From the NCBI GenBank assembly GCA_012103315.1, contig WLWZ01000012.1:1-64000 (forward strand): a stretch of 64,000 bases of DNA, written 5' to 3'. Of this stretch, positions 1 through 64,000 are shown one piece after another (within the stretch, counting starts at the first letter, position 1; every line of letters starts with the position of its first letter). Position numbers and translations under genes: made by a program. The notes beneath the pieces were generated by a model, which made no database searches, had not been told where the DNA came from, and saw only the letters and a program-made list of their open reading frames with translations. The stretch is from Alphaproteobacteria bacterium. GTDB taxonomy: Bacteria > Pseudomonadota > Alphaproteobacteria > MPNO01 > UBA2964.

Positions 1-1
1 C

Positions 2-232
2 AACCATATGATTAGTAACGTTATCGTCGAGGAAGCCGATGAAAACGCTGGAACCTATTTGGTTAGCTCTTCAATGATGATGGGGGAATATCGTCTCGAT
101 GTGCAGCGGTTCTTTATGGGCCGCCAGTTCCATAGACTGGTGCGAGAAGGGAACAGTTTTTGGATAGCCCTCAAGCGCGTCAACCTGATCAATTGCGATA
201 CCGCTTTCGAAGCAATGGCAGTGCCGATTTAA
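2..232 (+). CDS. Aromatic-ring-hydroxylating dioxygenase beta subunit, C-terminal fragment
   Basis: This is the end of a gene that starts left of the window; the frame is open from base 2 and stops with TAA at 230-232. The visible 76 residues match the C-terminal strand-rich part of ring-hydroxylating dioxygenase small subunits: a pattern around VQRFFMGRQFHRLV, then a polar turn, then WIALKRVNLIN. The family's beta subunit is structural and assembles with a Rieske alpha subunit that hydroxylates aromatic rings in the cytoplasm. The alpha subunit would be expected just upstream, outside the window. It fits the catabolic genes that follow. A SnoaL-like protein of another function cannot be excluded from so short a fragment. 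Confidence 0.65.
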   Translation, partial: NHMISNVIVEEADENAGTYLVSSSMMMGEYRLDVQRFFMGRQFHRLVREGNSFWIALKRVNLINCDTAFEAMAVPI

Positions 233-240
233 CCCACCTA

Positions 241-942
241 ATGGCCACCCAAATCATTAAAGCCTTTACTGCGGGCGCAACTCGCGAAGGCCTCTCGCTG
301 TGTTCAGGGCCTTTCGCGGCGCAAACTGGCATCACGATTGAGGCCCATACCAATCATGGGCACGTCATCGAACAGGAAGTAACCGCCGGAAATGTCGACG
401 ACGATATCGTTTTATTAACGACGGGGATGATCGATCATCTCGCTGGACAAAAGCTTGTCGACGTCTCGACCAGAACTACTCTCGGAACCATTCGTATTGG
501 CGCCGCCGTAAGAGACGGCGCACCTGTCCCAGACGTATCAACAACAGAAGCGGTTAAAAATGTGCTGCTCTCGGCAAAATCTATTGTTCTAACGGAAGCC
601 CCAAGTGGCGTTCACATGGATCGTCTTATTGTGGAGATGGGGTTAGATCAACAACTGGCCGACCGAATAACGCGGTTTGATACCGGTACGATGGTGAACG
701 AACATTTGGCCGCAAGTTCAGCTGAACAAGAAATAGCCTTTGGCGTTGCGACTGAAATTCTCTTCTTTAGGAATAAGGGCATGGATTATGCCGGGCCATT
801 GCCGAATGAAATGCAAATGGCGCTCGACTATGAGGCAGTGATGTTAAGCGGCTGTCGAAAGCTTGATGCCGTAAAAAAACTTTTCACCTACCTACGATCA
901 GCAGAAGCCAATACTCTATTTGCCCAAACAGGCGTTGGATAA
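241..942 (+). CDS. ModA-like type 2 periplasmic-binding-fold protein without signal peptide
   Basis: This 233-residue protein has the look of the molybdate-binding (ModA) branch of type 2 solute-binding proteins: a start with TQIIKAFTAGA, an EAHTNHGH segment, a central DVSTTEAVKNVLLSAKSIVL stretch and a closing LFTYLRSAEANTLF helix. Unlike ModA it has no signal peptide, so it is probably cytoplasmic, and its ligand is unknown. ATG 241 is 8 bases after the dioxygenase stop; a TTG at 160 would add 27 residues overlapping that gene and is less likely. No clear ribosome binding site is visible, so coupling to the upstream gene is plausible. Its stop abuts the convergent extradiol dioxygenase gene with no gap. 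Role in the aromatic pathway is inference only. Confidence 0.6.
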   Translation: MATQIIKAFTAGATREGLSLCSGPFAAQTGITIEAHTNHGHVIEQEVTAGNVDDDIVLLTTGMIDHLAGQKLVDVSTRTTLGTIRIGAAVRDGAPVPDVSTTEAVKNVLLSAKSIVLTEAPSGVHMDRLIVEMGLDQQLADRITRFDTGTMVNEHLAASSAEQEIAFGVATEILFFRNKGMDYAGPLPNEMQMALDYEAVMLSGCRKLDAVKKLFTYLRSAEANTLFAQTGVG

Positions 943-2022
943 TCAGCTCTTCTTTGGCGCGCGTTCAATGTGAAGACGCGCCATAAAGGATAGGAACGGG
1001 TGGACGCCCATCTTGACCATTTCGTCGTCTTTCAGGTTCAGCAACGCCGTTTTCTCTTTCCTGGTAAGTTTGAGCGCATTCACATAAGCCTTGCGGTCGG
1101 CGGTATACCGATCCCGCTCCGCCGTATCATTCGCCAATCTATGAAGAACCACTGTTAAATCCAATCGGTCCGGTGAAATTGCTGGGTAGTGTGGCTCAAA
1201 CGGTTTTTCTTTGGCATTTGGCTGCTTCCACCACGCAACCGTTGCATAGTTATGATGCCAGGACGGGTCTAGCGAAACGAGGTCAGGTTTACGTTCACCC
1301 AACATCCCCGCGGCGACACCCCAGCAGCGCAATTCGATATTACCGCTATCATCCATCCGCTTTTCATCAAGCGACAGCAAATACCGCAGATTGCCGGTCT
1401 CCAGTTCCGCGAGAACCTTTTTATCGAACTCAAGATCAGGTTCCGCGTAACGCTCAGTTCCGGGAAAATGCGACATGCCACCACTACAGATGACAACGGC
1501 GCTCAAACCCTGAGCCATCAACGCTCTATTAATAGCTTCACCGAGTGCATAGCAACGTTCCATACGGGGCTGTGGCGGCACATAAGCATTTACGAAGAGT
1601 GGGAGAATAGGGCCGTCGATTTCCAGAAATGACAGCGGTATTCCTAACGAATATTCCATCTCGGCTGTCGAGGTGTAGGAGACATCAAAGCCCTCCTTAT
1701 AAAGATAGCGAATGACTTCCGTGGATTCTTCACTAGCAACTTTATGTTCGAACTTACGTCCGGCGAATGTACCCGAGGCGACATTGCCACGATGCAATGC
1801 AAAAGGCGGTACGCAGTGTAAGACAAACTGATTGGCATGATCATTAGAAATCGTCACATAGACATCTGGCTTGAGGGCCTTAAGCCGTTTACCATTTGCT
1901 TTAGCCAGACGTTTAACGCGATTGACGGTTTTTTTGTCTTCGGAGTCAGGCAACGTAAAAAACTGCGGCGCATGCGCCATGCAGACACCGCCAATAATTC
2001 CTGCTTTCTTAGTCTGAGCCAT
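943..2022 (-). CDS. Class III extradiol ring-cleavage dioxygenase, LigB domain with LigA-like tail
   Basis: The 359-residue protein belongs to the LigB superfamily of Fe(II) extradiol dioxygenases, which open catechol-type rings with O2. By comparison with LigAB (His12, His61, Glu242, catalytic His195) the likely iron ligands are H17 (in AHAP), H62 (in SNDH) and E230 (in NIEL), with H185 (in GGMSH) as the acid-base. After residue 310 a helical tail (LTRKEKTALL, then GVHPFLSF) resembles the small LigA subunit, so both functions seem fused in one chain, as in gallate dioxygenase DesB. It is the last gene of a minus-strand run behind livF, 17 bases away. The exact substrate cannot be read from the sequence; protocatechuate-, gallate- or hydroquinone-type rings are all possible. 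Confidence 0.8.
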   Translation of the reverse strand: MAQTKKAGIIGGVCMAHAPQFFTLPDSEDKKTVNRVKRLAKANGKRLKALKPDVYVTISNDHANQFVLHCVPPFALHRGNVASGTFAGRKFEHKVASEESTEVIRYLYKEGFDVSYTSTAEMEYSLGIPLSFLEIDGPILPLFVNAYVPPQPRMERCYALGEAINRALMAQGLSAVVICSGGMSHFPGTERYAEPDLEFDKKVLAELETGNLRYLLSLDEKRMDDSGNIELRCWGVAAGMLGERKPDLVSLDPSWHHNYATVAWWKQPNAKEKPFEPHYPAISPDRLDLTVVLHRLANDTAERDRYTADRKAYVNALKLTRKEKTALLNLKDDEMVKMGVHPFLSFMARLHIERAPKKS

Positions 2023-2039
2023 TTTGCTGTAACCTTAGT

Positions 2040-2765
2040 TCAAACTGTTAGATAGGCCTGCCGGACTTCTTCATCAGCGGCCAATGCCTCCATAGTCCCT
2101 TCATATCGAATACGACCTTTCTCAATAATGTATGCCCGGTCGCTCACCAATGTTGCAAAATGGAGGTTCTGTTCGGAGAGTAGAACCGTCAAGCCCTCGG
2201 ATTTTAACTCTCGAATAGTATTGGCCATCTGTTCGACGATAACCGGCGCTAGACCCTCTGAAGGTTCATCTAGCAAAATCGTCGTCGGGTTACCCATCAG
2301 CGACCGGGCAATGGTCAGCATTTGCTGCTCACCGCCACTCATCTGCCCACCAGGGCGGTCTCGCATTTCGCCAAGATTAGGAAATAGCTCAAACAGGCGC
2401 TCCGGAGTCCAGGACGGCGCATCATCCCGTTGGTCCTGCCGGCCAACTTCCAAATTCTCGAGCACCGTTAAATCGGTAAAAACCCGACGGTCTTCGGGAA
2501 CATAGGCCAGACCTAGTCGACTGATTTGATAGGACGAGCGTCCGCTAATGTCAGTTTTAGAGAATTGAATCGATCCGGCGGCGATCTTCACGATGCCCAT
2601 GATGCATTTCATGGTAGTCGATTTACCGGCACCGTTACGCCCCATGAGAGCGACGACTTCCCCCGGCCTTATCTGCAAGGCAACGTCCGCTATAATATGA
2701 GCGCGCCCGTAATAACTGTTGAGGCCGTCAACCTCTAACAACGCGCTGTCAGACACAGAAGACAT
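2040..2765 (-). CDS. livF: Branched-chain amino acid-type ABC transporter, ATP-binding protein LivF
   Basis: A 241-residue ABC ATPase of the LivF type: Walker A at residues 42-50 (GRNGAGKST), signature SGGEQ at 143-147, Walker B ILLDEPSEG at 163-171, and the LivF-typical short C-terminus ending soon after the switch region. With LivG it energises import of branched-chain amino acids or, in this family's wider use, aromatic acids and amides. It is separated from livKHMG by the oppositely oriented maleylacetate reductase and by an MBL hydrolase gene, but lies on the same strand. A 9-bp inverted repeat sits directly before its start codon. Its substrate is probably aromatic given the neighbours; that is inference. 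Confidence 0.88.
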   Translation of the reverse strand: MSSVSDSALLEVDGLNSYYGRAHIIADVALQIRPGEVVALMGRNGAGKSTTMKCIMGIVKIAAGSIQFSKTDISGRSSYQISRLGLAYVPEDRRVFTDLTVLENLEVGRQDQRDDAPSWTPERLFELFPNLGEMRDRPGGQMSGGEQQMLTIARSLMGNPTTILLDEPSEGLAPVIVEQMANTIRELKSEGLTVLLSEQNLHFATLVSDRAYIIEKGRIRYEGTMEALAADEEVRQAYLTV

Positions 2766-2766
2766 T

Positions 2767-2803
2767 AATCAGGACCGATTGATTGTTTAAAGTAGTCCTG
2801 ATT
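2767..2803 (-). promoter_or_regulatory. Perfect 9-bp inverted repeat over the livF ribosome-binding region
   Basis: Bases 2767-2775 (AATCAGGAC) and 2795-2803 (GTCCTGATT) are perfectly complementary with a 19-base spacer. The proximal arm ends one base before the livF start codon, so in RNA the hairpin would enclose the translation start region; in DNA it could be an operator. Which of the two applies is not decided by the sequence. Confidence 0.45.
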
Positions 2804-2815
2804 GAAACGGGGCAG

Positions 2816-2840
2816 GCGGGTGATGTCAAACACCACCCGC
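2816..2840 (-). other. Intercistronic hairpin between MBL hydrolase gene and livF
   Basis: Arms GCGGGTG (2816-2822) and CACCCGC (2834-2840) form a 7-bp GC-rich stem with an 11-base loop, starting 13 bases past the MBL gene stop on the minus strand. There is no T-run after it, so it looks more like an mRNA-end stabiliser or partial attenuator than a full terminator. Confidence 0.35.
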
Positions 2841-2853
2841 TATCAAACGCCCG

Positions 2854-3804
2854 TTATTTCGCCATTTCGACAGAATTAGGCCCAACGACAAATGACATCA
2901 GGTCTTTACCGACAACGAGAGGCCCAGAATAGGTCTTCCGCGCCCGACGCATGAGATCCGCAGGCTTTTGCCCACCATACAAAACAATATGCGAATAGAC
3001 CGCCAATTTTGGTTTAATGGCGTTGAAAACCTTTGCAGTGTCTTCAGGTTCTGAATGATGCGACAAAATCGCCCGCATGATCTTTGATTTTTTAAGCAAC
3101 TTTGGCGCAATTGACGCAACGCTGTGAATGATCAGATCCGCGCCTTTGGAATTTTTGACCAGGTTTTCGGTATATTTCGTATCGCCGGAAAGAACGACGG
3201 TACGCCCGTCATAGTCAATACGAAATCCAAACGCTGGATTGATCTTTGCACCATGATTGACCTTGATCGCGGATACTTTGACACCGCCTTTGTTATAGAC
3301 CACGCCCTCTTTCATATCGGTGGGCGCGGTGGAAATCGCTACCTTGCTAAGATTTTGGTCTTCAATTCGAGTTTTGATGTCCCAGGCATAGGCCATTTCC
3401 AAACCCTTCATTAGGTTTGTCGTGCCTTCCGGACCGGTGATCGCAAAAGGTACTTTGCGTCGCGCCCATGGAGCGCCAAGCCAGCCACTTAACCAAAGAT
3501 CCGGAATCCCAACGACATGATCAGAATGCAGGTGGGTCAGGAAAACATGATTGATTTTACCGAACGGCATTTTGAGTTGGAACAAACGCTGCGTAACGCC
3601 GCGACCGCTATCAAAAAGCAGGTTTTGTCCACCGGCCTGGATCAAAATACCAGGACCAAACCGCGTCATGGATGGGAAAGGCGTACCTGTCCCCAATAAG
3701 GTCACTTTGAACCCTTTCTTATCCATCGCTGAAGTCGGCACAGCGGAAACTGAAAGAAGCAATACAGCAGCAAGAACTGAAACAAAGGCTTTTCGTAAAA
3801 ACAT
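2854..3804 (-). CDS. Secreted metallo-beta-lactamase-fold hydrolase
   Basis: The 316-residue protein starts with a signal peptide (hydrophobic residues 7-20, likely cleavage near residue 26 after TSA). The mature part opens with KVTLLGTGTPFP and carries the metal-binding HLHSDH motif at 91-96, then further metal-ligand candidates (VNHG, SGDT, LSHHS). This arrangement resembles the ribonuclease Z/arylsulfatase AtsA branch of the fold rather than true beta-lactamases. It probably hydrolyses an ester, lactone or sulfate in the periplasm; the substrate is unknown. A good ribosome site (AGGGG, 7 bases) supports the ATG. It is transcribed divergently from maleylacetate reductase and heads the run to livF and the extradiol dioxygenase, which suggests it prepares a substrate for that pathway. 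Confidence 0.75.
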   Translation of the reverse strand: MFLRKAFVSVLAAVLLLSVSAVPTSAMDKKGFKVTLLGTGTPFPSMTRFGPGILIQAGGQNLLFDSGRGVTQRLFQLKMPFGKINHVFLTHLHSDHVVGIPDLWLSGWLGAPWARRKVPFAITGPEGTTNLMKGLEMAYAWDIKTRIEDQNLSKVAISTAPTDMKEGVVYNKGGVKVSAIKVNHGAKINPAFGFRIDYDGRTVVLSGDTKYTENLVKNSKGADLIIHSVASIAPKLLKKSKIMRAILSHHSEPEDTAKVFNAIKPKLAVYSHIVLYGGQKPADLMRRARKTYSGPLVVGKDLMSFVVGPNSVEMAK

Positions 3805-3839
3805 GGCTCACCCCTTTAGATTTATGTCAGAATCCAAGG

Positions 3840-3878
3840 ATATCGAAATTATGTAAAATTAATACAGAAATTCGATAT
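3840..3878. promoter_or_regulatory. 8-bp inverted repeat in the divergent MBL/macA promoter region
   Basis: ATATCGAA (3840-3847) and TTCGATAT (3871-3878) are perfectly complementary, with centres 31 bp apart, about three helical turns. They lie in the AT-rich gap between the divergent MBL hydrolase and maleylacetate reductase starts. Such spacing would suit a dimeric or tetrameric regulator touching both promoters. No regulator gene is in the window. Confidence 0.4.
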
Positions 3879-3932
3879 TTAGTTTTCTTCTCACCGTGGA
3901 CAAATAGACCTCTAAAACGCTATACCCCCGCC

Positions 3933-5000
3933 ATGAAAAATTTTACTCATACCTCTCTTCCAGCGAGGGTCGTCATCGGCCCTGGAACTATTAAATCACT
4001 CGGTGAAGAAATTGACCGTCTCGACGCCAAACGTGCCTTGTTCTGCTGCACACCCGGCCGCGAAGAAGAAGTCTCATCCCTTATTGCACCGCTGGATAAT
4101 ATTAGTACCGGTCTGTGCGCTATAGCGGAGCAATATGTCCCATTGCCCATGGTTGAAGTCGGGCGCCGCATTGCAAAGGAACGGGAAGCGGATTGTGTTG
4201 TCTCTTACGGCGGTGGCACTTCCGTTGGTCTCGCGAAGGCCATCGCGCTCGATTTGGAAATTCCGGTCATATCAGCGGTCACCACATTTTCGGGATCAGA
4301 GACCACCGATCTGCAAGCCATTCTGACCGACGGCCACCGTGTTGGATATAAATCCGACTGGATGCTGCCCAGAACCATTATCTACGACCCAGAGACAGCG
4401 ATGGGTGTTCCCCTCAGCATCATGATCCCAAGCGGAATCAATGCAATCGCACATGGTGTGGAAGCCTTTTATGCGCAAAACGCAACGCCGGTGAACGATC
4501 TGATTGCAGGTGAGGGGATCAGCGCCCTCGCATCAGCCTTAAAACGCATGTCATCTGGTCAAGATGATATCGAAGCACGGGGCGATGGCCTCTACGGTGC
4601 CTGGCTTTGCGGCACTGCCCTTGGGTCAGCCGGTGTCGCACTGCATCATAAATTCGCCCATGTCCTTGGTGCCACGTTCGGACTCGAGCACTCGATGGCC
4701 CATACCGTCGCCTTGCCGCACAGCGTTGCCTATACGACGGCTGGAGCTAGATCCGCAATGCAGGGGATTGCAACAGCTCTCGGGGATAGCAGCAAAGAAG
4801 CCGCAACGGCATTGTATGAGTTAAACGTCGCGATAGGGGCGCCTACATCTCTCAAGGATATCGGGATGCCGGAAGAAGGCATTGAGAAAGCAGCGAAGAT
4901 GATTTCCGATGACCCTTATCCCAATCCGGTGCCGGTCGAATACGCACCCATTCGAGCTATGATAGAAGATGCCTGGCATGGGCGTCCGCCCACGGTCTAA
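3933..5000 (+). CDS. Maleylacetate reductase
   Basis: A 355-residue member of the iron-containing alcohol dehydrogenase superfamily, maleylacetate reductase branch. Seen: the nucleotide-binding GGGTS at 93-97, TTFSGSE at 117-123, histidine-rich metal region LHHKFAH and EHSMAHTVALPH in the C-terminal helical domain, and a closing PYPNPVPV typical of maleylacetate reductases. These enzymes reduce maleylacetate to 3-oxoadipate with NAD(P)H, the step that joins hydroxyquinol or hydroquinone pathways to the beta-ketoadipate route. It is the only plus-strand gene inside the minus-strand liv block, ends 4 bases from livG, and has its own divergent promoter region. Function is well supported at family level; a related alcohol dehydrogenase activity is the alternative. 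Confidence 0.85.
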   Translation: MKNFTHTSLPARVVIGPGTIKSLGEEIDRLDAKRALFCCTPGREEEVSSLIAPLDNISTGLCAIAEQYVPLPMVEVGRRIAKEREADCVVSYGGGTSVGLAKAIALDLEIPVISAVTTFSGSETTDLQAILTDGHRVGYKSDWMLPRTIIYDPETAMGVPLSIMIPSGINAIAHGVEAFYAQNATPVNDLIAGEGISALASALKRMSSGQDDIEARGDGLYGAWLCGTALGSAGVALHHKFAHVLGATFGLEHSMAHTVALPHSVAYTTAGARSAMQGIATALGDSSKEAATALYELNVAIGAPTSLKDIGMPEEGIEKAAKMISDDPYPNPVPVEYAPIRAMIEDAWHGRPPTV

Positions 5001-5004
5001 TCAC

Positions 5005-5763
5005 TTACGCAGCGAAGGTAGAACCGCTGCCGAGATAGATTTCCTGGACCTGCACATCGTTGCGGACTTCTTCGGGCTTGCCTTGTGCAATCAGAGCCCC
5101 TCGATTAAGGACGATGACTTGATCTGCATGGCCAAACACCACGTCCATATCATGCTCGGTAAACAGAACGCTTATATTGCGCTCCCTTACGATATCAGCG
5201 GTGAGCTGCATCAACTCAATGCGTTCTCGCGGTGCCATACCTGCCGTGGGCTCATCCATTAGCAATAATCTAGGTTCATTCCCAAGCGCTACGGCAAGTT
5301 CCACCCGTTTTAGATCGCCGTAAGCCAGAATAGAACAGGCCCGTTCGGCTTGTTCCGCCATGCCAACCCGTTCCAGCAAGGCCATCGCTTCATCTACATA
5401 GAGGTCACTGACCATAGTCGTGATGGAAACGTTCTGCTTATGATAGGACAGGAGTGTCATCTGAACATTTTCAAGAACGGTCATCGATCCAAAAGTGGCA
5501 GTAATCTGAAATGTTCTGCCGACACCCAGACGCCAGATTTCACGTGGCGTTAGGCCGACCAGTTCCTTGCCATCAAGTTCGACGCTACCGCCATCAGGCG
5601 GAAGCTGACCGTTGAGCAAGTTAAAACAAGTGGTTTTTCCAGCGCCATTTGGTCCAATCATCGCCAAAAGACGGCCGGCCTCGACCTCAAAAGAAACGTC
5701 ATCAACGGCTTTAACACCGCCAAAGGACTTCCTGAGATTGTTGGCAGAGAGTACGACAGTCAT
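5005..5763 (-). CDS. livG: Branched-chain amino acid-type ABC transporter, ATP-binding protein LivG
   Basis: A 252-residue ABC ATPase of LivG type: Walker A GPNGAGKTT at 37-45, a Q-loop region FQITATF, the LivG-style signature AYGDLKR, Walker B LLLMDEPTAGM and the longer C-terminal tail of LivG with HDMDVVFGHAD. It pairs with LivF at the cytoplasmic face of the permease. Its start overlaps the livHM fusion stop by 4 bases (ATGA), so translation is probably coupled. The livF partner is 2.2 kb further along the same strand. Confidence 0.9.
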   Translation of the reverse strand: MTVVLSANNLRKSFGGVKAVDDVSFEVEAGRLLAMIGPNGAGKTTCFNLLNGQLPPDGGSVELDGKELVGLTPREIWRLGVGRTFQITATFGSMTVLENVQMTLLSYHKQNVSITTMVSDLYVDEAMALLERVGMAEQAERACSILAYGDLKRVELAVALGNEPRLLLMDEPTAGMAPRERIELMQLTADIVRERNISVLFTEHDMDVVFGHADQVIVLNRGALIAQGKPEEVRNDVQVQEIYLGSGSTFAA

Positions 5764-7610
5764 CCGCCTTCCTCCGACGGTCGAAACTTATCCCTGACAA
5801 ACCCCACAATTCCCTGTGGGAACAGGATAACCAGCGCCAGGATAATTGCCCCAAGGATTGATCGCCAAAACCAGACTTCATTAGAAGACAGCCAATCGGT
5901 GAGCGCAGTGAACATCGCTGCACCAACAATGGGACCTGTCAGCGTTTTCACGCCGCCCAGCAGCACCATCATCAAGCCATCAATCGATTGAGGAATAGCG
6001 ACCTGATCCGGAAAGACACTGCCTTTGGAGAAGACATAAATCGATCCGGCGAGCCCCGCAAAAGCACCAGCAAAGATAAAAGCCAGCCATTGCTGTCGTT
6101 GAACATTGATCCCAATAGCATCTGCGCGGAGGGGCGAGTCTCGGCCGGCCCGCGTGATGTAGCCAAAAGGCGTAAACAAAGTTCGCCGCAAGACATAGAC
6201 ACAGGCGAGGGTCAAAATTAACGCAAAATAGTAATAGGCCATCTTCGACGAAAGCCAGGCCGAAGGCCAAATATTCAGAATGCCGTCATCGCCATAGGTG
6301 AACTCACCCCACTGGAAGACAATAGACCAGGTGATCTGCGCAAATGCCAATGTCAGCATGGCAAAATACACACCGGACAATCTGACACTAAACCAGCCAA
6401 ATATGAACGCCCCAGCCGCAGCGACAATCGGTGCTGCGATCAACGCCAATTCCATCGGAGTACCTAAATAGTGCACCAGCAATGCTGAGGCATAGGCGCC
6501 TAAACCGTAATAGGCAGCGTGGCCAAAAGACACCAACCCACCAGGCCCCATTATGAAATGCAGACTTACAGCAAACAGCACGAAAATGAAGATATCGATC
6601 AAAATGACCATAATGAAATCGCTACTGAAGAGCGGAACCAGGAGCAATAAGAGGATGGTCGCAGTGAACAGACTGCGAACCGCTTTGTCAGCGCGTTGCA
6701 ACGGAGGCTCTGGTGCTTCTCCGGGCGCGCGTGATGCGGTCTCGGGACGGCCGAGCAACCCCCACGGCCTAATCAGTAAGACGATTGCCATGACTGCAAA
6801 CATCAGCACCAGAGTCATTTGCGGGAAAACAAGAATGCCGAAGGCATTTAGTTCGCCAATGATGATGGCAGCCAAAAACGCTCCGAGAATACTGCCCATA
6901 CCGCCAACGACGACGATGACAAACGCTTCAGCAATGACATTCAAATCCATCAACAGATCCGCACCACCCTTTGGAATTTGCGCCGCACCACCGAGCCCTG
7001 CCAGAAAAGCTCCCATGAAAAAGACACTAGTGAATAAGAAGGCTTGATTTACACCAAGCGCGCCTACCATCTCACGGTCTTCGGTTGCGGCCCTTACCAA
7101 CGTTCCCCATCTCGTGCGGTGGAAGATCAACCAGATCACGCCCAGGACGAGGGGACCCAACACAATCATCGCGAGGTCATATTCCGGTAACTTATGACCA
7201 AAAATCGTTACCGCATCCGAGAGGCCGGCAGCGCGCGGACCAACCAAATCAGTCTCACCCCAAATCGCCCGAGTAATGTCAGAAATAATCAGGATGACGC
7301 CGAACGTCGCGATCAATTGAAATAGCTCAGGCGACTGATAAATACGCCTTAGCAAACCCATTTCGATGATGACACCAACCAGCCCCACGACCGTTGCAGA
7401 TAGTAAAACCGCCAACCAAAACCCGATCGGGCCGGGGGATAATGTGGTTAGCAACCAGTAGGAAATATACGCGCCCAGCATATAGAGCGAACCATGCGCA
7501 AAATTAAGAATGCGCGTGACGCCAAAAATAATCGATAGACCAGCCGCGATGAGGAACAACGACGATGCGCTGGCCAGGCCTGTCAGAAACTGTATGAAAT
7601 AAAAACCCAA
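5760..7610 (-). CDS. Fused LivH-LivM ABC transporter permease
   Basis: A single 616-residue open frame holds both inner-membrane permeases of a liv-type importer. Residues 1 to about 290 are LivH (GLSIIFGVTRILNFAHGSLYMLGAY near the start, GGMGSILGAFLAA later); a charged linker near 290-310 (RPETASRAPGEAPEPP) is followed by LivM with GGLVSFGHAAYYGLGAYA and a second GGVKTLTGPIVGAA. LivH and LivM are usually separate genes. The best start is TTG 7610, directly after a GGAG; no ATG occurs before residue 44. The gene follows livK behind a hairpin and overlaps livG. It forms the membrane channel for whatever LivK binds. Confidence 0.88.
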   Translation of the reverse strand: MGFYFIQFLTGLASASSLFLIAAGLSIIFGVTRILNFAHGSLYMLGAYISYWLLTTLSPGPIGFWLAVLLSATVVGLVGVIIEMGLLRRIYQSPELFQLIATFGVILIISDITRAIWGETDLVGPRAAGLSDAVTIFGHKLPEYDLAMIVLGPLVLGVIWLIFHRTRWGTLVRAATEDREMVGALGVNQAFLFTSVFFMGAFLAGLGGAAQIPKGGADLLMDLNVIAEAFVIVVVGGMGSILGAFLAAIIIGELNAFGILVFPQMTLVLMFAVMAIVLLIRPWGLLGRPETASRAPGEAPEPPLQRADKAVRSLFTATILLLLLVPLFSSDFIMVILIDIFIFVLFAVSLHFIMGPGGLVSFGHAAYYGLGAYASALLVHYLGTPMELALIAAPIVAAAGAFIFGWFSVRLSGVYFAMLTLAFAQITWSIVFQWGEFTYGDDGILNIWPSAWLSSKMAYYYFALILTLACVYVLRRTLFTPFGYITRAGRDSPLRADAIGINVQRQQWLAFIFAGAFAGLAGSIYVFSKGSVFPDQVAIPQSIDGLMMVLLGGVKTLTGPIVGAAMFTALTDWLSSNEVWFWRSILGAIILALVILFPQGIVGFVRDKFRPSEEGG

Positions 7611-7630
7611 CTCCGCCCCCGCGGCGTCAG

Positions 7631-7664
7631 AAAAAGGAGAGGGGACAGCTTACGCTATCCCCTC
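7631..7664 (-). terminator. Intrinsic terminator or attenuator between livK and livHM
   Basis: On the minus strand a hairpin with arms GAGGGGA/TCCCCTC (7658-7664 and 7639-7645), extended by AGC/GCT around a GTAA loop, is followed by TCC and five T (7635-7631). It lies 11 bases past the livK stop. A leaky terminator here would give more binding protein than permease, a common layout for ABC importers. Confidence 0.65.
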
Positions 7665-7675
7665 ATTTACTATTA

Positions 7676-8875
7676 TTACTTACCGGGTCGGCGTTTCATG
7701 ACCTCGGCGTCAGACGGCAGATAATTCGCGCCATCCTTAAAACTCCAATCTACCATCATGCCTTTGCCGTCCTTAAGTTTGGTACGGCCAACCCAGGCAC
7801 CCATGGTCGACTGATGATCAATCTTGCGGAAATGAACCTTGCCACTCGGCGTGTCCACATCAAGCCCTTCCATTGCAGCAACCATTTTCTCGGTATCCGT
7901 TGATCCAGCTTTCTTGATCGCAGCTGCAACACTCAGCATCGCGTTATAACCAACGATGGAACCGATCCGTGGATAGTCCTTCCACCGCTTCTGATAGGAG
8001 GCGACGAAGGCTTTATGCGTTGGGTCGGTAATTGCGTACCAGGGGTAACCCGTTACGATCCAACCCTCAGGAGCTTCGCCCTTCATCGGGTCAAGATATT
8101 CAGGTTCACCAGTCAGCAATCCGAGAATAGTGCGCCCCTTGAACAAACCGCGGAGCTTGCCTTCACGCACGAATTTCGCCAGGTCAGGACCGAAGGTAAC
8201 GTTGTAAACGCCATCGGGCTTGGATTTTAGCAAAGCTTGAACTTCCGCACCGGCATCGATCTTGAACAAGGCCGGCCATTGTTCAGTCACGAACTTAACG
8301 TCCGGACGCTTTGCTTTGAGGACTTCCTTGAATGCCTTCACAGCGTCTTTGCCATAGGCATAGTTCGGCGCAATTGTTGCCCAACGTTTACCCGGAAGCT
8401 TCGCTACCTGTTCAGCCAGCATAGCGGCCTGCATATAGGTGCTCGGACGAAGGCGGAATGTGTAACGATTACCCTTGGCCCAGACCAAAGCGTCAGAAAG
8501 AGGCTCGGCTGCTAGATAAAGTTTCTTCTTCTGACCGGCATAGGCGGTAAGCGCCAAACCAATGTGAGAAAAGAGAGAACCAGAAATAAGGGCAACGCCT
8601 TCACGATTGAAAAGCTCTTCTGCTTTTTTAATAGCATCACCTGGTTTGCCATTATCATCACGGGAGACGAATTCGAGCTTTTTACCCAATACACCGCCGC
8701 CGGCATTGATTTTTTCGATGGCAAGTAATGCGCCATTTTTGTAGGGAACGGTATGGCCCGGCAGTCGGGTGTAGCTATTGATATCACCAATTTTAATCGT
8801 ATCCGCAGCATGCGCCGTCGATATCAACATAGCAGCGCCCGCAAGCCCTGCCATTACGTTAAAGGATTTCCTCAT
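7676..8875 (-). CDS. ABC transporter periplasmic substrate-binding protein, LivK-like
   Basis: A type 1 periplasmic-binding-fold protein of the liv family, 399 residues from the preferred start. It begins with a signal peptide (MRKSFNVMAGLAGAAMLIS, cleavage after AHA) and continues with TIKIGDINSYTRLPGHTVPYK and a long ligand-binding body including INAGGGVLGKKLEFVSRDD. The ATG at 8875 is chosen because GGAGG lies 5 bases before it; ATG 8878 is too close and ATG 8893 lies before the ribosome site. It captures the substrate for LivHM-LivG-LivF. Liv-type binding proteins near Rieske and ring-cleavage genes often bind aromatic acids or amides; the ligand here is inferred, not seen. Confidence 0.87.
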   Translation of the reverse strand: MRKSFNVMAGLAGAAMLISTAHAADTIKIGDINSYTRLPGHTVPYKNGALLAIEKINAGGGVLGKKLEFVSRDDNGKPGDAIKKAEELFNREGVALISGSLFSHIGLALTAYAGQKKKLYLAAEPLSDALVWAKGNRYTFRLRPSTYMQAAMLAEQVAKLPGKRWATIAPNYAYGKDAVKAFKEVLKAKRPDVKFVTEQWPALFKIDAGAEVQALLKSKPDGVYNVTFGPDLAKFVREGKLRGLFKGRTILGLLTGEPEYLDPMKGEAPEGWIVTGYPWYAITDPTHKAFVASYQKRWKDYPRIGSIVGYNAMLSVAAAIKKAGSTDTEKMVAAMEGLDVDTPSGKVHFRKIDHQSTMGAWVGRTKLKDGKGMMVDWSFKDGANYLPSDAEVMKRRPGK

Positions 8876-8913
8876 CATTCCCTCCAATATCATTTGTTAT
8901 TAAATTCAGCGCG

Positions 8914-8935
8914 AAGGGTGATGCCATGCGCCCTT
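8914..8935. promoter_or_regulatory. Imperfect inverted repeat between divergent livK and Rieske oxygenase genes
   Basis: AAGGGTG (8914-8920) and CGCCCTT (8929-8935) match in 6 of 7 positions around the spacer ATGCCATG. It lies in the 128-base divergent region between livK and the Rieske oxygenase gene, about 40 bases before the livK start, where an operator would be expected. The regulator is unknown. Confidence 0.3.
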
Positions 8936-9003
8936 GGAGTCAAGAAGTCCTATGGATTGGTGTCACACTTAATATCGGCTAATCTTATGTAAGGAGTTTA
9001 TGA

Positions 9004-10032
9004 ATGACCTTTGTTAAAAACTGTTGGTATGCAGCCGGTTGGAGCAGCGATCTCGAAGACCAACCGATCGCCAAAACAATTCTTGAAGAATCTGTCGTGC
9101 TCTTCCGAACAGTGGATGGAAGCGCCGCCGCACTTGAAAACAGGTGCCCTCATAGATTCTTACCGCTCTCTGCGGGGAAGGTCACCGGTACCGGCTTACA
9201 ATGTGGCTATCACGGACTGACCTTTGACAAGGCGGGACGTTGCATCGCGGCCCCAACACAAGATGGTTTACCCATCGAAGCCTGCGTCAAAGCCTTTCCC
9301 ATAGTAGAACAGCTCGGGTTGCTTTGGATTTGGATGGGAGAGCCCGACAAAGCGAACCCTGATGACATTTATGATTTGCCGCAGTACCACGATCCTGCAT
9401 GGGGGGTAGCCCATGGCGATGCTCTAGAGATCGACGCCAACTATTTATTGCTGTGTGACAATCTCTGCGATCCAACGCACGTAAACTATGTCCACCCGAC
9501 GACATTGGGCAACCCGGATATCGTCGATACACCTGTTACATATGAACAACAAAACTGGGGCGTCACCACGTCACGCTGGACACCGAACAGTGAACCCGTC
9601 GGCTTCTTCAAGGCTTTTGGAAATTTTTCAAGCACAGTCGATCGCTGGCAGCTCTACCACATGCATGCACCATCGACGGCGATCATTGATTTCGGCAGTG
9701 CCGTAGCTGGCACCGGTGCTGACCAGGGGGCAGGAGAGGGTCGGATCCAAGTTTTCTCCTGTCATTTCATTACGCCGATCACAGAAGGTAAATCTGTTGA
9801 TTACTGGCTTCATGTGAGGAACTTCGAACCAGACGACCCATCCGTCGGGGAAGGAATCAGCGAACAATTCCGTATTGCCTTCGCGGAAGACAAAACCATC
9901 CTCAGCATGATCCAGAGGGAAGAAGATAAAGACGACCAGACAACCCGTGTAGGTCTTGAACTTGACGCTTCAGCAGGTTTATTCCGGCATATGGTCAATC
10001 AACGAATTAGGGACGAGACCACTTCCGCTTAG
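9004..10032 (+). CDS. Rieske non-heme iron oxygenase, VanA-like
   Basis: A 342-residue oxygenase component. The Rieske [2Fe-2S] ligands are C48-x-H50 and C67-x2-H70 (CPH and CGYH), and the mononuclear iron site is the cluster D152/D156, H159, H164 in the region DNLCDPTHVNYVH. This is the architecture of vanillate O-demethylase oxygenase VanA and related dealkylases such as dicamba monooxygenase, which use electrons from a separate reductase. No reductase gene is in the window. AAGGAG sits 7 bases before the ATG. It is divergent from livK and overlaps the next gene tail-to-tail by 4 bases. It likely removes an O-methyl or similar side group, or hydroxylates the ring, before ring cleavage by the nearby dioxygenase. 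Confidence 0.85.
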   Translation: MTFVKNCWYAAGWSSDLEDQPIAKTILEESVVLFRTVDGSAAALENRCPHRFLPLSAGKVTGTGLQCGYHGLTFDKAGRCIAAPTQDGLPIEACVKAFPIVEQLGLLWIWMGEPDKANPDDIYDLPQYHDPAWGVAHGDALEIDANYLLLCDNLCDPTHVNYVHPTTLGNPDIVDTPVTYEQQNWGVTTSRWTPNSEPVGFFKAFGNFSSTVDRWQLYHMHAPSTAIIDFGSAVAGTGADQGAGEGRIQVFSCHFITPITEGKSVDYWLHVRNFEPDDPSVGEGISEQFRIAFAEDKTILSMIQREEDKDDQTTRVGLELDASAGLFRHMVNQRIRDETTSA

Positions 10033-10373
10033 TGATCAAATTTCATCAAAATCGACTCTGAAAGGCCCGTTTCATAGGTCATGCCATCAGGCGTCAGGGC
10101 TATCCCCATGGGAAAAAATGCTCGAGCCAACCCTTTACGCTCTAACGCTTTCCATACGCCTTGGTTCTTCAATCCGGTCGCATTCTTGGCCAATACAACT
10201 GCGTCACCACAATGAAAGTGGTTTCCATGTGGGTTAGGTAAATTACTGATCATGACCTCTCCAGATTCTTCGTTTTTACTCGACGTTTCGGGAAAGCTCC
10301 CAAGTTGCTGAAGAATCGTCAGCGTGCGAAGTTGCAAAGGGTTCAGTTTGAGTGGGTTTTTGGTTGGCGGCAT
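10029..10373 (-). CDS. Small protein of unknown function, 114 residues
   Basis: I do not recognise a named family. The product has a basic, leucine-rich start (MPPTKNPLKLNPLQLRTLTILQQL), then an acidic stretch, then NLPNPHGNHFHCGDAVVLAKNATGL, a basic KALERKGLAR helix and a C-terminal PMGIALTPDGMTYETG. The HGNHFHCGD segment has three histidines and one cysteine and could bind metal. No signal peptide or membrane helix is seen. The frame is open over its whole length with a composition like a winged-helix or small regulatory protein, but that is a guess. It overlaps the Rieske oxygenase gene by 4 bases, tail-to-tail. Confidence 0.55.
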   Translation of the reverse strand: MPPTKNPLKLNPLQLRTLTILQQLGSFPETSSKNEESGEVMISNLPNPHGNHFHCGDAVVLAKNATGLKNQGVWKALERKGLARAFFPMGIALTPDGMTYETGLSESILMKFDH

Positions 10374-10414
10374 AGGTAAAATTCTTGTCTAATTTAAACT
10401 CGACGCATTGAAGC

Positions 10415-10426
10415 GGAACACGTTCC
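10415..10426. promoter_or_regulatory. Short palindrome upstream of the DUF952 gene
   Basis: GGAAC and GTTCC flank a 2-base centre at 10415-10426, in the divergent 99-base gap between the small unknown gene and the DUF952-gluQ pair. A second short hairpin (TGTCC/GGACA, 10430-10447) follows. Possible operator; weak evidence. Confidence 0.22.
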
Positions 10427-10472
10427 AATTGTCCAAGCCTTCGGACATTGAATTTAAATACAGAGTGGTTGA

Positions 10473-10826
10473 ATGAGTAATCCTATTTATCACATGTGTC
10501 GCGCCGAAGAATGGCAATCGGCTCAAGAAACCGGTCTATATCCCGGATCTTCACAAGATCAAGCTGACGGATTTATCCATTTTTCAACAGGCGACCAAAT
10601 TGTTGAAAGTGCTGCGAAGCACCGAACAGGCCAAACTGGTTTACTACTCCTGACGGTTAATCCCGACGCACTAGGTGATGCCCTGAAATGGGAGGAGTCT
10701 CGCGGCGGCGCCTTATTCCCACATCTCTATGGACCACTGCCGACAGAGGCGGCGTCAAGAACTGATGAATTGCCGCTTGGAGATGACGGGCTGCATATTT
10801 TCCCAAATCACGTCGCGAATGGATGA
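10473..10826 (+). CDS. DUF952 domain-containing protein
   Basis: A 117-residue protein with the DUF952 pattern: IYHMCRAEEWQSAQ at the start, DGFIHFSTGDQIVESAAKH in the middle and FPHLYGPLP near the end. The family is small, cytosolic and found across bacteria; its biochemical role is not established, although its fold is related to ADP-ribosyl-binding or transferring proteins. It overlaps the gluQ start by 4 bases (ATGA), so the two are almost certainly one operon and translationally coupled. Confidence 0.82.
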   Translation: MSNPIYHMCRAEEWQSAQETGLYPGSSQDQADGFIHFSTGDQIVESAAKHRTGQTGLLLLTVNPDALGDALKWEESRGGALFPHLYGPLPTEAASRTDELPLGDDGLHIFPNHVANG

Positions 10827-11671
10827 AATCTGCCATCGTCACTCGTTTTGCACCGAGTCCAACAGGGTATCTACACCTGGGGCATGCCTATGCCGCCATT
10901 TTCGCTGAGACACAGGCTAGACTAGCGGGCGGATTATTCATCCTTCGTATCGAGGATATAGATGTAAGCCGCTGCAAGGCAGAGTTTGAAGAAGCAATTT
11001 ATGAAGACCTCAGATGGTTGGGCCTCAATTGGGAAAGCCCTGTACGTCGTCAATCAGCACATCTCTCTGACTACGGCAGCGCTCTAGAACGACTTAAAAA
11101 ACTCAGCTTGATCTATCCATGTTTTTGTACACGCGGCGAGATCAAAGCCGAAATAGAACGGGCGGGGGGCGCACCGCATGGACCCGAGGGTCCCATATAT
11201 CCCGGAACCTGCAAGCACCTTCCCAATGATGAACGCGACAACCGCATAAACAACGGAATTTCCTACGCACTACGACTCGATTTAGCCAAGGCAACAGAAA
11301 TCACTGGGGACCTGTCATGGCAGGATCAGACACTTGGCAATCAAAAAACGAAACTCCATGAATTCGGCGATATCGTTCTCGCCCGTAAAGACATTGCGAC
11401 CAGCTACCATCTCTCTGTAACCGTTGATGACGCGCTGCAAGGCGTAACGCTGGTAACGCGCGGCGAGGATTTGGCAGATGCTACGGGGATACATCGGCTG
11501 CTGCAGTCATTGCTGGAATATGATGTCCCACAATATATGCATCACAAGATTCTAACGAACGACGACGGCAAACGTTTTGCGAAGCGAGATCAATCAGTCA
11601 CGTTGCGTTCACTTCGTGCCGCCGGCAAAACGCCGACGGATATACGGGCAATGATCGGGTTATCGAGTTAA
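10823..11671 (+). CDS. gluQ: Glutamyl-Q tRNA(Asp) synthetase
   Basis: At 282 residues this is a short glutamyl-tRNA synthetase paralogue that lacks the anticodon-binding domain, as GluQRS does. It has RFAPSPTGYLHLGH (class I signature, residues 8-21) and KRFAKRD as the KMSKS-equivalent. The zinc site of GluQRS is visible as CFC followed by Y-x3-C (YPGTC). The enzyme activates glutamate and attaches it to queuosine at position 34 of tRNA(Asp). It is coupled to the DUF952 gene and overlaps the convergent VOC gene by 4 bases. Confidence 0.9.
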   Translation: MKSAIVTRFAPSPTGYLHLGHAYAAIFAETQARLAGGLFILRIEDIDVSRCKAEFEEAIYEDLRWLGLNWESPVRRQSAHLSDYGSALERLKKLSLIYPCFCTRGEIKAEIERAGGAPHGPEGPIYPGTCKHLPNDERDNRINNGISYALRLDLAKATEITGDLSWQDQTLGNQKTKLHEFGDIVLARKDIATSYHLSVTVDDALQGVTLVTRGEDLADATGIHRLLQSLLEYDVPQYMHHKILTNDDGKRFAKRDQSVTLRSLRAAGKTPTDIRAMIGLSS

Positions 11672-12309
11672 AGCTTGCCGTCGCGAATTAGATTGCAGAC
11701 CTCAGTGTGATCCAGAAGTACAGAATCTGGAGTGCCCGATTCATAAAGTTCTACCATCTTATCAGCGTCAAAAGTTGGATTTCCCATCGCAGAAAACTCC
11801 TCGGACCACTGGTAGTGACGCTTATATTCTTTGGTGTCCGCCGGTGAAAAATTATCGAGCATGGTCTCGACCTGGTTTCCATCAGGATCCTTGTAATAAA
11901 AAGATGTCGAATTGCCGTGATTAACGGTCCAGATGGGGTCGTATCCCCATTCCTTCATCCGCTTATAGACGTAAATTAATTCGCCCAAGCTCGAATAACA
12001 GTAGGCCTGATGCGAGACACCGATAAAATTGTCAGGCTTTTTCTCCGCACCGGGTCGCTTGATGATTACTACACGGTGATCATGATCATCATAAGTAATA
12101 AACGTTAGGCCATTGGGATTAACCCGGACAATTTCAGCGTTAAACAGACGCTGATAAAACTCGACCATCTTGTCGTAATTTTCATCCGAAAAGATGTGAA
12201 GATGATGCAGCTTTGTCGGGGACGGCATTGCCTTAACCGTACCCGGAGGATCGCTACGGATTGGCGCGACGTTATCGGGACGAAAATCTGTGGGATTGAC
12301 CGTATCCAT
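11668..12309 (-). CDS. VOC-family (glyoxalase / type I extradiol dioxygenase-like) protein
   Basis: A 213-residue protein with one vicinal-oxygen-chelate module: a first histidine within KLHHLHIF (residues 33-40), H100 in GVSHQAYCY and E149 in DPDGNQVETM, the His-His-Glu metal triad expected of catechol 2,3-dioxygenase-like or glyoxalase-like enzymes. The sequence FYYKDPDGNQVE is characteristic. ATG 12309 is preferred: GAGGAGG lies 5 bases upstream, whereas the longer frame to 12378 has none. A further 60-residue C-terminal tail (KEYKRHYQWSEEF) is not typical of glyoxalase I. Whether it opens rings in the nearby aromatic pathway or does something else is open. Confidence 0.75.
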   Translation of the reverse strand: MDTVNPTDFRPDNVAPIRSDPPGTVKAMPSPTKLHHLHIFSDENYDKMVEFYQRLFNAEIVRVNPNGLTFITYDDHDHRVVIIKRPGAEKKPDNFIGVSHQAYCYSSLGELIYVYKRMKEWGYDPIWTVNHGNSTSFYYKDPDGNQVETMLDNFSPADTKEYKRHYQWSEEFSAMGNPTFDADKMVELYESGTPDSVLLDHTEVCNLIRDGKL

Positions 12310-12395
12310 GGCAGCCTCCTCATATATCATAAGTGATTTCGGAAATTGTGCTCCCGAGTCAGCTTTTTGTCCAACCACAATTTAGATACACGACT

Positions 12396-13229
12396 TCAAG
12401 GGTGATGTCGTTTTACGTAAAGCTTACGTAATTTTCGGACATAATTTTGAGTCTCTTTGTAAGGCGGAATGCCTTTATAGCGCTGCACCGCCCCTTCGCC
12501 GGCGTTATAGGCGGCAAAGGCCCAGGTCACGTTGCCTTTAAACTTATTCAAAAGCCAACGCAAATAGGCCATTCCTCCCTGAATATTGTCTCTCGGGTTA
12601 AACGGGTCGCGAACGCCAAAGCGTGTTGCTGTTGCCGGTATCAGCTGCATTAGACCTTGCGCATTGGCGCTGGAGATCGCGTTGGTCTGAAAGGCCGATT
12701 CAACAGCAATCACCGCCATAACCAAATCGGGATCAAGGCGGTATTTAGGAGCGAATTTTCTAACGATGGCTTTGATTTCTTTTGGTGCCGTCCTTATGGC
12801 TTTGCGGGCACCACCACGGCCCCAGCCATTTGGGCAACGGGGAGCCAACCGCCTTCCGCGATGGCCATAAAGAGTAAGCATCCTCTTGGCCTCGTCATGA
12901 CCAAGCGCTATGGCCCGGCGAAACCAGGCCGCAGCCATTTTGTTATTCCGCTTAACGCCATGACCGGCGGCATAGAGCAGGCCAATCGCATGCGCAGAGG
13001 CCCCGTGACCGTCAGTATCAGCACGGCAATAGAGAAGCATCGCTCGTTGGAAATTGCGGGCATTAGCTCCCAGCGGATGATGATACCGCAACGCCATTCG
13101 GTAGGCGGCACTTGCATCCAAATAAGCTTGCGCAGGAACCGCAAGCGTTAGCCCCAGGCAAACTAGAGTCAAAAGACGGGCGAGCGGCGAATGACGTCTG
13201 GCGACGAGAAAACGAGCGGTCGCAGGCAT
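12396..13229 (-). CDS. Lytic transglycosylase with Sel1-like repeat region
   Basis: A secreted murein transglycosylase. The signal peptide is ARLLTLVCLGLTLAVPAQA; then a helical Sel1-like repeat part (ASAHAIGLLYAAGHGVKRN, then AAAWFRRAIALGHDEA); then a C-terminal SLT domain with the catalytic glutamate in AVESAFQ, the SANAQGLMQLIPATA core and AFAAYNAGEGAV. It cleaves peptidoglycan glycan strands in the periplasm. ATG 13229 gives a normal signal peptide; a GTG at 13274 would add 15 residues and cannot be excluded. It follows the tRNA-Ser gene on the same strand by 134 bases. Confidence 0.85.
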   Translation of the reverse strand: MPATARFLVARRHSPLARLLTLVCLGLTLAVPAQAYLDASAAYRMALRYHHPLGANARNFQRAMLLYCRADTDGHGASAHAIGLLYAAGHGVKRNNKMAAAWFRRAIALGHDEAKRMLTLYGHRGRRLAPRCPNGWGRGGARKAIRTAPKEIKAIVRKFAPKYRLDPDLVMAVIAVESAFQTNAISSANAQGLMQLIPATATRFGVRDPFNPRDNIQGGMAYLRWLLNKFKGNVTWAFAAYNAGEGAVQRYKGIPPYKETQNYVRKLRKLYVKRHHP

Positions 13230-13363
13230 CCCTACTCGAAACAACTCAAAAATCGTGTGAATGACGTTGGTCACAGATCAATAGCCAATAGTCGATAAGA
13301 CTTCGGAGCTATCCTACACAACAGTTTGACAAAAATAAGGCTACCGGTGACCCACCACAAATG

Positions 13364-13453
13364 TGGCGGAGAGGGGGGGATTCGAACCCCCGAGACGCTT
13401 ACACGCCTGCTGGTTTTCAAGACCAGTGCATTCAACCACTCTGCCACCTCTCC
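13364..13453 (-). tRNA. tRNA-Ser (anticodon UGA)
   Basis: On the minus strand a 90-base tRNA with the long variable arm of tRNA-Ser. The acceptor stem GGAGAGG pairs with CCTCTCC, followed by discriminator G and an encoded CCA (complement of 13364-13366). The anticodon loop CTTGAAA gives UGA, reading UCA/UCG. The T arm contains GGTTCGAATCC. It is a single tRNA with no neighbouring RNA genes; apparent frames across it on the plus strand are artefacts. Confidence 0.97.
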
Positions 13454-13662
13454 TGACGGGCGGGACCATACGGAAAAACAAACCCTTTGTCAGCTATTCT
13501 CACATTGGGACCAAAAACCCGATCTCGCTGGTTCAATTTGCGAGAATTCCCATTACCGCATCGTCATTCAATAATTTTAACTTTCATACCAAGAGACGAT
13601 AGCAATAATTTTTCTTTATAGTTAACAATAGCTTAAAATTTATTTTCACCAAAATGACATAG

Positions 13663-13680
13663 TTGGCACGGTCCTCGCAT
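13663..13680 (+). promoter_or_regulatory. Predicted sigma-54 (RpoN) promoter
   Basis: TTGGCACG at 13663-13670, four bases, then TCGCAT. The invariant GG (13665-13666) and GC (13677-13678) are exactly 10 bases apart, as in -24/-12 promoters; the only deviation from the TGGCACG-N4-TTGCA core is C for T in the -12 half. Predicted start of RNA is about 13690. Just upstream (13646-13662) TCACCAAAATG resembles half of an NtrC site but lies closer than usual. The remaining upstream sequence, 13454-13645, is AT-rich and shows nothing else I can name. Confidence 0.7.
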
Positions 13681-13689
13681 ATCTCAGTA

Positions 13690-13825
13690 TGTTCCTGCGG
13701 CGTAGCGTTACGCAGGCAGTTTCAAGAGAACCGGGCCGCCACAGGCCCCTCCGACTCCCCCAACGTGTCGGTCCGGTTTCTCAACTGAAAAGAAACCGAA
13801 CAAACACCCTGAGGGGTGTTTTTTT
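13690..13825 (+). ncRNA. Predicted sigma-54-dependent small RNA, about 135 nt
   Basis: Between the sigma-54 promoter match and a strong terminator there is no credible reading frame, but there is dense pairing. Helix 1: 13694-13699 with 13711-13716 (CCTGCG/CGCAGG). Helix 2: 13726-13734 with 13773-13782 (9 bp, one bulged base) enclosing two hairpins, GGCC/GGCC (13734-13737 and 13744-13747, sharing its first base with helix 2) and CCGAC/GTCGG (13751-13755 and 13767-13771). A competing 7-bp helix pairs CGGTTTC (13774-13780) with GAAACCG (13792-13798), excluding helix 2. The next gene downstream is convergent, so this is not a leader for it. With ntrBC in the same window, nitrogen control is a natural hypothesis. 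I match it to no known RNA family. Confidence 0.6.
13802..13825 (+). terminator. Intrinsic terminator of the predicted small RNA
   Basis: AAACACCC (13802-13809), loop TGAG, GGGTGTTT (13814-13821) running into a seven-T tract ending at 13825. An 8-bp stem with a tetraloop and T-run is a textbook rho-independent terminator on the plus strand. On the other strand it could also help end the 2OG oxygenase transcript, whose stop lies at 13842. Confidence 0.88.
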
Positions 13826-13841
13826 GTATGTAGCCAAATTC

Positions 13842-14483
13842 TTAGGAATCAAACGTCAGTGAAACATTGAAGGATATTGATATCCGTTCGCCAGTACCCT
13901 GAAACGGATAAACACAATGATATAGCCAGCTCGGGAATACCAAAATCATCCCGGCAACCGGATCAATCCTCAGCTTCGGCAGGGCATCAGGTCCATTCAG
14001 TCCAACCATAGTTGCGCCCATGCGCGGGTCCAGAAATTCAATGCATCCCGCGTTGTCCGGCGCAGCAGGATCGCGTTCACCCGTGCAGACATAATATACC
14101 CCTGACCATGAGCAATCTGGATGATTGTGGACGGTATTGTAGCCGCCATTCCGGCACAGGTTCACCCAGGCACCACCATCCATATTCACATCGTGATCCT
14201 GGCTGAGACGACCTTCCATTTCCATATTGGTAATTTCGCCAATACCCTCGCTTATGCACCCTTTGAGGAAGTCAATTTCTGGATAGGGCCACCCCAAAAC
14301 ATCGTCACCGGAATGCCAACCACCAACATTACTCCGGCCTTGCGATGGAGATTGTTGCTCATGTTCCAAAACAATTCTTTTTAGTTCTTGATTAACCGTA
14401 TCACAGTCAGGCGCAACACGTTGATAAAGGGGAGTTGGAAAGGCGAATGAGATGTTTCCAGCGCCGGGGTATTTCGTAAGCAT
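13842..14483 (-). CDS. 2OG-Fe(II) oxygenase family protein (TIGR02466 type)
   Basis: The 213-residue protein starts with an FPTPLYQ motif typical of this putative 2-oxoglutarate oxygenase family and contains the iron triad H121-x-D123 (VHNHPD) and distal H189 (SWLYHCVYPF), with R200 placed to bind 2-oxoglutarate. GAWVNLCRNGGYN and the closing ISISFNVSL are family features. Substrate is unknown for most members; peptidyl or small-molecule hydroxylation are both possible. It is 15 bases downstream of the formyltransferase-like gene on the same strand, so probably co-transcribed with it. Confidence 0.8.
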   Translation of the reverse strand: MLTKYPGAGNISFAFPTPLYQRVAPDCDTVNQELKRIVLEHEQQSPSQGRSNVGGWHSGDDVLGWPYPEIDFLKGCISEGIGEITNMEMEGRLSQDHDVNMDGGAWVNLCRNGGYNTVHNHPDCSWSGVYYVCTGERDPAAPDNAGCIEFLDPRMGATMVGLNGPDALPKLRIDPVAGMILVFPSWLYHCVYPFQGTGERISISFNVSLTFDS

Positions 14484-14498
14484 TGCTGATTATTTCCT

Positions 14499-15413
14499 TT
14501 AAGAACCAAAATGATCGCCAGGTTTCACCCCGACTTGGGTGGCATATTCCGCAGCCGATAATTTGTCTTTTCCGCTACGGACCCTTTGTACAACGATTAC
14601 ACCACTATTTCCGGCAATTGAAATGCTGTCATCTTCGACCGCTACGACCTCGCCAGGCGCTCCCTTGGCATCACTAGACATTCGAGAGTCAAATATCTGA
14701 ACGACATCGCCATTATGCGTTGTCCAAGCACCAGGTTGCGGGTTAGCACCCCTGATCATGTTGTAGATTTCCTCGACAGGTTTGTTCCAGTCGATTTCAA
14801 CGTCTTCCTTTTTACACCAACTTTCGTAGGTCTTCTTGCTTTCATCCTGCACAATCCTCGGCGCTGTGCCATCGCGCACAAGATCAACTGCCTCCATCAT
14901 GGCATCAACGCCCATCGGGAACAGGCTGTCGAAATAGATCGACCCTAGTGTGTCATCGGGTCCGATATCGACTTCCTTTTGCAAGAGAACTGGGCCTTCA
15001 TCCAAACCATCATCTGGCCAGAATATTGTTAATCCGGTCCGTTTTTTGCCCATGATAATAGGCCAGTTGATAGAGCTAGGCCCACGATGTTCGGGGAGCA
15101 GGGAAGGGTGATATTGGATGCTCCCATGAGTGGGAACATCGAGAAATGCTGACGGTACGAATTTGATGACATAGGCCATGACACATAAATCAGCGTTCAG
15201 GCTCTTAATATGTTCAAGGGCTTCATCTGTCTTAAAGCTCTTAAGTTGAAACAATGGTATGCCGTGAGCGTCCGCAGCGTCGTTGATCGGATCACGTCTA
15301 CGATCAGGCTTATCCTCAGCACCATAAATGCCAACGACTTCTTCGCCTCGTTCAACAAGTTTATCGACTACCGCTTTACCAAACGCCTGCATCCCATTCA
15401 CGACTATCCGCAT
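14499..15413 (-). CDS. Formyltransferase-fold protein resembling the hydrolase domain of 10-formyl-THF dehydrogenase
   Basis: At 304 residues this is a stand-alone version of the N-terminal domain of 10-formyltetrahydrofolate dehydrogenase (ALDH1L). Seen: FGKAVVDKLVERGEEVVGIY at the start, then HGSIQYHPSLLPEHRG and FWPDDGLDEG. H102 and D138 are 36 residues apart, exactly as the catalytic His106/Asp142 of the vertebrate enzyme, and INW and LFPMGVDAM also match. A C-terminal barrel of the Fmt kind follows from about residue 205. It should bind 10-formyl-THF and transfer or hydrolyse the formyl group. The aldehyde dehydrogenase and carrier domains are absent. A sugar or peptide formyltransferase is the alternative. 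Confidence 0.78.
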   Translation of the reverse strand: MRIVVNGMQAFGKAVVDKLVERGEEVVGIYGAEDKPDRRRDPINDAADAHGIPLFQLKSFKTDEALEHIKSLNADLCVMAYVIKFVPSAFLDVPTHGSIQYHPSLLPEHRGPSSINWPIIMGKKRTGLTIFWPDDGLDEGPVLLQKEVDIGPDDTLGSIYFDSLFPMGVDAMMEAVDLVRDGTAPRIVQDESKKTYESWCKKEDVEIDWNKPVEEIYNMIRGANPQPGAWTTHNGDVVQIFDSRMSSDAKGAPGEVVAVEDDSISIAGNSGVIVVQRVRSGKDKLSAAEYATQVGVKPGDHFGS

Positions 15414-15509
15414 CTGGATACTCTCCTGTGTAAATTTTTATCTCGACAATCTAAGCCGTGATAATGCTTCATAATTATACTGGCAACAGATTCTGCACTA
15501 TCAGCTAAG

Positions 15510-15836
15510 TCAGGCCAATTCATTGGTTTTAGCTGCCATTATGAAATCATTTTCATGCAAACCACCAATCGCATGAGTGAAAAAGGTAATGTCCGCATAC
15601 CCCCAACCGAAACCAATATCCGGGTGATGACCTTCCGCTTCCGCGAGGGCGCCCAATTTATTGACGAAATCCAACGAGGTTACAAAATCATCGAATGAAA
15701 ACTTTCGTTGAATTTTTGTTCCATCACCAGCAATGCTCCATCCCGGAATCTTTTCCATTAAGGCTTCAGCCTGATTCAGTGGCAAAGGGTTTAGGCCGCC
15801 CTCGCACGGAATGCATTTCTTTTGCTCTAATTCCAT
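15510..15836 (-). CDS. phhB: Pterin-4a-carbinolamine dehydratase
   Basis: The 108-residue protein carries the family signature: EAEGHHPDIGFGWGYADITFFTHA, followed by GGLHENDF. The adjacent histidines in GHHP and the later TH are the catalytic set. The enzyme dehydrates 4a-hydroxytetrahydropterin after aromatic amino acid hydroxylation. No phenylalanine hydroxylase lies in the window; homologues without a hydroxylase partner often serve folate or molybdopterin metabolism. ATG 15836 is preferred over GTG 15848 because GTGGAG lies 6 bases before it. An N-terminal CIPCEGG gives a Cys-x2-Cys, common in bacterial members. Confidence 0.88.
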   Translation of the reverse strand: MELEQKKCIPCEGGLNPLPLNQAEALMEKIPGWSIAGDGTKIQRKFSFDDFVTSLDFVNKLGALAEAEGHHPDIGFGWGYADITFFTHAIGGLHENDFIMAAKTNELA

Positions 15837-15965
15837 CCCAAACTCCACTCGCTTCTAATGATCTTGAAACATACCCCAGCGACCGAATTAAAGGCCAGCT
15901 TGGCCTATACTTGCGTTCCCCGATAACGCGCGGCAAAATCGTTCCACACCTTCAGGAGACAAGCC

Positions 15966-16850
15966 GTGCCACAAGATGCCATTACCGACAAAGTTTTTCT
16001 CGATTACACGCAGGAAGAGCTCGATTGGCAATATGATCACAGTAAACGCTTCCCAGATACTGGCCTCTTTAATAAGGAGCGTGCCGACGCGAGCGCGATC
16101 GCACAAACAAAAGTGAAAGGCCTTCTCAACGTCCCGTACGGCGACGACGAACGCGAAGTCATCGACATATTTCCTGCTGAAGGAACAAAGAATTCCCCGG
16201 TGATTGTCTTCATGCATGGTGGGGCGTGGACCCGTGGTAGCAAGGAAGGGTACAGCTTCCCGGCAGCAGAATTTGTTCCGCGTGGAGTGGCATGGGCCGC
16301 CACCGAATTCACCAATGTTCCTCAAGGCACTTTGAGCAATCAAGTTCGACAAAACCGTGATGCAGTGGCCTGGGTCTATAAGAACGCAGGCACCTATGGC
16401 TGGGATCGCGATAGGATTTACATTGCGGGTCATTCGTCTGGTGGACATATGTGCGGAATGTCTTTGGTCACCGATTGGGAAGGACTCTACGGTTTGCCTA
16501 ACAATCTGATCAAAGGTGCGATTGCAATTAGTGGCATGTACGATCTCGAAGCTGTCTATCTGAGTTATCGTAATACTTACCTGCACCTATCTGAAGATGA
16601 TTGGCGCGAAAATAGCCCGATTCTCCATATACCCAGCCAGTGCGACACGCCGCTTTTAATCGGTTGTTCAGAGCATGACACTGCGGAGTTTCATCGCCAA
16701 CCAGAAGAGTTCCTAAAGGCTTGGAAGGCAGCAGGTCATAATGGCGAATATATTGAGCTCTTGGACCGACATCATTTCACCGGTAGCATGTGTTACGGAG
16801 AGCCCGATCATCCGTTGTTCCAGAAAATTTGCGAAATGATTGGTATCTAA
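15966..16850 (+). CDS. Alpha/beta hydrolase, arylformamidase (kynurenine formamidase)-like
   Basis: A 294-residue alpha/beta hydrolase with the oxyanion-hole motif HGGAW at 84-88 and the nucleophile elbow GHSSGG at 155-160 (S157). Acid and base candidates are in GCSEHDT and DRHHFTG. The N-terminal DYTQEELDWQYDHSKRFPD is typical of the AFMID/Bna7 type of arylformamidase, which hydrolyses N-formylkynurenine to kynurenine and formate. No other kynurenine pathway gene is present, so another formamide or ester substrate is possible. The start is GTG with AGGAG 7 bases upstream. It overlaps the Atm1-type gene tail-to-tail by 4 bases. Confidence 0.75.
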   Translation: MPQDAITDKVFLDYTQEELDWQYDHSKRFPDTGLFNKERADASAIAQTKVKGLLNVPYGDDEREVIDIFPAEGTKNSPVIVFMHGGAWTRGSKEGYSFPAAEFVPRGVAWAATEFTNVPQGTLSNQVRQNRDAVAWVYKNAGTYGWDRDRIYIAGHSSGGHMCGMSLVTDWEGLYGLPNNLIKGAIAISGMYDLEAVYLSYRNTYLHLSEDDWRENSPILHIPSQCDTPLLIGCSEHDTAEFHRQPEEFLKAWKAAGHNGEYIELLDRHHFTGSMCYGEPDHPLFQKICEMIGI

Positions 16851-18685
16851 ACAGCGTTGCTTGGCAGATTAGGCGCGTCATCGCTCTCTGCTTCTTGCTG
16901 ACGCTGCCACATAGCCGCGTATACACCACCACCCTCCAATAGCAGTTCGTGAGTACCTCGTTCGATGATCTGCCCCTGTTCAAAGACAACAATTTCATCC
17001 GCATCTACAATTGTCGAAAGTCGGTGTGCAATGACCAATGTTGTATGATCTGCCGAAACCGCCTTTAGGGCGGTCTGAATTTCTCGTTCGGTACGTGTAT
17101 CCAACGCCGACGTTGCTTCATCGAAGATCAAAATCTTCGGCTGCTTAAGAATTGCTCGGGCAATCGCAACGCGTTGCTTTTCACCGCCTGATAGCTTCAG
17201 GCCACCTTCGCCAACTATCGTCTGATACCCATCAGGCATCCGCAAAATAAATTCATGGAGAGACGCGGTCCTTGCGGCCTCTTCAATTTCGGTCGGAGAG
17301 GCATCAGGACGGCCATAACCGATATTATATAAAATAGTATCGTTAAAGAGGACCGTATCCTGCGGTACAATAGCGATAGACGCCCTCACACTATCTTGCG
17401 TTACGGAACGAATATCTTGTCCGTCAATCTTCACCGCGCCTTCATCTATATCGTAAAACCGGAACAGCAAACGCGACACTGTTGATTTACCGGCTCCGCT
17501 AGAACCAACAATGGCCAGCGTTTTCCCCGGCGCAACCGTAAAGCTCACATCCTTCAGAATTTCACGTCGGCTATCATAGCCAAAAGACACCCCCTCAAAT
17601 ATGACCTCGCCTTGGTCAATCTCGAGCGGTACGGAATTTGGCCGATCAGCTACCTCTTGTTCAACATGCAAGAGGTTAAACATCGCCTCCATATCGATGA
17701 GCGATTGTTTAATTTCGCGATAAACAAACCCCAGGAAGTTGAGCGGCTGAAATAATTGCATCAGATATATGTGGACCATCGTAAATTCGCCGATCGTCAA
17801 CTCTCCATCTACAACACCTTGGCCAGCCATCAACATCATAATAACCAAGCCGCCCCCAATGATGCCTGCTTGGCCGATATTCAAAAGTGAAAGGGAGCTT
17901 TTACTGAGAACAGCCGCTCTTTCATAACCTGCCAGGGACCGGTCAAACCGTTGCGCTTCATGTTCCTCATTACCGAAGTATTTGACTGTTTCGTAATTTA
18001 ACAGACTGTCGATGGCGCGCGTGTTGGCCTGACTATCGGTTTCATTCATCTGTCGACGAAACTTAATTCGCCATTCCGTAACGATGAAAGTGAACGCGAT
18101 GTAACCCGTTACTGTCACAAAGGTAACGAGTGCATACCAAAAATTGAATAGACCCCACAAAATCCCACACACCATCAAAATCTCCAAAAGGGTGGGGAGA
18201 ATGTTGAACAGCATAAAATTAAGAAGGAAATCGATCCCCTTCGTCCCACGTTCAATGGAACGCGTAAGGCCACCAGTTTGACGATCAAGGTGGAAACGTA
18301 GGGCTAGCGCATGCAAGTGTCGGAATGTTTCCAGTCCGACGGTTCGAATTGCGCGCTGGCCAACCTTAGCGAAAACCGCGTCTCGTAATTCTGCAAATGC
18401 AATAGAGAGCACTCGAACGATACCGTACCCAACAAGCAACCCGATAGGCAGGATCAAAATGGCACTTTCTTTACCCGAAAGTGCGTCTACCGCATCTTTG
18501 AATAAAATCGGCGTGTATACGTTCGCCACTTTCGCGAGGGCAAGCAGAACGAGGGCAATTACGACCCGAACTTTGGTTTCAAAGGCATCCGCAGGCCACA
18601 GGTAGCGGGATAGGGTCCGCAGAGCACCCCATTCAAAACCTGCCTCAGTTTTTCGACCACTCAATGTTCGCTGATCGTCAGTCAC
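16847..18685 (-). CDS. Atm1-type ABC exporter (permease-ATPase half-transporter)
   Basis: A 612-residue fusion of a six-helix membrane domain (about residues 35-310) and an ABC ATPase with Walker A GSSGAGKST, signature LSGGEKQR and Walker B ILIFDEATSALD. The segment ETVKYFGNEEHEAQRF and LNFLGFVYREIKQSL are hallmarks of the Atm1/heavy-metal-tolerance subfamily, which exports glutathione-conjugated or persulfide species and links to iron-sulfur cluster and metal homeostasis. It works as a homodimer in the inner membrane. GTG 18685 is chosen: AGGA is 7 bases upstream, while the TTG at 18706 has no ribosome site. Confidence 0.88.
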   Translation of the reverse strand: MTDDQRTLSGRKTEAGFEWGALRTLSRYLWPADAFETKVRVVIALVLLALAKVANVYTPILFKDAVDALSGKESAILILPIGLLVGYGIVRVLSIAFAELRDAVFAKVGQRAIRTVGLETFRHLHALALRFHLDRQTGGLTRSIERGTKGIDFLLNFMLFNILPTLLEILMVCGILWGLFNFWYALVTFVTVTGYIAFTFIVTEWRIKFRRQMNETDSQANTRAIDSLLNYETVKYFGNEEHEAQRFDRSLAGYERAAVLSKSSLSLLNIGQAGIIGGGLVIMMLMAGQGVVDGELTIGEFTMVHIYLMQLFQPLNFLGFVYREIKQSLIDMEAMFNLLHVEQEVADRPNSVPLEIDQGEVIFEGVSFGYDSRREILKDVSFTVAPGKTLAIVGSSGAGKSTVSRLLFRFYDIDEGAVKIDGQDIRSVTQDSVRASIAIVPQDTVLFNDTILYNIGYGRPDASPTEIEEAARTASLHEFILRMPDGYQTIVGEGGLKLSGGEKQRVAIARAILKQPKILIFDEATSALDTRTEREIQTALKAVSADHTTLVIAHRLSTIVDADEIVVFEQGQIIERGTHELLLEGGGVYAAMWQRQQEAESDDAPNLPSNAV

Positions 18686-18797
18686 GAAGATTTCCTGTAT
18701 ACGCAAATGCTCGAACCGATATAGGCCTATCTGCTCTATTGGACCAGTCGCATTTAGGGATGTTGTCGAGCACCATCAGGATAGGTATCAAGTAACT

Positions 18798-19595
18798 ATG
18801 TTCATCATTTCGAAAATATTCTTGACCCTCAGCGACCCGGGCGTCGTCGTGCTGCTATTCTTGATAGCCGCGACTTGTTTGATATGGTTTCGTCGAGCCC
18901 TTGGAATGTGGCTCCTTACAGCAACAGTGACGTTTTGCGTATTAATTTCTACGCTACCCATTGGTACTCTAATGATCGCTACCCTTGAAGATAGATTTCC
19001 AGTCATAACGTCAATTTCAGGCAAGGTAGATGGAATTATCGTGCTTGGCGGCAGCGTCGATCAATATCTGAGCCAGCAGCGCAATCAAATAATTCTGAAT
19101 AATGCTGCTGAACGTATGACCAACTTTGTTACACTCGCGAGAAAATTTCCCAACGCAAAGCTAGTTTTTACAGGTGGATCCGGCAGTATAGACCAAACCT
19201 ATAAAGAAGCGGATACGGCCCGGGAATTTTTTGTTTCCATCGGCCTCCCGCGATCTCGAGTTATCTATGAAGATCAATCAAGAAATACATACGAAAACGG
19301 GATCTTCACCCAGACGCTGGTTAAACCGAAACCAACCGAAAGGTGGATTTTAATCACTTCTGCACGGCATATGCCACGTGCCATCGGTGTCTTTAGGAAG
19401 CTGAACTGGGACATGACGCCTTATCCAGTCGACTACCTAACACAAGGGGTGGGTATAGACGGACTCCGGTTCAATCTTAAAATTGGTTTGGGGTCTCTAC
19501 ACTCCGGCATGAGAGAATGGATGGGTCTTATCGTTTACAAGTTTCTTGATCGAACCAATGAATTCTTTCCAGGGCCTCGGCAAACACAGCCCTAA
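18798..19595 (+). CDS. YdcF/ElyC-family membrane protein (DUF218)
   Basis: The 265-residue protein has two N-terminal membrane helices (FLIAATCLIWF, LLTATVTFCVLIS) and a DUF218 domain beginning KVDGIIVLGGSVDQYLS, with VFTGGSG, a DQSRNTYEN motif and ILITSARHMPRA. This is the SanA/ElyC/YdcF superfamily linked to envelope integrity and lipid-carrier metabolism; the chemistry is unsettled. It is divergent from the Atm1-type exporter and lies 70 bases before the mltB-type gene, at the left end of a cell-wall block, which fits an envelope role. Confidence 0.85.
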   Translation: MFIISKIFLTLSDPGVVVLLFLIAATCLIWFRRALGMWLLTATVTFCVLISTLPIGTLMIATLEDRFPVITSISGKVDGIIVLGGSVDQYLSQQRNQIILNNAAERMTNFVTLARKFPNAKLVFTGGSGSIDQTYKEADTAREFFVSIGLPRSRVIYEDQSRNTYENGIFTQTLVKPKPTERWILITSARHMPRAIGVFRKLNWDMTPYPVDYLTQGVGIDGLRFNLKIGLGSLHSGMREWMGLIVYKFLDRTNEFFPGPRQTQP

Positions 19596-19665
19596 ACGGA
19601 GGACATGTTTGCTCGATTCGTACGCCTATGGCACAAGGCTAGGCTTTGATTGTTGAAAGGCACGC

Positions 19666-20712
19666 ATGATGTCTGCCACATGCGGGTTACAACTCCCGAC
19701 GGGATTTTCAATGCGTTTACTGATTGTCGTAATCGTAACCAGTATTTTTGCACCGTCAGCATTCTCGCAAAGCAAGCCGGACTTTGCAGTATGGCTAAAT
19801 CACGTCAAAGTCGAAGCAGCGAAACGCGGGATCAAGCAAAGTATCATCGATAGCGCCCTCAAAGACGTGCAGCCAATCAAACGCGTTCTGAAGCGTGATC
19901 GGAATCAATCTGAGTTCAAACTAACCCTCAAGCGTTATCTCGGCCGGGTCGTAACCGCAAATAATGTAAAGCGCGGCAAACTGATGGCAAAACGCCACCA
20001 GGCAACACTTGACGCCGTCGCGAGAAAGTATGGCGTGGCACCTCGTGTGATATTAGCAATCTGGGGAATTGAAACACGATTTGGATTGGTGAAAGCAAAT
20101 GTTCCGCTGATCCCTTCAGTCGCAACACTGGCCTATGACCGACGTCGTTCAAAATATTTTCGGGCACAATTATTCTCAGTTTTAGAGATGCTGAATCGGG
20201 GTTACATCGACCAAAAAAGCCTTTTCGGCTCTTGGGCAGGAGCCATGGGACAACCGCAATTCATGCCATCCAGTTACCTTGCCTATGCTCAAGATTTTGA
20301 TGGGGACGGGCGTCGTGATATTTGGAAAAGCGTTCCTGACGTCCTGGCTTCCATTGCCAACTATCTCGCGAAACATCGCTGGCGCTCCGATCTGACTTGG
20401 GGACGGGAGGTCGCGCTGCCTACATCCTTCGCGAAAAACCTTGGGTCACCTAAGAGACGGGCTGCTCGCGGGTGTAGAGCGCGGACTTCGGAACCCAAAC
20501 CACTTTCCCAATGGCAAGCAGCCGGTGTTCGTCGTGTTAATGGCCAAGATCTACCAACCCGCGATATTTCTGCCGTTCTCGTCCTGCCGGATGGCCATGA
20601 AGGGCGCGCATTTCTTGCTTATAAAAATTACGCTTCAATAATGGCGTACAATTGCGCTCATCTCTACGCCATTACGGTTGGCGTACTGTCAGACCGCATA
20701 GGAGGGAAGTAG
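19666..20712 (+). CDS. Lytic murein transglycosylase, MltB family
   Basis: A 348-residue periplasmic transglycosylase of the SLT_2 type. It has a signal peptide (LLIVVIVTSIFAPSAFS), then the conserved YGVAPRVILAIWGIETRFG with the catalytic glutamate in GIETRFG, GAMGQPQFMPSSYL and FDGDGRRDIW. It cleaves peptidoglycan to 1,6-anhydro products. ATG 19666 follows AAAGG by 5 bases; ATG 19711 would give a shorter signal peptide but has no ribosome site. A basic insert (KRRAARGCRAR) sits before the C-terminal part. The gene leads into rlpA 4 bases later. Confidence 0.88.
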   Translation: MMSATCGLQLPTGFSMRLLIVVIVTSIFAPSAFSQSKPDFAVWLNHVKVEAAKRGIKQSIIDSALKDVQPIKRVLKRDRNQSEFKLTLKRYLGRVVTANNVKRGKLMAKRHQATLDAVARKYGVAPRVILAIWGIETRFGLVKANVPLIPSVATLAYDRRRSKYFRAQLFSVLEMLNRGYIDQKSLFGSWAGAMGQPQFMPSSYLAYAQDFDGDGRRDIWKSVPDVLASIANYLAKHRWRSDLTWGREVALPTSFAKNLGSPKRRAARGCRARTSEPKPLSQWQAAGVRRVNGQDLPTRDISAVLVLPDGHEGRAFLAYKNYASIMAYNCAHLYAITVGVLSDRIGGK

Positions 20713-20716
20713 GCTC

Positions 20717-21637
20717 GTGCTTAATTCTAAAATCGCGATGGCCGCTTCTCTTATATTTACGCTAACTGCATGCGCTGAAACTCAATTAGCTCTCCATACC
20801 GCCAAGAAACTAACAGGCTCTCAACCAGCCCAAAGCAAAGGTGCCTACAAAGTCGGTAAGCCATACAAAATCAAAGGCACTTGGTATTACCCGGCAGTCA
20901 ATTACGGCTATGTCGAAAAAGGGGTAGCGTCCTGGTATGGTCCACAATTTCACGGACGAAAAACCGCTAATGGTGAAATATTCGACATGAACGTTGTTTC
21001 AGCCGCGCATCGAACACTACCGATGCCGAGTGTCGTCCGCGTTACGAACCTTAAAAATGGTCGATCACTAAGAATCCGCGTCAACGACCGTGGACCGTTT
21101 GCAAAAAGTCGGATCATCGATTTGTCGCGCCGCGCGGCACAGCTTCTAGGTTATGAACGAAGCGGCACGGCGCTTGTCAGGGTAGAAATCATCGCAGATG
21201 AAAGCAGAAGAATGGCAGCCGTTGCCCAAGGCAAAGCCAAAATTCTTCCCTCCCAAACGCCTGCAAAAGTTGAGATCGCGAGTTTGCCGGGCAGCGTCAG
21301 TGATTCCGGAGCCAACGTAAGAGTCGCGGAGCCGCCTGTAACGACCCCTCGCGTAGCGAGCCCCAATATACCCAAGAATACCGTCAAACTATCTCCGGTT
21401 ACCGGCGGCAAGAAGATATATGTTCAGGCTGGCTCTTTCGTTTACCGCGATTTAGCCGCAAAAATGCAAAAATTGTTGAACCCTCTCGGTCCAACGCGAA
21501 TAGTGGAAGCTGTGATCGGAAAGCGGCGATATTTTAGGGTTCAAGTCGGCCCCGCATCGAATGTCAGCCAAGGGGATGAGTTACTCAACCTCGTGATTGC
21601 AAGCGGATACCCCAAGGCGCGCCTTGTAGTCGACTAG
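20717..21637 (+). CDS. rlpA: RlpA septal-ring lipoprotein with SPOR domain
   Basis: The 306-residue lipoprotein has a lipobox LTAC around residue 19, the double-psi beta-barrel domain (GVASWYGPQFHGRKTANGE, VRVNDRGPF, IIDLSRRAAQLLG) and a C-terminal SPOR domain (YVQAGSF through the end) that binds denuded glycans at the septum. RlpA is a lytic transglycosylase acting on stem-less glycan strands in some bacteria. The linker of about 90 residues is Pro/Val/Ala rich. The start is GTG with GGAGGG 10 bases upstream, overlapping the end of the mltB-type gene. It belongs to the cell-wall run with the following D-Ala-D-Ala carboxypeptidase gene. Confidence 0.93.
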   Translation: MLNSKIAMAASLIFTLTACAETQLALHTAKKLTGSQPAQSKGAYKVGKPYKIKGTWYYPAVNYGYVEKGVASWYGPQFHGRKTANGEIFDMNVVSAAHRTLPMPSVVRVTNLKNGRSLRIRVNDRGPFAKSRIIDLSRRAAQLLGYERSGTALVRVEIIADESRRMAAVAQGKAKILPSQTPAKVEIASLPGSVSDSGANVRVAEPPVTTPRVASPNIPKNTVKLSPVTGGKKIYVQAGSFVYRDLAAKMQKLLNPLGPTRIVEAVIGKRRYFRVQVGPASNVSQGDELLNLVIASGYPKARLVVD

Positions 21638-21690
21638 GATATTGGTCATCCTTTGGTCTTAATTTTGGTATTGTTTAGGTTGGAACGAGC

Positions 21691-22854
21691 ATGCGAGATC
21701 TGAAAGGCTCTACTGTGTTTCAACCAAGAATATACTCTGCCTTGTTAGGCATCTGCATTTGTTTGTTGGCAAGCAGTCTGACCGCGCAAACGATCGAGAC
21801 CGCGGCCCGCCACGCAGTCCTCTATGACCTGACAACCGATACCATCCTCTTGGATAAGGCCTCTGACGTCCCAATGCCGCCTGCCTCCATGAGTAAATTG
21901 ATGACTGTTTATATGGTCTTCGAACGTCTTAAAGCCGGCCGGTTAAGTCTAGATGATAAATTCGTCGTCAGCCGCAAAGCCTGGCGTAAAGGCGGTTCAA
22001 AGATGTTTGTCATGGTCAAGTCCCGGGTCACAGTAAAAGATCTGCTGCGCGGAATAATTATTCAGTCTGGAAACGATGCCTGTATTGTCATTGCGGAAGG
22101 CATTTCAGGTACCGAAGAAGCCTTTGCTGAGGCAATGACCCAAAAAGCAAAAGAAATTGGTCTAAAAAACAGCGCCTTCAAAAACGCAACGGGATGGCCA
22201 GCCGACGGTCATTACATGTCAGCGCGCGATATCGCGACACTTTCCAAGAAACTCATTATCGATTTTCCAGAATATTACAAAATCTTCAGCGAAACCGAAT
22301 TCAGCCATGGTGGCATCAAACAAGGCAACCGAAACCCCCTTCTCTATAAAGGATTTGGCGCCGATGGTTTAAAGACCGGGCACACGGAAGCTTCCGGATA
22401 CGGACTGGCAGCATCTGCCGTCCGCAAAGACCGAAGACTGCTTCTCGTTGTAAATGGTTTGCAAAGTAAAAGAGCAAGGGCATCCGAATCTGCTAGGCTA
22501 CTTGATTGGGCATTTAGAGAAACAGCGTCTTATGCTCTTTTCAAAAAACACGACGTTATTGAAAAAGCGGATGTTTGGTTGGGTAATGCATCAAGCTTGC
22601 TGTTGGTCGTAGACCGAAACCTCACATTAACTATGTCACGAAAAGCGCGGCATGGAATGAAGGTGAAAGTTACCTATGACAATCCAATACCGGCACCGGT
22701 TAAGAAAGGAACGCAGGTGGGCCTCGTTACCGTGACAGCGCCAGGCCTTGTACCAATCGTAGTGCCTCTCGTTGCAAACGCAAATGTTGAGCAACTCGGC
22801 GCTATGGGCCGCCTCAATGCAGCCATCAATTATTTGTTATTTGGCGGCTCCTGA
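21691..22854 (+). CDS. D-alanyl-D-alanine carboxypeptidase (PBP5/6 type)
   Basis: The 387-residue protein is a low-molecular-weight penicillin-binding protein. A signal peptide (ALLGICICLLASSLTAQ) precedes the SxxK motif S66-M-S-K69, SGND and KTGH, the three active-site motifs of class C PBPs, and the C-terminal PBP5-like beta domain ends the chain. It trims the terminal D-Ala from peptidoglycan stems in the periplasm. ATG 21691 and GTG 21715 both have possible ribosome sites. The position between rlpA and tmk is a conserved alphaproteobacterial order. Confidence 0.92.
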   Translation: MRDLKGSTVFQPRIYSALLGICICLLASSLTAQTIETAARHAVLYDLTTDTILLDKASDVPMPPASMSKLMTVYMVFERLKAGRLSLDDKFVVSRKAWRKGGSKMFVMVKSRVTVKDLLRGIIIQSGNDACIVIAEGISGTEEAFAEAMTQKAKEIGLKNSAFKNATGWPADGHYMSARDIATLSKKLIIDFPEYYKIFSETEFSHGGIKQGNRNPLLYKGFGADGLKTGHTEASGYGLAASAVRKDRRLLLVVNGLQSKRARASESARLLDWAFRETASYALFKKHDVIEKADVWLGNASSLLLVVDRNLTLTMSRKARHGMKVKVTYDNPIPAPVKKGTQVGLVTVTAPGLVPIVVPLVANANVEQLGAMGRLNAAINYLLFGGS

Positions 22855-22878
22855 GATGTTTTTTACAAAAACAACATC
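22855..22878 (+). promoter_or_regulatory. AT-rich hairpin filling the dac-tmk gap
   Basis: GATGTT (22855-22860) pairs with AACATC (22873-22878), extended by TTTT/AAAA past one bulged C. The hairpin occupies the whole intergenic gap, starting right after the dac stop and ending at the tmk ATG, and tmk has no visible Shine-Dalgarno. It may bring the two genes together for reinitiation or restrain tmk translation. Confidence 0.3.
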
Positions 22879-23523
22879 ATGACAGCAGGCGTTTTCATTA
22901 CCCTTGAAGGCGGCGAGGGTGCAGGAAAATCAACGCAACTCAAGTTGCTTGAGCAGCACCTGATAGCTCGTAGGATTGATGTAATTTGCACGCGCGAACC
23001 CGGTGGCGTCCCGTCAGCGGAGATCATCCGTGGTCTGCTTGTCGATGGTGAAACGGACAAATGGCGTCCGCTAACGGAAACGCTCCTGCATTTTGCAGCC
23101 CGTCATGAACATATTGCGCGCCTTATCCAACCAGCTCTTGAGAAAGGCCAGTGGGTTTTGTGTGATCGCTTCGCGGATTCGACGACAGCCTACCAAGGCT
23201 ACGCCCAAAATATCGACCTTGAGACAATTTCGTCCTTATACCGCTTAGTTGTTGGTAAATTGGAACCACACTTAACGATACTTCTCGATTTACCAGTGGA
23301 GGTCGGTCTGGAACGAGCAGAAGAAAGAGGCGTTGGCGGAAACCGTTACGAACAAATAGGTGTAAAATTTCATCAACGTCTTCGCGACGGATTTTTGGAG
23401 ATCGCCGCAAACGACTTAGAACGGTGCTCTGTCATCGATGCCACTCAATCGATTGAAGAAATCTCAGCCAGTATTTTATCTCTCGTTGATGAACGGTTTT
23501 TTTCATCTGAAATTGAGCGTTAA
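22879..23523 (+). CDS. tmk: Thymidylate kinase
   Basis: A 214-residue dTMP kinase: P-loop EGGEGAGKSTQ at 10-20, the DR motif CDRFADSTTAYQGY and a LID region around EERGVGGNRYEQ. It phosphorylates dTMP to dTDP in the cytoplasm. The start is firm from the conserved FITLEGGEG N-terminus, though no Shine-Dalgarno is visible. It sits in the dac-tmk-holB-metG-tatD run and is 11 bases before holB. Confidence 0.95.
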   Translation: MTAGVFITLEGGEGAGKSTQLKLLEQHLIARRIDVICTREPGGVPSAEIIRGLLVDGETDKWRPLTETLLHFAARHEHIARLIQPALEKGQWVLCDRFADSTTAYQGYAQNIDLETISSLYRLVVGKLEPHLTILLDLPVEVGLERAEERGVGGNRYEQIGVKFHQRLRDGFLEIAANDLERCSVIDATQSIEEISASILSLVDERFFSSEIER

Positions 23524-23534
23524 GGCAGACGAAG

Positions 23535-24632
23535 TTGACCGAAATCGATGTATCAAACCACCCTCGCTTCAATCCAGAACTCATTGGGCATAGCACTGTT
23601 GAGCAGAAGTTTTTATCCATCTGGCAATCTGAACGGGTTCCGCATGGATGGCTTTTGACCGGACCTCGCGGTATTGGCAAAGCGACATTAGCTTTTCGTA
23701 TAGCGCGCTTTGTGTTGTCCAATGGTGGCGACCAGGCTGCATCACCGGGTTTATTTGGGGAGGCTGTTGAGCCTAATCTGGAGCTCGACCCTGAGAACCC
23801 TGTATTCAGACGAATAGCGTCTGGCGGTCATGCCGACCTTATGACTCTGGAGCGTCAAATAAATACGGATACCAATAAGCTCAGGACGACAATTGCTGTC
23901 GAAGACGTCCGTGCCGCTGGTGATTTCCTTCGTTTGACGGCCTCCGAAGGCGGTTGGCGCGTCGTCATCATCGATAGTGTCGATGAACTCAACGTCAACG
24001 CGGCTAACGCACTCCTCAAAATCTTGGAAGAACCACCCAACAACGCGTTGCTCCTTCTTGTGTGTCATGCGCCAGGTCGTCTTTTACCGACCATCCGATC
24101 ACGCTGTTGCCAGATGCCGCTAACACCACTGCAGGACGAAGAAGTCATTTCTATCCTGCAAAGGAGTAACCCCGATTTACCGCAAAGCGATTTGCAACCG
24201 CTATGCCAGCTCTCGGATGGAAGCCCCGGGCGCGCCACATCACTGGCGGAGGAGGGCGGTCTAGAACTCTACCGCGAGATGGTATCTTTGCTCGCCGCAC
24301 TGCCGAACACCGAAACGTCTGCGTTACATAGTTTTGGCGACCGTCTTGCAAGAAGAGGAGCGGAAGACAATTTTCGGGTCGTAACGGAACTTCTCTCTTG
24401 GTGGGTTAGCAGACTGACACGAGTTGGCGCCCGCGGCATTGAAATCCCAAACATTGTCCCAGAAGAGGAGGGCTGCGCTAACCGCCTGCTATCCGCAACG
24501 GGGGTTGATCGCTGGTTGGAGGTATGGGAGAAGATCAACATGTTAGCCCGTCAGACGGACGGGTTAAATCTCGATAGAAAACAGGCCCTGCTCAACATGT
24601 TTCATGCGCTCAAAGGCGCTGCAACGCATTAA
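23535..24632 (+). CDS. holB: DNA polymerase III subunit delta-prime
   Basis: The 365-residue clamp-loader subunit has a P-loop TGPRGIGKAT at 42-51, the sensor region NAANALLKILEEPP and the SRC motif (IRSRCCQMPL). It is part of the gamma complex that loads the sliding clamp. The usual zinc-binding cysteine cluster of bacterial gamma/tau proteins is absent, as is common in this subunit of alphaproteobacteria. The start is TTG, 11 bases after tmk, in line with the conserved N-terminal FNPELIGH. The next gene, metG, follows within 30 bases. Confidence 0.92.
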   Translation: MTEIDVSNHPRFNPELIGHSTVEQKFLSIWQSERVPHGWLLTGPRGIGKATLAFRIARFVLSNGGDQAASPGLFGEAVEPNLELDPENPVFRRIASGGHADLMTLERQINTDTNKLRTTIAVEDVRAAGDFLRLTASEGGWRVVIIDSVDELNVNAANALLKILEEPPNNALLLLVCHAPGRLLPTIRSRCCQMPLTPLQDEEVISILQRSNPDLPQSDLQPLCQLSDGSPGRATSLAEEGGLELYREMVSLLAALPNTETSALHSFGDRLARRGAEDNFRVVTELLSWWVSRLTRVGARGIEIPNIVPEEEGCANRLLSATGVDRWLEVWEKINMLARQTDGLNLDRKQALLNMFHALKGAATH

Positions 24633-24660
24633 TTAACGCCTCAATTCCCAGGTGAACGGC

Positions 24661-26244
24661 ATGTCCGCCGACAAACGATATTACATCACAACACCAATAT
24701 ACTACGTCAACGACGTGCCGCATATTGGCCACGCATACACGACGTTAGCCTGTGACGTCTTAGCTCGTTTTAAGCGGATCGACGGTTTTGATGTTCATTT
24801 CCTCACGGGAACGGACGAACATGGCCAAAAGGTTGAAAAGTCGGCCGCAACGGCCGGCGTAAAGCCACAGGAATTTACGGACCGGGTTTCCCAAAACTTC
24901 CGCGACCTCGCAGATGCCATGAATTATTCGCACGACGATTTCATCCGAACGACGGAAGAACGTCATATTGAGGCATCGCAAGCGATTTGGACCAAATTGA
25001 AAGAAAACGGCCATATCTATCTCGGAAGCTATGCAGGTTGGTATGCCGTACGCGATGAAGCTTTTTACGATGAAAGCGAACTGACAGAAGGTGAGGGCGG
25101 TAAAAAAATAGCACCCTCCGGTGCAGAAGTAGAATGGGTCGAAGAACCAAGTTACTTCTTTGATCTCTCTAAATGGCAAAAACCTCTTCTTCAATTTTAC
25201 GAAGACAATCCCGATTTCATCGCGCCAAGATCGCGCCGAAACGAAGTCACCAGCTTCGTAAATGGCGGCCTCCGTGATTTATCTATTTCACGCACCAGTT
25301 TCAAATGGGGTGTACCGGTTCCAGACGATCCCGATCACATCATGTATGTTTGGCTCGACGCGCTGACGAATTATATCACTGCCGTTGGATACCCGGACAT
25401 AAATTCAGACGCCTTTTCAAAGCATTGGCCAGCTGACCTTCATATGGTTGGTAAAGATATTCTGCGGTTCCACGCGGTGTATTGGCCCGCCTTTCTCATG
25501 GGCGCGGGCATTGATGTTCCCAAGCGTGTTTTCGCCCACGGTTGGTGGACCAATGAAGGTCAAAAAATATCTAAGTCTGTTGGCAACATTATTGATCCCA
25601 ACGAAATCGTAGATACCTACGGGCTAGACCAAGTCCGCTATTTTCTGATGCGCGAAGTTCCCTTCGGTAATGATGGTGACTTTTCACATAGGGCAATGAT
25701 TTCGCGTATCAATAGTGACCTCGCCAATGACCTTGGAAATTTGTGCCAACGGGTACTTTCAATGATCCATAAGAATTGCGATGCCCAGCTCCCTGCGTGC
25801 CAGTCTTCCGGGATTGAAAATCTTCCGGTGTACAGCACCCTGACTGATGCACAGCAGCTCTTAGACACAGTTCGAGGTCATGTCGATAATCAGGCTTTTC
25901 ATGAAGCTCTCGAAGAAATTTGGCGTGTTGTTCGGGATGCAAACCGTACAGTAGACGAGTCAGCACCCTGGACACTGCGCAAAACGGATCCCGAAGCGAT
26001 GGCGAGCGTTCTCTACATCCTCGCTGAAATTATCCGCCATTTCGCAATTCTTTTGCAGCCGTTCATGCCGGAATCATGCGCCAAAATTCTTGATCAACTC
26101 GCAGTACCGGAAGATGCCAGGGGGTTCAAACACCTGCATTCCGCTGATGGAACAGATTTTGATGACAATGCCCTATCGGCCGGAACTCCGTTACCAAAAC
26201 CTGAGGGGGTTTTCCCGAGGTTTGTTGAGGATGATGCAGCTTAA
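24661..26244 (+). CDS. metG: Methionyl-tRNA synthetase
   Basis: A 527-residue class I synthetase: TTPIYYVNDVPHIGHAY (HIGH motif) near the N-terminus, KISKSVGN as KMSKS, and the anticodon-binding helical domain beginning around LANDLGNLCQRV. It charges tRNA(Met) with methionine. The four-cysteine zinc knuckle of the MetG1 type is not visible, so it is of the shorter type without it, and there is no C-terminal tRNA-binding dimer domain. ATG 24661 is preferred to GTG 24652 since AGGTG sits 6 bases before it. Confidence 0.95.
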   Translation: MSADKRYYITTPIYYVNDVPHIGHAYTTLACDVLARFKRIDGFDVHFLTGTDEHGQKVEKSAATAGVKPQEFTDRVSQNFRDLADAMNYSHDDFIRTTEERHIEASQAIWTKLKENGHIYLGSYAGWYAVRDEAFYDESELTEGEGGKKIAPSGAEVEWVEEPSYFFDLSKWQKPLLQFYEDNPDFIAPRSRRNEVTSFVNGGLRDLSISRTSFKWGVPVPDDPDHIMYVWLDALTNYITAVGYPDINSDAFSKHWPADLHMVGKDILRFHAVYWPAFLMGAGIDVPKRVFAHGWWTNEGQKISKSVGNIIDPNEIVDTYGLDQVRYFLMREVPFGNDGDFSHRAMISRINSDLANDLGNLCQRVLSMIHKNCDAQLPACQSSGIENLPVYSTLTDAQQLLDTVRGHVDNQAFHEALEEIWRVVRDANRTVDESAPWTLRKTDPEAMASVLYILAEIIRHFAILLQPFMPESCAKILDQLAVPEDARGFKHLHSADGTDFDDNALSAGTPLPKPEGVFPRFVEDDAA

Positions 26245-26261
26245 CAAAATTGGATCGTTCC

Positions 26262-27056
26262 ATGCTGGTAGACAGCCACTGCCACTTAGACTTCGATAGC
26301 TTTGACGAAGACCGCCACGAAACCATACAACGCGCCTTCGATGCAGGTGTTGGCAGCCTTGTTACAATCTGTACTCATTTCACTAAATTCAAGAAAATTA
26401 CAGCAATTGCTGAATTAGACCCCCGAATTTTTTGCTCTGTCGGCATTCATCCTCATCAAGTTGAAGAAGAACCGGAGATTAACCTGGATGAATTACTCGA
26501 CGCCGCAAAACATCCCAAAGTTATTGGAATAGGGGAGACCGGCCTCGATTATTATTACGACCAGAGCCCTCGCACAGACCAACAAACCAGTTTTCGTACC
26601 CATATTGCTGCAGCTAGGGAAACCCAGCTACCGCTTATCGTCCATACGAGGGATGCCGACGACGATATGGCTACCATCCTCAGGGAAGAAACGGAGATTG
26701 GTGCCTTTCCTTGTGTTTTACACTGCTTCTCTAGCGGCCGTGCACTTGCGGAAACGGCTATTGAATTGGGGTTTTACCTATCATTATCAGGCATTTTGAC
26801 CTTCAAGAATGCAGAGGATCTCCGGGACATAATCCGGGATATGCCGGTTGATCGTTTGCTCGTTGAAACGGATTCACCGTATCTCGCTCCCGTTCCCAAT
26901 CGAGGCAAAAGAAACGAGCCTTCATTTGTCATCCATACTGCAAAAAAATCTGCAGAAATCAAAGAGTTAGATGACAAAACCTTCGCTGAAATAACAACAA
27001 ATAATTTCTTCCGACTGTTTTCAAAAGCAAATTCTGATCAGGAGGCTATCCCATGA
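26262..27056 (+). CDS. tatD: TatD-family metal-dependent deoxyribonuclease
   Basis: The 264-residue protein begins with VDSHCHLDF (metal-binding HxH), continues with GIHPHQVE, GETGLDYYY, LPLIVHTRDAD, the LHCFSSG motif and ETDSPYLAP, all signatures of the TatD amidohydrolase superfamily. These enzymes are 3'-5' DNases or quality-control hydrolases. ATG 26262 matches the family N-terminus; the TTG at 26250 would add four residues. The stop overlaps the next start (ATGA). Confidence 0.93.
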   Translation: MLVDSHCHLDFDSFDEDRHETIQRAFDAGVGSLVTICTHFTKFKKITAIAELDPRIFCSVGIHPHQVEEEPEINLDELLDAAKHPKVIGIGETGLDYYYDQSPRTDQQTSFRTHIAAARETQLPLIVHTRDADDDMATILREETEIGAFPCVLHCFSSGRALAETAIELGFYLSLSGILTFKNAEDLRDIIRDMPVDRLLVETDSPYLAPVPNRGKRNEPSFVIHTAKKSAEIKELDDKTFAEITTNNFFRLFSKANSDQEAIP

Positions 27057-27823
27057 GGGTTACGGTCCTTGGATGCGGACCCTCGAGCGGCGTCCCGACA
27101 ATCACTGGAGATTGGGGTGCCTGTGATCCCAATAACCCGAAGAACCGTCGCCGCAGACCCTCAATTTTGCTTGAAAAAGATGGCTTTAATGTCCTCATCG
27201 ACACATCACCGGATTTGCGAGAACAATTGATTGATACGAAGTGCCGACAAATTGACGCCGTACTCTATACTCATGAGCACGCTGATCACGTCATGGGGAT
27301 CGACGATCTAAGAGGAATTCAACGGCACATGGGCCGTAATATTGATGTATATGCTGAATCAGCTGTCCTTAACGGGCTCAAACGCCGGTTCGGCTATCTG
27401 TTTGAAGGAATTCAGAACCCAGAGGACCTATACCGACCGATCTTAACACCTCACGAAATCGCCATAGAAAAATTCAATGTCGGACCATTTCGATTTGAGG
27501 CCATTCAGCAAGATCACGGAATTTGTTCATCTCTAGGTTTTCGCGTTGGCGATTTTGCTTATTCGACAGATGTCGTTCGACTCTCGGATCAAGCATTAAA
27601 CGCTTTGGTAGGTATTAAAACGTGGATTGTCGATAGCTTACGAGATGGTGGCGAACATCCGACACACGCCAATGTGGATACAACTTTGTCATGGATAGCT
27701 AGGGTCGGGGCTAACAATGCTTTCCTTACTCATATGAATTTCCAAACAGATTACAAAACATTACGCAAACGGCTTCCGACAGGCGTGGAGCCAGCATATG
27801 ATGGATTAGTCTTAGATCTTTAG
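27053..27823 (+). CDS. Metallo-beta-lactamase-fold hydrolase, PhnP-like
   Basis: A 256-residue cytosolic MBL-fold protein starting VTVLGCGPSSGVP, with the metal motif THEHADHVMGIDDLR and later HANVDTTLSW and FLTHMNF. This resembles PhnP (cyclic ribose phosphate phosphodiesterase) and other tRNase Z-related hydrolases; the true substrate outside phosphonate pathways is unknown. It follows tatD with a 4-base overlap, a pairing that is conserved in alphaproteobacteria. No phosphonate genes are near. Confidence 0.85.
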   Translation: MRVTVLGCGPSSGVPTITGDWGACDPNNPKNRRRRPSILLEKDGFNVLIDTSPDLREQLIDTKCRQIDAVLYTHEHADHVMGIDDLRGIQRHMGRNIDVYAESAVLNGLKRRFGYLFEGIQNPEDLYRPILTPHEIAIEKFNVGPFRFEAIQQDHGICSSLGFRVGDFAYSTDVVRLSDQALNALVGIKTWIVDSLRDGGEHPTHANVDTTLSWIARVGANNAFLTHMNFQTDYKTLRKRLPTGVEPAYDGLVLDL

Positions 27824-27860
27824 GTAAGCTATTGATAAGGAACCCGGATATTAAATTAAA

Positions 27861-27876
27861 CATAATATACATTATG
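27861..27876. promoter_or_regulatory. Inverted repeat upstream of mazG
   Basis: CATAAT (27861-27866), spacer ATAC, ATTATG (27871-27876): a 16-base perfect inverted repeat in the AT-rich 110-base gap before mazG. It overlaps sequence that could serve as a -10 box, so it may be an operator. Weak evidence. Confidence 0.3.
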
Positions 27877-27933
27877 CGACAATTCGATTATCGCTGATCA
27901 AATCCCCTCTTTAAAAACACCCGAAGTTTAAGT

Positions 27934-28731
27934 ATGCAGAAAACCTCTTCCATAAACCGCCTAATCAAAATAATGGAAGATTTGCGAAATCCAGAAACCG
28001 GATGCCCTTGGGACAAAGAACAAACATTCGAGACCATCGCACCTTATACCATCGAAGAAGCATACGAAGTCGCCGATGCCATTAAGAAAAACGATCAACC
28101 GGCTTTAAAAGACGAGTTAGGAGACCTCCTCTTTCAGGTCGTGTTTTACGCACAGATGTCGAAAGAAAATGGAGGATTTGATTTCAACGACATTGCCGAA
28201 ACGATTTCGAACAAAATGATCCGAAGACATCCGCATGTGTTTGCAAAACATCATCATAGAACCATTGAAGGCCAAACTATCGCCTGGGAAGATCAAAAAG
28301 CCCTTGAAAGATCAACCCAACCCGAAAACACAGGTGCTTTGGATGGTGTAGCTTTAGCTCTACCCGCCCTCCTCCGTGCCCAAAAACTTCAAAAACGGGC
28401 CGCACGCGTCGGATTTGACTGGACGACAATAGAACCGGTCATTGCCAAAATTAGAGAGGAACTGACAGAAGTAACAGAAGCTATGCAAGAGCAAGAAAAC
28501 TCCGATCATATCGCCGAAGAAATCGGCGACTTGTTGTTTGCCTGTGTAAACCTGGCTAGACACACCAATATCGATGCCGAGAACGCATTAATGGCAGGAA
28601 ATGACAAATTCCAACGGAGATTTGAATCTATCGAGAAAAACTTACGGGCTATCGGGAAAAAGGTAGAAGACTGCTCATTAGAGGAATTAGAAGAATATTG
28701 GGTATCCGTAAAATCTATAGAAAAATCCTAA
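27934..28731 (+). CDS. mazG: Nucleoside triphosphate pyrophosphohydrolase MazG
   Basis: The 265-residue protein has two MazG domains: the first with GCPWDKEQTFETIAPYTIEEAYE and KDELGDLLFQVVFYA (ExxE-12-ExxD metal site), the second with KIREELTEVTEA and EEIGDLLFACVNLARH. It hydrolyses (d)NTPs to monophosphates and pyrophosphate and so cleans the nucleotide pool. No toxin-antitoxin pair is adjacent. Its stop overlaps the convergent oxidoreductase gene by 4 bases. Confidence 0.94.
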   Translation: MQKTSSINRLIKIMEDLRNPETGCPWDKEQTFETIAPYTIEEAYEVADAIKKNDQPALKDELGDLLFQVVFYAQMSKENGGFDFNDIAETISNKMIRRHPHVFAKHHHRTIEGQTIAWEDQKALERSTQPENTGALDGVALALPALLRAQKLQKRAARVGFDWTTIEPVIAKIREELTEVTEAMQEQENSDHIAEEIGDLLFACVNLARHTNIDAENALMAGNDKFQRRFESIEKNLRAIGKKVEDCSLEELEEYWVSVKSIEKS

Positions 28732-29606
28732 TCCCGGTTTAATCGCATCATCAAGCTGGATGTATCCGCCCTATTCCCACCCATAGCTTGAATTTCTTTA
28801 TAAAATTGATCAACGACAGCGGTAATCGGCAAATTAGCCCCATTTCTATTCGCTTCATCAAGACAAATCCCAAGATCTTTTCTCATCCAATCGACTGCAA
28901 ACCCAAAATCAAATTGATTTCGAAGCATCGTTTCGCTGCGATTCTCCATTTGCCAGGACTGTGCCGCTCCTTTGGAAATAACTTCGACAACCTGATCACC
29001 ATCAAGTCCCGCTTTCTGCGCAAAACTCAATCCTTCAGCAAGCGCTTGCACCAAGCCCGCAATACAAATTTGATTAACCATTTTGGTTAATTGTCCCGCG
29101 CCGCTCTCACCCATCAAAGTAACAGCACGCGCATAACTGTCGATGGCACCAGATACTTCCTCAAAGACTGGCTGATCACCACCGACCATAACGGTCAAAA
29201 TGCCCTGCTCCGCGCCTGCCTGGCCTCCAGATACTGGCGCATCAAGGAAATGCAGGTCCAATGATCTTGCCTGATGATATAATTCACGGGCGACTTCGGC
29301 GGATGTCGTTGTGTGATCAACCAAAATAGCCTGCTGTTTCATACCAGAAAAAATACCATCATCTCCAAGCGTGACATCACGGAGATCATCGTCATTTCCG
29401 ACACAACTGAAAATAAAGTCTGCGTTTTCTGCTGCCTGCCGGGGGGTTTTAGCTTTCGTCCCTGCAAACTCTTCAATCCAACTTGCCGCTTTATCTTCAG
29501 TGCGGTTATAGACCGTTACGTCAAATCCATTGGTGACTAAATGTCCAGCCATCGGATATCCCATGACACCCAAGCCGATGAAAGCCGCCTTTTTTCCTTC
29601 TGCCAT
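28728..29606 (-). CDS. NAD(P)-dependent beta-hydroxyacid dehydrogenase (3-hydroxyisobutyrate dehydrogenase family)
   Basis: The 292-residue protein has the Rossmann GLGVMGYPMA at 11-20, substrate motif DAPVSGG at 122-128 and catalytic K175 in GQLTKMVNQ. The family includes 3-hydroxyisobutyrate dehydrogenase, tartronate semialdehyde reductase and glyoxylate/succinic semialdehyde reductases; sequence alone does not separate these. It is the last gene of the long minus-strand block beginning at dusB and lies 8 bases after the inositol-phosphatase-like gene. Confidence 0.87.
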   Translation of the reverse strand: MAEGKKAAFIGLGVMGYPMAGHLVTNGFDVTVYNRTEDKAASWIEEFAGTKAKTPRQAAENADFIFSCVGNDDDLRDVTLGDDGIFSGMKQQAILVDHTTTSAEVARELYHQARSLDLHFLDAPVSGGQAGAEQGILTVMVGGDQPVFEEVSGAIDSYARAVTLMGESGAGQLTKMVNQICIAGLVQALAEGLSFAQKAGLDGDQVVEVISKGAAQSWQMENRSETMLRNQFDFGFAVDWMRKDLGICLDEANRNGANLPITAVVDQFYKEIQAMGGNRADTSSLMMRLNRD

Positions 29607-29614
29607 ATCGTTTC

Positions 29615-30424
29615 CTAATTCGGCAAGGTTGCGAAAACTGGTTCAATCGCACTTGAAACCATATCCCAACACTGTTGATCGTAAGCCAGAAGCAAGCCTT
29701 TCGCAGGAGACGCACCAGGTACATATCGGCTACCGTCTATACACGCGGAAACACCACCGGCTTCCCTGATCAAAAGATCTCCGGCCGCATGGTCCCAAGG
29801 CTTCAAGCGCCGGAAGTGCGCAAAATCCAACTTTCCACATGAAAGATTTAAGTATTCCATTCCGCAACAACTTGCATTGCTTAAAGCCGCGAAGCGATCT
29901 TCCATTCCGATATAGTTACGAAACCTCCGACCCAGGGATCCACGCATTTGATCAGCTGTTCCACGGTTCGAAAATTGAAACTGTTCTTTGTCCAGCCACG
30001 CACCGCTTCCTTCTTCCGCAACGGCCAACATTTGATGTGCTGGAGCATAAATCCACCCTGCCCGAATTTGTTTGGCACACGACAAAGCGACAATGACCGC
30101 AAAATCATCATTCCCTTTTGCAAAATTATTTGTGCCATCCAACGGATCAATGATCCAGACGGGGTCTTGCTCTTCCAAACACGCGTATGGATTTTCTTTT
30201 GTTGACGCGTCTTCCTCGCCCAAGACCAAAGAATTCGGCAGAAGGTCCTGCAATCGCTGAGACAGAAATCTTTCGCTTTCAATATCGACGACGGTAACTA
30301 GCCCTCCGACATCCTTTTGCCATTGCTCATCCACGGTTAAAGAACGGAATCTGGGAAGGATAACTGTTCCAGACACCTCACGAACGAGATCTGATACTCT
30401 AGAAATATCGACAGACACCGTCAT
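29615..30424 (-). CDS. Inositol monophosphatase family protein
   Basis: At 269 residues it shows the Mg-dependent phosphatase motifs: VTVVDIESE, GEED at 69-72, DPLDGTNNF at 93-101 and, near the end, WDHAAGDLLIREAGG. Members hydrolyse inositol-1-phosphate, histidinol phosphate, NADP or 3'-phosphoadenosine derivatives; the substrate here is not clear. The start overlaps the hflX stop by 4 bases, so it is coupled to hflX. Confidence 0.88.
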   Translation of the reverse strand: MTVSVDISRVSDLVREVSGTVILPRFRSLTVDEQWQKDVGGLVTVVDIESERFLSQRLQDLLPNSLVLGEEDASTKENPYACLEEQDPVWIIDPLDGTNNFAKGNDDFAVIVALSCAKQIRAGWIYAPAHQMLAVAEEGSGAWLDKEQFQFSNRGTADQMRGSLGRRFRNYIGMEDRFAALSNASCCGMEYLNLSCGKLDFAHFRRLKPWDHAAGDLLIREAGGVSACIDGSRYVPGASPAKGLLLAYDQQCWDMVSSAIEPVFATLPN

Positions 30425-31725
30425 ACCGATTTAGTCGGAATCGTCGGAAATTTGTGCTCAAATCGAGCGACGTCAACGGCATCCAGGCCAACTGTAAAAT
30501 GCGCAGAAACTTCTTCATCACGGCGTTCTAATACTTCCCCTCGATCATAAAGCCAGGCGATAGCTTCCCCCTCTGAAAACGCCAATGAAACCTCGACAAC
30601 AGATCGATCTGCATTCAATCGCTGATCGACGAGCTCTAGCATTACATCGCAGCCCTGACCATTGACCGCTGACAAAGGAATTTCATGAGGGTTTCGCTCG
30701 GAACGTACCTTCTCTGCACCCCTGTCTTCTATGGATAGAAGGTCGATCTTGTTGCGAACCTCAATCATTCTACCCAAACGATCCTGTTCAACACCAAGTT
30801 CCTCCAAAACGTCGAGAACATCTGATTTTTGTGCGTCACTATCAGGATGGGACACATCACGGACATGAAGGATCAAATCGGCTTCAAGAACCTCTTCTAA
30901 AGTTGCTCTAAAAGCAGCAATCAACGATGTCGGAAGCGAAGATACAAATCCAACTGTATCCGAAAGAATGATCTTTCGCCCAGACGGAAGCGTTATGTCT
31001 CGCATGGTTGGATCCAGCGTTGCGAAGAGCTGATCCGCTGCCATCACACCGGCGCCTGTTAGACGATTGAACAAAGTGGATTTCCCCGCATTCGTATAGC
31101 CGACAAGTGCAACAACAGGATACGGAACTCGTTTGCGGGCCCGGCGATGCAATCCGCGGGTCTTAATCACCTTAGATAGATTCCTTTTTATCCGAGTTAT
31201 ACGCTCATCGATTTGACGTCTGTCGGATTCAATCTGGGTTTCACCCGGCCCACCTAAAAAGCCAACGCCACCACGTTGACGTTCCAAATGCGTCCAGCTT
31301 CGAACCAATCGGCTTCGTTGATAGGACAAATGCGCCAATTCAACCTGCATCCGCCCCTCACGCGTTCGAGCCCGGGCACCAAATATCTCGAGAATGAGGC
31401 CAGTCCTGTCTACGACCTTACAAGACCAAGCTGTTTCAAGATTGCGCTGCTGAATCGGCGTGACAACAGCATCAATCACGGCAATACAGATATGATCAGT
31501 TTCGATTATAGACTTGTAAGTTTTGACAGCACCCTGCCCTAAGAGCGTTGCCGGCCGCGGGCGATTAATTGTTACAACATTTGCATGCCGAACTTCTAAA
31601 TCGATTGCACTCGCTAACCCTATAGCCTCTTCCAGGCAGGAATCAGCATCGCGGTCTAATTCGCGCGACACTCTCCGATGCGGATATAGGACAATTGCCC
31701 GTTCGGTCTCTGGCAGATCGCCCAC
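30421..31725 (-). CDS. hflX: Ribosome-associated GTPase HflX
   Basis: The 434-residue GTPase has an N-terminal HflX domain (VTINRPRPATLLGQG, VVDRTGLILEIF), a conserved RSWTHLERQRGGVGFLGGPG segment, then the G domain with P-loop GYTNAGKSTLF, LSDTVGF and NKID. HflX splits stalled ribosomes under stress. It is directly downstream of hfq with a 13-base gap, the classic hfq-hflX pairing. The C-terminal domain is shorter than in E. coli. Confidence 0.95.
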   Translation of the reverse strand: MGDLPETERAIVLYPHRRVSRELDRDADSCLEEAIGLASAIDLEVRHANVVTINRPRPATLLGQGAVKTYKSIIETDHICIAVIDAVVTPIQQRNLETAWSCKVVDRTGLILEIFGARARTREGRMQVELAHLSYQRSRLVRSWTHLERQRGGVGFLGGPGETQIESDRRQIDERITRIKRNLSKVIKTRGLHRRARKRVPYPVVALVGYTNAGKSTLFNRLTGAGVMAADQLFATLDPTMRDITLPSGRKIILSDTVGFVSSLPTSLIAAFRATLEEVLEADLILHVRDVSHPDSDAQKSDVLDVLEELGVEQDRLGRMIEVRNKIDLLSIEDRGAEKVRSERNPHEIPLSAVNGQGCDVMLELVDQRLNADRSVVEVSLAFSEGEAIAWLYDRGEVLERRDEEVSAHFTVGLDAVDVARFEHKFPTIPTKSV

Positions 31726-31738
31726 GCGTTATGCCAAA

Positions 31739-32005
31739 TCAGTCATTCGTATCAACAGAACCACCGACCTCGGCATCCTCGTCGTCCCACAGCTGTACCG
31801 GTGACACAGGCATTACCGTTGAAATCGCGTGTTTATATACAAGTTGAGAATGACCATCACGGCGCAGGAGAACACAAAAGTTGTCAAACCAGGTGATAAT
31901 GCCCTGGAGTTTCACACCATTTACTAGAAATACCGTTACAGGAGACTTGCTTTTTCGGACGTTATTTAGAAAAACGTCCTGCAGATTTTCTTTTTTGTCA
32001 GTCAT
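31739..32005 (-). CDS. hfq: RNA-binding protein Hfq
   Basis: The 88-residue protein has both Sm motifs: Sm1 through [20 protein letters not shown] and Sm2 around YKHAIST. It forms a hexamer that pairs small RNAs with mRNAs. The C-terminus is short and acidic ([10 protein letters not shown]). ATG 32005 gives the usual alphaproteobacterial start [14 protein letters not shown]; the adjacent ATG 32008 or an upstream extension is less likely. A gap of 112 bases separates it from the upstream HAD gene, so it may have its own promoter as well as readthrough. Confidence 0.97.
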
Positions 32006-32117
32006 CATTCTTTTCTTTCGGTCGTGGCCCACTTTTGAGCCGGACGATAATATAAACGATGCTGTTGCGTTGCGTTACCAACCCCACCGCAAAGCACCGT
32101 CTATAGAATATGGATGA

Positions 32118-32771
32118 CTATAGCTTGGAGGCAAGGGTAGTAAGCATATCGCAGCCTGAAAAATGCATTTCGGGCATAAAATCCCCAAATTCTTTTGCTT
32201 CTGGTGGCTCACGCCTAATCAAAACCGGAAAACAACCAGAATTATACGCGCATTCCATATCAATTTTAGTATCGCCAACGAACCAAACATCCGACCCAGG
32301 CGTTATATCACTCCCATCAAGGGCCATGAGAACTGGCTCGATAGCAGGTTTGTCCCTTTTGGCATCCATCGCTCCAACAATTCGGCCAAAATACTGATCC
32401 CAGGCTAAATGCGCTGCTTCGCGACGCAGATTGTCACCAGATTTATTGCTAACGACACCCAAGTAGATGTTTTTAGCGTAGAGGGACTTCAAAAGGGCCT
32501 CCGCACCCTGCAATACCTCCAGACGTTCCAAATGTATTTTCCTAAACCGTGCATAAAATATATCGCGGGCCACTTCCCATCTATCTCCAAACAAGTCAGG
32601 AAATGCTTCCCGTAATGATCGTCTTACGCGCTCTTTAGTCTCATCAATCGACCACAACGTAAATCCCATTTCCTCCAACGTTGTGTTCATTGAATCATGT
32701 ATAACCGGCCAGGTATCGACCAACGTATTATCCCAATCGAAAATGATTGCCGACGGTCGTTCCAAACTCAT
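32118..32771 (-). CDS. HAD-family phosphatase, phosphoglycolate phosphatase-like
   Basis: The 217-residue hydrolase has the HAD nucleophile motif FDWDNTLVDT (D12 and D14), a four-helix cap, GVVSNKSGDNLRRE as motif II/III, K in KRDKPAIEP, and FVGDTKIDMECAYNSG as motif IV. It dephosphorylates a small metabolite, possibly phosphoglycolate. Its start overlaps the stop of the upstream aminotransferase gene by 4 bases, so the two are coupled. Confidence 0.87.
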   Translation of the reverse strand: MSLERPSAIIFDWDNTLVDTWPVIHDSMNTTLEEMGFTLWSIDETKERVRRSLREAFPDLFGDRWEVARDIFYARFRKIHLERLEVLQGAEALLKSLYAKNIYLGVVSNKSGDNLRREAAHLAWDQYFGRIVGAMDAKRDKPAIEPVLMALDGSDITPGSDVWFVGDTKIDMECAYNSGCFPVLIRREPPEAKEFGDFMPEMHFSGCDMLTTLASKL

Positions 32772-33631
32772 TTTTCGTCACCTTGAGAAAAATGATCTTC
32801 ATACAACGCCAACAGGTTCTGGGTCACTGGGCCGGGCTTTCCCGTTCCAACAACGTTTTCGTCGATCTCAACAACAGGCATAACAAATGCTGTCGTACTC
32901 GTGATAAACGCTTCTTCAGCATTCATTGCTTCATCAAGAGAAAACGGTCGTTCCGTTATGCGCATATTTCCAGCCCGCGCTAACTCAATCAATTTCATAC
33001 GTGTGATACCGGCAAGAATGTCATTGCCGAGAGGACGAGTGACGATTTCCTGCCCAGAAAGAACGATCCAAGCATTAGTTGAAGACCCTTCCGTAACTGC
33101 CCCATGATCATCGACAAACCATGTTTCAAATGCCCCATTGTGAACAGCAAACTGTTTCGCCAGTACATTGGGCAGAAGAGAAACAGACTTAATATCTGGG
33201 CGCCCCCATCTGTTCTCTGGCGTCGTCACGACTTTGACACCCTCAATAAATTTGTCCCGCGACGGACGTCCTGCGCGACTGACGGAAATAACAAGAGAGG
33301 AAGGTATAATTGCCGTAGGGAATGCATGATTCCTGGGTGCGACACCGCGTGTAACCTGAAGATAGACAATCCCGTCTTTCAAGCGATTTCGTTTTAGCAA
33401 CTGCGCTAAAATTATCCTTAAGACCCTCTCACTACAGGGCCACTCAATATTGAGATTAGAGAGTGACCGATCCAACCTCTCCAAATGTGGATCCAAGTCG
33501 ACCAAACTATGATTAGCGACCGCGATAACTTCGTATACGCCATCTGAAAACTGATATCCGCGGTCTTCGATATTGACCATGGCATCACTCGTCAGGACAT
33601 AGCGTCCGTTCACGTATGCAATTTCAGACAT
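32768..33631 (-). CDS. dat: D-amino-acid aminotransferase
   Basis: The 287-residue fold-type IV PLP enzyme has DRGYQFSDGVYEVI near the N-terminus, the PLP lysine K148 in RPDIKSVSLLPN, and TEGSSTNAWI with the phosphate-binding region. It interconverts D-alanine and D-glutamate with their keto acids and so can feed peptidoglycan; a branched-chain aminotransferase or ADC lyase is the alternative. ATG 33631 follows the trkA stop by 8 bases; a TTG at 33643 overlapping that stop is possible. In Rhodospirillales this gene commonly sits between trkA and hfq. Confidence 0.85.
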   Translation of the reverse strand: MSEIAYVNGRYVLTSDAMVNIEDRGYQFSDGVYEVIAVANHSLVDLDPHLERLDRSLSNLNIEWPCSERVLRIILAQLLKRNRLKDGIVYLQVTRGVAPRNHAFPTAIIPSSLVISVSRAGRPSRDKFIEGVKVVTTPENRWGRPDIKSVSLLPNVLAKQFAVHNGAFETWFVDDHGAVTEGSSTNAWIVLSGQEIVTRPLGNDILAGITRMKLIELARAGNMRITERPFSLDEAMNAEEAFITSTTAFVMPVVEIDENVVGTGKPGPVTQNLLALYEDHFSQGDEK

Positions 33632-33639
33632 TTTTAATA

Positions 33640-35016
33640 TCAAAAGAATTCAAGACGAACGGCAAAAAGGTCTTCAATTGCCTTAATTGCCTCTGCCCGA
33701 GCAAACAATACGACTCGATCATTTACCCGTAAGACAGTATCAGCCCTTGGGATAATGACTTCATCGCCACGCACAATCCCACCCAGCAAGACACCTTCAG
33801 GTAAATCAGACTCTTTAATTCGTTTGCCCGTTAACCCAGAGGTTTCCAGAATTTCTGCTTCAATAAGCTCACCAAATCCGTCAACCAAGGAATGGACCGC
33901 CTTAATCCGACCCCGTCTTACATGTTGAAGAATCGTCGATACTGTAATCGCGCGTGGGCTCACCACCACGTCGACGCCCAAGGACGTCACTAGTGGTGAA
34001 TAAGTAATGTTATTAACCAGCGTAATCGCTCGTTCGGTACCAAAACGTTTCGCTAACAAAGAGGCCAATATGTTCGTTTCATCATCGTTTGTAACGGCGA
34101 TGATCGCTTCGCTTTCGTCGACCCCTGCTTCATCAAGAATTTCTGGGTCAATTACATCACCATTGATGACCACTGTACCCTCGAGTAAATCAGCGACCTG
34201 ATGTGCCCGATCGTTGTTGGCTTCGATAATCCGTGCCGAAACCCCGTTGTGTTCGCTCTCAATAATTTCACCGAGAAATGCTCCGATATGGCCGCCACCA
34301 GCGATAATCACTCGCCGAGCAATACGTTCTTCGTGGCCAAATACCATCATTGCACGGGAGACGTGAGCTGCATCTGCAACGAAATAGACTTCATCGCCTT
34401 CCAACAGCTGATCATCTGCAGAAGGGACTATCCCCTGCCCGTCTCGGGAAATGGCAACAACAACGATATTGAGATCCGGAAACAACCCCGTCAGTTGACG
34501 CAAAGGTGTGTTGGTAACAGGACAATCAGCATTGCAGCGAACACCCATCATTCGAACCATTCCGTCGACCAACGAAATAGACTCAAAAGCACCGGGTATC
34601 TGTAGTCTCCGCGATATCGCCCGTGCCACCTCCATTTCGGGAGAAATGATCACGTCAATTGGCATATGGTCTCTACTAAAAAGATCCGCCCAAATTGGAT
34701 TGCGATAACTTTGATCTCTAATCCGCGCTATTTTCATCGGCACGTTGAACAAAGAATGAGCAACTTGGCACGCCACCATGTTTACTTCGTCGGCATAGGT
34801 AACAGCGATAATCATGTCCGCATCAGCCGCACCGGCCCGCTCCAAGACATCGGGATGTGAACCGAAACCAACAAACGCCTGAACATCCAATGCATCACCA
34901 ACGCGCCGCACCAGCTCTGGCGATTGGTCAATAACCACGACGTCGTTTTGTTCTGCAGACAATTGTCGCGCGATATGGAACCCGACCTGCCCTGCACCGC
35001 TCACTATTATTTTCAT
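33640..35016 (-). CDS. trkA: Trk potassium uptake system NAD-binding protein TrkA
   Basis: From ATG 35016 the protein is 458 residues, the usual TrkA length. It has two tandem halves, each an RCK Rossmann domain plus a TrkA-C domain: SGAGQVGFHIARQL at the start and a second one at RVIIAGGGHIGAFLGE. It gates the TrkH/TrkG potassium channel at the inner membrane in response to NAD(H) or ATP. A longer frame to 35085 adds 23 residues outside the family consensus. It follows ntrX by 28 bases; the TrkH partner is not in the window. Confidence 0.95.
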   Translation of the reverse strand: MKIIVSGAGQVGFHIARQLSAEQNDVVVIDQSPELVRRVGDALDVQAFVGFGSHPDVLERAGAADADMIIAVTYADEVNMVACQVAHSLFNVPMKIARIRDQSYRNPIWADLFSRDHMPIDVIISPEMEVARAISRRLQIPGAFESISLVDGMVRMMGVRCNADCPVTNTPLRQLTGLFPDLNIVVVAISRDGQGIVPSADDQLLEGDEVYFVADAAHVSRAMMVFGHEERIARRVIIAGGGHIGAFLGEIIESEHNGVSARIIEANNDRAHQVADLLEGTVVINGDVIDPEILDEAGVDESEAIIAVTNDDETNILASLLAKRFGTERAITLVNNITYSPLVTSLGVDVVVSPRAITVSTILQHVRRGRIKAVHSLVDGFGELIEAEILETSGLTGKRIKESDLPEGVLLGGIVRGDEVIIPRADTVLRVNDRVVLFARAEAIKAIEDLFAVRLEFF

Positions 35017-35044
35017 CGAACCGCTATTCCCTAAAAGAGGTTTG

Positions 35045-36442
35045 TTAGACCCCGACCTCTTCTGCTCGCTCGTCGTCATAAACACCGAGTGACTTTAATT
35101 TACGATGCAATGCCGACCGCTCCATCCCCACAAACTCCGCCGTTTTGGAAACATTGCCGCCAAAACGCGAAACTTGCGCTTTCAAATATTGTCTTTCAAA
35201 GAGTTCGCGCGCTTCTCTCAAAGAAAGAGCCATAACTTCTGCTCCTTCATCCCAACGCATTGACGCAGGCGTTTCCGCCCCAATCTCTGGCGGAAGCCTA
35301 TCCGCGGTCACCGCCTCATTGCTGGTTCCTCCGGCCATAATCAAAATCCAGTCCACCACATTTCTTAACTGACGGACATTTCCCGGCCAATCGTAACTTT
35401 GTAAACAGGCCATGGCATCGGAAGCAATTTCTCTCTTAGGTATCCCCGCCGTACTGGCAGCAATTTCCATAAAGTGATCTATTAAGATTGAAATGTCTTC
35501 TGGCCGTACTTTTAAAGCCGGGACACCGATCGGCACCACACATAATCGATAGTACAAATCTTCACGAAAATTGCCGTTTGCCATCTCTTCTAGCAAATCG
35601 CGATTGGTACTCGCGATAACCCGAACATTTACCTCAATGGCTTGTGTTCCACCGACGCGCTGAAATCTTTGCTCCTGGAGTACTCTTACAATCTTGCCCT
35701 GAGTTTCGTAAGGCATGTCGGCCACTTCATCTAAAAGGAGTGTACCGCCATTTGCTTGTTCAAATGTTCCTGGCACAACTGATCCGCCAGCATCATTTTC
35801 TGAACCAAATAGCTCTAACTCCATTCTATCGGGAGCCATCGTCGCACAGTTTAGAACGATAAGCGGCCCGTTACTGCGCTCCGATTCCCCGTGCAACAAT
35901 CTTGCAACAACCTCTTTTCCTGCACCAGCAGGCCCCGAAATAAGCACACGGCTCTCAGTAGGAGCTACTCGATTTATTGCACCCTTTAGCTGACTAATCG
36001 CGTTTGATTGCCCAACCAGAGGCACATCTCTACCGACCGTGCGTCTTAGCTCTTGATTCTCTCGGCGCAATCGGGCCGCATCAATTGCCCGTTCCGCCAT
36101 GAGCAATAAACGGTCTGCTTTAAATGGCTTTTCGATAAAATCATACGCACCAACTTTTATGGCATTAACCGCCGTCTCTATATCGGCATGACCACTAATC
36201 ATAATCACGGGCAACTCAGGGTTTTCTGTTTTAACTTCTTCCAACAACGCCAAACCATCCATGCCGCTACCTTGTAACCAGATATCTAAAATAATCAGAT
36301 CAGGAACGCGACTTTCCAACGCCGCTAGCGCGGCTTCGCTACTAGCGGCCTCACGACAACTAAAACCTTCATCTCGCAAGATCTCGGCGATCAGATGACG
36401 GATATCCGTTTCATCATCAACAACAAGAATATCAGACGCCAT
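35045..36442 (-). CDS. ntrX: Response regulator NtrX
   Basis: The 465-residue regulator has a receiver domain (ILVVDDE start, phospho-acceptor D53 in IILDIWL), an AAA+ domain (Walker A GPAGAGKE, LLLDEVADMP) and a C-terminal Fis-type helix-turn-helix (NVSKTAEFVGMERSALHRKL). The GAFTGA loop that contacts sigma-54 is missing: the equivalent stretch reads GSENDAGGSVVPG. Such NtrX proteins act with sigma-70 RNA polymerase in other alphaproteobacteria. ATG 36442 has GGTGG 5 bases upstream and overlaps the end of ntrY by 11 bases. Confidence 0.94.
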   Translation of the reverse strand: MASDILVVDDETDIRHLIAEILRDEGFSCREAASSEAALAALESRVPDLIILDIWLQGSGMDGLALLEEVKTENPELPVIMISGHADIETAVNAIKVGAYDFIEKPFKADRLLLMAERAIDAARLRRENQELRRTVGRDVPLVGQSNAISQLKGAINRVAPTESRVLISGPAGAGKEVVARLLHGESERSNGPLIVLNCATMAPDRMELELFGSENDAGGSVVPGTFEQANGGTLLLDEVADMPYETQGKIVRVLQEQRFQRVGGTQAIEVNVRVIASTNRDLLEEMANGNFREDLYYRLCVVPIGVPALKVRPEDISILIDHFMEIAASTAGIPKREIASDAMACLQSYDWPGNVRQLRNVVDWILIMAGGTSNEAVTADRLPPEIGAETPASMRWDEGAEVMALSLREARELFERQYLKAQVSRFGGNVSKTAEFVGMERSALHRKLKSLGVYDDERAEEVGV

Positions 36443-38723
36443 GCGAACCACCGTTTCTTACCGAACCAGGTTGTGCATCTGTCCCATTTGTAACCTCAGA
36501 CTTCGCCTTTGCAGAAAATATCAAACTCACCACTGCCCCACCATCGGGATGATCGGCTAATTCTAAAAACCCACCATGATCTTCCATAATTTTGCGTACA
36601 ATAGCCAAACCCAGCCCTGTGCCCTTTTCCCGGGTAGTAACATATGGCTCAGTCAATCTATCTCGTCGTTCATCACCGGGCAGCCCTTTGCCGTTATCGC
36701 GAACAGACAAAATTATCTGATCGTTTTCTGCCCTGATTTCAATTTCTATAAACCCGGGCTCGTCAGTACCGGCTTCACTACCTCGACGGCCCTCTATTGC
36801 ATCGACCGCATTTTGCAAAAGATTCGTTAATGCCTGCCCGACTTGACGCGCATCGCAAGAGACCAGAACAGAGTCGGTAAAAAATTCGTCGTTAAACGAA
36901 ATTTCTCGATGAGCATTTTCGAATAGCACCGTCGAATTTCGAGACAACTTCACAAGGTCTTCGTTCTTCATCACCGGTGCGGGCATTCGAGCGAATGCCG
37001 AAAACTCGTCAACCAGACGCCCAATATCACCAACCTGACGAATAATTGTATCAGTACAATTTACAAATGTTTCCTGGTCAGTCGTAATTTCTTGCTGATA
37101 CTTTCGGCGTAAACGCTCTGCAGCCAATTGAATGGGCGTTAATGGGTTTTTGATTTCATGAGCAATTCTACGGGCCACGTCGGACCACGCAGCCTTACGC
37201 TGCGCCGATAAAAGCTCAGTAATATCATCAAATGTGACAACATACCCTTGATCATCGTCTGTTCCGCTTTGCGGAGAAATTCTAACAAGGACAGTTTGTC
37301 GTTGTGTACCGCCACTTAAAATGATCTGGCCATTCACCTGTTGAAACCGGTGCGAAAGCGCTTCAGATAGCAGGTCAGCACTTTCTGGAACCATTTCATC
37401 TAAACGACGTCCAATAGCTTCTTCGGCTTTGGTCGAAGACAAATTCGCCGCCGCATTATTCACCACCTTGATTCTACCAATGCCGTCTAGCCCGATGACC
37501 CCGGAAGAAACGCCGGCGAGGACGGTTTCCATAAAATGTCGGCGGTCATCTAGTTGTCGGTTGGCTTCGACCAAATGATCCCTCTGGGCATTCAACTGTT
37601 CCGTCATTCTGTTAAATGCCCGACTAAGGGTGCCCACTTCGTCTGAGTCACGGCCCTCATCTACTCTGGCTGTAAGATCGCCACTTCGGACCTGCTCTGC
37701 GGCATTGACGAGCTCACTAATTGGCCGAGCAAGACGCGTGGCAAACGTCAAGCCAACCCAAATTGCTGACAAGAGCAACAAAAGAGCAACGAATATGAAA
37801 ACCATCGCAAACGTTATTTCAATACTCGACCGTTCACCCTCGAGTTCTTCATACTCCCGAACCGCCGACCGGGTTCGATCAATATGTCCTAGAACTCGAT
37901 GATCAATAAATCGGGTCACGTATAAAAAGACGTCAACGTATGGCTCCAGTTTCACCAACGCCCGAACGCGGTCTTCGGCTTCGGCCTTAAGAATTACCGT
38001 TTCCCCCCGGCGGGCCCGATTCAACGCTCCTATCGGTACAGGCTCATCAAACAATGAAAAGCCAATTTCGTTCCAACGCGCCAATGCTCTCCCACTCGAC
38101 TCAAACACAACCACTTCGCTCAGCGCTCGTATGGCACCCTGCGTGGCGATGAAGCGTTGAAATCTCTTGTTATCACTGGATGCAACGGGTCCCAATCGTG
38201 TGACATCCCTGGCCATTGCGAGAATGTCTCCGCGAATAGTCTGTTGATGTTCTTTAAGATAGGCCTGTGCCACTGCATTAGACTCGGAGAGGGCTGTCCT
38301 AACACGATCACTAAACCAGGTCTGGATACCAAGGCTAAAAAATACAGCAGAAGAAACCGACACGATGATTGTCGGCGTCACCGCCACTAAACTAAATAAA
38401 ACAACGAGTCTTGTGTGAAGACGCGAACCCACAGCCCCGCGCCGTCTTTCCATCCACAACTGAACAAGTCTGCGAGCAACAATCGCGCCAAGGATGAGAA
38501 ATAGCACGAGATCGATATTCAAGAGTATCAAGACACGCCTGACACTCTTCTCACTCGTTCCAAATGGCGCCCAACCCGTTAAAACAGCAAACGTTAGGAG
38601 TGCCATTCCAAACGCAGCGATCATAAGAAGAATTACTAATTTTCGACCGAGCCCAACATTCTGCGCCCATTGATGAAGGCGAGCAGTTGGCTTGACCCGA
38701 ATTCCAGCGCTTTCAACGGACAT
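36432..38723 (-). CDS. ntrY: Sensor histidine kinase NtrY
   Basis: The 763-residue membrane kinase has several N-terminal transmembrane helices (for example VILLMIAAFGMALLTF, LVVLFSLVAVTPTIIVSV), an extracytoplasmic segment, a HAMP domain (TFATRLARPISELVNAAE), a PAS domain and the kinase core with the phospho-acceptor histidine in HEIKNPLTPIQLA, the N box and GTGLGLAIV. It phosphorylates NtrX and is linked to nitrogen and redox sensing. It overlaps ntrX and follows ntrC by 44 bases. Confidence 0.94.
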   Translation of the reverse strand: MSVESAGIRVKPTARLHQWAQNVGLGRKLVILLMIAAFGMALLTFAVLTGWAPFGTSEKSVRRVLILLNIDLVLFLILGAIVARRLVQLWMERRRGAVGSRLHTRLVVLFSLVAVTPTIIVSVSSAVFFSLGIQTWFSDRVRTALSESNAVAQAYLKEHQQTIRGDILAMARDVTRLGPVASSDNKRFQRFIATQGAIRALSEVVVFESSGRALARWNEIGFSLFDEPVPIGALNRARRGETVILKAEAEDRVRALVKLEPYVDVFLYVTRFIDHRVLGHIDRTRSAVREYEELEGERSSIEITFAMVFIFVALLLLLSAIWVGLTFATRLARPISELVNAAEQVRSGDLTARVDEGRDSDEVGTLSRAFNRMTEQLNAQRDHLVEANRQLDDRRHFMETVLAGVSSGVIGLDGIGRIKVVNNAAANLSSTKAEEAIGRRLDEMVPESADLLSEALSHRFQQVNGQIILSGGTQRQTVLVRISPQSGTDDDQGYVVTFDDITELLSAQRKAAWSDVARRIAHEIKNPLTPIQLAAERLRRKYQQEITTDQETFVNCTDTIIRQVGDIGRLVDEFSAFARMPAPVMKNEDLVKLSRNSTVLFENAHREISFNDEFFTDSVLVSCDARQVGQALTNLLQNAVDAIEGRRGSEAGTDEPGFIEIEIRAENDQIILSVRDNGKGLPGDERRDRLTEPYVTTREKGTGLGLAIVRKIMEDHGGFLELADHPDGGAVVSLIFSAKAKSEVTNGTDAQPGSVRNGGSHGV

Positions 38724-38767
38724 CGCGAGTCTCCGTTGCTGCCAAAACCTGATCTACATCACCCACT

Positions 38768-40216
38768 TCAGCGAGTTCCTCGCACGACATCGATTTCAAG
38801 TTCTTTTATCTTTTTGCGAAGGGTATTTCGATTAATACCAAGCATCTTAGCTGTCTTGATCTGATTACCTTTCGTCGCCATTAAAGAAAGCGAAATTAGC
38901 GGTTTCTCCAATTCTTTCAGGATACGGTCATAAAGTCCTGGAGATGGTAAACTGTCTCTATGAGCGTCGAAGTATTTTGAAAGATGTTTTTCAACAGCCG
39001 AACTCAAATTGTCATCATCTGACCTAGGGTCAAGAGCAACAGATCGCCCCTGATCGAGCTCAGTTGCGACAATTTCGCCGGTGATTACATCATCGGTGTA
39101 AAGTGCAGCTACCCGTCGTATCAGGTTTTCTAGTTCGCGAACATTTCCCGGCCACTCGTAATCAAGCAGACGTTTCATGGCGTCAATATCAAATGACTTT
39201 ATCGCAACCCCATCCGCTTGCGTCGTCTCTAGAAAATGACGCACTAAATCAGGGATATCTTCTTTGCGTTCTCTAAGCGGGGGCAACCGTAACGGCACGA
39301 CATTGAGCCGGTAAAACAGATCTTCGCGGAACTGCCCTTTTCCGATGAGTCCCCCCAGATCCCGATGAGTCGCAGCGATGATACGAACATCCGCTTTGAC
39401 CGGCGCTCGACCACCGACAGTCGTAAATTCACCCTCTTGTAAAACACGTAGAAGCCTGGTTTGGGTATCAAGTGGCATATCACCGATCTCATCGAGAAAG
39501 AGTGTGCCATGTTGTGCTTGTTTAAAGCTTCCTATTCCTGCGGTAGTCGCTCCTGTAAATGCTCCTTTTTCATGCCCAAACAACTCGCTTTCTACAAGGT
39601 CACGTGGAATAGCCGCCATATTCAATGCCACAAACGGACCTTGTTTACGCTTCCCATATTCATGCAATGCGCGAGCGACTAGTTCTTTCCCTGTGCCAGA
39701 TTCTCCCATGATCATCACGGTGAGATCTGATGTCATCAACCGAGCAACAGTTCTATATATATCCTGCATTGCCGGCGAACGACCAATTAGAGGTAATTTT
39801 TCATCTTCGGGCGGTTTTACTGCATTGCGTGCCGGTGAATCCTCCTTCGGCTCCGCGATAGCCCGGTTAACGATCATTGCTAACTCATCTAGATCAAAAG
39901 GCTTAGGAAGATATTCAAATGCCCCCTTCTCTGTTGCCTTGATCGCCGTAAGCAGGGTGTTCTGCGCGCTCATGACGATGACTTTTAAGTCGGCACGATG
40001 ACTTTTAATGCGCGGCACCAAGTCCAACCCGTTAGCATCTGGCATCATAACATCGGTGATAACGAGATCGCCGTCTCCGGCCTCAACCCAATTCCAAAGG
40101 GTTCTGCCACTTTCCGTAGTCCGTACTTTGTGCCCTTCTTGTACTAAAGCCTGCTCGAGAACCGTTCTAATCGAACGATCATCATCCGCTATCAGAATGG
40201 TTGCCGGTTCAGTCAT
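38768..40216 (-). CDS. ntrC: Nitrogen regulatory protein NtrC (sigma-54 activator)
   Basis: The 482-residue regulator has a receiver (ILIADDD, phospho-acceptor D55), a full sigma-54 activator AAA+ domain with Walker A GESGTGKE, the GAFTGA loop and [10 protein letters not shown], and a C-terminal Fis-like DNA-binding helix pair ([20 protein letters not shown]). It activates sigma-54 promoters when nitrogen is scarce. It overlaps ntrB by 4 bases. The predicted sigma-54 promoter at 13663 is a candidate target in this same window. Confidence 0.96.
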
Positions 40217-41334
40217 TTTGGGACGGCCGCTGTGTGTGACACTTCAAGCATTGGAAAATACAAACGAAAGTTCGTACCCTCGTCATCCGTCTCAAACTCA
40301 ATGATGCCGCCATGATCGTGAACAAGCTTCGCTACGAGCGCCAAGCCCAGCCCAGTCCCCCCGGATTTTGTTGTGACAAATGGATCAAAAATATTCTGTG
40401 CAATATCCGACGGAATACCATTGCCATTGTCAGCAACGGAAATCATTAAAGGTAAATGCACCCGCTCATGACTTCCCGGTACAGTAAGACGAACACCCCG
40501 CCGAAAGCCCGTTGCCAACTTAATCTCACCCTTCTGATCTGGCATTGCCTCGACAGCATTTTTGACAAGATTCAGAAACACTTGAATGAGTTGGTCTTTG
40601 TTGGCCAGAACGGGCGGCAGCGATGGATCGTAATCTGTAAGAATTTTCACGTTATCAGCGAACTCTGCCGACGCTAATTGATTCACTCGATCCAGTACTT
40701 CGTGGATGTTGACCGTTTCCCGATCAGGTGGTCCATCATCACCAAAAACACCCATACGATCGACTAGTTTACAAATTCTATCGGCTTCTTCTTTTATTAG
40801 CTGCGCTAAGGATTGATCCTCAACACTAACTGCGCGCTCCAATAATTGGGCCGCGCCACGAATACCTGATAGCGGGTTCTTCACTTCATGTGCCAGCATC
40901 GAGGCCATCGCTGAAACTGACCTTGCGGCGCCCCGATGCACTAACTGTCTCTCCATACTCCGCGCAGCACCGTGAGAATGGAAAGATAGAACCACGGCAC
41001 CAGGCTCGTCCAACAGTGGAGAAGCTTGGACACTTACCGGTCGAGAACCACCGCGTGCTCTGGATAAATCAAGGTCATGCTCGAAGACACTGATCGAGCC
41101 CGACCGAACTTGTTCAACTAAGGAATAAATAGGGCTGTGTTTGACAAAAACATCCGCAAGAGACGAGCTTCTCAGAGATGACTTCCCCTGCCCGAGAAAC
41201 TGTTCGGTTGCACCATTTACATAATTTATTTGGTTGTCGGCTCCTATGACCAAAATTGGAAATGCCAAAGCCCCCAGAATGTTGACTTCATTGGGGCTTG
41301 CAATAGACGGTGCAAGTTGAACGGACGTTGCCAT
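40213..41334 (-). CDS. ntrB: Nitrogen regulation sensor kinase NtrB
   Basis: The 373-residue soluble kinase has a PAS domain ([18 protein letters not shown]), the phospho-acceptor histidine in [19 protein letters not shown] and an ATPase domain with [18 protein letters not shown] and [15 protein letters not shown] protein controls its kinase/phosphatase balance on NtrC. There is no membrane segment. It starts 4 bases after the dusB stop and overlaps ntrC, giving the dusB-ntrB-ntrC order that is standard in alphaproteobacteria. Confidence 0.95.
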
Positions 41335-41338
41335 ACCG

Positions 41339-42325
41339 TTAGGCCGCCTCTCGCGTCAGGATCTCGTCATAATAAGTATCAATGGCTTCCAGAGCATCTT
41401 CAGCTTCAGGGATGTTGTTAATGGTCGCCCGAAATTCTGCAGATTTGGGAAGGCCCTTCGTATACCAACTCACATGCTTTCTTGCCATGCGCATTCCCGT
41501 ATAGCTTCCGTAGTGATGCAACATTTCGAGATAATGCTCTCGTACGATTTTATATTGTTCGGCATGAGAGGGATCAGGAAGTCGATTGCCGGACTTCAAA
41601 AACTCAATGACCTGCGCAAGAAACCAGGGCTTACCATACGTCCCGCGGCCGACCATGACCCCATCCGCACCAGACTTGGATAATATCGCCTCTACATCAT
41701 CAAGGGTTGTTACATCACCGTTAGCAATGACGGGAATGGAGACGGCTTCTTTCACTTTTTGGATAAAAGACCAATCAGCGGAGCCATTATAAAATTGGCA
41801 TCGCGTCCTTCCATGGACAGAAATCATTTTAATGCCGACGTCTTCTGCCACTTTCGCTAAAAAGGGCGCATTTCGACTGTCATCATCCCAGCCAGTTCGC
41901 ATTTTCAGAGTGACTGGTAATTTGACGGCATTGACCACTGCCTCCAGAATTTTAGCAGCTTTTGCTTCCTCACGCATAAGCGCCGAACCAGCATGACCGT
42001 TGACCACCTTCTTCACGGGACATCCCATATTAATGTCGATAATTGCTGCGCCACGATCTTCGTTTAATTTTGCTGCTTCAGCCATGATCTCAGGATCGCA
42101 TCCCGCGAGCTGAACAGACATTGGGAACTCTTCCGCACAATTACTCGCCATTTTCATGGATTTTTTGTTTTGCCGGATCATCGCTTGGCTCGCGATCATT
42201 TCTGATACGACAAGGCCCGCGCCGAGGCCTTTCACTAGCCGACGAAACGGCAGATCCGTTACGCCAGACATCGGCGCCAGAATCACGGGCGCCGCAAGGG
42301 TCAAAGAATCAATTTTAATGGTCAC
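41339..42325 (-). CDS. dusB: tRNA-dihydrouridine synthase B
   Basis: The 328-residue flavoenzyme shows [14 protein letters not shown], the active-site cysteine in [26 protein letters not shown] and [10 protein letters not shown], all Dus signatures. It reduces uridine to dihydrouridine in the tRNA D-loop. It is the first gene of the long minus-strand block that continues with ntrBC and ntrYX; its promoter region holds an inverted repeat. Confidence 0.95.
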
Positions 42326-42343
42326 TTCGTAAGCACCTAGAAA

Positions 42344-42379
42344 AGTTTGCCTAAATATTGGGCGAACCTACTGCAAACT
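42344..42379. promoter_or_regulatory. 7-bp inverted repeat upstream of dusB-ntrBC
   Basis: AGTTTGC (42344-42350) and GCAAACT (42373-42379) are perfectly complementary, centres 29 bp apart, in the 85-base gap before dusB, first gene of the ntr block. It is a candidate operator or promoter-associated site; no consensus is claimed. Confidence 0.3.
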
Positions 42380-42410
42380 ATTGAGTTTATCCAATAAAAT
42401 TCAGAATGCT

Positions 42411-43211
42411 CTAAACCAGCAAAATGTCAGTAACAAATTTGACACCTGGGTACGCTAACGTAAGCATTAGATAGGCTAACAAGGCTAAACGCGCTGCTTT
42501 TTGCCCTCGTAAACCACTTACCCTTTGGGCTACTAGCAAAATCAGGACAATCACCAAGGTAATAACAGATAACAACGCCTTATGTGACAGTTCAAATAAA
42601 CTGCCCGTTTGCAAAAAATGAACGGTTACGCCAGTTAACAAACCAACTACCAAAATGCCCGCGCTGTATTGCAATAACTGGGTTTCCAGAGCCTCAGATG
42701 CGGCCAGTGTTGGAAAAGCCATATTGATCAATGTATGGCGTTTCGTCTTCAGACTTCGTTCTTGAACAAAAGCTGCAAATCCAGCAATCGCTGCTAAGGT
42801 CAGCAAGGCATAGGTCGTTAAGGAAAAACCAATATGGAGCAAAACCCAAACAGTAGGGGCGCTTGCTAGGAAGGGTTTTTCAGGCTGATTTTGCCATATA
42901 ACCGCCAGGACACCTAGAACGAACAGGTAAGGCAGTAACCCCGACGCCAGCTTGTGTCCTTCACGGCAATAGGCAGCGATTGGGATGTATATTACGAGGG
43001 TCGCAGTCACCGTTGCCCACAATGCCGGCGCAAACCCGGTTCGCCACCCCTCCGAAAAGGTAACGAACGTCAACGCTCCGGAACCAGAAATTGCCACTGC
43101 TAATAAACACCAAAACAAAAAATTGCGTTCGCTTTGGGGCCGAAAAGCATAGACCGATACCGGTAACATTGCGGCAAGTGCCGATATTGAAAGATGCGAA
43201 ATTATGCTCAT
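42411..43211 (-). CDS. CcsA/YpjD-like cytochrome c assembly membrane protein
   Basis: At 266 residues with about eight hydrophobic helices, the protein matches the CcsA/HemX family (cytochrome c assembly, PF01578): a central LLHIGFSLTTYALLTLAAIAGF and a later TGVTVHFLQTG. In YpjD-type members it is an inner-membrane protein near core genes rather than part of a full cytochrome c operon; no other Ccm or Ccs gene is here. The role is probably haem-related but unproven. It is divergent from ispDF. Confidence 0.8.
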   Translation of the reverse strand: MSIISHLSISALAAMLPVSVYAFRPQSERNFLFWCLLAVAISGSGALTFVTFSEGWRTGFAPALWATVTATLVIYIPIAAYCREGHKLASGLLPYLFVLGVLAVIWQNQPEKPFLASAPTVWVLLHIGFSLTTYALLTLAAIAGFAAFVQERSLKTKRHTLINMAFPTLAASEALETQLLQYSAGILVVGLLTGVTVHFLQTGSLFELSHKALLSVITLVIVLILLVAQRVSGLRGQKAARLALLAYLMLTLAYPGVKFVTDILLV

Positions 43212-43357
43212 GATGCGACTATATCAGCCATATCTGTTCAGTGCAGACAAGTTCTTGCGAATCTTGACATCTTGGCATAACGGCGCGACGGCAGTACCGT
43301 GCCATTTGCATGGGTTTTCATCCTATAAGCCCTTAATGCAGCTAAAGCGAGGCGTTA

Positions 43358-44518
43358 ATGACAGGGTGTATTGCCCTAATTCTTTCAGGTGGAAGCGGGA
43401 ACCGGTTTGGCGACCAAACGCCGAAACAGTATTTGCAGCTTGGCGACCGTTCGATAATTCGGCACGCCATTGATACCTTTGTTGAACACCCTGGAATTGA
43501 CGGTGTCCGCATTGTACGGCGCCCAGAAGATAATAGTTTGTATGAAGCCGCTCTGGCTGACATTTCAGTCCTTGATCCGGTTGATGGCGGAGCTACCCGC
43601 CAAGAATCTGTGCGTCTTGGGCTCGAAAGTCTCGAAGACATTAACCCGACAACAGTTCTGGTCCACGATGGAGCCCGACCGTTCCCCGACACGGGTTTGG
43701 TTACGCGGACATTGGACGCCCTGAACGATTTTCAAGCTGCAATCCCAGCGTTACCGGTATTCGACACTATTAAACAAACCGCATCTAACCAGAAAACGAT
43801 TCAAAAAACTTTGGACCGGCAGAAGCTTTGGCGTGCACAGACCCCCCAAGGATTTAACTATCGCGCTATCCTCACCGCGCACCGTGATGCTGCAGGCCTC
43901 GAACTAACAGATGACGCGATGGTCGCCGAAAGAGCTAGTATTCCAGTTACCCTTGTCGACGGAAGCGAAAGCAACATCAAGATCACAACGCAGGATGATA
44001 TGCAGCAAGCGAAAAGAATGTTGAATTTAAGTGACGCCATAACGCGCGTGGGCACCGGATTTGATGTCCATCAATATGGGCCTGGAGATCATGCCATGCT
44101 TTGCGGCATAGCGGTTCCCCACGATCACGGTCTGAAGGGACATTCAGACGCCGATGCCCCAATGCATGCTTTAACAGATGCTCTTCTTGGCGCAATTTCT
44201 GCTGGTGATATAGGAAGCCACTTTCCGCCATCTGAAGAAAAATGGCGCGGCGCTGCTTCCTCAGAATTTCTCAGACACGCCGCAAAGCTCGTTTCCGACA
44301 TGAGTGGCCAAATTATAAATATCGACGTGACGATAATTTGTGAAAGCCCAAAGATCGGCCCACACCGCGATGCGATGCGCCAAAAGCTTGCCGAGATCTT
44401 AGAAATATCTATTTCCCGAGTAAGCGTGAAAGCGACAACGACTGAAAAATTGGGCTTCACCGGTAGAAGTGAGGGACTTGCAGCCCAAGCAATCGCTTCC
44501 GTTTCAGTGCCCGGTTAA
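43358..44518 (+). CDS. ispDF: Bifunctional IspD/IspF isoprenoid enzyme
   Basis: A 386-residue fusion for the MEP pathway. Residues 1 to about 225 are IspD (ALILSGGSGNRFG, TPKQYL, VLVHDGARP), forming CDP-methylerythritol. From about 230 on is IspF (VGTGFDVHQY, metal site GHSDADAPMHALTDALLG, DIGSHFP, TTEKLGFTGR), forming methylerythritol cyclodiphosphate. IspE, the step between, is encoded elsewhere. The fusion is common in alphaproteobacteria. GAGG lies 5 bases before the ATG. Confidence 0.97.
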   Translation: MTGCIALILSGGSGNRFGDQTPKQYLQLGDRSIIRHAIDTFVEHPGIDGVRIVRRPEDNSLYEAALADISVLDPVDGGATRQESVRLGLESLEDINPTTVLVHDGARPFPDTGLVTRTLDALNDFQAAIPALPVFDTIKQTASNQKTIQKTLDRQKLWRAQTPQGFNYRAILTAHRDAAGLELTDDAMVAERASIPVTLVDGSESNIKITTQDDMQQAKRMLNLSDAITRVGTGFDVHQYGPGDHAMLCGIAVPHDHGLKGHSDADAPMHALTDALLGAISAGDIGSHFPPSEEKWRGAASSEFLRHAAKLVSDMSGQIINIDVTIICESPKIGPHRDAMRQKLAEILEISISRVSVKATTTEKLGFTGRSEGLAAQAIASVSVPG

Positions 44519-44530
44519 ACAATTAAACCC

Positions 44531-45019
44531 ATGTCTGCCCACTCCCTTCCCCGAGGATTATCGTTCTTCCATCCAGTTTGCCTCATTTCGACCTGCTGCG
44601 GCTTAGGCCTCATGCCGTTCGCTCCAGGAACTTGGGGGTCATTAGCAGCACTCCCTATTGCTTGGCTCATTCTAACCGAATGGAATCAATTGGTACTTCT
44701 TACCGTGGTTTTTTTCTTATTTATCATCGGGGCAATAGCGAGCACTATTTATGCACAGCGTACTAACGACAAGGACCCGGGCGCTATCGTCATTGACGAA
44801 GTTGTTGGGCAAATGCTGGTTCTTTCAATTGCACCCTTGAATTTGAGCTACTTCTTTACCGCCTTTGTCTTGTTCAGAATTGCTGACATTTTTAAGCCCT
44901 GGCCCGCGTCGTGGGCAGATCGATCGGTTGAAGGCGGTTTTGGTATTATGCTTGATGACGTCTTCGCCGCTGGCTATGCCGCAGCAATTCTCTTTGGCCT
45001 AATCACCCTACTCAACTGA
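44531..45019 (+). CDS. pgpA: Phosphatidylglycerophosphatase A
   Basis: The 162-residue membrane protein has MPFAPGTWGSLAALPIAW, DKDPGAIVIDEVVGQ and FRIADIFKPWPASWADR, the PgpA signatures, with four membrane helices. It dephosphorylates phosphatidylglycerophosphate to phosphatidylglycerol. It sits between ispDF (12 bases) and the CinA-type gene (6 bases) in a tight operon. Confidence 0.94.
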   Translation: MSAHSLPRGLSFFHPVCLISTCCGLGLMPFAPGTWGSLAALPIAWLILTEWNQLVLLTVVFFLFIIGAIASTIYAQRTNDKDPGAIVIDEVVGQMLVLSIAPLNLSYFFTAFVLFRIADIFKPWPASWADRSVEGGFGIMLDDVFAAGYAAAILFGLITLLN

Positions 45020-45025
45020 GGTAAA

Positions 45026-45517
45026 ATGTTACATCCAGACAGCCTTCTGCGCGCTTCAGAAATCATCCGGCTTTGCCAACAAGCAAACCGTAAAGTCGCA
45101 ACAATCGAGTCCTGCACGGGCGGTCTGATTTCTGCCGCCTTAACAGCGGTATCAGGATCTTCAGATGTCGTCGATCGAGGGTTTACCACCTATAGCAATG
45201 AAGCAAAGAACGAGCTTGTAGAGGTGCCGATGGAGCTCATTATTACCCATGGCGCTGTAAGCGAAGAAGTTGCCCTCGCCATGGCAGAAGGTGGTTTACG
45301 GCGTTCAAATGCTAATATCACAGTCTCTGTGACCGGAATTGCTGGTCCGGGAGGCGGTACAGAGACGAAACCTGTAGGATTAGTTCACTTTGCCTGCGCC
45401 AGCGAAGGTAATCCGACCATTGCCTATCACGAAGTATTTTCTGGTGACCGAGCGACCGTCCGCGAAGCGACCGTCTTACAGGCATTTAAGATGATCGAAA
45501 CAGCAGTTAATTCTTAA
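45026..45517 (+). CDS. pncC: CinA-family nicotinamide-nucleotide amidohydrolase
   Basis: The 163-residue single-domain CinA C-terminal protein has TIESCTGGLISAALTAVSGSS with the catalytic serine in ESCTGG, THGAVSEEVA and TGIAGPGGGT. It deamidates nicotinamide mononucleotide for NAD recycling. The N-terminal MoeA-like CinA domain is absent, as in PncC. Its 3' end overlaps the convergent ratA gene by 11 bases. Confidence 0.92.
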   Translation: MLHPDSLLRASEIIRLCQQANRKVATIESCTGGLISAALTAVSGSSDVVDRGFTTYSNEAKNELVEVPMELIITHGAVSEEVALAMAEGGLRRSNANITVSVTGIAGPGGGTETKPVGLVHFACASEGNPTIAYHEVFSGDRATVREATVLQAFKMIETAVNS

Positions 45518-45953
45518 CGTTATTCTTGCCATAGACGTCGACAGCCCTGGCCTCAAATGCCCCGACCATTCGATGCACTGCTTCACCGAAAAATGGCCCA
45601 ATAATTCCTCGTAAAATCCGTGACCGAAATTCGAAATCGATAAAAAACTCAATTTCACATCCGTCCTCTGCGTTTTTAAATTTCCAGTAATTAATCAGAT
45701 GTTTAAACGGACCCTTTTGATATTCCACATCAATCGTTCCTGGACGATCAAGAATAACCTTTGACGTATAAACTTCCCGAACCATCTTAAATCCGACCAT
45801 GAGATCAGCATAGACAACATTCTCCTCACGCCGAAGGATGCGGGTGCCAACACACCAAGGGAGAAACTCGGGATACCGTTCAACGTCTGCAACAAGATCA
45901 AAAATCTGTTCAGAAGTATATGGCAACAACCGTCGCTCAGAATGTTTGGGCAT
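45507..45953 (-). CDS. ratA: RatA/COQ10-family ubiquinone-binding protein
   Basis: The 148-residue START-like protein opens with YTSEQIFDLVADVERYPEFLPWC and contains VGFKMVREVYTSKV and INYWKFKNAEDGCEIEFFIDFEF. The family binds ubiquinone (Coq10 in mitochondria); the bacterial name RatA comes from a proposed ribosome-association toxin that is debated. It follows lipA by 2 bases, at the end of the pyruvate dehydrogenase block, a conserved position in alphaproteobacteria. Confidence 0.9.
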   Translation of the reverse strand: MPKHSERRLLPYTSEQIFDLVADVERYPEFLPWCVGTRILRREENVVYADLMVGFKMVREVYTSKVILDRPGTIDVEYQKGPFKHLINYWKFKNAEDGCEIEFFIDFEFRSRILRGIIGPFFGEAVHRMVGAFEARAVDVYGKNNVKN

Positions 45954-45955
45954 TT

Positions 45956-46912
45956 CTATGAAGAAGCTTTACTTACCCGCTTCAGTCGTTCCTCAGCGAG
46001 TTTCTTGAAGTCCTCATCTGCATGATAGGAAGATCGTGTCAAAGGGGTTGCAGAAACCAAGAGAAAGCCTTTAGCAATCGCATGGCTTTTCAAGTCCTCG
46101 AATTCATTCGGCGTAATAAAGCGATCAATCGGGTGATGCTTTGGCGTCGGCTGTAAATACTGCCCAATCGTTAGAAAATCGATATCAGCCGACCGCATGT
46201 CATCCATCACTTGAACAACTTCTTCCAAGTTTTCACCAAGACCAACCATCAAACCAGATTTGGTAAAGATCGTTGGATCGACCTCCTTAACCTGACGTAG
46301 CAGATTCAACGAATGAAAATACTTCGCCCCTGGCCTGACGCTGGGATAGAGCCGAGGAACTGTTTCTAGATTGTGGTTGAATACATCCGGGCGTGCATCG
46401 ACAACGACTTCCAGTGCACCGTCTTTCCGCAAAAAATCCGGTGTTAAAATTTCGATAGTTGTATCAGGAGCAACTTCTCGAATCTTATTAATGACCTCCG
46501 CAAAATGAGCGGCACCGCCATCATCAAGATCATCGCGATCAACTGAAGTGATCACAATATGCCGTAACCCTAATTTGGATACCGCCTCGGCGACATGTTC
46601 AGGCTCATGCGGGTCTAGTCGGTTTGGTTTTCCGGTCGCGACGTTACAAAAAGCACAAGCCCGCGTGCAAACACTACCCAAAATCATCATGGTTGCATGT
46701 CGTTGCGACCAACATTCACCAATATTCGGACAGGCAGCCTCCTCACAAACCGTGTTGAGAGAAAGCTCACGCATGAGACCTTTCGTCCGGAAATACTCCT
46801 CCGAATTGGGTGCTTTCACTCGTATCCAATCGGGCTTTCGCGGCGATGGGCTATCCGGATTGTTTACTTTTTCCGGATGACGAGGACGAATTTTATCAAG
46901 CGATGTAGCCAT
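45956..46912 (-). CDS. lipA: Lipoyl synthase
   Basis: The 318-residue radical-SAM enzyme has an auxiliary cluster motif [12 protein letters not shown] near residue 60, the radical-SAM motif CTRACAFC, and the C-terminal RSSYHAD serine ligand. It inserts two sulfurs into octanoyl groups on E2 proteins. ATG 46912 with GTGGA 7 bases upstream is preferred to TTG 46915. Its neighbour lpd and pdhC/pdhB use the lipoyl group it makes. Confidence 0.96.
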
Positions 46913-46933
46913 CAATTATTCCACTATCGCCAA

Positions 46934-48331
46934 TTAGAAATGAATAACCCGGCCAAAAGAGTCGAGCACGGATTCATGCATTGCTTCCGACAGTGTTGGG
47001 TGTGGGAACACTGTATGCATCAATTCAGCTTCCGTCGCCTCTGCTGTTCGAGCAACAGTATAGCCTTGGATCATCTCAGTTACCTCTGGACCAATCATAT
47101 GGGCGCCGAGGAGTTCACCTGTTTTAGCATCAAAAACTGTTTTCACCTGACCTTCAGGATCACCAAGAGCAATTGCCTTGCCATTTGCCATAAACGGGAA
47201 ACGACCAACATTTACCTCATGTCCTTCCTCGATAGCCGCTTCCTCTGTCAAACCGACGCTGGCAATCTGGGGACGGCAATAGGTACAGCCAGGAATATTA
47301 GATCTATTGAGAGGATGCGTTTCAAGGCCAGCAATGTGCTCAACGCAGATTACGCCTTCATGGCTCGCCTTATGAGCCAACCAAGGTGGACCAACGAGGT
47401 CGCCAATGGCGTACACGCCCTTCTCACCGGTTTCCAACCATTCATTGACGACAACATGGGCTCTGTCGACCTCGACGCCTGAACCCTCAATACCGATATC
47501 TTCGACGTTCCCAACGATCCCTACCGCAAGAATAGCGCGGTCAAAAGACGCGGCCTGTGCTTTGCCATCAATTTCAAGATCCGCCCTCACATCGTTTGTG
47601 CCTGCCTTCAAACCATTGACCTTCGCGCCTGTGTGTATCGTCATCCCTTGCGCCTCAAAGGACTTCAACGCCAAACCGGAGATCTCAGCGTCCTCAACCG
47701 GCAGAATTCGATCCATAACTTCAACGATTGTAACATCGGCCCCTAAATCGCTATAGAAACTGGCAAACTCCATACCAATAGCACCAGACCCAACAACCAA
47801 AAGGGATTTCGGCATCTCCTCAGGCACCATCGCTTCACGATAGGTCCATATGCGTTTCCCGTCGGGCTCCATGCCTGGCAAGGTTCTCGCTCGGGCACCT
47901 GTCGCCAGAATAATGTTTGTACCTTTTATTTCTCGCTTCTTACCGTCATTGTCTGTCACGAGAACAGCGCCCTGCCCCGTAAGCGCGCCAGTACCATCAA
48001 TCACAGTGACTTTGTTCTTCTTTAAGAGGTGGGCGACGCCCTGGTTCAGTTGCTTAGCGACATTCCGCGAGCGTTTAACAATCTTACCGATATCAAAGGA
48101 AATATCTTTTGCGCTCATCCCAAACTCATCGAGATTATGCAAGATATGATGAATTTCTGATGTGCGCAGCAATGCCTTAGTTGGAATACAACCCCAATTT
48201 AGACAGATACCGCCTAGATGTTCACGCTCAATAAGAGCTGTCTTCATCCCGAGTTGCGTTGCGCGAATGGCGGCGACATAACCTCCGGGCCCGCCACCTA
48301 TTACAACGACGTCAAATTCCGTATCGGACAT
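46934..48331 (-). CDS. lpdA: Dihydrolipoyl dehydrogenase (E3)
   Basis: The 465-residue flavoprotein has FAD-binding VIGGGPGGYVAAIRA, redox disulfide C43-x4-C48 (GGICLNWGCIPTK), NAD-binding VVGSGAIGMEFASF and the catalytic HPHPTLSE at the C-terminus. It reoxidises dihydrolipoamide in the pyruvate dehydrogenase complex. It follows pdhC by 48 bases and precedes lipA by 21. Confidence 0.96.
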   Translation of the reverse strand: MSDTEFDVVVIGGGPGGYVAAIRATQLGMKTALIEREHLGGICLNWGCIPTKALLRTSEIHHILHNLDEFGMSAKDISFDIGKIVKRSRNVAKQLNQGVAHLLKKNKVTVIDGTGALTGQGAVLVTDNDGKKREIKGTNIILATGARARTLPGMEPDGKRIWTYREAMVPEEMPKSLLVVGSGAIGMEFASFYSDLGADVTIVEVMDRILPVEDAEISGLALKSFEAQGMTIHTGAKVNGLKAGTNDVRADLEIDGKAQAASFDRAILAVGIVGNVEDIGIEGSGVEVDRAHVVVNEWLETGEKGVYAIGDLVGPPWLAHKASHEGVICVEHIAGLETHPLNRSNIPGCTYCRPQIASVGLTEEAAIEEGHEVNVGRFPFMANGKAIALGDPEGQVKTVFDAKTGELLGAHMIGPEVTEMIQGYTVARTAEATEAELMHTVFPHPTLSEAMHESVLDSFGRVIHF

Positions 48332-48379
48332 CTAATTTCCAAATCACCCAAATACTGGGCCTACTCTGGCCGCATATGG

Positions 48380-49768
48380 TTAAAGCAACATTGCTGGCGG
48401 ATATTCAATCAACCGCTTGATCGCGCTCAAAAGCTTGGCACCCGTCGCACCATCCACCACCCTATGATCACAAGACAGCGTGCACGTCATTACCGTTGCG
48501 GGGACGATTTCTCCATTTTTCACAACTGGGCGTGGTTCACCAGCGCCAACAGCCAGAATACAGCCCTGCGGTTCATTGATCACTGCGTCGAACTGTTTGA
48601 TACCAAACATACCGAGGTTTGAAATCGTAAAGGAACCACCCTGATACTCTTCGGGGGTAAGTTTACCGTCCCGGGCGCGCCCCGCCAAATCCTTCATCTT
48701 CGCAGATATCTCCGCTAGCCCTTTGCTTTCGGCGTCAGGAATAATTGGTGTTATCAGGCCTTCATCCAAAGCAACAGCGACGGAAATGTCAGCTGTTTTA
48801 TAGAGCCGCATCGTCCCGTCACCGACCCAGCCTGCATTGGCTTCTGGTACTTCCATGAGAGCCAATGCACAGGCCCGAATGACAAAATCATTTACTGAGA
48901 GTTTTCCATCCTCAAATCGCTCATTCAAAGAAAAGCGAACCTTCAGTAATTCATCAATCTCACAATCAACACTCAAATAGAAATGCGGTACGTTTGATTT
49001 AGAATGCACCATGCGCTCGGCGACGACCTTGCGCATCGCACTCATTGGCACGACTTCATACCGGTCACTTTCAATGACATCTGCGGCAGGCGCAGCTTTC
49101 GCAACGGTCGCAGGTGGTGCCGACTTAGCTTTCTCGACATCCGCTTTGACGATGCGTCCCTGCGGCCCAGTTCCGGCAATAGCCGAAAGGTCTAGCCCCG
49201 CTTCAACTGCCAAACGGCGGGCCAATGGGCTTGCGAACAATCGATTCTCAGAAGATGCCGTTGTCGTTGCCGCTGCGGGGGTTGCTGACTTACCTCCAGC
49301 ACCTGTTAGCGTCTCGATATCGGCACGCGTTATTTTTCCTCGTGCTCCAGTCCCAGCAACCGTTGCCAAATCAATGCCTGCTTGTTCTGCGAGGCGACGC
49401 GCCAATGGCGTTGCTCTTGGCGCATTATCATCACCAACTGTATGACTCACCGGGGCTGCAGCCGGAGCAGTTTCCGCAGCGTTCGCTGCTGGCGTATCAT
49501 TAGTATCAATAGAGCCAGCGTCCTCACCGTCTTCCAGCAGGAAACCGATAACCTCATTTACAGCAACGCGCTCACTGCCGTCAGGCACAATAATCTTGCC
49601 CAGCGTTCCAGAATCCACGGCTTCAACTTCCATCGTTGCCTTATCGGTTTCGATTTCAGCTAAGACATCGCCTGGTTCGACATTATCGCCTTCGCCTTTG
49701 TGCCATTTGGCGAGGTTACCCTCGGTCATGGTCGGCGAAAGCGCCGGCATGATAATTTTAATGGGCAT
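48380..49768 (-). CDS. pdhC: Pyruvate dehydrogenase E2, with two peripheral-subunit-binding domains
   Basis: The 462-residue dihydrolipoamide acetyltransferase has a lipoyl domain ([13 protein letters not shown]) at about 1-77, then two successive peripheral-subunit-binding domains: APRATPLARRLAEQAGIDL at about 112-152 and FASPLARRLAVEAGLDL at about 173-212, each ending with the GTGxxGxIxxADIE/V pattern. The catalytic core follows with SCDHRVVDGA. Most alphaproteobacterial E2 proteins have one binding domain, so the duplication is unusual. It transfers the acetyl group to CoA. Confidence 0.95.
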   Translation of the reverse strand: MPIKIIMPALSPTMTEGNLAKWHKGEGDNVEPGDVLAEIETDKATMEVEAVDSGTLGKIIVPDGSERVAVNEVIGFLLEDGEDAGSIDTNDTPAANAAETAPAAAPVSHTVGDDNAPRATPLARRLAEQAGIDLATVAGTGARGKITRADIETLTGAGGKSATPAAATTTASSENRLFASPLARRLAVEAGLDLSAIAGTGPQGRIVKADVEKAKSAPPATVAKAAPAADVIESDRYEVVPMSAMRKVVAERMVHSKSNVPHFYLSVDCEIDELLKVRFSLNERFEDGKLSVNDFVIRACALALMEVPEANAGWVGDGTMRLYKTADISVAVALDEGLITPIIPDAESKGLAEISAKMKDLAGRARDGKLTPEEYQGGSFTISNLGMFGIKQFDAVINEPQGCILAVGAGEPRPVVKNGEIVPATVMTCTLSCDHRVVDGATGAKLLSAIKRLIEYPPAMLL

Positions 49769-49785
49769 CAGTCAATCCAACCGTA

Positions 49786-51156
49786 TCAATTACGGTAACA
49801 GACGGATTTCGCCGTCGAAACAATGTTATCCGCTTGCGGCAAGGCAAGCGCTTCGAGATTTGCGGCATAGGGCAACGGAACATCAATGGCTGTAACGCGG
49901 CCTACTGGCGCATCGAGCCAATCAAAGGCTTGTTCCATAATTGTCGCAGAAATCTCTGCACCAATACCCGCAAATGGCCAGCCTTCCTCCACGGAGACTA
50001 ATCGATTGGTCTTTTGTACGGAGTTAACAATGGTCTCCGTATCAAGTGGGCGGATCGTCCGAAGATCAATAACCTCAGCCTCAATACCTTCGGCCGCAAG
50101 GGCATCGGCCGCTTCCAACGCCTTTCCAACCATTATTGAAAATGCCGTGATTGTGACGTCACTGCCTTTCCGGACAACCTTCGCTTTGCCAATCGGCACG
50201 ATCCATTCTGGATCTGTCGGTACATCGAAATTGCCGCCATAAAGTAATTCATTCTCCAGGAAAATTATTGGATTGGGGTCGCGTATTGCAGACTTTAGTA
50301 AACCTTTGTGATCAGCCGCACTCCACGGGGAGACAACCTTTAGTCCGGGGATATGGGCATACCAGCTGGCAAAACATTGAGAATGCTGCGCACCGACCCG
50401 CGCGGCAGCACCGTTTGGTCCCCGGAAGACAATAGGACATCCCATCTGGCCGCCTGACATATAGTTCGTTTTGGCCGCCGAATTGATAAGTTGATCCATA
50501 GCCTGCATCGCGAAATTAAACGTCATAAATTCGACAATAGGCCGCAGTCCTAAGAACGCCGCGCCTATCCCAACGCCGGTAAAGCCATGCTCAGTTATTG
50601 GCGTATCGATAACGCGCTTGTCACCAAACTCATCCAGGTGTCCCTGACTAACCTTGTACGCCCCTTCATATTCAGCAACTTCCTCACCCATTAAGAAAAC
50701 GCGGTCATCCGCACGCATTTCTTCGGCCATTGCATCGCGTAGAGCCTCGCGAACCGTCATGTTTGCTGTCTCACCCGTGTAATCGAGCTCGACAACTGAA
50801 GTCGTTTTCGGAACTTCAGGCTGAATAGCTTTCGATTCTGCCATCGATCCCGGTGCTTCAACAGATGACGTACTCGTCGGCGACGCTGTAACTTCTACGG
50901 AACCTGCATCCTCGCCTTCCGCGACGATGACCCCGATAATGTCATTGACTTGAACACCTTCCGTACCATCGGGAATTAAAATCTTACCCAGGACACCCTC
51001 GTCGACAGCTTCGACTTCCATGGTCGCCTTATCGGTTTCAATTTCTGCAAGGACATCGCCAGGCCCAACAGAATCCCCTTCCTGCTTGTGCCATTTCGAG
51101 AGGTTGCCCTCTGTCATCGTTGGCGAAAGCGCGGGCATCAAAATATTCGTGGGCAT
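49786..51156 (-). CDS. pdhB: Pyruvate dehydrogenase E1 beta subunit with N-terminal lipoyl domain
   Basis: The 456-residue protein starts with a lipoyl domain nearly identical to the E2 one ([18 protein letters not shown]), then an acidic/Ser-rich linker and the transketolase-like E1 beta fold ([48 protein letters not shown]). The lipoyl domain on E1 beta is an established feature of several alphaproteobacteria. With PdhA it decarboxylates pyruvate using thiamine diphosphate. It starts 18 bases after pdhA. Confidence 0.95.
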
Positions 51157-51174
51157 TTTTCCGCGGCCCTCCTT

Positions 51175-52239
51175 TTAAACTTCAACCAAAACATCGGTAT
51201 ACAATTCCGATGGATCAGGTTCGGGGCTATTTTGGGCAAATTCCGCAGCTTCAGCGACAACGTCCCGTATATCTTTATCAATTTTCTTAAATTCGTCTTC
51301 CGACAAGACTTTTTGTTTTAATAAACGGCTTTGGAGATTTGTTATCGGATCTTGTTCGTCCCTTACCTTGGCAACCTCTTCCTTGCTTCGGTAATTAGCG
51401 GGATCAGACATTGAATGGCCGCGATAACGATAGGTCATCATTTCTAGGATCACCGGTCCTTCACCGGCCCGGCATTTTGCTGCCGCCATCTCTCCGGCTT
51501 CTTTGACGGCTTCTACATCCATCCCGTCTACTTGTATCCCGAAAATTCCTCTACCCGCGCCAAGTTGCGATAAGTCTTCTGCGGCGGAAGATCGCTGCAC
51601 TGACGTCCCCATCCCGTACCTGTTATTCTCAATAACGTAAATGACAGGCAGGTCCCAAAGCGCTGCCATATTAAAAGACTCGTGAACTTGCCCCTGGTTC
51701 GAAGCCCCATCGCCAAAATAAGCGAGTGTGATTGTTCCATCATCTTTATAGCGTTGAGCGAACGCCAGTCCGGTGCCAATCGAAACTTGGGCACCAACGA
51801 TTCCATGACCGCCAAAAAAGTTCTTCTCGGTGCTAAACATATGCATCGAGCCGCCTTTACCCCGCGAATATCCGCCGCTTCGCCCGGTCAGTTCAGCCAT
51901 GACACCTTTTGGGTCCATGCCACAGGCCAGCATATGTCCATGATCTCTATAACTCGTGATAAGAGCGTCATTTGCAGTAATGGCCGCCTGCATCCCGACA
52001 ACAACCGCTTCTTGTCCTATATAGAGATGGCAAAAACCGCCTATTAACCCCATTCCATAGAGTTGACCTGCGCGTTCTTCAAAGCGCCGAATAAGAAGCA
52101 TGTCATGGTATAGCGATACGAGGTCCTCAGAACTGTTCTGAGTTTTTGCTGCGCCGTTTCCACCCGTTTTTCGGGACCTAGCGGCAGATTTTTTTACTTT
52201 AGACGCCTTTGACGCCGCTGATTTTCGTTTAGTTGCCAT
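51175..52239 (-). CDS. pdhA: Pyruvate dehydrogenase E1 alpha subunit
   Basis: The 354-residue protein has a basic Ala/Lys-rich extension of about 35 residues, then the E1 alpha fold: LLIRRFEERAGQLYGMG, GGHGIVGAQV, and the thiamine diphosphate motif GDGASNQGQVHESFNMA. It heads the minus-strand pdh operon, with GAGG 8 bases before the ATG. The 208-base region upstream, between it and ftsB, holds a short repeat CACGC/GCGTG (52324-52340) around an AT-rich TATATT stretch that may be its promoter. Confidence 0.96.
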   Translation of the reverse strand: MATKRKSAASKASKVKKSAARSRKTGGNGAAKTQNSSEDLVSLYHDMLLIRRFEERAGQLYGMGLIGGFCHLYIGQEAVVVGMQAAITANDALITSYRDHGHMLACGMDPKGVMAELTGRSGGYSRGKGGSMHMFSTEKNFFGGHGIVGAQVSIGTGLAFAQRYKDDGTITLAYFGDGASNQGQVHESFNMAALWDLPVIYVIENNRYGMGTSVQRSSAAEDLSQLGAGRGIFGIQVDGMDVEAVKEAGEMAAAKCRAGEGPVILEMMTYRYRGHSMSDPANYRSKEEVAKVRDEQDPITNLQSRLLKQKVLSEDEFKKIDKDIRDVVAEAAEFAQNSPEPDPSELYTDVLVEV

Positions 52240-52447
52240 GTATTACGCCTCGCAATGGGAACACCGAAACGGCCTTATATATCCCGAAAATTAACCATGA
52301 CGAGGTTATACAAAACCAGCGTACACGCAATATAAGCGTGAGAAAGTTTATGTTCTTTTGACAGCAGGATTTGAAAGAAAAATTAAGATGACGAAATGAA
52401 TTCGTTACATTCCGACTTTTGCCGATTTTTCGAAGCTCAATGACAGA

Positions 52448-52777
52448 TCAGCGTGTAGGATTCGAGTCTTCAGAAAACACCAAAATTTCGTCGTTTTTAA
52501 GAAAACCTGTTACCACCCTGACCCGCTCATCAAGCATATCCCGGTTCATTGCATCACTACGCAACAACACGACCCGACGTTCCCATCCCGCGCGTTGCAG
52601 TTTTGATGCCGAATAATCGATGTCCGCACTCGCTATTTGTTGACGAATTTGTAGCCATGCGAGGAGACCACGGTCCCCCTGCACCGCATGCATTACAAAA
52701 TACGCGAATATCAGTGCTCCTAAGATAGAGCCTGCGATATGTCGCCCTCGGCGACGAATTTCCAAAACAACTGACAT
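52448..52777 (-). CDS. FtsB/DivIC-like septum formation initiator
   Basis: The 109-residue protein has one N-terminal membrane helix (AGSILGALIFAYFVMHAV) after a basic start (EIRRRGRHI), then a coiled-coil-like segment (LLAWLQIRQQIASADIDYSASKLQR) and a short extracytoplasmic end. This is the FtsB plan: a small bitopic divisome protein. The location between eno and pdhA is the usual one in alphaproteobacteria. It has a 122-base gap after eno, which contains the eno terminator. Confidence 0.85.
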   Translation of the reverse strand: MSVVLEIRRRGRHIAGSILGALIFAYFVMHAVQGDRGLLAWLQIRQQIASADIDYSASKLQRAGWERRVVLLRSDAMNRDMLDERVRVVTGFLKNDEILVFSEDSNPTR

Positions 52778-52780
52778 GAC

Positions 52781-52804
52781 CGAATCGAATCACAAACCGA
52801 TTCG
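52781..52804. promoter_or_regulatory. 7-bp inverted repeat upstream of ftsB
   Basis: CGAATCG (52781-52787) and CGATTCG (52798-52804) are perfectly complementary with a 10-base spacer, just 4 bases before the ftsB start on the minus strand. It could be an operator or an RNA hairpin over the translation start region. No consensus is claimed. Confidence 0.35.
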
Positions 52805-52865
52805 TTACGTCAAGAAAAAATAGAAAAAGAGTCTGAAAAAACCTTAAGTTAGACGAAAGTGTTGC

Positions 52866-52886
52866 AAAAAAGAATCAGTTTGACTC
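52866..52886 (-). terminator. Intrinsic terminator of eno
   Basis: On the minus strand GAGTCA (52886-52881), loop AAC, TGATTC (52877-52872) pairs over 6 bp with one G-T, followed by six T (52871-52866). It begins 14 bases past the eno stop, so it separates eno from ftsB. Confidence 0.75.
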
Positions 52887-52899
52887 TTGAAATTTAAAT

Positions 52900-54174
<1,275 letters not shown>

Positions 54175-54214
54175 TCATTTACTCCGATGTTAAATTGTTT
54201 CCGTTATCTAGGTT

Positions 54215-55048
54215 TCAGTGATTTGATTTCGCGACCTGATCAAAGGCCATAAGGTTTTTGAGTAGGGCTTCCATTTGATTTAGGGGCACCATATTAGGAC
54301 CATCGCTCGGAGCTGTATCTGGCTCCTGGTGGGTTTCAATAAAAACTGCGGCAACGCCTATCGCAACCGCTGCTCGCGCCAAAACTGGGACGAACTCCCG
54401 TTGCCCACCACTAGCGGTGCCCTTGCCCCCCGGCTGCTGAACAGAATGGGTTGCGTCAAAGACCACAGGACACCCTGTTTCAGCCATTGCAGGCAAGGAC
54501 CGCATGTCAGAGACAAGCGTGTTGTATCCAAAACTCGTACCCCGTTCGCAAACCATGACATTGTCATTCCCGCTCTCCACTGCTTTCACGACAACGTTCT
54601 CCATATCCCAAGGCGCAAGGAACTGCCCTTTCTTAATATTGAGCGTTTTCCCGGTCTTTGCGGCGGCAACAATAAGATCTGTCTGACGACATAGAAATGC
54701 TGGAATCTGGAGCACGTCAACGGCTTCTGCAACTGGCCCACAATCATCAGGGAGGTGGACATCCGTTACGACAGGACATCCATAAGTCTCGCGAACTTCA
54801 GCAAGGATCGGAAGCCCCTCCTTCATCCCGATACCGCGATTACTTTTCAAGGAAGTACGGTTGGCTTTGTCGAAGGACGTTTTATAGACAAGACCAATAC
54901 CTAGCTTCGCCGTCAATTCTACCAAAGCATGGGACATCTCAAGAGCGTGACTCCTGCCCTCCAGAGCGCACGGCCCAGCGATTAATGCCAAAGGCAGGTC
55001 ATTGCCGACAGTTAAATTGCCGATTGAGATGTGCCGGGGAGTAGCCAT
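54215..55048 (-). CDS. kdsA: 3-deoxy-D-manno-octulosonate 8-phosphate synthase
   Basis: The 277-residue enzyme has [36 protein letters not shown], and the [14 protein letters not shown] region. It condenses phosphoenolpyruvate with arabinose 5-phosphate to make KDO-8-phosphate for lipopolysaccharide. This shows a Gram-negative outer membrane. It lies 46 bases after pyrG and 40 before eno. Confidence 0.96.
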
Positions 55049-55094
55049 GGGCTGAATTCACCAAAATAGAACGCGGAACTTGACCACTTTTCTA

Positions 55095-56723
55095 CTAAAC
55101 GAGGCGCGACCGGTCCACTGCCGCTTTAATAAAGGAAGTAAATAATGGATGAGGATCAAATGGTTTGGATTTCAGCTCGGGGTGGAACTGGACACCAACA
55201 AACCATGGGTGATCTGGTAATTCGATAATTTCTGGCAATTCCCCGTCTGGCGAAACACCCGATAAAACTAGTCCAGCCGTCTCAAGCCTGTCTGCATAAT
55301 TAATATTAACTTCGTACCGATGCCGATGTCGTTCTTCGATCATATCCGATCCATAGATTTGATGAACGAGCGTTCCTTCTTTTAGACGACAAGGATAGGC
55401 GCCCAACCGCATCGTACCGCCCAAATCAACATCTGCATCCCGTTGCTCAACGACATCACCCTTTCGCCACTCAGTCAGCAACCCCACGACAGCCTCAGGA
55501 GTTTCGCCGAATTCGGTCGATCCCGCTTTTGGCATACCTGCCAGGTTACGGCAGGCTTCGATAACCGCCATTTGCATGCCGAAACAAATCCCGAAATATG
55601 GCACTTGATGTTCACGTGCGAACCGAACGGCAGCGACCTTTCCCTCCGCGCCACGCTCTCCAAATCCGCCTGGAACCAAGATTCCATCGACGTCTTCGAG
55701 ATGTAGAACAGCGTCCTCACTCTCAAAAATTTCCGAGTCGATCCATCTCATCTCGACGCCAACACTATTAGCGATACCACCGTGGCCAATCGCTTCGGCT
55801 AGAGATTTATAAGCATCAGGCAATTCCGTATATTTACCAACGACCGCAATCGTTACCCTGCCTTCAGGCTGTTTGATGCTATCGACAATTTGAACCCATC
55901 GACTCAAATCAGGTTCGGTTTGAGTCTCGATTCCAAAATGATTGCAGACTTCCACGTCGAAGCCCTGTTCATGGTAGACCAACGGCACTTCATAAATTGT
56001 CCCTACATCAGGGGCCGAAATAACGCGCTCAGGCGCAACATTGCAAAAGAGTGCTATTTTTCTTCGAGCATCCGCAGGAATGGCTCGATCTGACCGGCAC
56101 AATAAAATGTCTGCCTGGATACCCACACTTTGAAGCTCCTTTACAGAATGCTGCGTGGGCTTGGTTTTAACCTCTCCCGCAGCAGATAAATGCGGTAGCA
56201 GCGTTAAATGAATAAACATTGAGCGCTCGCGGCCGAGTTCATTTGCTTTTTGCCGGATCGCCTCAAGAAACGGAAGGCTTTCGATGTCACCAACGGTGCC
56301 ACCGATTTCGCACAAAATGAAATCCGAATCTCCTGTATTGGAGCCAATAAACTCTTTTATGGCATCCGTAACATGCGGAATGACCTGGACTGTTGCGCCC
56401 AAATATTCACCCTGTCGTTCCCGCGACAAAACCGTTGAATAGATTCTGCCCGTCGTGACGTTGTCGCCCTGTCGGGCGGGTACGCCGGTAAACCGTTCGT
56501 AATGCCCGAGGTCCAGATCTGTTTCCGCGCCGTCATCGGTAACGTAGACCTCGCCATGCTGAATAGGGTTCATCGTCCCCGGATCAACGTTGAGATATGG
56601 GTCCAACTTGCGTAGACGAACCTTAAAACCCCTTGCTTGAAGCAAGGCGCCCAATGATGCTGAGGAAATCCCTTTACCAAGGGATGAAACCACGCCACCG
56701 GTAATAAATACAAACCGTGTCAT
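55095..56723 (-). CDS. pyrG: CTP synthase
   Basis: The 542-residue enzyme begins with [14 protein letters not shown] (P-loop), [14 protein letters not shown] and [22 protein letters not shown] in the synthetase half, and GICFGMQ with the catalytic cysteine plus GVQFHPE in the glutamine amidotransferase half. It makes CTP from UTP. The order secG-pyrG-kdsA-eno is conserved in alphaproteobacteria. A strong hairpin lies between it and secG. Confidence 0.97.
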
Positions 56724-56765
56724 GGACCCCGACTTTATAGCAGTTGTTCCGATAGCCCAATGGCA

Positions 56766-56791
56766 AAGAGACGGCAGAAATGCCGCCTCTT
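56766..56791. other. Strong 11-bp hairpin between secG and pyrG
   Basis: AAGAGACGGCA (56766-56776), loop GAAA, TGCCGCCTCTT (56781-56791) pair over 11 bp, with one mismatch on the plus strand that becomes a G-U pair in the minus-strand RNA. It lies 22 bases past the secG stop. There is no T-run, so it may act as a processing or stabilising hairpin, or a rho-assisted terminator. Confidence 0.5.
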
Positions 56792-56812
56792 AGAGAGTGA
56801 TTCGGATTTTCT

Positions 56813-57130
56813 CTATTTTGCGAGTGGGACTGTCGGCCCTGTGGGCTTCGCTGGCGCAGTTTTTTCTGCCGGTGTATCAACGATCGAGCGTGCCGGTCCT
56901 TGTCCAGTATTTCCTGCCAAAATCGCAAGGAATAAACTGGTCCCAATAAAACATGCGGCGATTATTCCCGTCGCCTTAGTCAACAAGTTCCCAGACCCAC
57001 GTGCAGAAACCAGTCCACCCATAGTGCCGCCGCCGATGCCCAGCGCACCGCCTTCGCTTTTTTGTAGTAATACGACAATCACCAAGGCGATCGCCAAAAT
57101 CAGATGAATTAACAGTAGTACCGTTTCCAA
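56813..57130 (-). CDS. secG: Preprotein translocase subunit SecG
   Basis: The 105-residue protein has two membrane helices (VLLLIHLILAIALVIVVLLQ and GIIAACFIGTSLFLAILAG) separated by the SecG loop with GGALGIGGGTMGGLVSARG, then a Pro/Ala/Lys-rich tail. SecG joins SecYE in the translocon. It lies between tpiA and pyrG as in many alphaproteobacteria. Confidence 0.93.
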   Translation of the reverse strand: METVLLLIHLILAIALVIVVLLQKSEGGALGIGGGTMGGLVSARGSGNLLTKATGIIAACFIGTSLFLAILAGNTGQGPARSIVDTPAEKTAPAKPTGPTVPLAK

Positions 57131-57160
57131 AGGATTGCCCTTCCCTGGACCGAAATTGAT

Positions 57161-57182
57161 TTACCTGTACGTATATAGGTAA
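57161..57182. promoter_or_regulatory. 6-bp inverted repeat upstream of secG
   Basis: TTACCT (57161-57166) and AGGTAA (57177-57182) flank a 10-base AT-rich spacer, about 30 bases before the secG start. The spacing and position would suit an operator at a secG promoter. Weak evidence. Confidence 0.25.
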
Positions 57183-57260
57183 CGCGAGCGCTTCTTTTAG
57201 TCCTGCTTAGGGTCCTTTGACCAGCGGAATTTCAGACTATTTCTAAAACACCCATCAAAA

Positions 57261-58001
57261 CTATACGCTGGTACAGATCGCCCAAAAGTCTTCAACCTTA
57301 AGGCTCGCACCGCCGACAAGCCCCCCATTTACATTATCAACCGCAAGAATTTCACGTGCGTTCCCTGGATTCATTGACCCACCGTATAGAAGACGAAACT
57401 CAGCACGATCAGGAAACCGTGCAACGAGAAGCGCCCGCATATAATCATGAACCTCTGAAATTTGATCGATCGTCGGCGTCAAACCCGTGCCGATTGCCCA
57501 AACTGGTTCATAAGCCACAACAGTGTTCTCTGCGGTTGCCCCGTCAGGAACTGATTGTGAAACCTGAGTTTCAACGATCGATAGGGTTTCTTCAGACTCC
57601 CGTTGAGCCAAGGTCTCTCCGACACAAATCACCGCGGTCAAATCGTTCTCATGCGCAACAATTGCCTTAGATACGACCAATGAGTCACTTTCTCGATGAT
57701 CGGCACGTCGTTCGGAATGTCCTACTATTACGCATTTGCAGCCGGCATCTGCCAACATTGCAGCGCTGATATCCCCGGTATGTGCGCCGGAACCTTCCGC
57801 GTGACAGTCCTGGGCGCCGAGCGCGATCGGAGATCCTTCTATTACCTCAGCAACCGGACGCAAAGTTACGAATGGGGGACACACCAGCATATCACAACCG
57901 GGATCTCTCTCGGCTCTTTGCTCCATCAGCCCCGCCACTAATGCAGTTGCTTCTGAGCGTAACGTATTCATTTTCCAGTTGCCGGCAATTAGAGGTCTCA
58001 T
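57261..58001 (-). CDS. tpiA: Triosephosphate isomerase
   Basis: The 246-residue enzyme begins with AGNWKMN (catalytic lysine), has VGHSERR with the catalytic histidine, AYEPVWAIGTG with the catalytic glutamate, and LYGGSMNP for phosphate binding. It interconverts dihydroxyacetone phosphate and glyceraldehyde 3-phosphate. It is divergent from ppiD and precedes secG on the minus strand. Confidence 0.97.
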   Translation of the reverse strand: MRPLIAGNWKMNTLRSEATALVAGLMEQRAERDPGCDMLVCPPFVTLRPVAEVIEGSPIALGAQDCHAEGSGAHTGDISAAMLADAGCKCVIVGHSERRADHRESDSLVVSKAIVAHENDLTAVICVGETLAQRESEETLSIVETQVSQSVPDGATAENTVVAYEPVWAIGTGLTPTIDQISEVHDYMRALLVARFPDRAEFRLLYGGSMNPGNAREILAVDNVNGGLVGGASLKVEDFWAICTSV

Positions 58002-58184
58002 ACAAACACGCCTTCAATAAAAACCAAATCAGTCCATCGCTATTTATCACATGCACCGAATGACACCAAGCAACCGGAATAAAACGATTTATTGTTTATT
58101 GCAGCACCAGTCCCCAGTTTCTATTATGCGCGCCACATTGAGTGGGTTCAGCGCTCACAGCAAGCAAATCAACAAGGCGTCGAT

Positions 58185-60077
58185 ATGATTGAGATGATGC
58201 GTACCAAAGCAGCTTCATGGGTTGCCAAAATTTTAGCGGGTCTCCTGATACTCTCTTTTGCGGTTTGGGGAATTGGTGACGTTGTTCGTGGCCCCGTTAT
58301 TGGTGATGTTGTTGCCGAAGTCGGCGGCACTGAAATCAGCCGCACCGAACTAAACAATCAAGTACGACGGTTGTTATCAGTCATGCGCCGCCAACTCGGA
58401 AGTAATTTCGACGCGCAACAGGCAACACAGCTAGGGCTCATAGATCAAACGGTCGACCAGTTGGTTAACTCGCGCTTGTTATCACTCGAATCCTTTAAGT
58501 TTGGTTTGGGTGCGGGAGAAGATTTGATACGTCAAACGATTTTAAGTGACCGGCGTTTTCAAACAGCTGGCGGTCAATTTGATCGTGTTGCCTATCAGCG
58601 CTTTCTCCAAACGGAAGATTTATCAGAGCAACGATATGTCGAGCTGCTCCGACAGGAAATTACCCAGAGCCAGGTAACCAACGCCTTAAGGACATCGGCT
58701 CATACGCCCAAGGCTTTGTTGAATACCGTTTATAAATATCGAAACGAACAACGCGTCGCAGAAATCGTAAAGATACCGTACGGCAATGCCTCCGATGTCC
58801 GGACCCCTAACCAAGGGGAGCTGATTGAGTTTCATAAAAAAAACCCAGCGAGGTTTACTACGCCCGAATATCGCCGGGTTACGGCAATTTTCCTCGACCC
58901 AACCGAAGTTGCAAAAGAACTAACGCCATCGTCCGACCGTATTAAACAAGAATACGAATACCGCAGAGAAACGCTAACGGTTCCTGAACGCCGAGCGCTG
59001 GAACAGGTTCTCTTCCAAGATGAGGCAAAAGCAAAAACATTTTCAGATCTGGCTAAATCCGGCAGGGCATTTAATGTAGCCGCCAAGGAAATTACAAAGA
59101 CCACTCCGAATGACCTTGGCAATCTTCGGAAACAGGATTTACCGCCGCAAGTCGGAGAAGCTGCGTTCGGGCTTTCAGTTAATGGTGTCACCTCGCCAAT
59201 AAAGACGGCCCTAGGCTGGCATGTCGTTCATGTAAAAAAAATCGAACCAGGCCGTACGCCGACGTTTGATTCCCTTAAAGCAGAAATAAAGCGCGATGTA
59301 TCTCGTGAGATGGCGGTCGACAACATCGTAAAGTTGACTGGTAAACTTAATGATGCTTTGGCAGGTGGCGCAAGCCTTGAAGTGGCCGCCTCTACGGTCT
59401 CAGCAAAAGTTCTTAAATTCACTGCCGTGGATTCAACAGGAAATGGGCCTAATGGCAAACCGGTTAACGGACTTCCCAAATCACCCCTTTTTATTGAAAA
59501 AATTGCTTCGACCCCCAAGGGTGAAACGACGAACGTTGAAGAGACCCAAAAAGGTGGATTCTTTGTTCTCAAAGTTGAATCTATTACTGCCCCAAAACTT
59601 AAACCACTAAGCGCAGTTCAAAACCAAATCGTCGATATTTGGAAGCAAAGCCAGGTGCGTGACGTCACCAAAAAGAAAGCCGAAACCCTTCAAAAAGCAG
59701 CACAAAATGGCGTTGGCCTGTTGGCTGCAAGTAAAACTGGCGATTATACGACAAAAACCAGTAAACCTGTTTCTAGGTTTATCAAACCGCAAGGATCTAT
59801 TGTTTCTGATTCTCTTCTTGGAACCTTGTTCAACGCCAAGAAAGGTGATGTCGTTATTGCCGCGTCAAATGACGGCTATTCTATTGCCGAAATAAAGCAA
59901 GTTATTGTCGCAGTGCCGGGCAAAAACAAAGCTGAAGAAGATTCATTGTCGACACAGTTAAAGAATGTCGTATCCGCTGACGCCGTTGCTCAATACCTTG
60001 CTGCTTTACGCAAAACCTATCCTGTATCAGTGGATCGAAACGCGGTCACTCTCGCGGTTACAGGCCGCGCCTATTGA
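58185..60077 (+). CDS. ppiD: Periplasmic peptidyl-prolyl isomerase/chaperone PpiD
   Basis: The 630-residue protein has one N-terminal membrane anchor (AKILAGLLILSFAVWGIGDVV), a SurA-like N-terminal chaperone domain with VGGTEISRTELNNQVRRL, and a parvulin domain around residues 240-370 (ALEQVLFQDE, then GLSVNGVTSPIKTALGWHVVHV). It helps proteins leaving the Sec translocon to fold. ATG 58185 with AAGG 7 bases upstream is chosen over a TTG at 58092. Its stop overlaps the trpE start (TGATG). Confidence 0.93.
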   Translation: MIEMMRTKAASWVAKILAGLLILSFAVWGIGDVVRGPVIGDVVAEVGGTEISRTELNNQVRRLLSVMRRQLGSNFDAQQATQLGLIDQTVDQLVNSRLLSLESFKFGLGAGEDLIRQTILSDRRFQTAGGQFDRVAYQRFLQTEDLSEQRYVELLRQEITQSQVTNALRTSAHTPKALLNTVYKYRNEQRVAEIVKIPYGNASDVRTPNQGELIEFHKKNPARFTTPEYRRVTAIFLDPTEVAKELTPSSDRIKQEYEYRRETLTVPERRALEQVLFQDEAKAKTFSDLAKSGRAFNVAAKEITKTTPNDLGNLRKQDLPPQVGEAAFGLSVNGVTSPIKTALGWHVVHVKKIEPGRTPTFDSLKAEIKRDVSREMAVDNIVKLTGKLNDALAGGASLEVAASTVSAKVLKFTAVDSTGNGPNGKPVNGLPKSPLFIEKIASTPKGETTNVEETQKGGFFVLKVESITAPKLKPLSAVQNQIVDIWKQSQVRDVTKKKAETLQKAAQNGVGLLAASKTGDYTTKTSKPVSRFIKPQGSIVSDSLLGTLFNAKKGDVVIAASNDGYSIAEIKQVIVAVPGKNKAEEDSLSTQLKNVVSADAVAQYLAALRKTYPVSVDRNAVTLAVTGRAY

Positions 60078-61591
60078 TGAATATCGAGCCTTCTTTCGAG
60101 GCCTTTGAGAAAACGTACCTCGCGGGCCAGGCACAAGTTGCCTGGACAACTCTTGTTGCCGACCTGGAAACGCCAGTCTCAGCAATGCTTAAAATAGCCG
60201 AGGATTTACCCAACAGCTTTCTTCTCGAATCTGTAGAAGGCGGTGCGACACGCGGCAGATATTCAATCATCGGCTTGCGCCCAGATATAATTTGGCGCTG
60301 CAATGGTAATCAGGCTGAAATCAACCACGCCGCGATTAGCGACGACAACGCCTTTGAACCCTGCGATCAAAGTGCTCTCGACTCGCTCCGGCAACTGGTA
60401 GAAGCCTCACGTATCGATTTACCAGAACATTTGCCACCTATGGCGGCCGGGCTCGTCGGTTATCTCGGTTATGATACCGTTGCACTGATCGAGGACATCC
60501 CGTCAACCCGGCCCGATGCCCTTGGCACGCCCGATGGTCTCTTTATTCGTCCCACAATCATGGCAATCTTTGATCTGGTCAAAGACACGGTCACTGTGGT
60601 CACCCCGATCCGACATGACCAAGCCATCACCTCGCAAGCGGCGTTTAATGCAGCGCAAAGCCGACTGCAGGATGTTGTCGTGGATTTTGACAATAAACTT
60701 CCTCACCAGCAGGCGGGAGCGGGAGCGACGTCATTGCCTGCTCCTATTTCAAATACGCCTGTCGACCGGTACAAAGAAATCGTCCGTAAAGCGAAAGAAT
60801 ATGTTTTTGCCGGAGATATATTTCAGGTCGTTCTTTCACAACGGTTTCGGGTCCCGTTCACACTCCCCCCCTTCTCTCTTTACCGGGCATTACGGAGAAC
60901 CAATCCTTCGCCCTTTTTGTTCTTTTTGAACTTTGGTGAATTTTCTGTTGTCGGATCTAGCCCAGAGATTCTTGTTCGCCTCCGGGATGGCAAAGTAACG
61001 TTGCGGCCACTCGCAGGTACTCGTGGACGCGGTAGTACGACAGCCGAGGATAATGCGCTGGCTGACGAGTTACTCGCCGACGAAAAAGAATGCGCCGAAC
61101 ATTTGATGCTGCTGGATTTGGGGCGGAATGATGTCGGTCGCGTGGCAAAGATCGGTAGCGTCAATGTGACTGAAAAAATGGTCATCGAACGCTATTCGCA
61201 CGTCATGCATATCGTTTCCAATGTGGAGGGCGAGATCGACGAGAAACATGATGCGATGGATGCTCTTGCCGGTGGATTTCCAGCCGGTACCGTTTCGGGC
61301 GCACCGAAAATTCGCGCAATGGAAATAATCGACGAACTTGAAGCTGAAAAACGTGGGATTTACGCGGGCACTGTTGGCTATTTTTCTGCTAATGGCTCGA
61401 TGGACACCTGCATTGTTCTACGCACGGCAGTCGTCAAAGATGGTACAATGTATGTGCAGTCAGGAGCCGGCATTGTCGCCGACAGCGATCCTGACAGCGA
61501 ACATCAAGAATGCATCAATAAAGCCCAGGCCCTCGTCCGCGCAGCAGAAGAAGCGGTCCGATATGCGGGGGAAGCCGGCAATCAGCTCTGA
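60077..61591 (+). CDS. trpE: Anthranilate synthase component I
   Basis: The 504-residue protein has the tryptophan-feedback motif LLES near residue 37 followed by RGRYSIIG, and the chorismate-binding domain with FQVVLSQRF, LRPLAGTRGRG, DEKECAEHLMLLDLGRND, GGFPAGTVSGAPK and QSGAGIVADSD. It makes anthranilate from chorismate with TrpG. The ATG overlaps the ppiD stop as TGATG, so translation may be coupled. There is no leader or attenuator directly before it. Its 3' end overlaps the convergent GNAT gene by 10 bases. Confidence 0.96.
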   Translation: MNIEPSFEAFEKTYLAGQAQVAWTTLVADLETPVSAMLKIAEDLPNSFLLESVEGGATRGRYSIIGLRPDIIWRCNGNQAEINHAAISDDNAFEPCDQSALDSLRQLVEASRIDLPEHLPPMAAGLVGYLGYDTVALIEDIPSTRPDALGTPDGLFIRPTIMAIFDLVKDTVTVVTPIRHDQAITSQAAFNAAQSRLQDVVVDFDNKLPHQQAGAGATSLPAPISNTPVDRYKEIVRKAKEYVFAGDIFQVVLSQRFRVPFTLPPFSLYRALRRTNPSPFLFFLNFGEFSVVGSSPEILVRLRDGKVTLRPLAGTRGRGSTTAEDNALADELLADEKECAEHLMLLDLGRNDVGRVAKIGSVNVTEKMVIERYSHVMHIVSNVEGEIDEKHDAMDALAGGFPAGTVSGAPKIRAMEIIDELEAEKRGIYAGTVGYFSANGSMDTCIVLRTAVVKDGTMYVQSGAGIVADSDPDSEHQECINKAQALVRAAEEAVRYAGEAGNQL

Positions 61592-62085
61592 TCCATCAAC
61601 ACGACAGATTGATCTGCCTGAGCCTCCGGAACCGACCAGTACTTTTTTAGCAGTTCCTGTGTCAGTTTATCGCTCTGTGCCATAAACCCATGATCTTCGT
61701 AAAACTGAATAGCCCAGGCTGCCGCTGCCCAGGTACCCACCAGTATTGGCAGCGCGGTCCTTTTCCGGAGGTCGGAAATCAATTGACTGCCGATCCCCCG
61801 TCGTCTCGCTTGCGTTCGAACATAGGCGTGCCGGATCAACAAAACGTCTTGAACTGGCTGTGCACCCATAACGCCCATAACAATGTTTTCCTCGTTTAAA
61901 ACCATTCTGAAAGAAACACCCGTGTTGATTTCGCGTTGGAGTTCTGTGGCAGACATATATGGGTCGTGCCAGCAATCTTCGGGAATTATGCCTTTATATG
62001 CAGTCGCCGCGTCATTGATAACGTCTAGTACTGCAACAAAGTTTTCTTCTTCATAATCTCTAATCATAGAGCCACTGATAATCAT
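61582..62085 (-). CDS. GNAT-family N-acetyltransferase
   Basis: The 167-residue protein has the GNAT core: IVMGVMGAQPVQDVLLIRHAYV (strands beta 4-5 with motif A), then RTQARRRGIGSQLISDL with the acetyl-CoA pyrophosphate loop (RRRGIGS) and a closing WAIQFYEDHGFM (motif B). The acceptor substrate is unknown. It is on the strand opposite to its neighbours and separates trpE from trpGDC. The ATG at 62085 is used; ATG 62067 is also possible. Confidence 0.85.
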   Translation of the reverse strand: MIISGSMIRDYEEENFVAVLDVINDAATAYKGIIPEDCWHDPYMSATELQREINTGVSFRMVLNEENIVMGVMGAQPVQDVLLIRHAYVRTQARRRGIGSQLISDLRKRTALPILVGTWAAAAWAIQFYEDHGFMAQSDKLTQELLKKYWSVPEAQADQSVVLMDQS

Positions 62086-62205
62086 TCAAGTCATGCGTCG
62101 TTTCATGTAGGACGATCAAATTCCACTCTTCAGCTTGCTTTCGCTGTCTTTTCAGACCTGTTATAAGATGTTAATCGGCACAAGGTCTCATGTTAAGTAT
62201 TTGAA

Positions 62206-62793
62206 ATGCTGCTCTTAATAGACAATTACGACAGCTTTACCTACAACTTGGTTCACTATTTGGGTGAACTCGGTGCTGAAACAGCTGTGTATCGCAATGA
62301 TGCCCTATCAGTGGATGACGCCTTGGCATTGGAACCTGAAGCAATCGTTTTATCTCCTGGTCCTTGCGACCCTGATCAAGCGGGAATTTGTGTAGAACTT
62401 ATAAAAATGACCGACGGCAAGATCCCAACATTAGGCGTATGCCTTGGCCACCAATCAATTGCCCAGGCCTTTGGCGCAGATATCATCAGAGCTAGTACGC
62501 CAGTCCATGGAAAGCCCAGCAAAATTAGCCACGATGGATTGGGCTTGTTTCATGGGTTACCCAAAGAATTTGAAGCAATTCGATACCATTCTTTGACAGT
62601 TGATCCAGATACGATGCCGGACACGCTAGCAATCAATGCCAAAACAAACGACAAGGTGGTTATGGGAATTTCTCATAATCAATGGCCTGTCTATGGCGTA
62701 CAATTTCACCCGGAGAGTATTGATACCGAGCACGGTCATACTATTTTGGGAAATTTTCTTAATTTATCTCGGCAATGGAGGAACGCGGCATGA
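62206..62793 (+). CDS. trpG: Anthranilate synthase component II (glutamine amidotransferase)
   Basis: The 195-residue amidotransferase has LLIDNYDSFTYNLVHYL, the catalytic GVCLGHQSIAQAFG, and GVQFHPESI with the catalytic histidine and glutamate. It supplies ammonia to TrpE and may also serve aminodeoxychorismate synthase (PabA role). It starts after a 120-base gap with a possible -10 box (TATAAG, 62162-62167) and overlaps trpD. Confidence 0.95.
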   Translation: MLLLIDNYDSFTYNLVHYLGELGAETAVYRNDALSVDDALALEPEAIVLSPGPCDPDQAGICVELIKMTDGKIPTLGVCLGHQSIAQAFGADIIRASTPVHGKPSKISHDGLGLFHGLPKEFEAIRYHSLTVDPDTMPDTLAINAKTNDKVVMGISHNQWPVYGVQFHPESIDTEHGHTILGNFLNLSRQWRNAA

Positions 62794-63833
62794 ATAACGC
62801 CGCCGAAGGGATTAAGCCCCTTCTAAACAAAGTCGCAGGTGGTCAAGCACTGAGCGAACCTGAAGCAGAAAAGGCATTCGACATAATCATGTCGGGTGAC
62901 GCAACACCTTCACAAATAGGTGCCTTTCTGATGGCGCTACGTGTACGAGGCGAAACGGTCGACGAGATTACCGCCGCGGCCCGCATTATGAGATCAAAAG
63001 CCTTGATGATCTCCGCTCCGAAAAACGCCATAGATGTTGTTGGTACAGGTGGCGACGCCAGCGGAACACTTAATATCTCCACGGGTTCCGCTATTGTGGT
63101 CGCTGGTTGCGGCGTTCCAATAGCGAAACACGGTAATCGTGCCCTATCCTCACGGGCTGGTGCGGCAGATGTTCTTGGTGCTCTCGGCGTCAATATCGAC
63201 TGCGACATGCCTCTAATTGAAAAATCCATCCGAGAGGCCGGTATCGGCTTCATGATGGCGCCGAGACATCACAGTGCGACCCGCCACGTAGCCGGGCCTC
63301 GCGTAGAACTTGCTACCCGCACGATATTCAACATTCTCGGCCCACTGTCGAACCCGGCAGGTGTGAACAGGCTTCTTGTTGGCGTATTTGCCAAAGAATG
63401 GGTGGAGCCCATGGCGGAAGTGCTCGGTAAACTCGGCGCTGAAAAAGCATGGGTAATTCATGGCTCAGACGGGATTGATGAGTTGACCACCACGGGTCCT
63501 TCATATGTTTCGGCGTACGAAAATGGCAAGGTTACAAACTTCGAAGTATCGCCAAAGGATGCCGGCATCCCATTCTCCAAATCAGAAGACCTTAAAGGTG
63601 GTGACGCTAAAGAAAATGCCAAAGCCATGACTGCTATGTTGAGCGGAGAAAAGGGAGCCTTCCGCGATATCGTCATATACACTGCCGCCGCCGCCTTGAT
63701 TGTCGCCGACAAAGCCGGTGACCTCAAAGAAGGAGCAGGCATTGCCGCCGATGCAATCGATAGCGGCAAGGCCCAGAAAGCCCTTGATACGATGGTCAGC
63801 GTTACTAACGAAGGTAATAGCTCGGCGGCCTGA
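62790..63833 (+). CDS. trpD: Anthranilate phosphoribosyltransferase
   Basis: The 347-residue enzyme has the PRPP-binding VGTGGDASGTLNIST, KHGNRALSSRAGAADVLGALG and FMMAPRHHSATRHVAGPR with FNILGPLSNP. It adds phosphoribose to anthranilate. ATG 62790 overlaps the trpG stop (ATGA) and has GGAGG 8 bases upstream; an ATG at 62775 lies inside that site and is rejected. Its stop overlaps trpC (TGATG). Confidence 0.97.
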   Translation: MNNAAEGIKPLLNKVAGGQALSEPEAEKAFDIIMSGDATPSQIGAFLMALRVRGETVDEITAAARIMRSKALMISAPKNAIDVVGTGGDASGTLNISTGSAIVVAGCGVPIAKHGNRALSSRAGAADVLGALGVNIDCDMPLIEKSIREAGIGFMMAPRHHSATRHVAGPRVELATRTIFNILGPLSNPAGVNRLLVGVFAKEWVEPMAEVLGKLGAEKAWVIHGSDGIDELTTTGPSYVSAYENGKVTNFEVSPKDAGIPFSKSEDLKGGDAKENAKAMTAMLSGEKGAFRDIVIYTAAAALIVADKAGDLKEGAGIAADAIDSGKAQKALDTMVSVTNEGNSSAA

Positions 63834-64000
63834 TGGATAATGTCCTAGATCGCATTTGCGCCGATAAACGCAAACATATTGCGGCCTGTAAGGCCATTCG
63901 GTCGGTCAGCGAAGTAGAGACAGCTGCTCGTGAAACCTCTGCACCCCGCGGTTTTGCTGACGCCTTGCACCGCGCTTCCAAAGATGGCTATGGGTTGATA
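63833..64000 (+). CDS. trpC: Indole-3-glycerol-phosphate synthase, N-terminal part
   Basis: The gene starts in the TGATG overlap with trpD and runs off the right edge; 56 residues are visible. They match the TrpC N-terminus: VLDRICADKRKHIAACK, then APRGFADALHRASKDGYGLI, just before the AEIKKASPSKG region expected outside the window. It closes the indole ring in tryptophan synthesis. Coupled translation with trpD is likely. Confidence 0.92.
   Translation, partial: MDNVLDRICADKRKHIAACKAIRSVSEVETAARETSAPRGFADALHRASKDGYGLI

Follow-up and report, generated by a model that had tools for sequence, protein, structure and literature searches.

A gap between a tRNA-Ser gene and a convergent oxygenase gene in an alphaproteobacterial draft genome (G000; 4.11 Mb, 98% complete) raises the question of whether a regulatory RNA is encoded there and, if so, what switches it on. 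A first-pass annotation of the 64-kb stretch of DNA analyzed here (the window) proposed a small RNA (sRNA) transcribed from a sigma-54 promoter under the control of NtrC. Comparison with related genomes, referred to below by G numbers, indicates that the locus is very probably a sigma-54 sRNA gene, as judged from sequence. Its features, by window position, are as follows.

13364-13453, minus strand: tRNA-Ser(TGA), the divergent upstream neighbor of the sRNA
13493-13465, minus strand: likely tRNA-Ser promoter, CTGACA-N17-TATGGT
13497-13511, plus strand: candidate upstream activator site A, TTCTCACATTGGGAC, centered at about -186
13530-13546, plus strand: candidate upstream activator site B, GGTTCAATTTGCGAGAA, centered at about -153
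13624-13635, plus strand: IHF-like site AACAATAGCTTA, core CAA-N4-TTA, centered at about -60 (consensus match only)
13663-13679, plus strand: sigma-54 promoter (-24/-12), TTGGCACG-N4-TCGCA, with GG-N10-GC spacing
13690-13825, plus strand: small RNA of ~136 nt, predicted to start at about 13690 (+/-1) and to end in the T run at 13819-13825
13695-13719, plus strand: 5' hairpin P1, CTGC-G-GCGTA-GCGT-TACGC-AG-GCAG
13715-13735, plus strand: invariant GGCAGTTTCAAGAGAACCGGG, the putative seed, identical in four genomes
13736-13803, plus strand: middle/3' module, a C-rich loop plus CCGGTTTCTCAACTG
13802-13825, plus strand: intrinsic terminator (hairpin 13802-13821)
13842-14483, minus strand: 2OG-Fe(II) oxygenase-like gene (TIGR02466, PF13759), the convergent neighbor of the sRNA

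The promoter and the RNA gene

The promoter proposed earlier is present with its GG-N10-GC spacing and is conserved in place in four genomes; within the window, TTGGCACGGTCCTCGCA at 13663-13679 is the sole match with fewer than two mismatches. Taking C13678 as -12 puts the transcription start at about 13690. TTGGCACG and the -12 GC are kept in G000, G002, G003, and G004, and 12 of the 17 promoter positions are invariant across these genomes, against 1 of 10 in the stretch from -12 to +1. The claim of a -12 element needs a qualification: the element exists, but its TCGC is weaker than the consensus, and the three relatives have TTGC. A pattern scan of the four genomes found 47 exact matches to TTGGCAYRNNNNTTGCW and 3 to the reversed pattern, and an exact match is therefore usually real. 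No sigma-70 promoter was suggested near 13690. As expected of sigma-54-dependent sRNA genes, the -24/-12 promoter is placed to start a non-coding transcript, and the genome encodes both RpoN and an enhancer-binding protein. The rpoN gene was found in all four carriers of the RNA. G008 (96% complete), with no detected rpoN, lacks both this RNA and the second sRNA described below, and the syntenic tRNA-Ser/formyltransferase gap of G007, a 69%-complete draft in which no rpoN was found, is present without the RNA. NtrC and NtrX are encoded in G008 even though no sigma-54 gene was detected in that genome.

A DNA search placed the locus in three members of the same genus: G004 (93%), G003 (91%), and G002 (84% over the 5' part). 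Promoter, RNA, and terminator keep their places in all four genomes, which is the outcome that the first-pass annotation had made a test of its proposal. Identity is confined to blocks, with 44 invariant positions among the 46 nt at the 5' end of the RNA. The order tRNA-Ser, RNA, convergent 2OG-oxygenase gene recurs in 4/4 genomes found with the oxygenase gene, while the DNA around this unit has diverged among them; oxygenase orthologs at 82-93% identity occur only in the four RNA-bearing genomes. No plus-strand gene follows the RNA, as had been stated, the next gene (13842-14483) being convergent on the minus strand. The earlier statement that the RNA fits no known family also stands: Rfam gave nothing at gathering or permissive thresholds. 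A covariance model of the RNA (R1), run on 27 genomes of the order and on a 385-genome sample of the class, recovered no relative outside the genus; one weak match in G015 (E 0.19) was ignored. A 25-mer pattern run against a genome collection covering 84,980 species returned only the three known relatives, and a 19-mer pattern found nothing in viral contigs. On this evidence, which spans four related species, the RNA is very probably an uncatalogued, genus-specific small regulatory RNA gene.

The stable helices described earlier are borne out by folding: 13690-13830 folds at -52.8 kcal/mol (z -3.26), and 0 of 200 shuffles did as well. Hairpin P1 is kept in 4/4 genomes; G003 has its substitutions in the loop, and G002 at the end of a helix. 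The same-strand terminator was also described correctly (an 8-bp stem, a 4-nt loop, and seven T's), and in G003 one of its pairs has changed from A-U to G-C with compensation. The body helices hardly vary among the four genomes and so offer no compensatory changes, which leaves covariation uninformative there. In G002, a single-contig assembly, 66 nt of the middle/3' module are deleted, and the short form keeps P1, the 21-nt invariant stretch, and a terminator. This natural internal-deletion variant (G002:C1:316987-317085) has an intact promoter.

Could the transcript instead be a leaderless message encoding a small protein from 13689 (MFLRRSVTQAVSREPG...)? A 57-codon open frame does begin at about the predicted +1, and, of the few body substitutions, some are synonymous in it. 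However, its start codon varies (ATG/GTG/ATG/TTG), with no space for a ribosome site before it; in G002 the 66-nt deletion takes out most of the frame, and in G003 its 3' half differs. We consider this scarcely credible and read the stretch as non-coding, with no plausible coding frame. Hardly better is the idea that the hairpins do no more than terminate the convergent oxygenase gene, with the sigma-54 site a coincidence. Read on the minus strand, the terminator hairpin still scores as a weak match, but the long T run lies on the plus strand, the most conserved part of the RNA is far from the end of the oxygenase gene, and all four genomes retain the promoter although the bases between -12 and +1 vary; we judge this reading very improbable.

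Upstream sites and candidate activators

Like other sigma-54 promoters, that of the sRNA should need an ATPase activator bound upstream, and sites A (-186) and B (-153) together with the IHF-like bend site (-60) would provide the expected enhancer layout. Across the four genomes, 9 of 15 positions are invariant in site A, 1 of 18 in the bases that follow, 15 of 17 in site B, and 13 of 77 in the bases after that. The two sites lie 33 bp apart with fixed spacing. Within site A, TTCTCACA is invariant in all four genomes, and in G003 the site is degraded beyond it. The CAA and TTA of the IHF-like site are likewise invariant, and the N4 between them differs. Sites A and B were noted as invariant blocks before the gene of the candidate activator described next was examined.

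G000 encodes six clear enhancer-binding proteins: NtrC, NtrX, FlbD, PrsR, a DctD-like protein that sits beside a TRAP transporter, and a LuxO-like protein on contig C22. G003, which is 98% complete and has the RNA, shows only NtrC, NtrX, and the DctD-like and LuxO-like proteins as clear activators, and FlbD and PrsR are therefore unlikely to be required. The best model for the protein on C22 is LuxO, the quorum-sensing activator of Vibrio, at 612.8 bits against an equivalog cut-off of 800; it is therefore LuxO-like and not a true LuxO. Its best structure matches are LuxO structures. G002, G003, and G004 each encode an ortholog (about 83-90% identity), and among the 13 genomes of the family the protein was found only in the 4 that bear the RNA, several of the others being incomplete.

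The LuxO-like gene (within G000:C22:118500-128500) is flanked by two sigma-54 promoters. Promoter A, found in four genomes, precedes a gene for a 197-aa protein without a Pfam match and has a conserved palindrome, GTCTCAAATAGAGAC, plus a second site 42 bp upstream. Promoter B, found in three, precedes a gene for an OmpA-type lipoprotein; in G000 an RTX-repeat protein gene lies downstream of the lipoprotein gene.

A matrix built from the LuxO-like-gene sites picked out A and B as the two best matches upstream of the sRNA in G000, G004, and G002, where 1, 0, and 3 of 2000 shuffles, respectively, matched both sites; in G003 only site B was a top match. With a matrix from the palindrome GTCTCAAATAGAGAC only, both sRNA sites again came out on top in G000 and G004 (1 and 2 of 1000 shuffles), and the result was weaker for G002 and G003. 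Conversely, a matrix made from the sRNA sites ranked promoter A of the four genomes above all other collected sigma-54 promoters (none of 1000 shuffles attained both of its top scores) and gave promoter B only a modest score. These comparisons use a motif built from few, partly related sites, and the register of site B was chosen after the LuxO-like-gene sites had been seen, so the matrices are not fully independent. By site similarity and gene adjacency, the LuxO-like regulator has in our estimate an even chance of being the activator.

NtrC was the activator named by the first-pass annotation. The ntrC gene is indeed in the window (38.8-40.2 kb), with ntrB upstream of it and ntrX at 35.0-36.5 kb; all carriers of the RNA have NtrC, and in Sinorhizobium the sRNA mmgR is induced by NtrC (PMC7143759). 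The proposal had no other basis than ntrBC about 25 kb away, and it did not hold up: upstream of the RNA, neither GCAC-N4..9-GTGC (with at most one mismatch) nor TGC-N11-GCA was found in any of the four genomes, so that an NtrC-type palindrome is missing. Almost all genomes of the family encode NtrC, those without the RNA among them, and the conserved sites match another promoter set. We therefore regard activation of the same sRNA by NtrC under nitrogen limitation as improbable. Somewhat less so, although still unlikely, is another enhancer-binding protein, such as the DctD-like protein, NtrX, or one acting through unrecognized sites. The carriers do have DctD-like and NtrX proteins, and the case for the LuxO-like regulator is one of site similarity and gene adjacency; against this, the region upstream of the DctD-linked TRAP promoter failed to score with the sRNA-site matrix.

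Predicted action of the RNA and a second small RNA

The best explanation, to which we give somewhat better than an even chance, is a stand-alone sigma-54 sRNA that is activated by the LuxO-like regulator and pairs in trans. The LuxO/SypG-like response regulator encoded on contig C22, when active, would bind sites A and B; IHF would bend the DNA between these enhancer sites and the promoter; and sigma-54 RNA polymerase would transcribe the sRNA, starting at about 13690 and stopping in the terminator at 13825. The RNA itself is likely to be trans-acting and base-pairing, and would pair through the invariant GGCAGUUUCAAGAGAACCGGG adjoining the 5' hairpin. GAGAACCGG, within 13715-13735, can pair with CCGGTTTCTC further on, and the putative seed has a self-complementary partner in CCGGTTTCTCAACTG. 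Pairing of CCGGUUUCUC with GAGAACCGG is possible in the long form, so the 3' module may mask the seed. The short form of G002 would leave the seed exposed, and fold prediction has it mostly unpaired there.

Hfq dependence is plausible because the terminator has a U-rich tail, a Rho-independent terminator with a U tail being what Hfq-dependent trans-acting sRNAs carry. The hfq gene reported in the window corresponds to an Hfq-like ORF, judged by eye, at about 31.7-32.0 kb. A search of the four genomes for complements of the seed (at most two mismatches) returned 115 matches, including the RNA's own locus, against 81 for a reversed control; among 30 loci inspected of these 115 matches to the 14-nt seed, no start-codon site was shared between genomes. 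Duplex energies were also compared for the neighboring genes, the LuxO-like gene with the genes on either side of it, and the ntr genes; only ntrX slightly beat shuffles, in one genome.

Five genomes (G000, G001, G002, G003, and G004) have a second short RNA with a sigma-54 promoter and a terminator, next to a LonB-like protease gene.

G000:C14:298744-298844, minus strand, and L178, about 2739-2845, minus strand: second sRNA; also in L138, L139, L141, and L142

In G000 and G004 this RNA matches RF00519 (suhB/MmgR) at 27-29 bits, below the cut-off of 41. In the 72%-complete draft G001, only NtrC and NtrX were seen as activators. In G000 the second sRNA is preceded, about 35-60 bp before its -24 element, by a palindrome, GCGCCATACGG-N-CGTATGGCGC. 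This palindrome is partly degraded in the other genomes and unlike the sites of the first sRNA, and may be an activator site or a hairpin. Some weak sites in front of this RNA were considered as LuxO-like and set aside as doubtful, given its similarity to MmgR and the different palindrome. Pairing between the two sRNAs was no better than for shuffles.

Relation to known sigma-54-controlled RNAs

To our knowledge, descriptions of sigma-54-dependent sRNAs in Alphaproteobacteria are few, and only Vibrionaceae are known to place an sRNA under LuxO-type control. NrsZ and CrcZ/CrcY of Pseudomonas and Azotobacter are sigma-54-controlled sRNAs with NtrC- or CbrB-type activators; unlike these, the sRNA described here has no Rfam match and no NtrC-type site upstream. 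CrcZ/CrcY are treated in PMC6292655. For MmgR of rhizobia, an RpoN promoter and NtrC control have been reported (PMC7143759). The first sRNA resembles MmgR/suhB (alpha-r8, RF00519) in being an alphaproteobacterial sRNA with an RpoN promoter, but it does not match that family, and it is the second sRNA of the same genomes that is MmgR-like.

The Qrr sRNAs of Vibrionaceae offer another comparison. In Vibrio fischeri, SypG and LuxO both activate the sigma-54-dependent qrr1 through two upstream regions, and the SypG motif is TTCTCANNNTGMDWN (PMC10162802). Like Qrr, the sRNA here is a stand-alone sigma-54 sRNA gene with two upstream activator sites, in a genome with a LuxO-like activator, and site A differs from the SypG motif by one mismatch. 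Unlike Qrr, it is alphaproteobacterial, lacks an Rfam match, and does not adjoin the LuxO-like gene. The genome has no true LuxO, and there is no LuxO-type TTGCA-N3-TGCAA site: the Vibrio LuxO motif TTGCAWWWTGCAA was not found upstream of the sRNA, where the best site has three mismatches.

We tentatively put forward, as a possibility short of an even chance, that an alphaproteobacterial LuxO-like activator drives this sigma-54 sRNA together with the adjoining OmpA-lipoprotein/RTX-repeat locus, the RNA occurring in a long, self-masking and a short, exposed-seed form. If true, the circuit would be laid out like the LuxO/SypG-Qrr switch of Vibrio, but around an unrelated RNA. The RNA at this locus is uncatalogued, its predicted regulatory region is complete, and a candidate activator other than NtrC can be named; the natural deletion variant in G002 separates its minimal conserved core from the self-complementary module.
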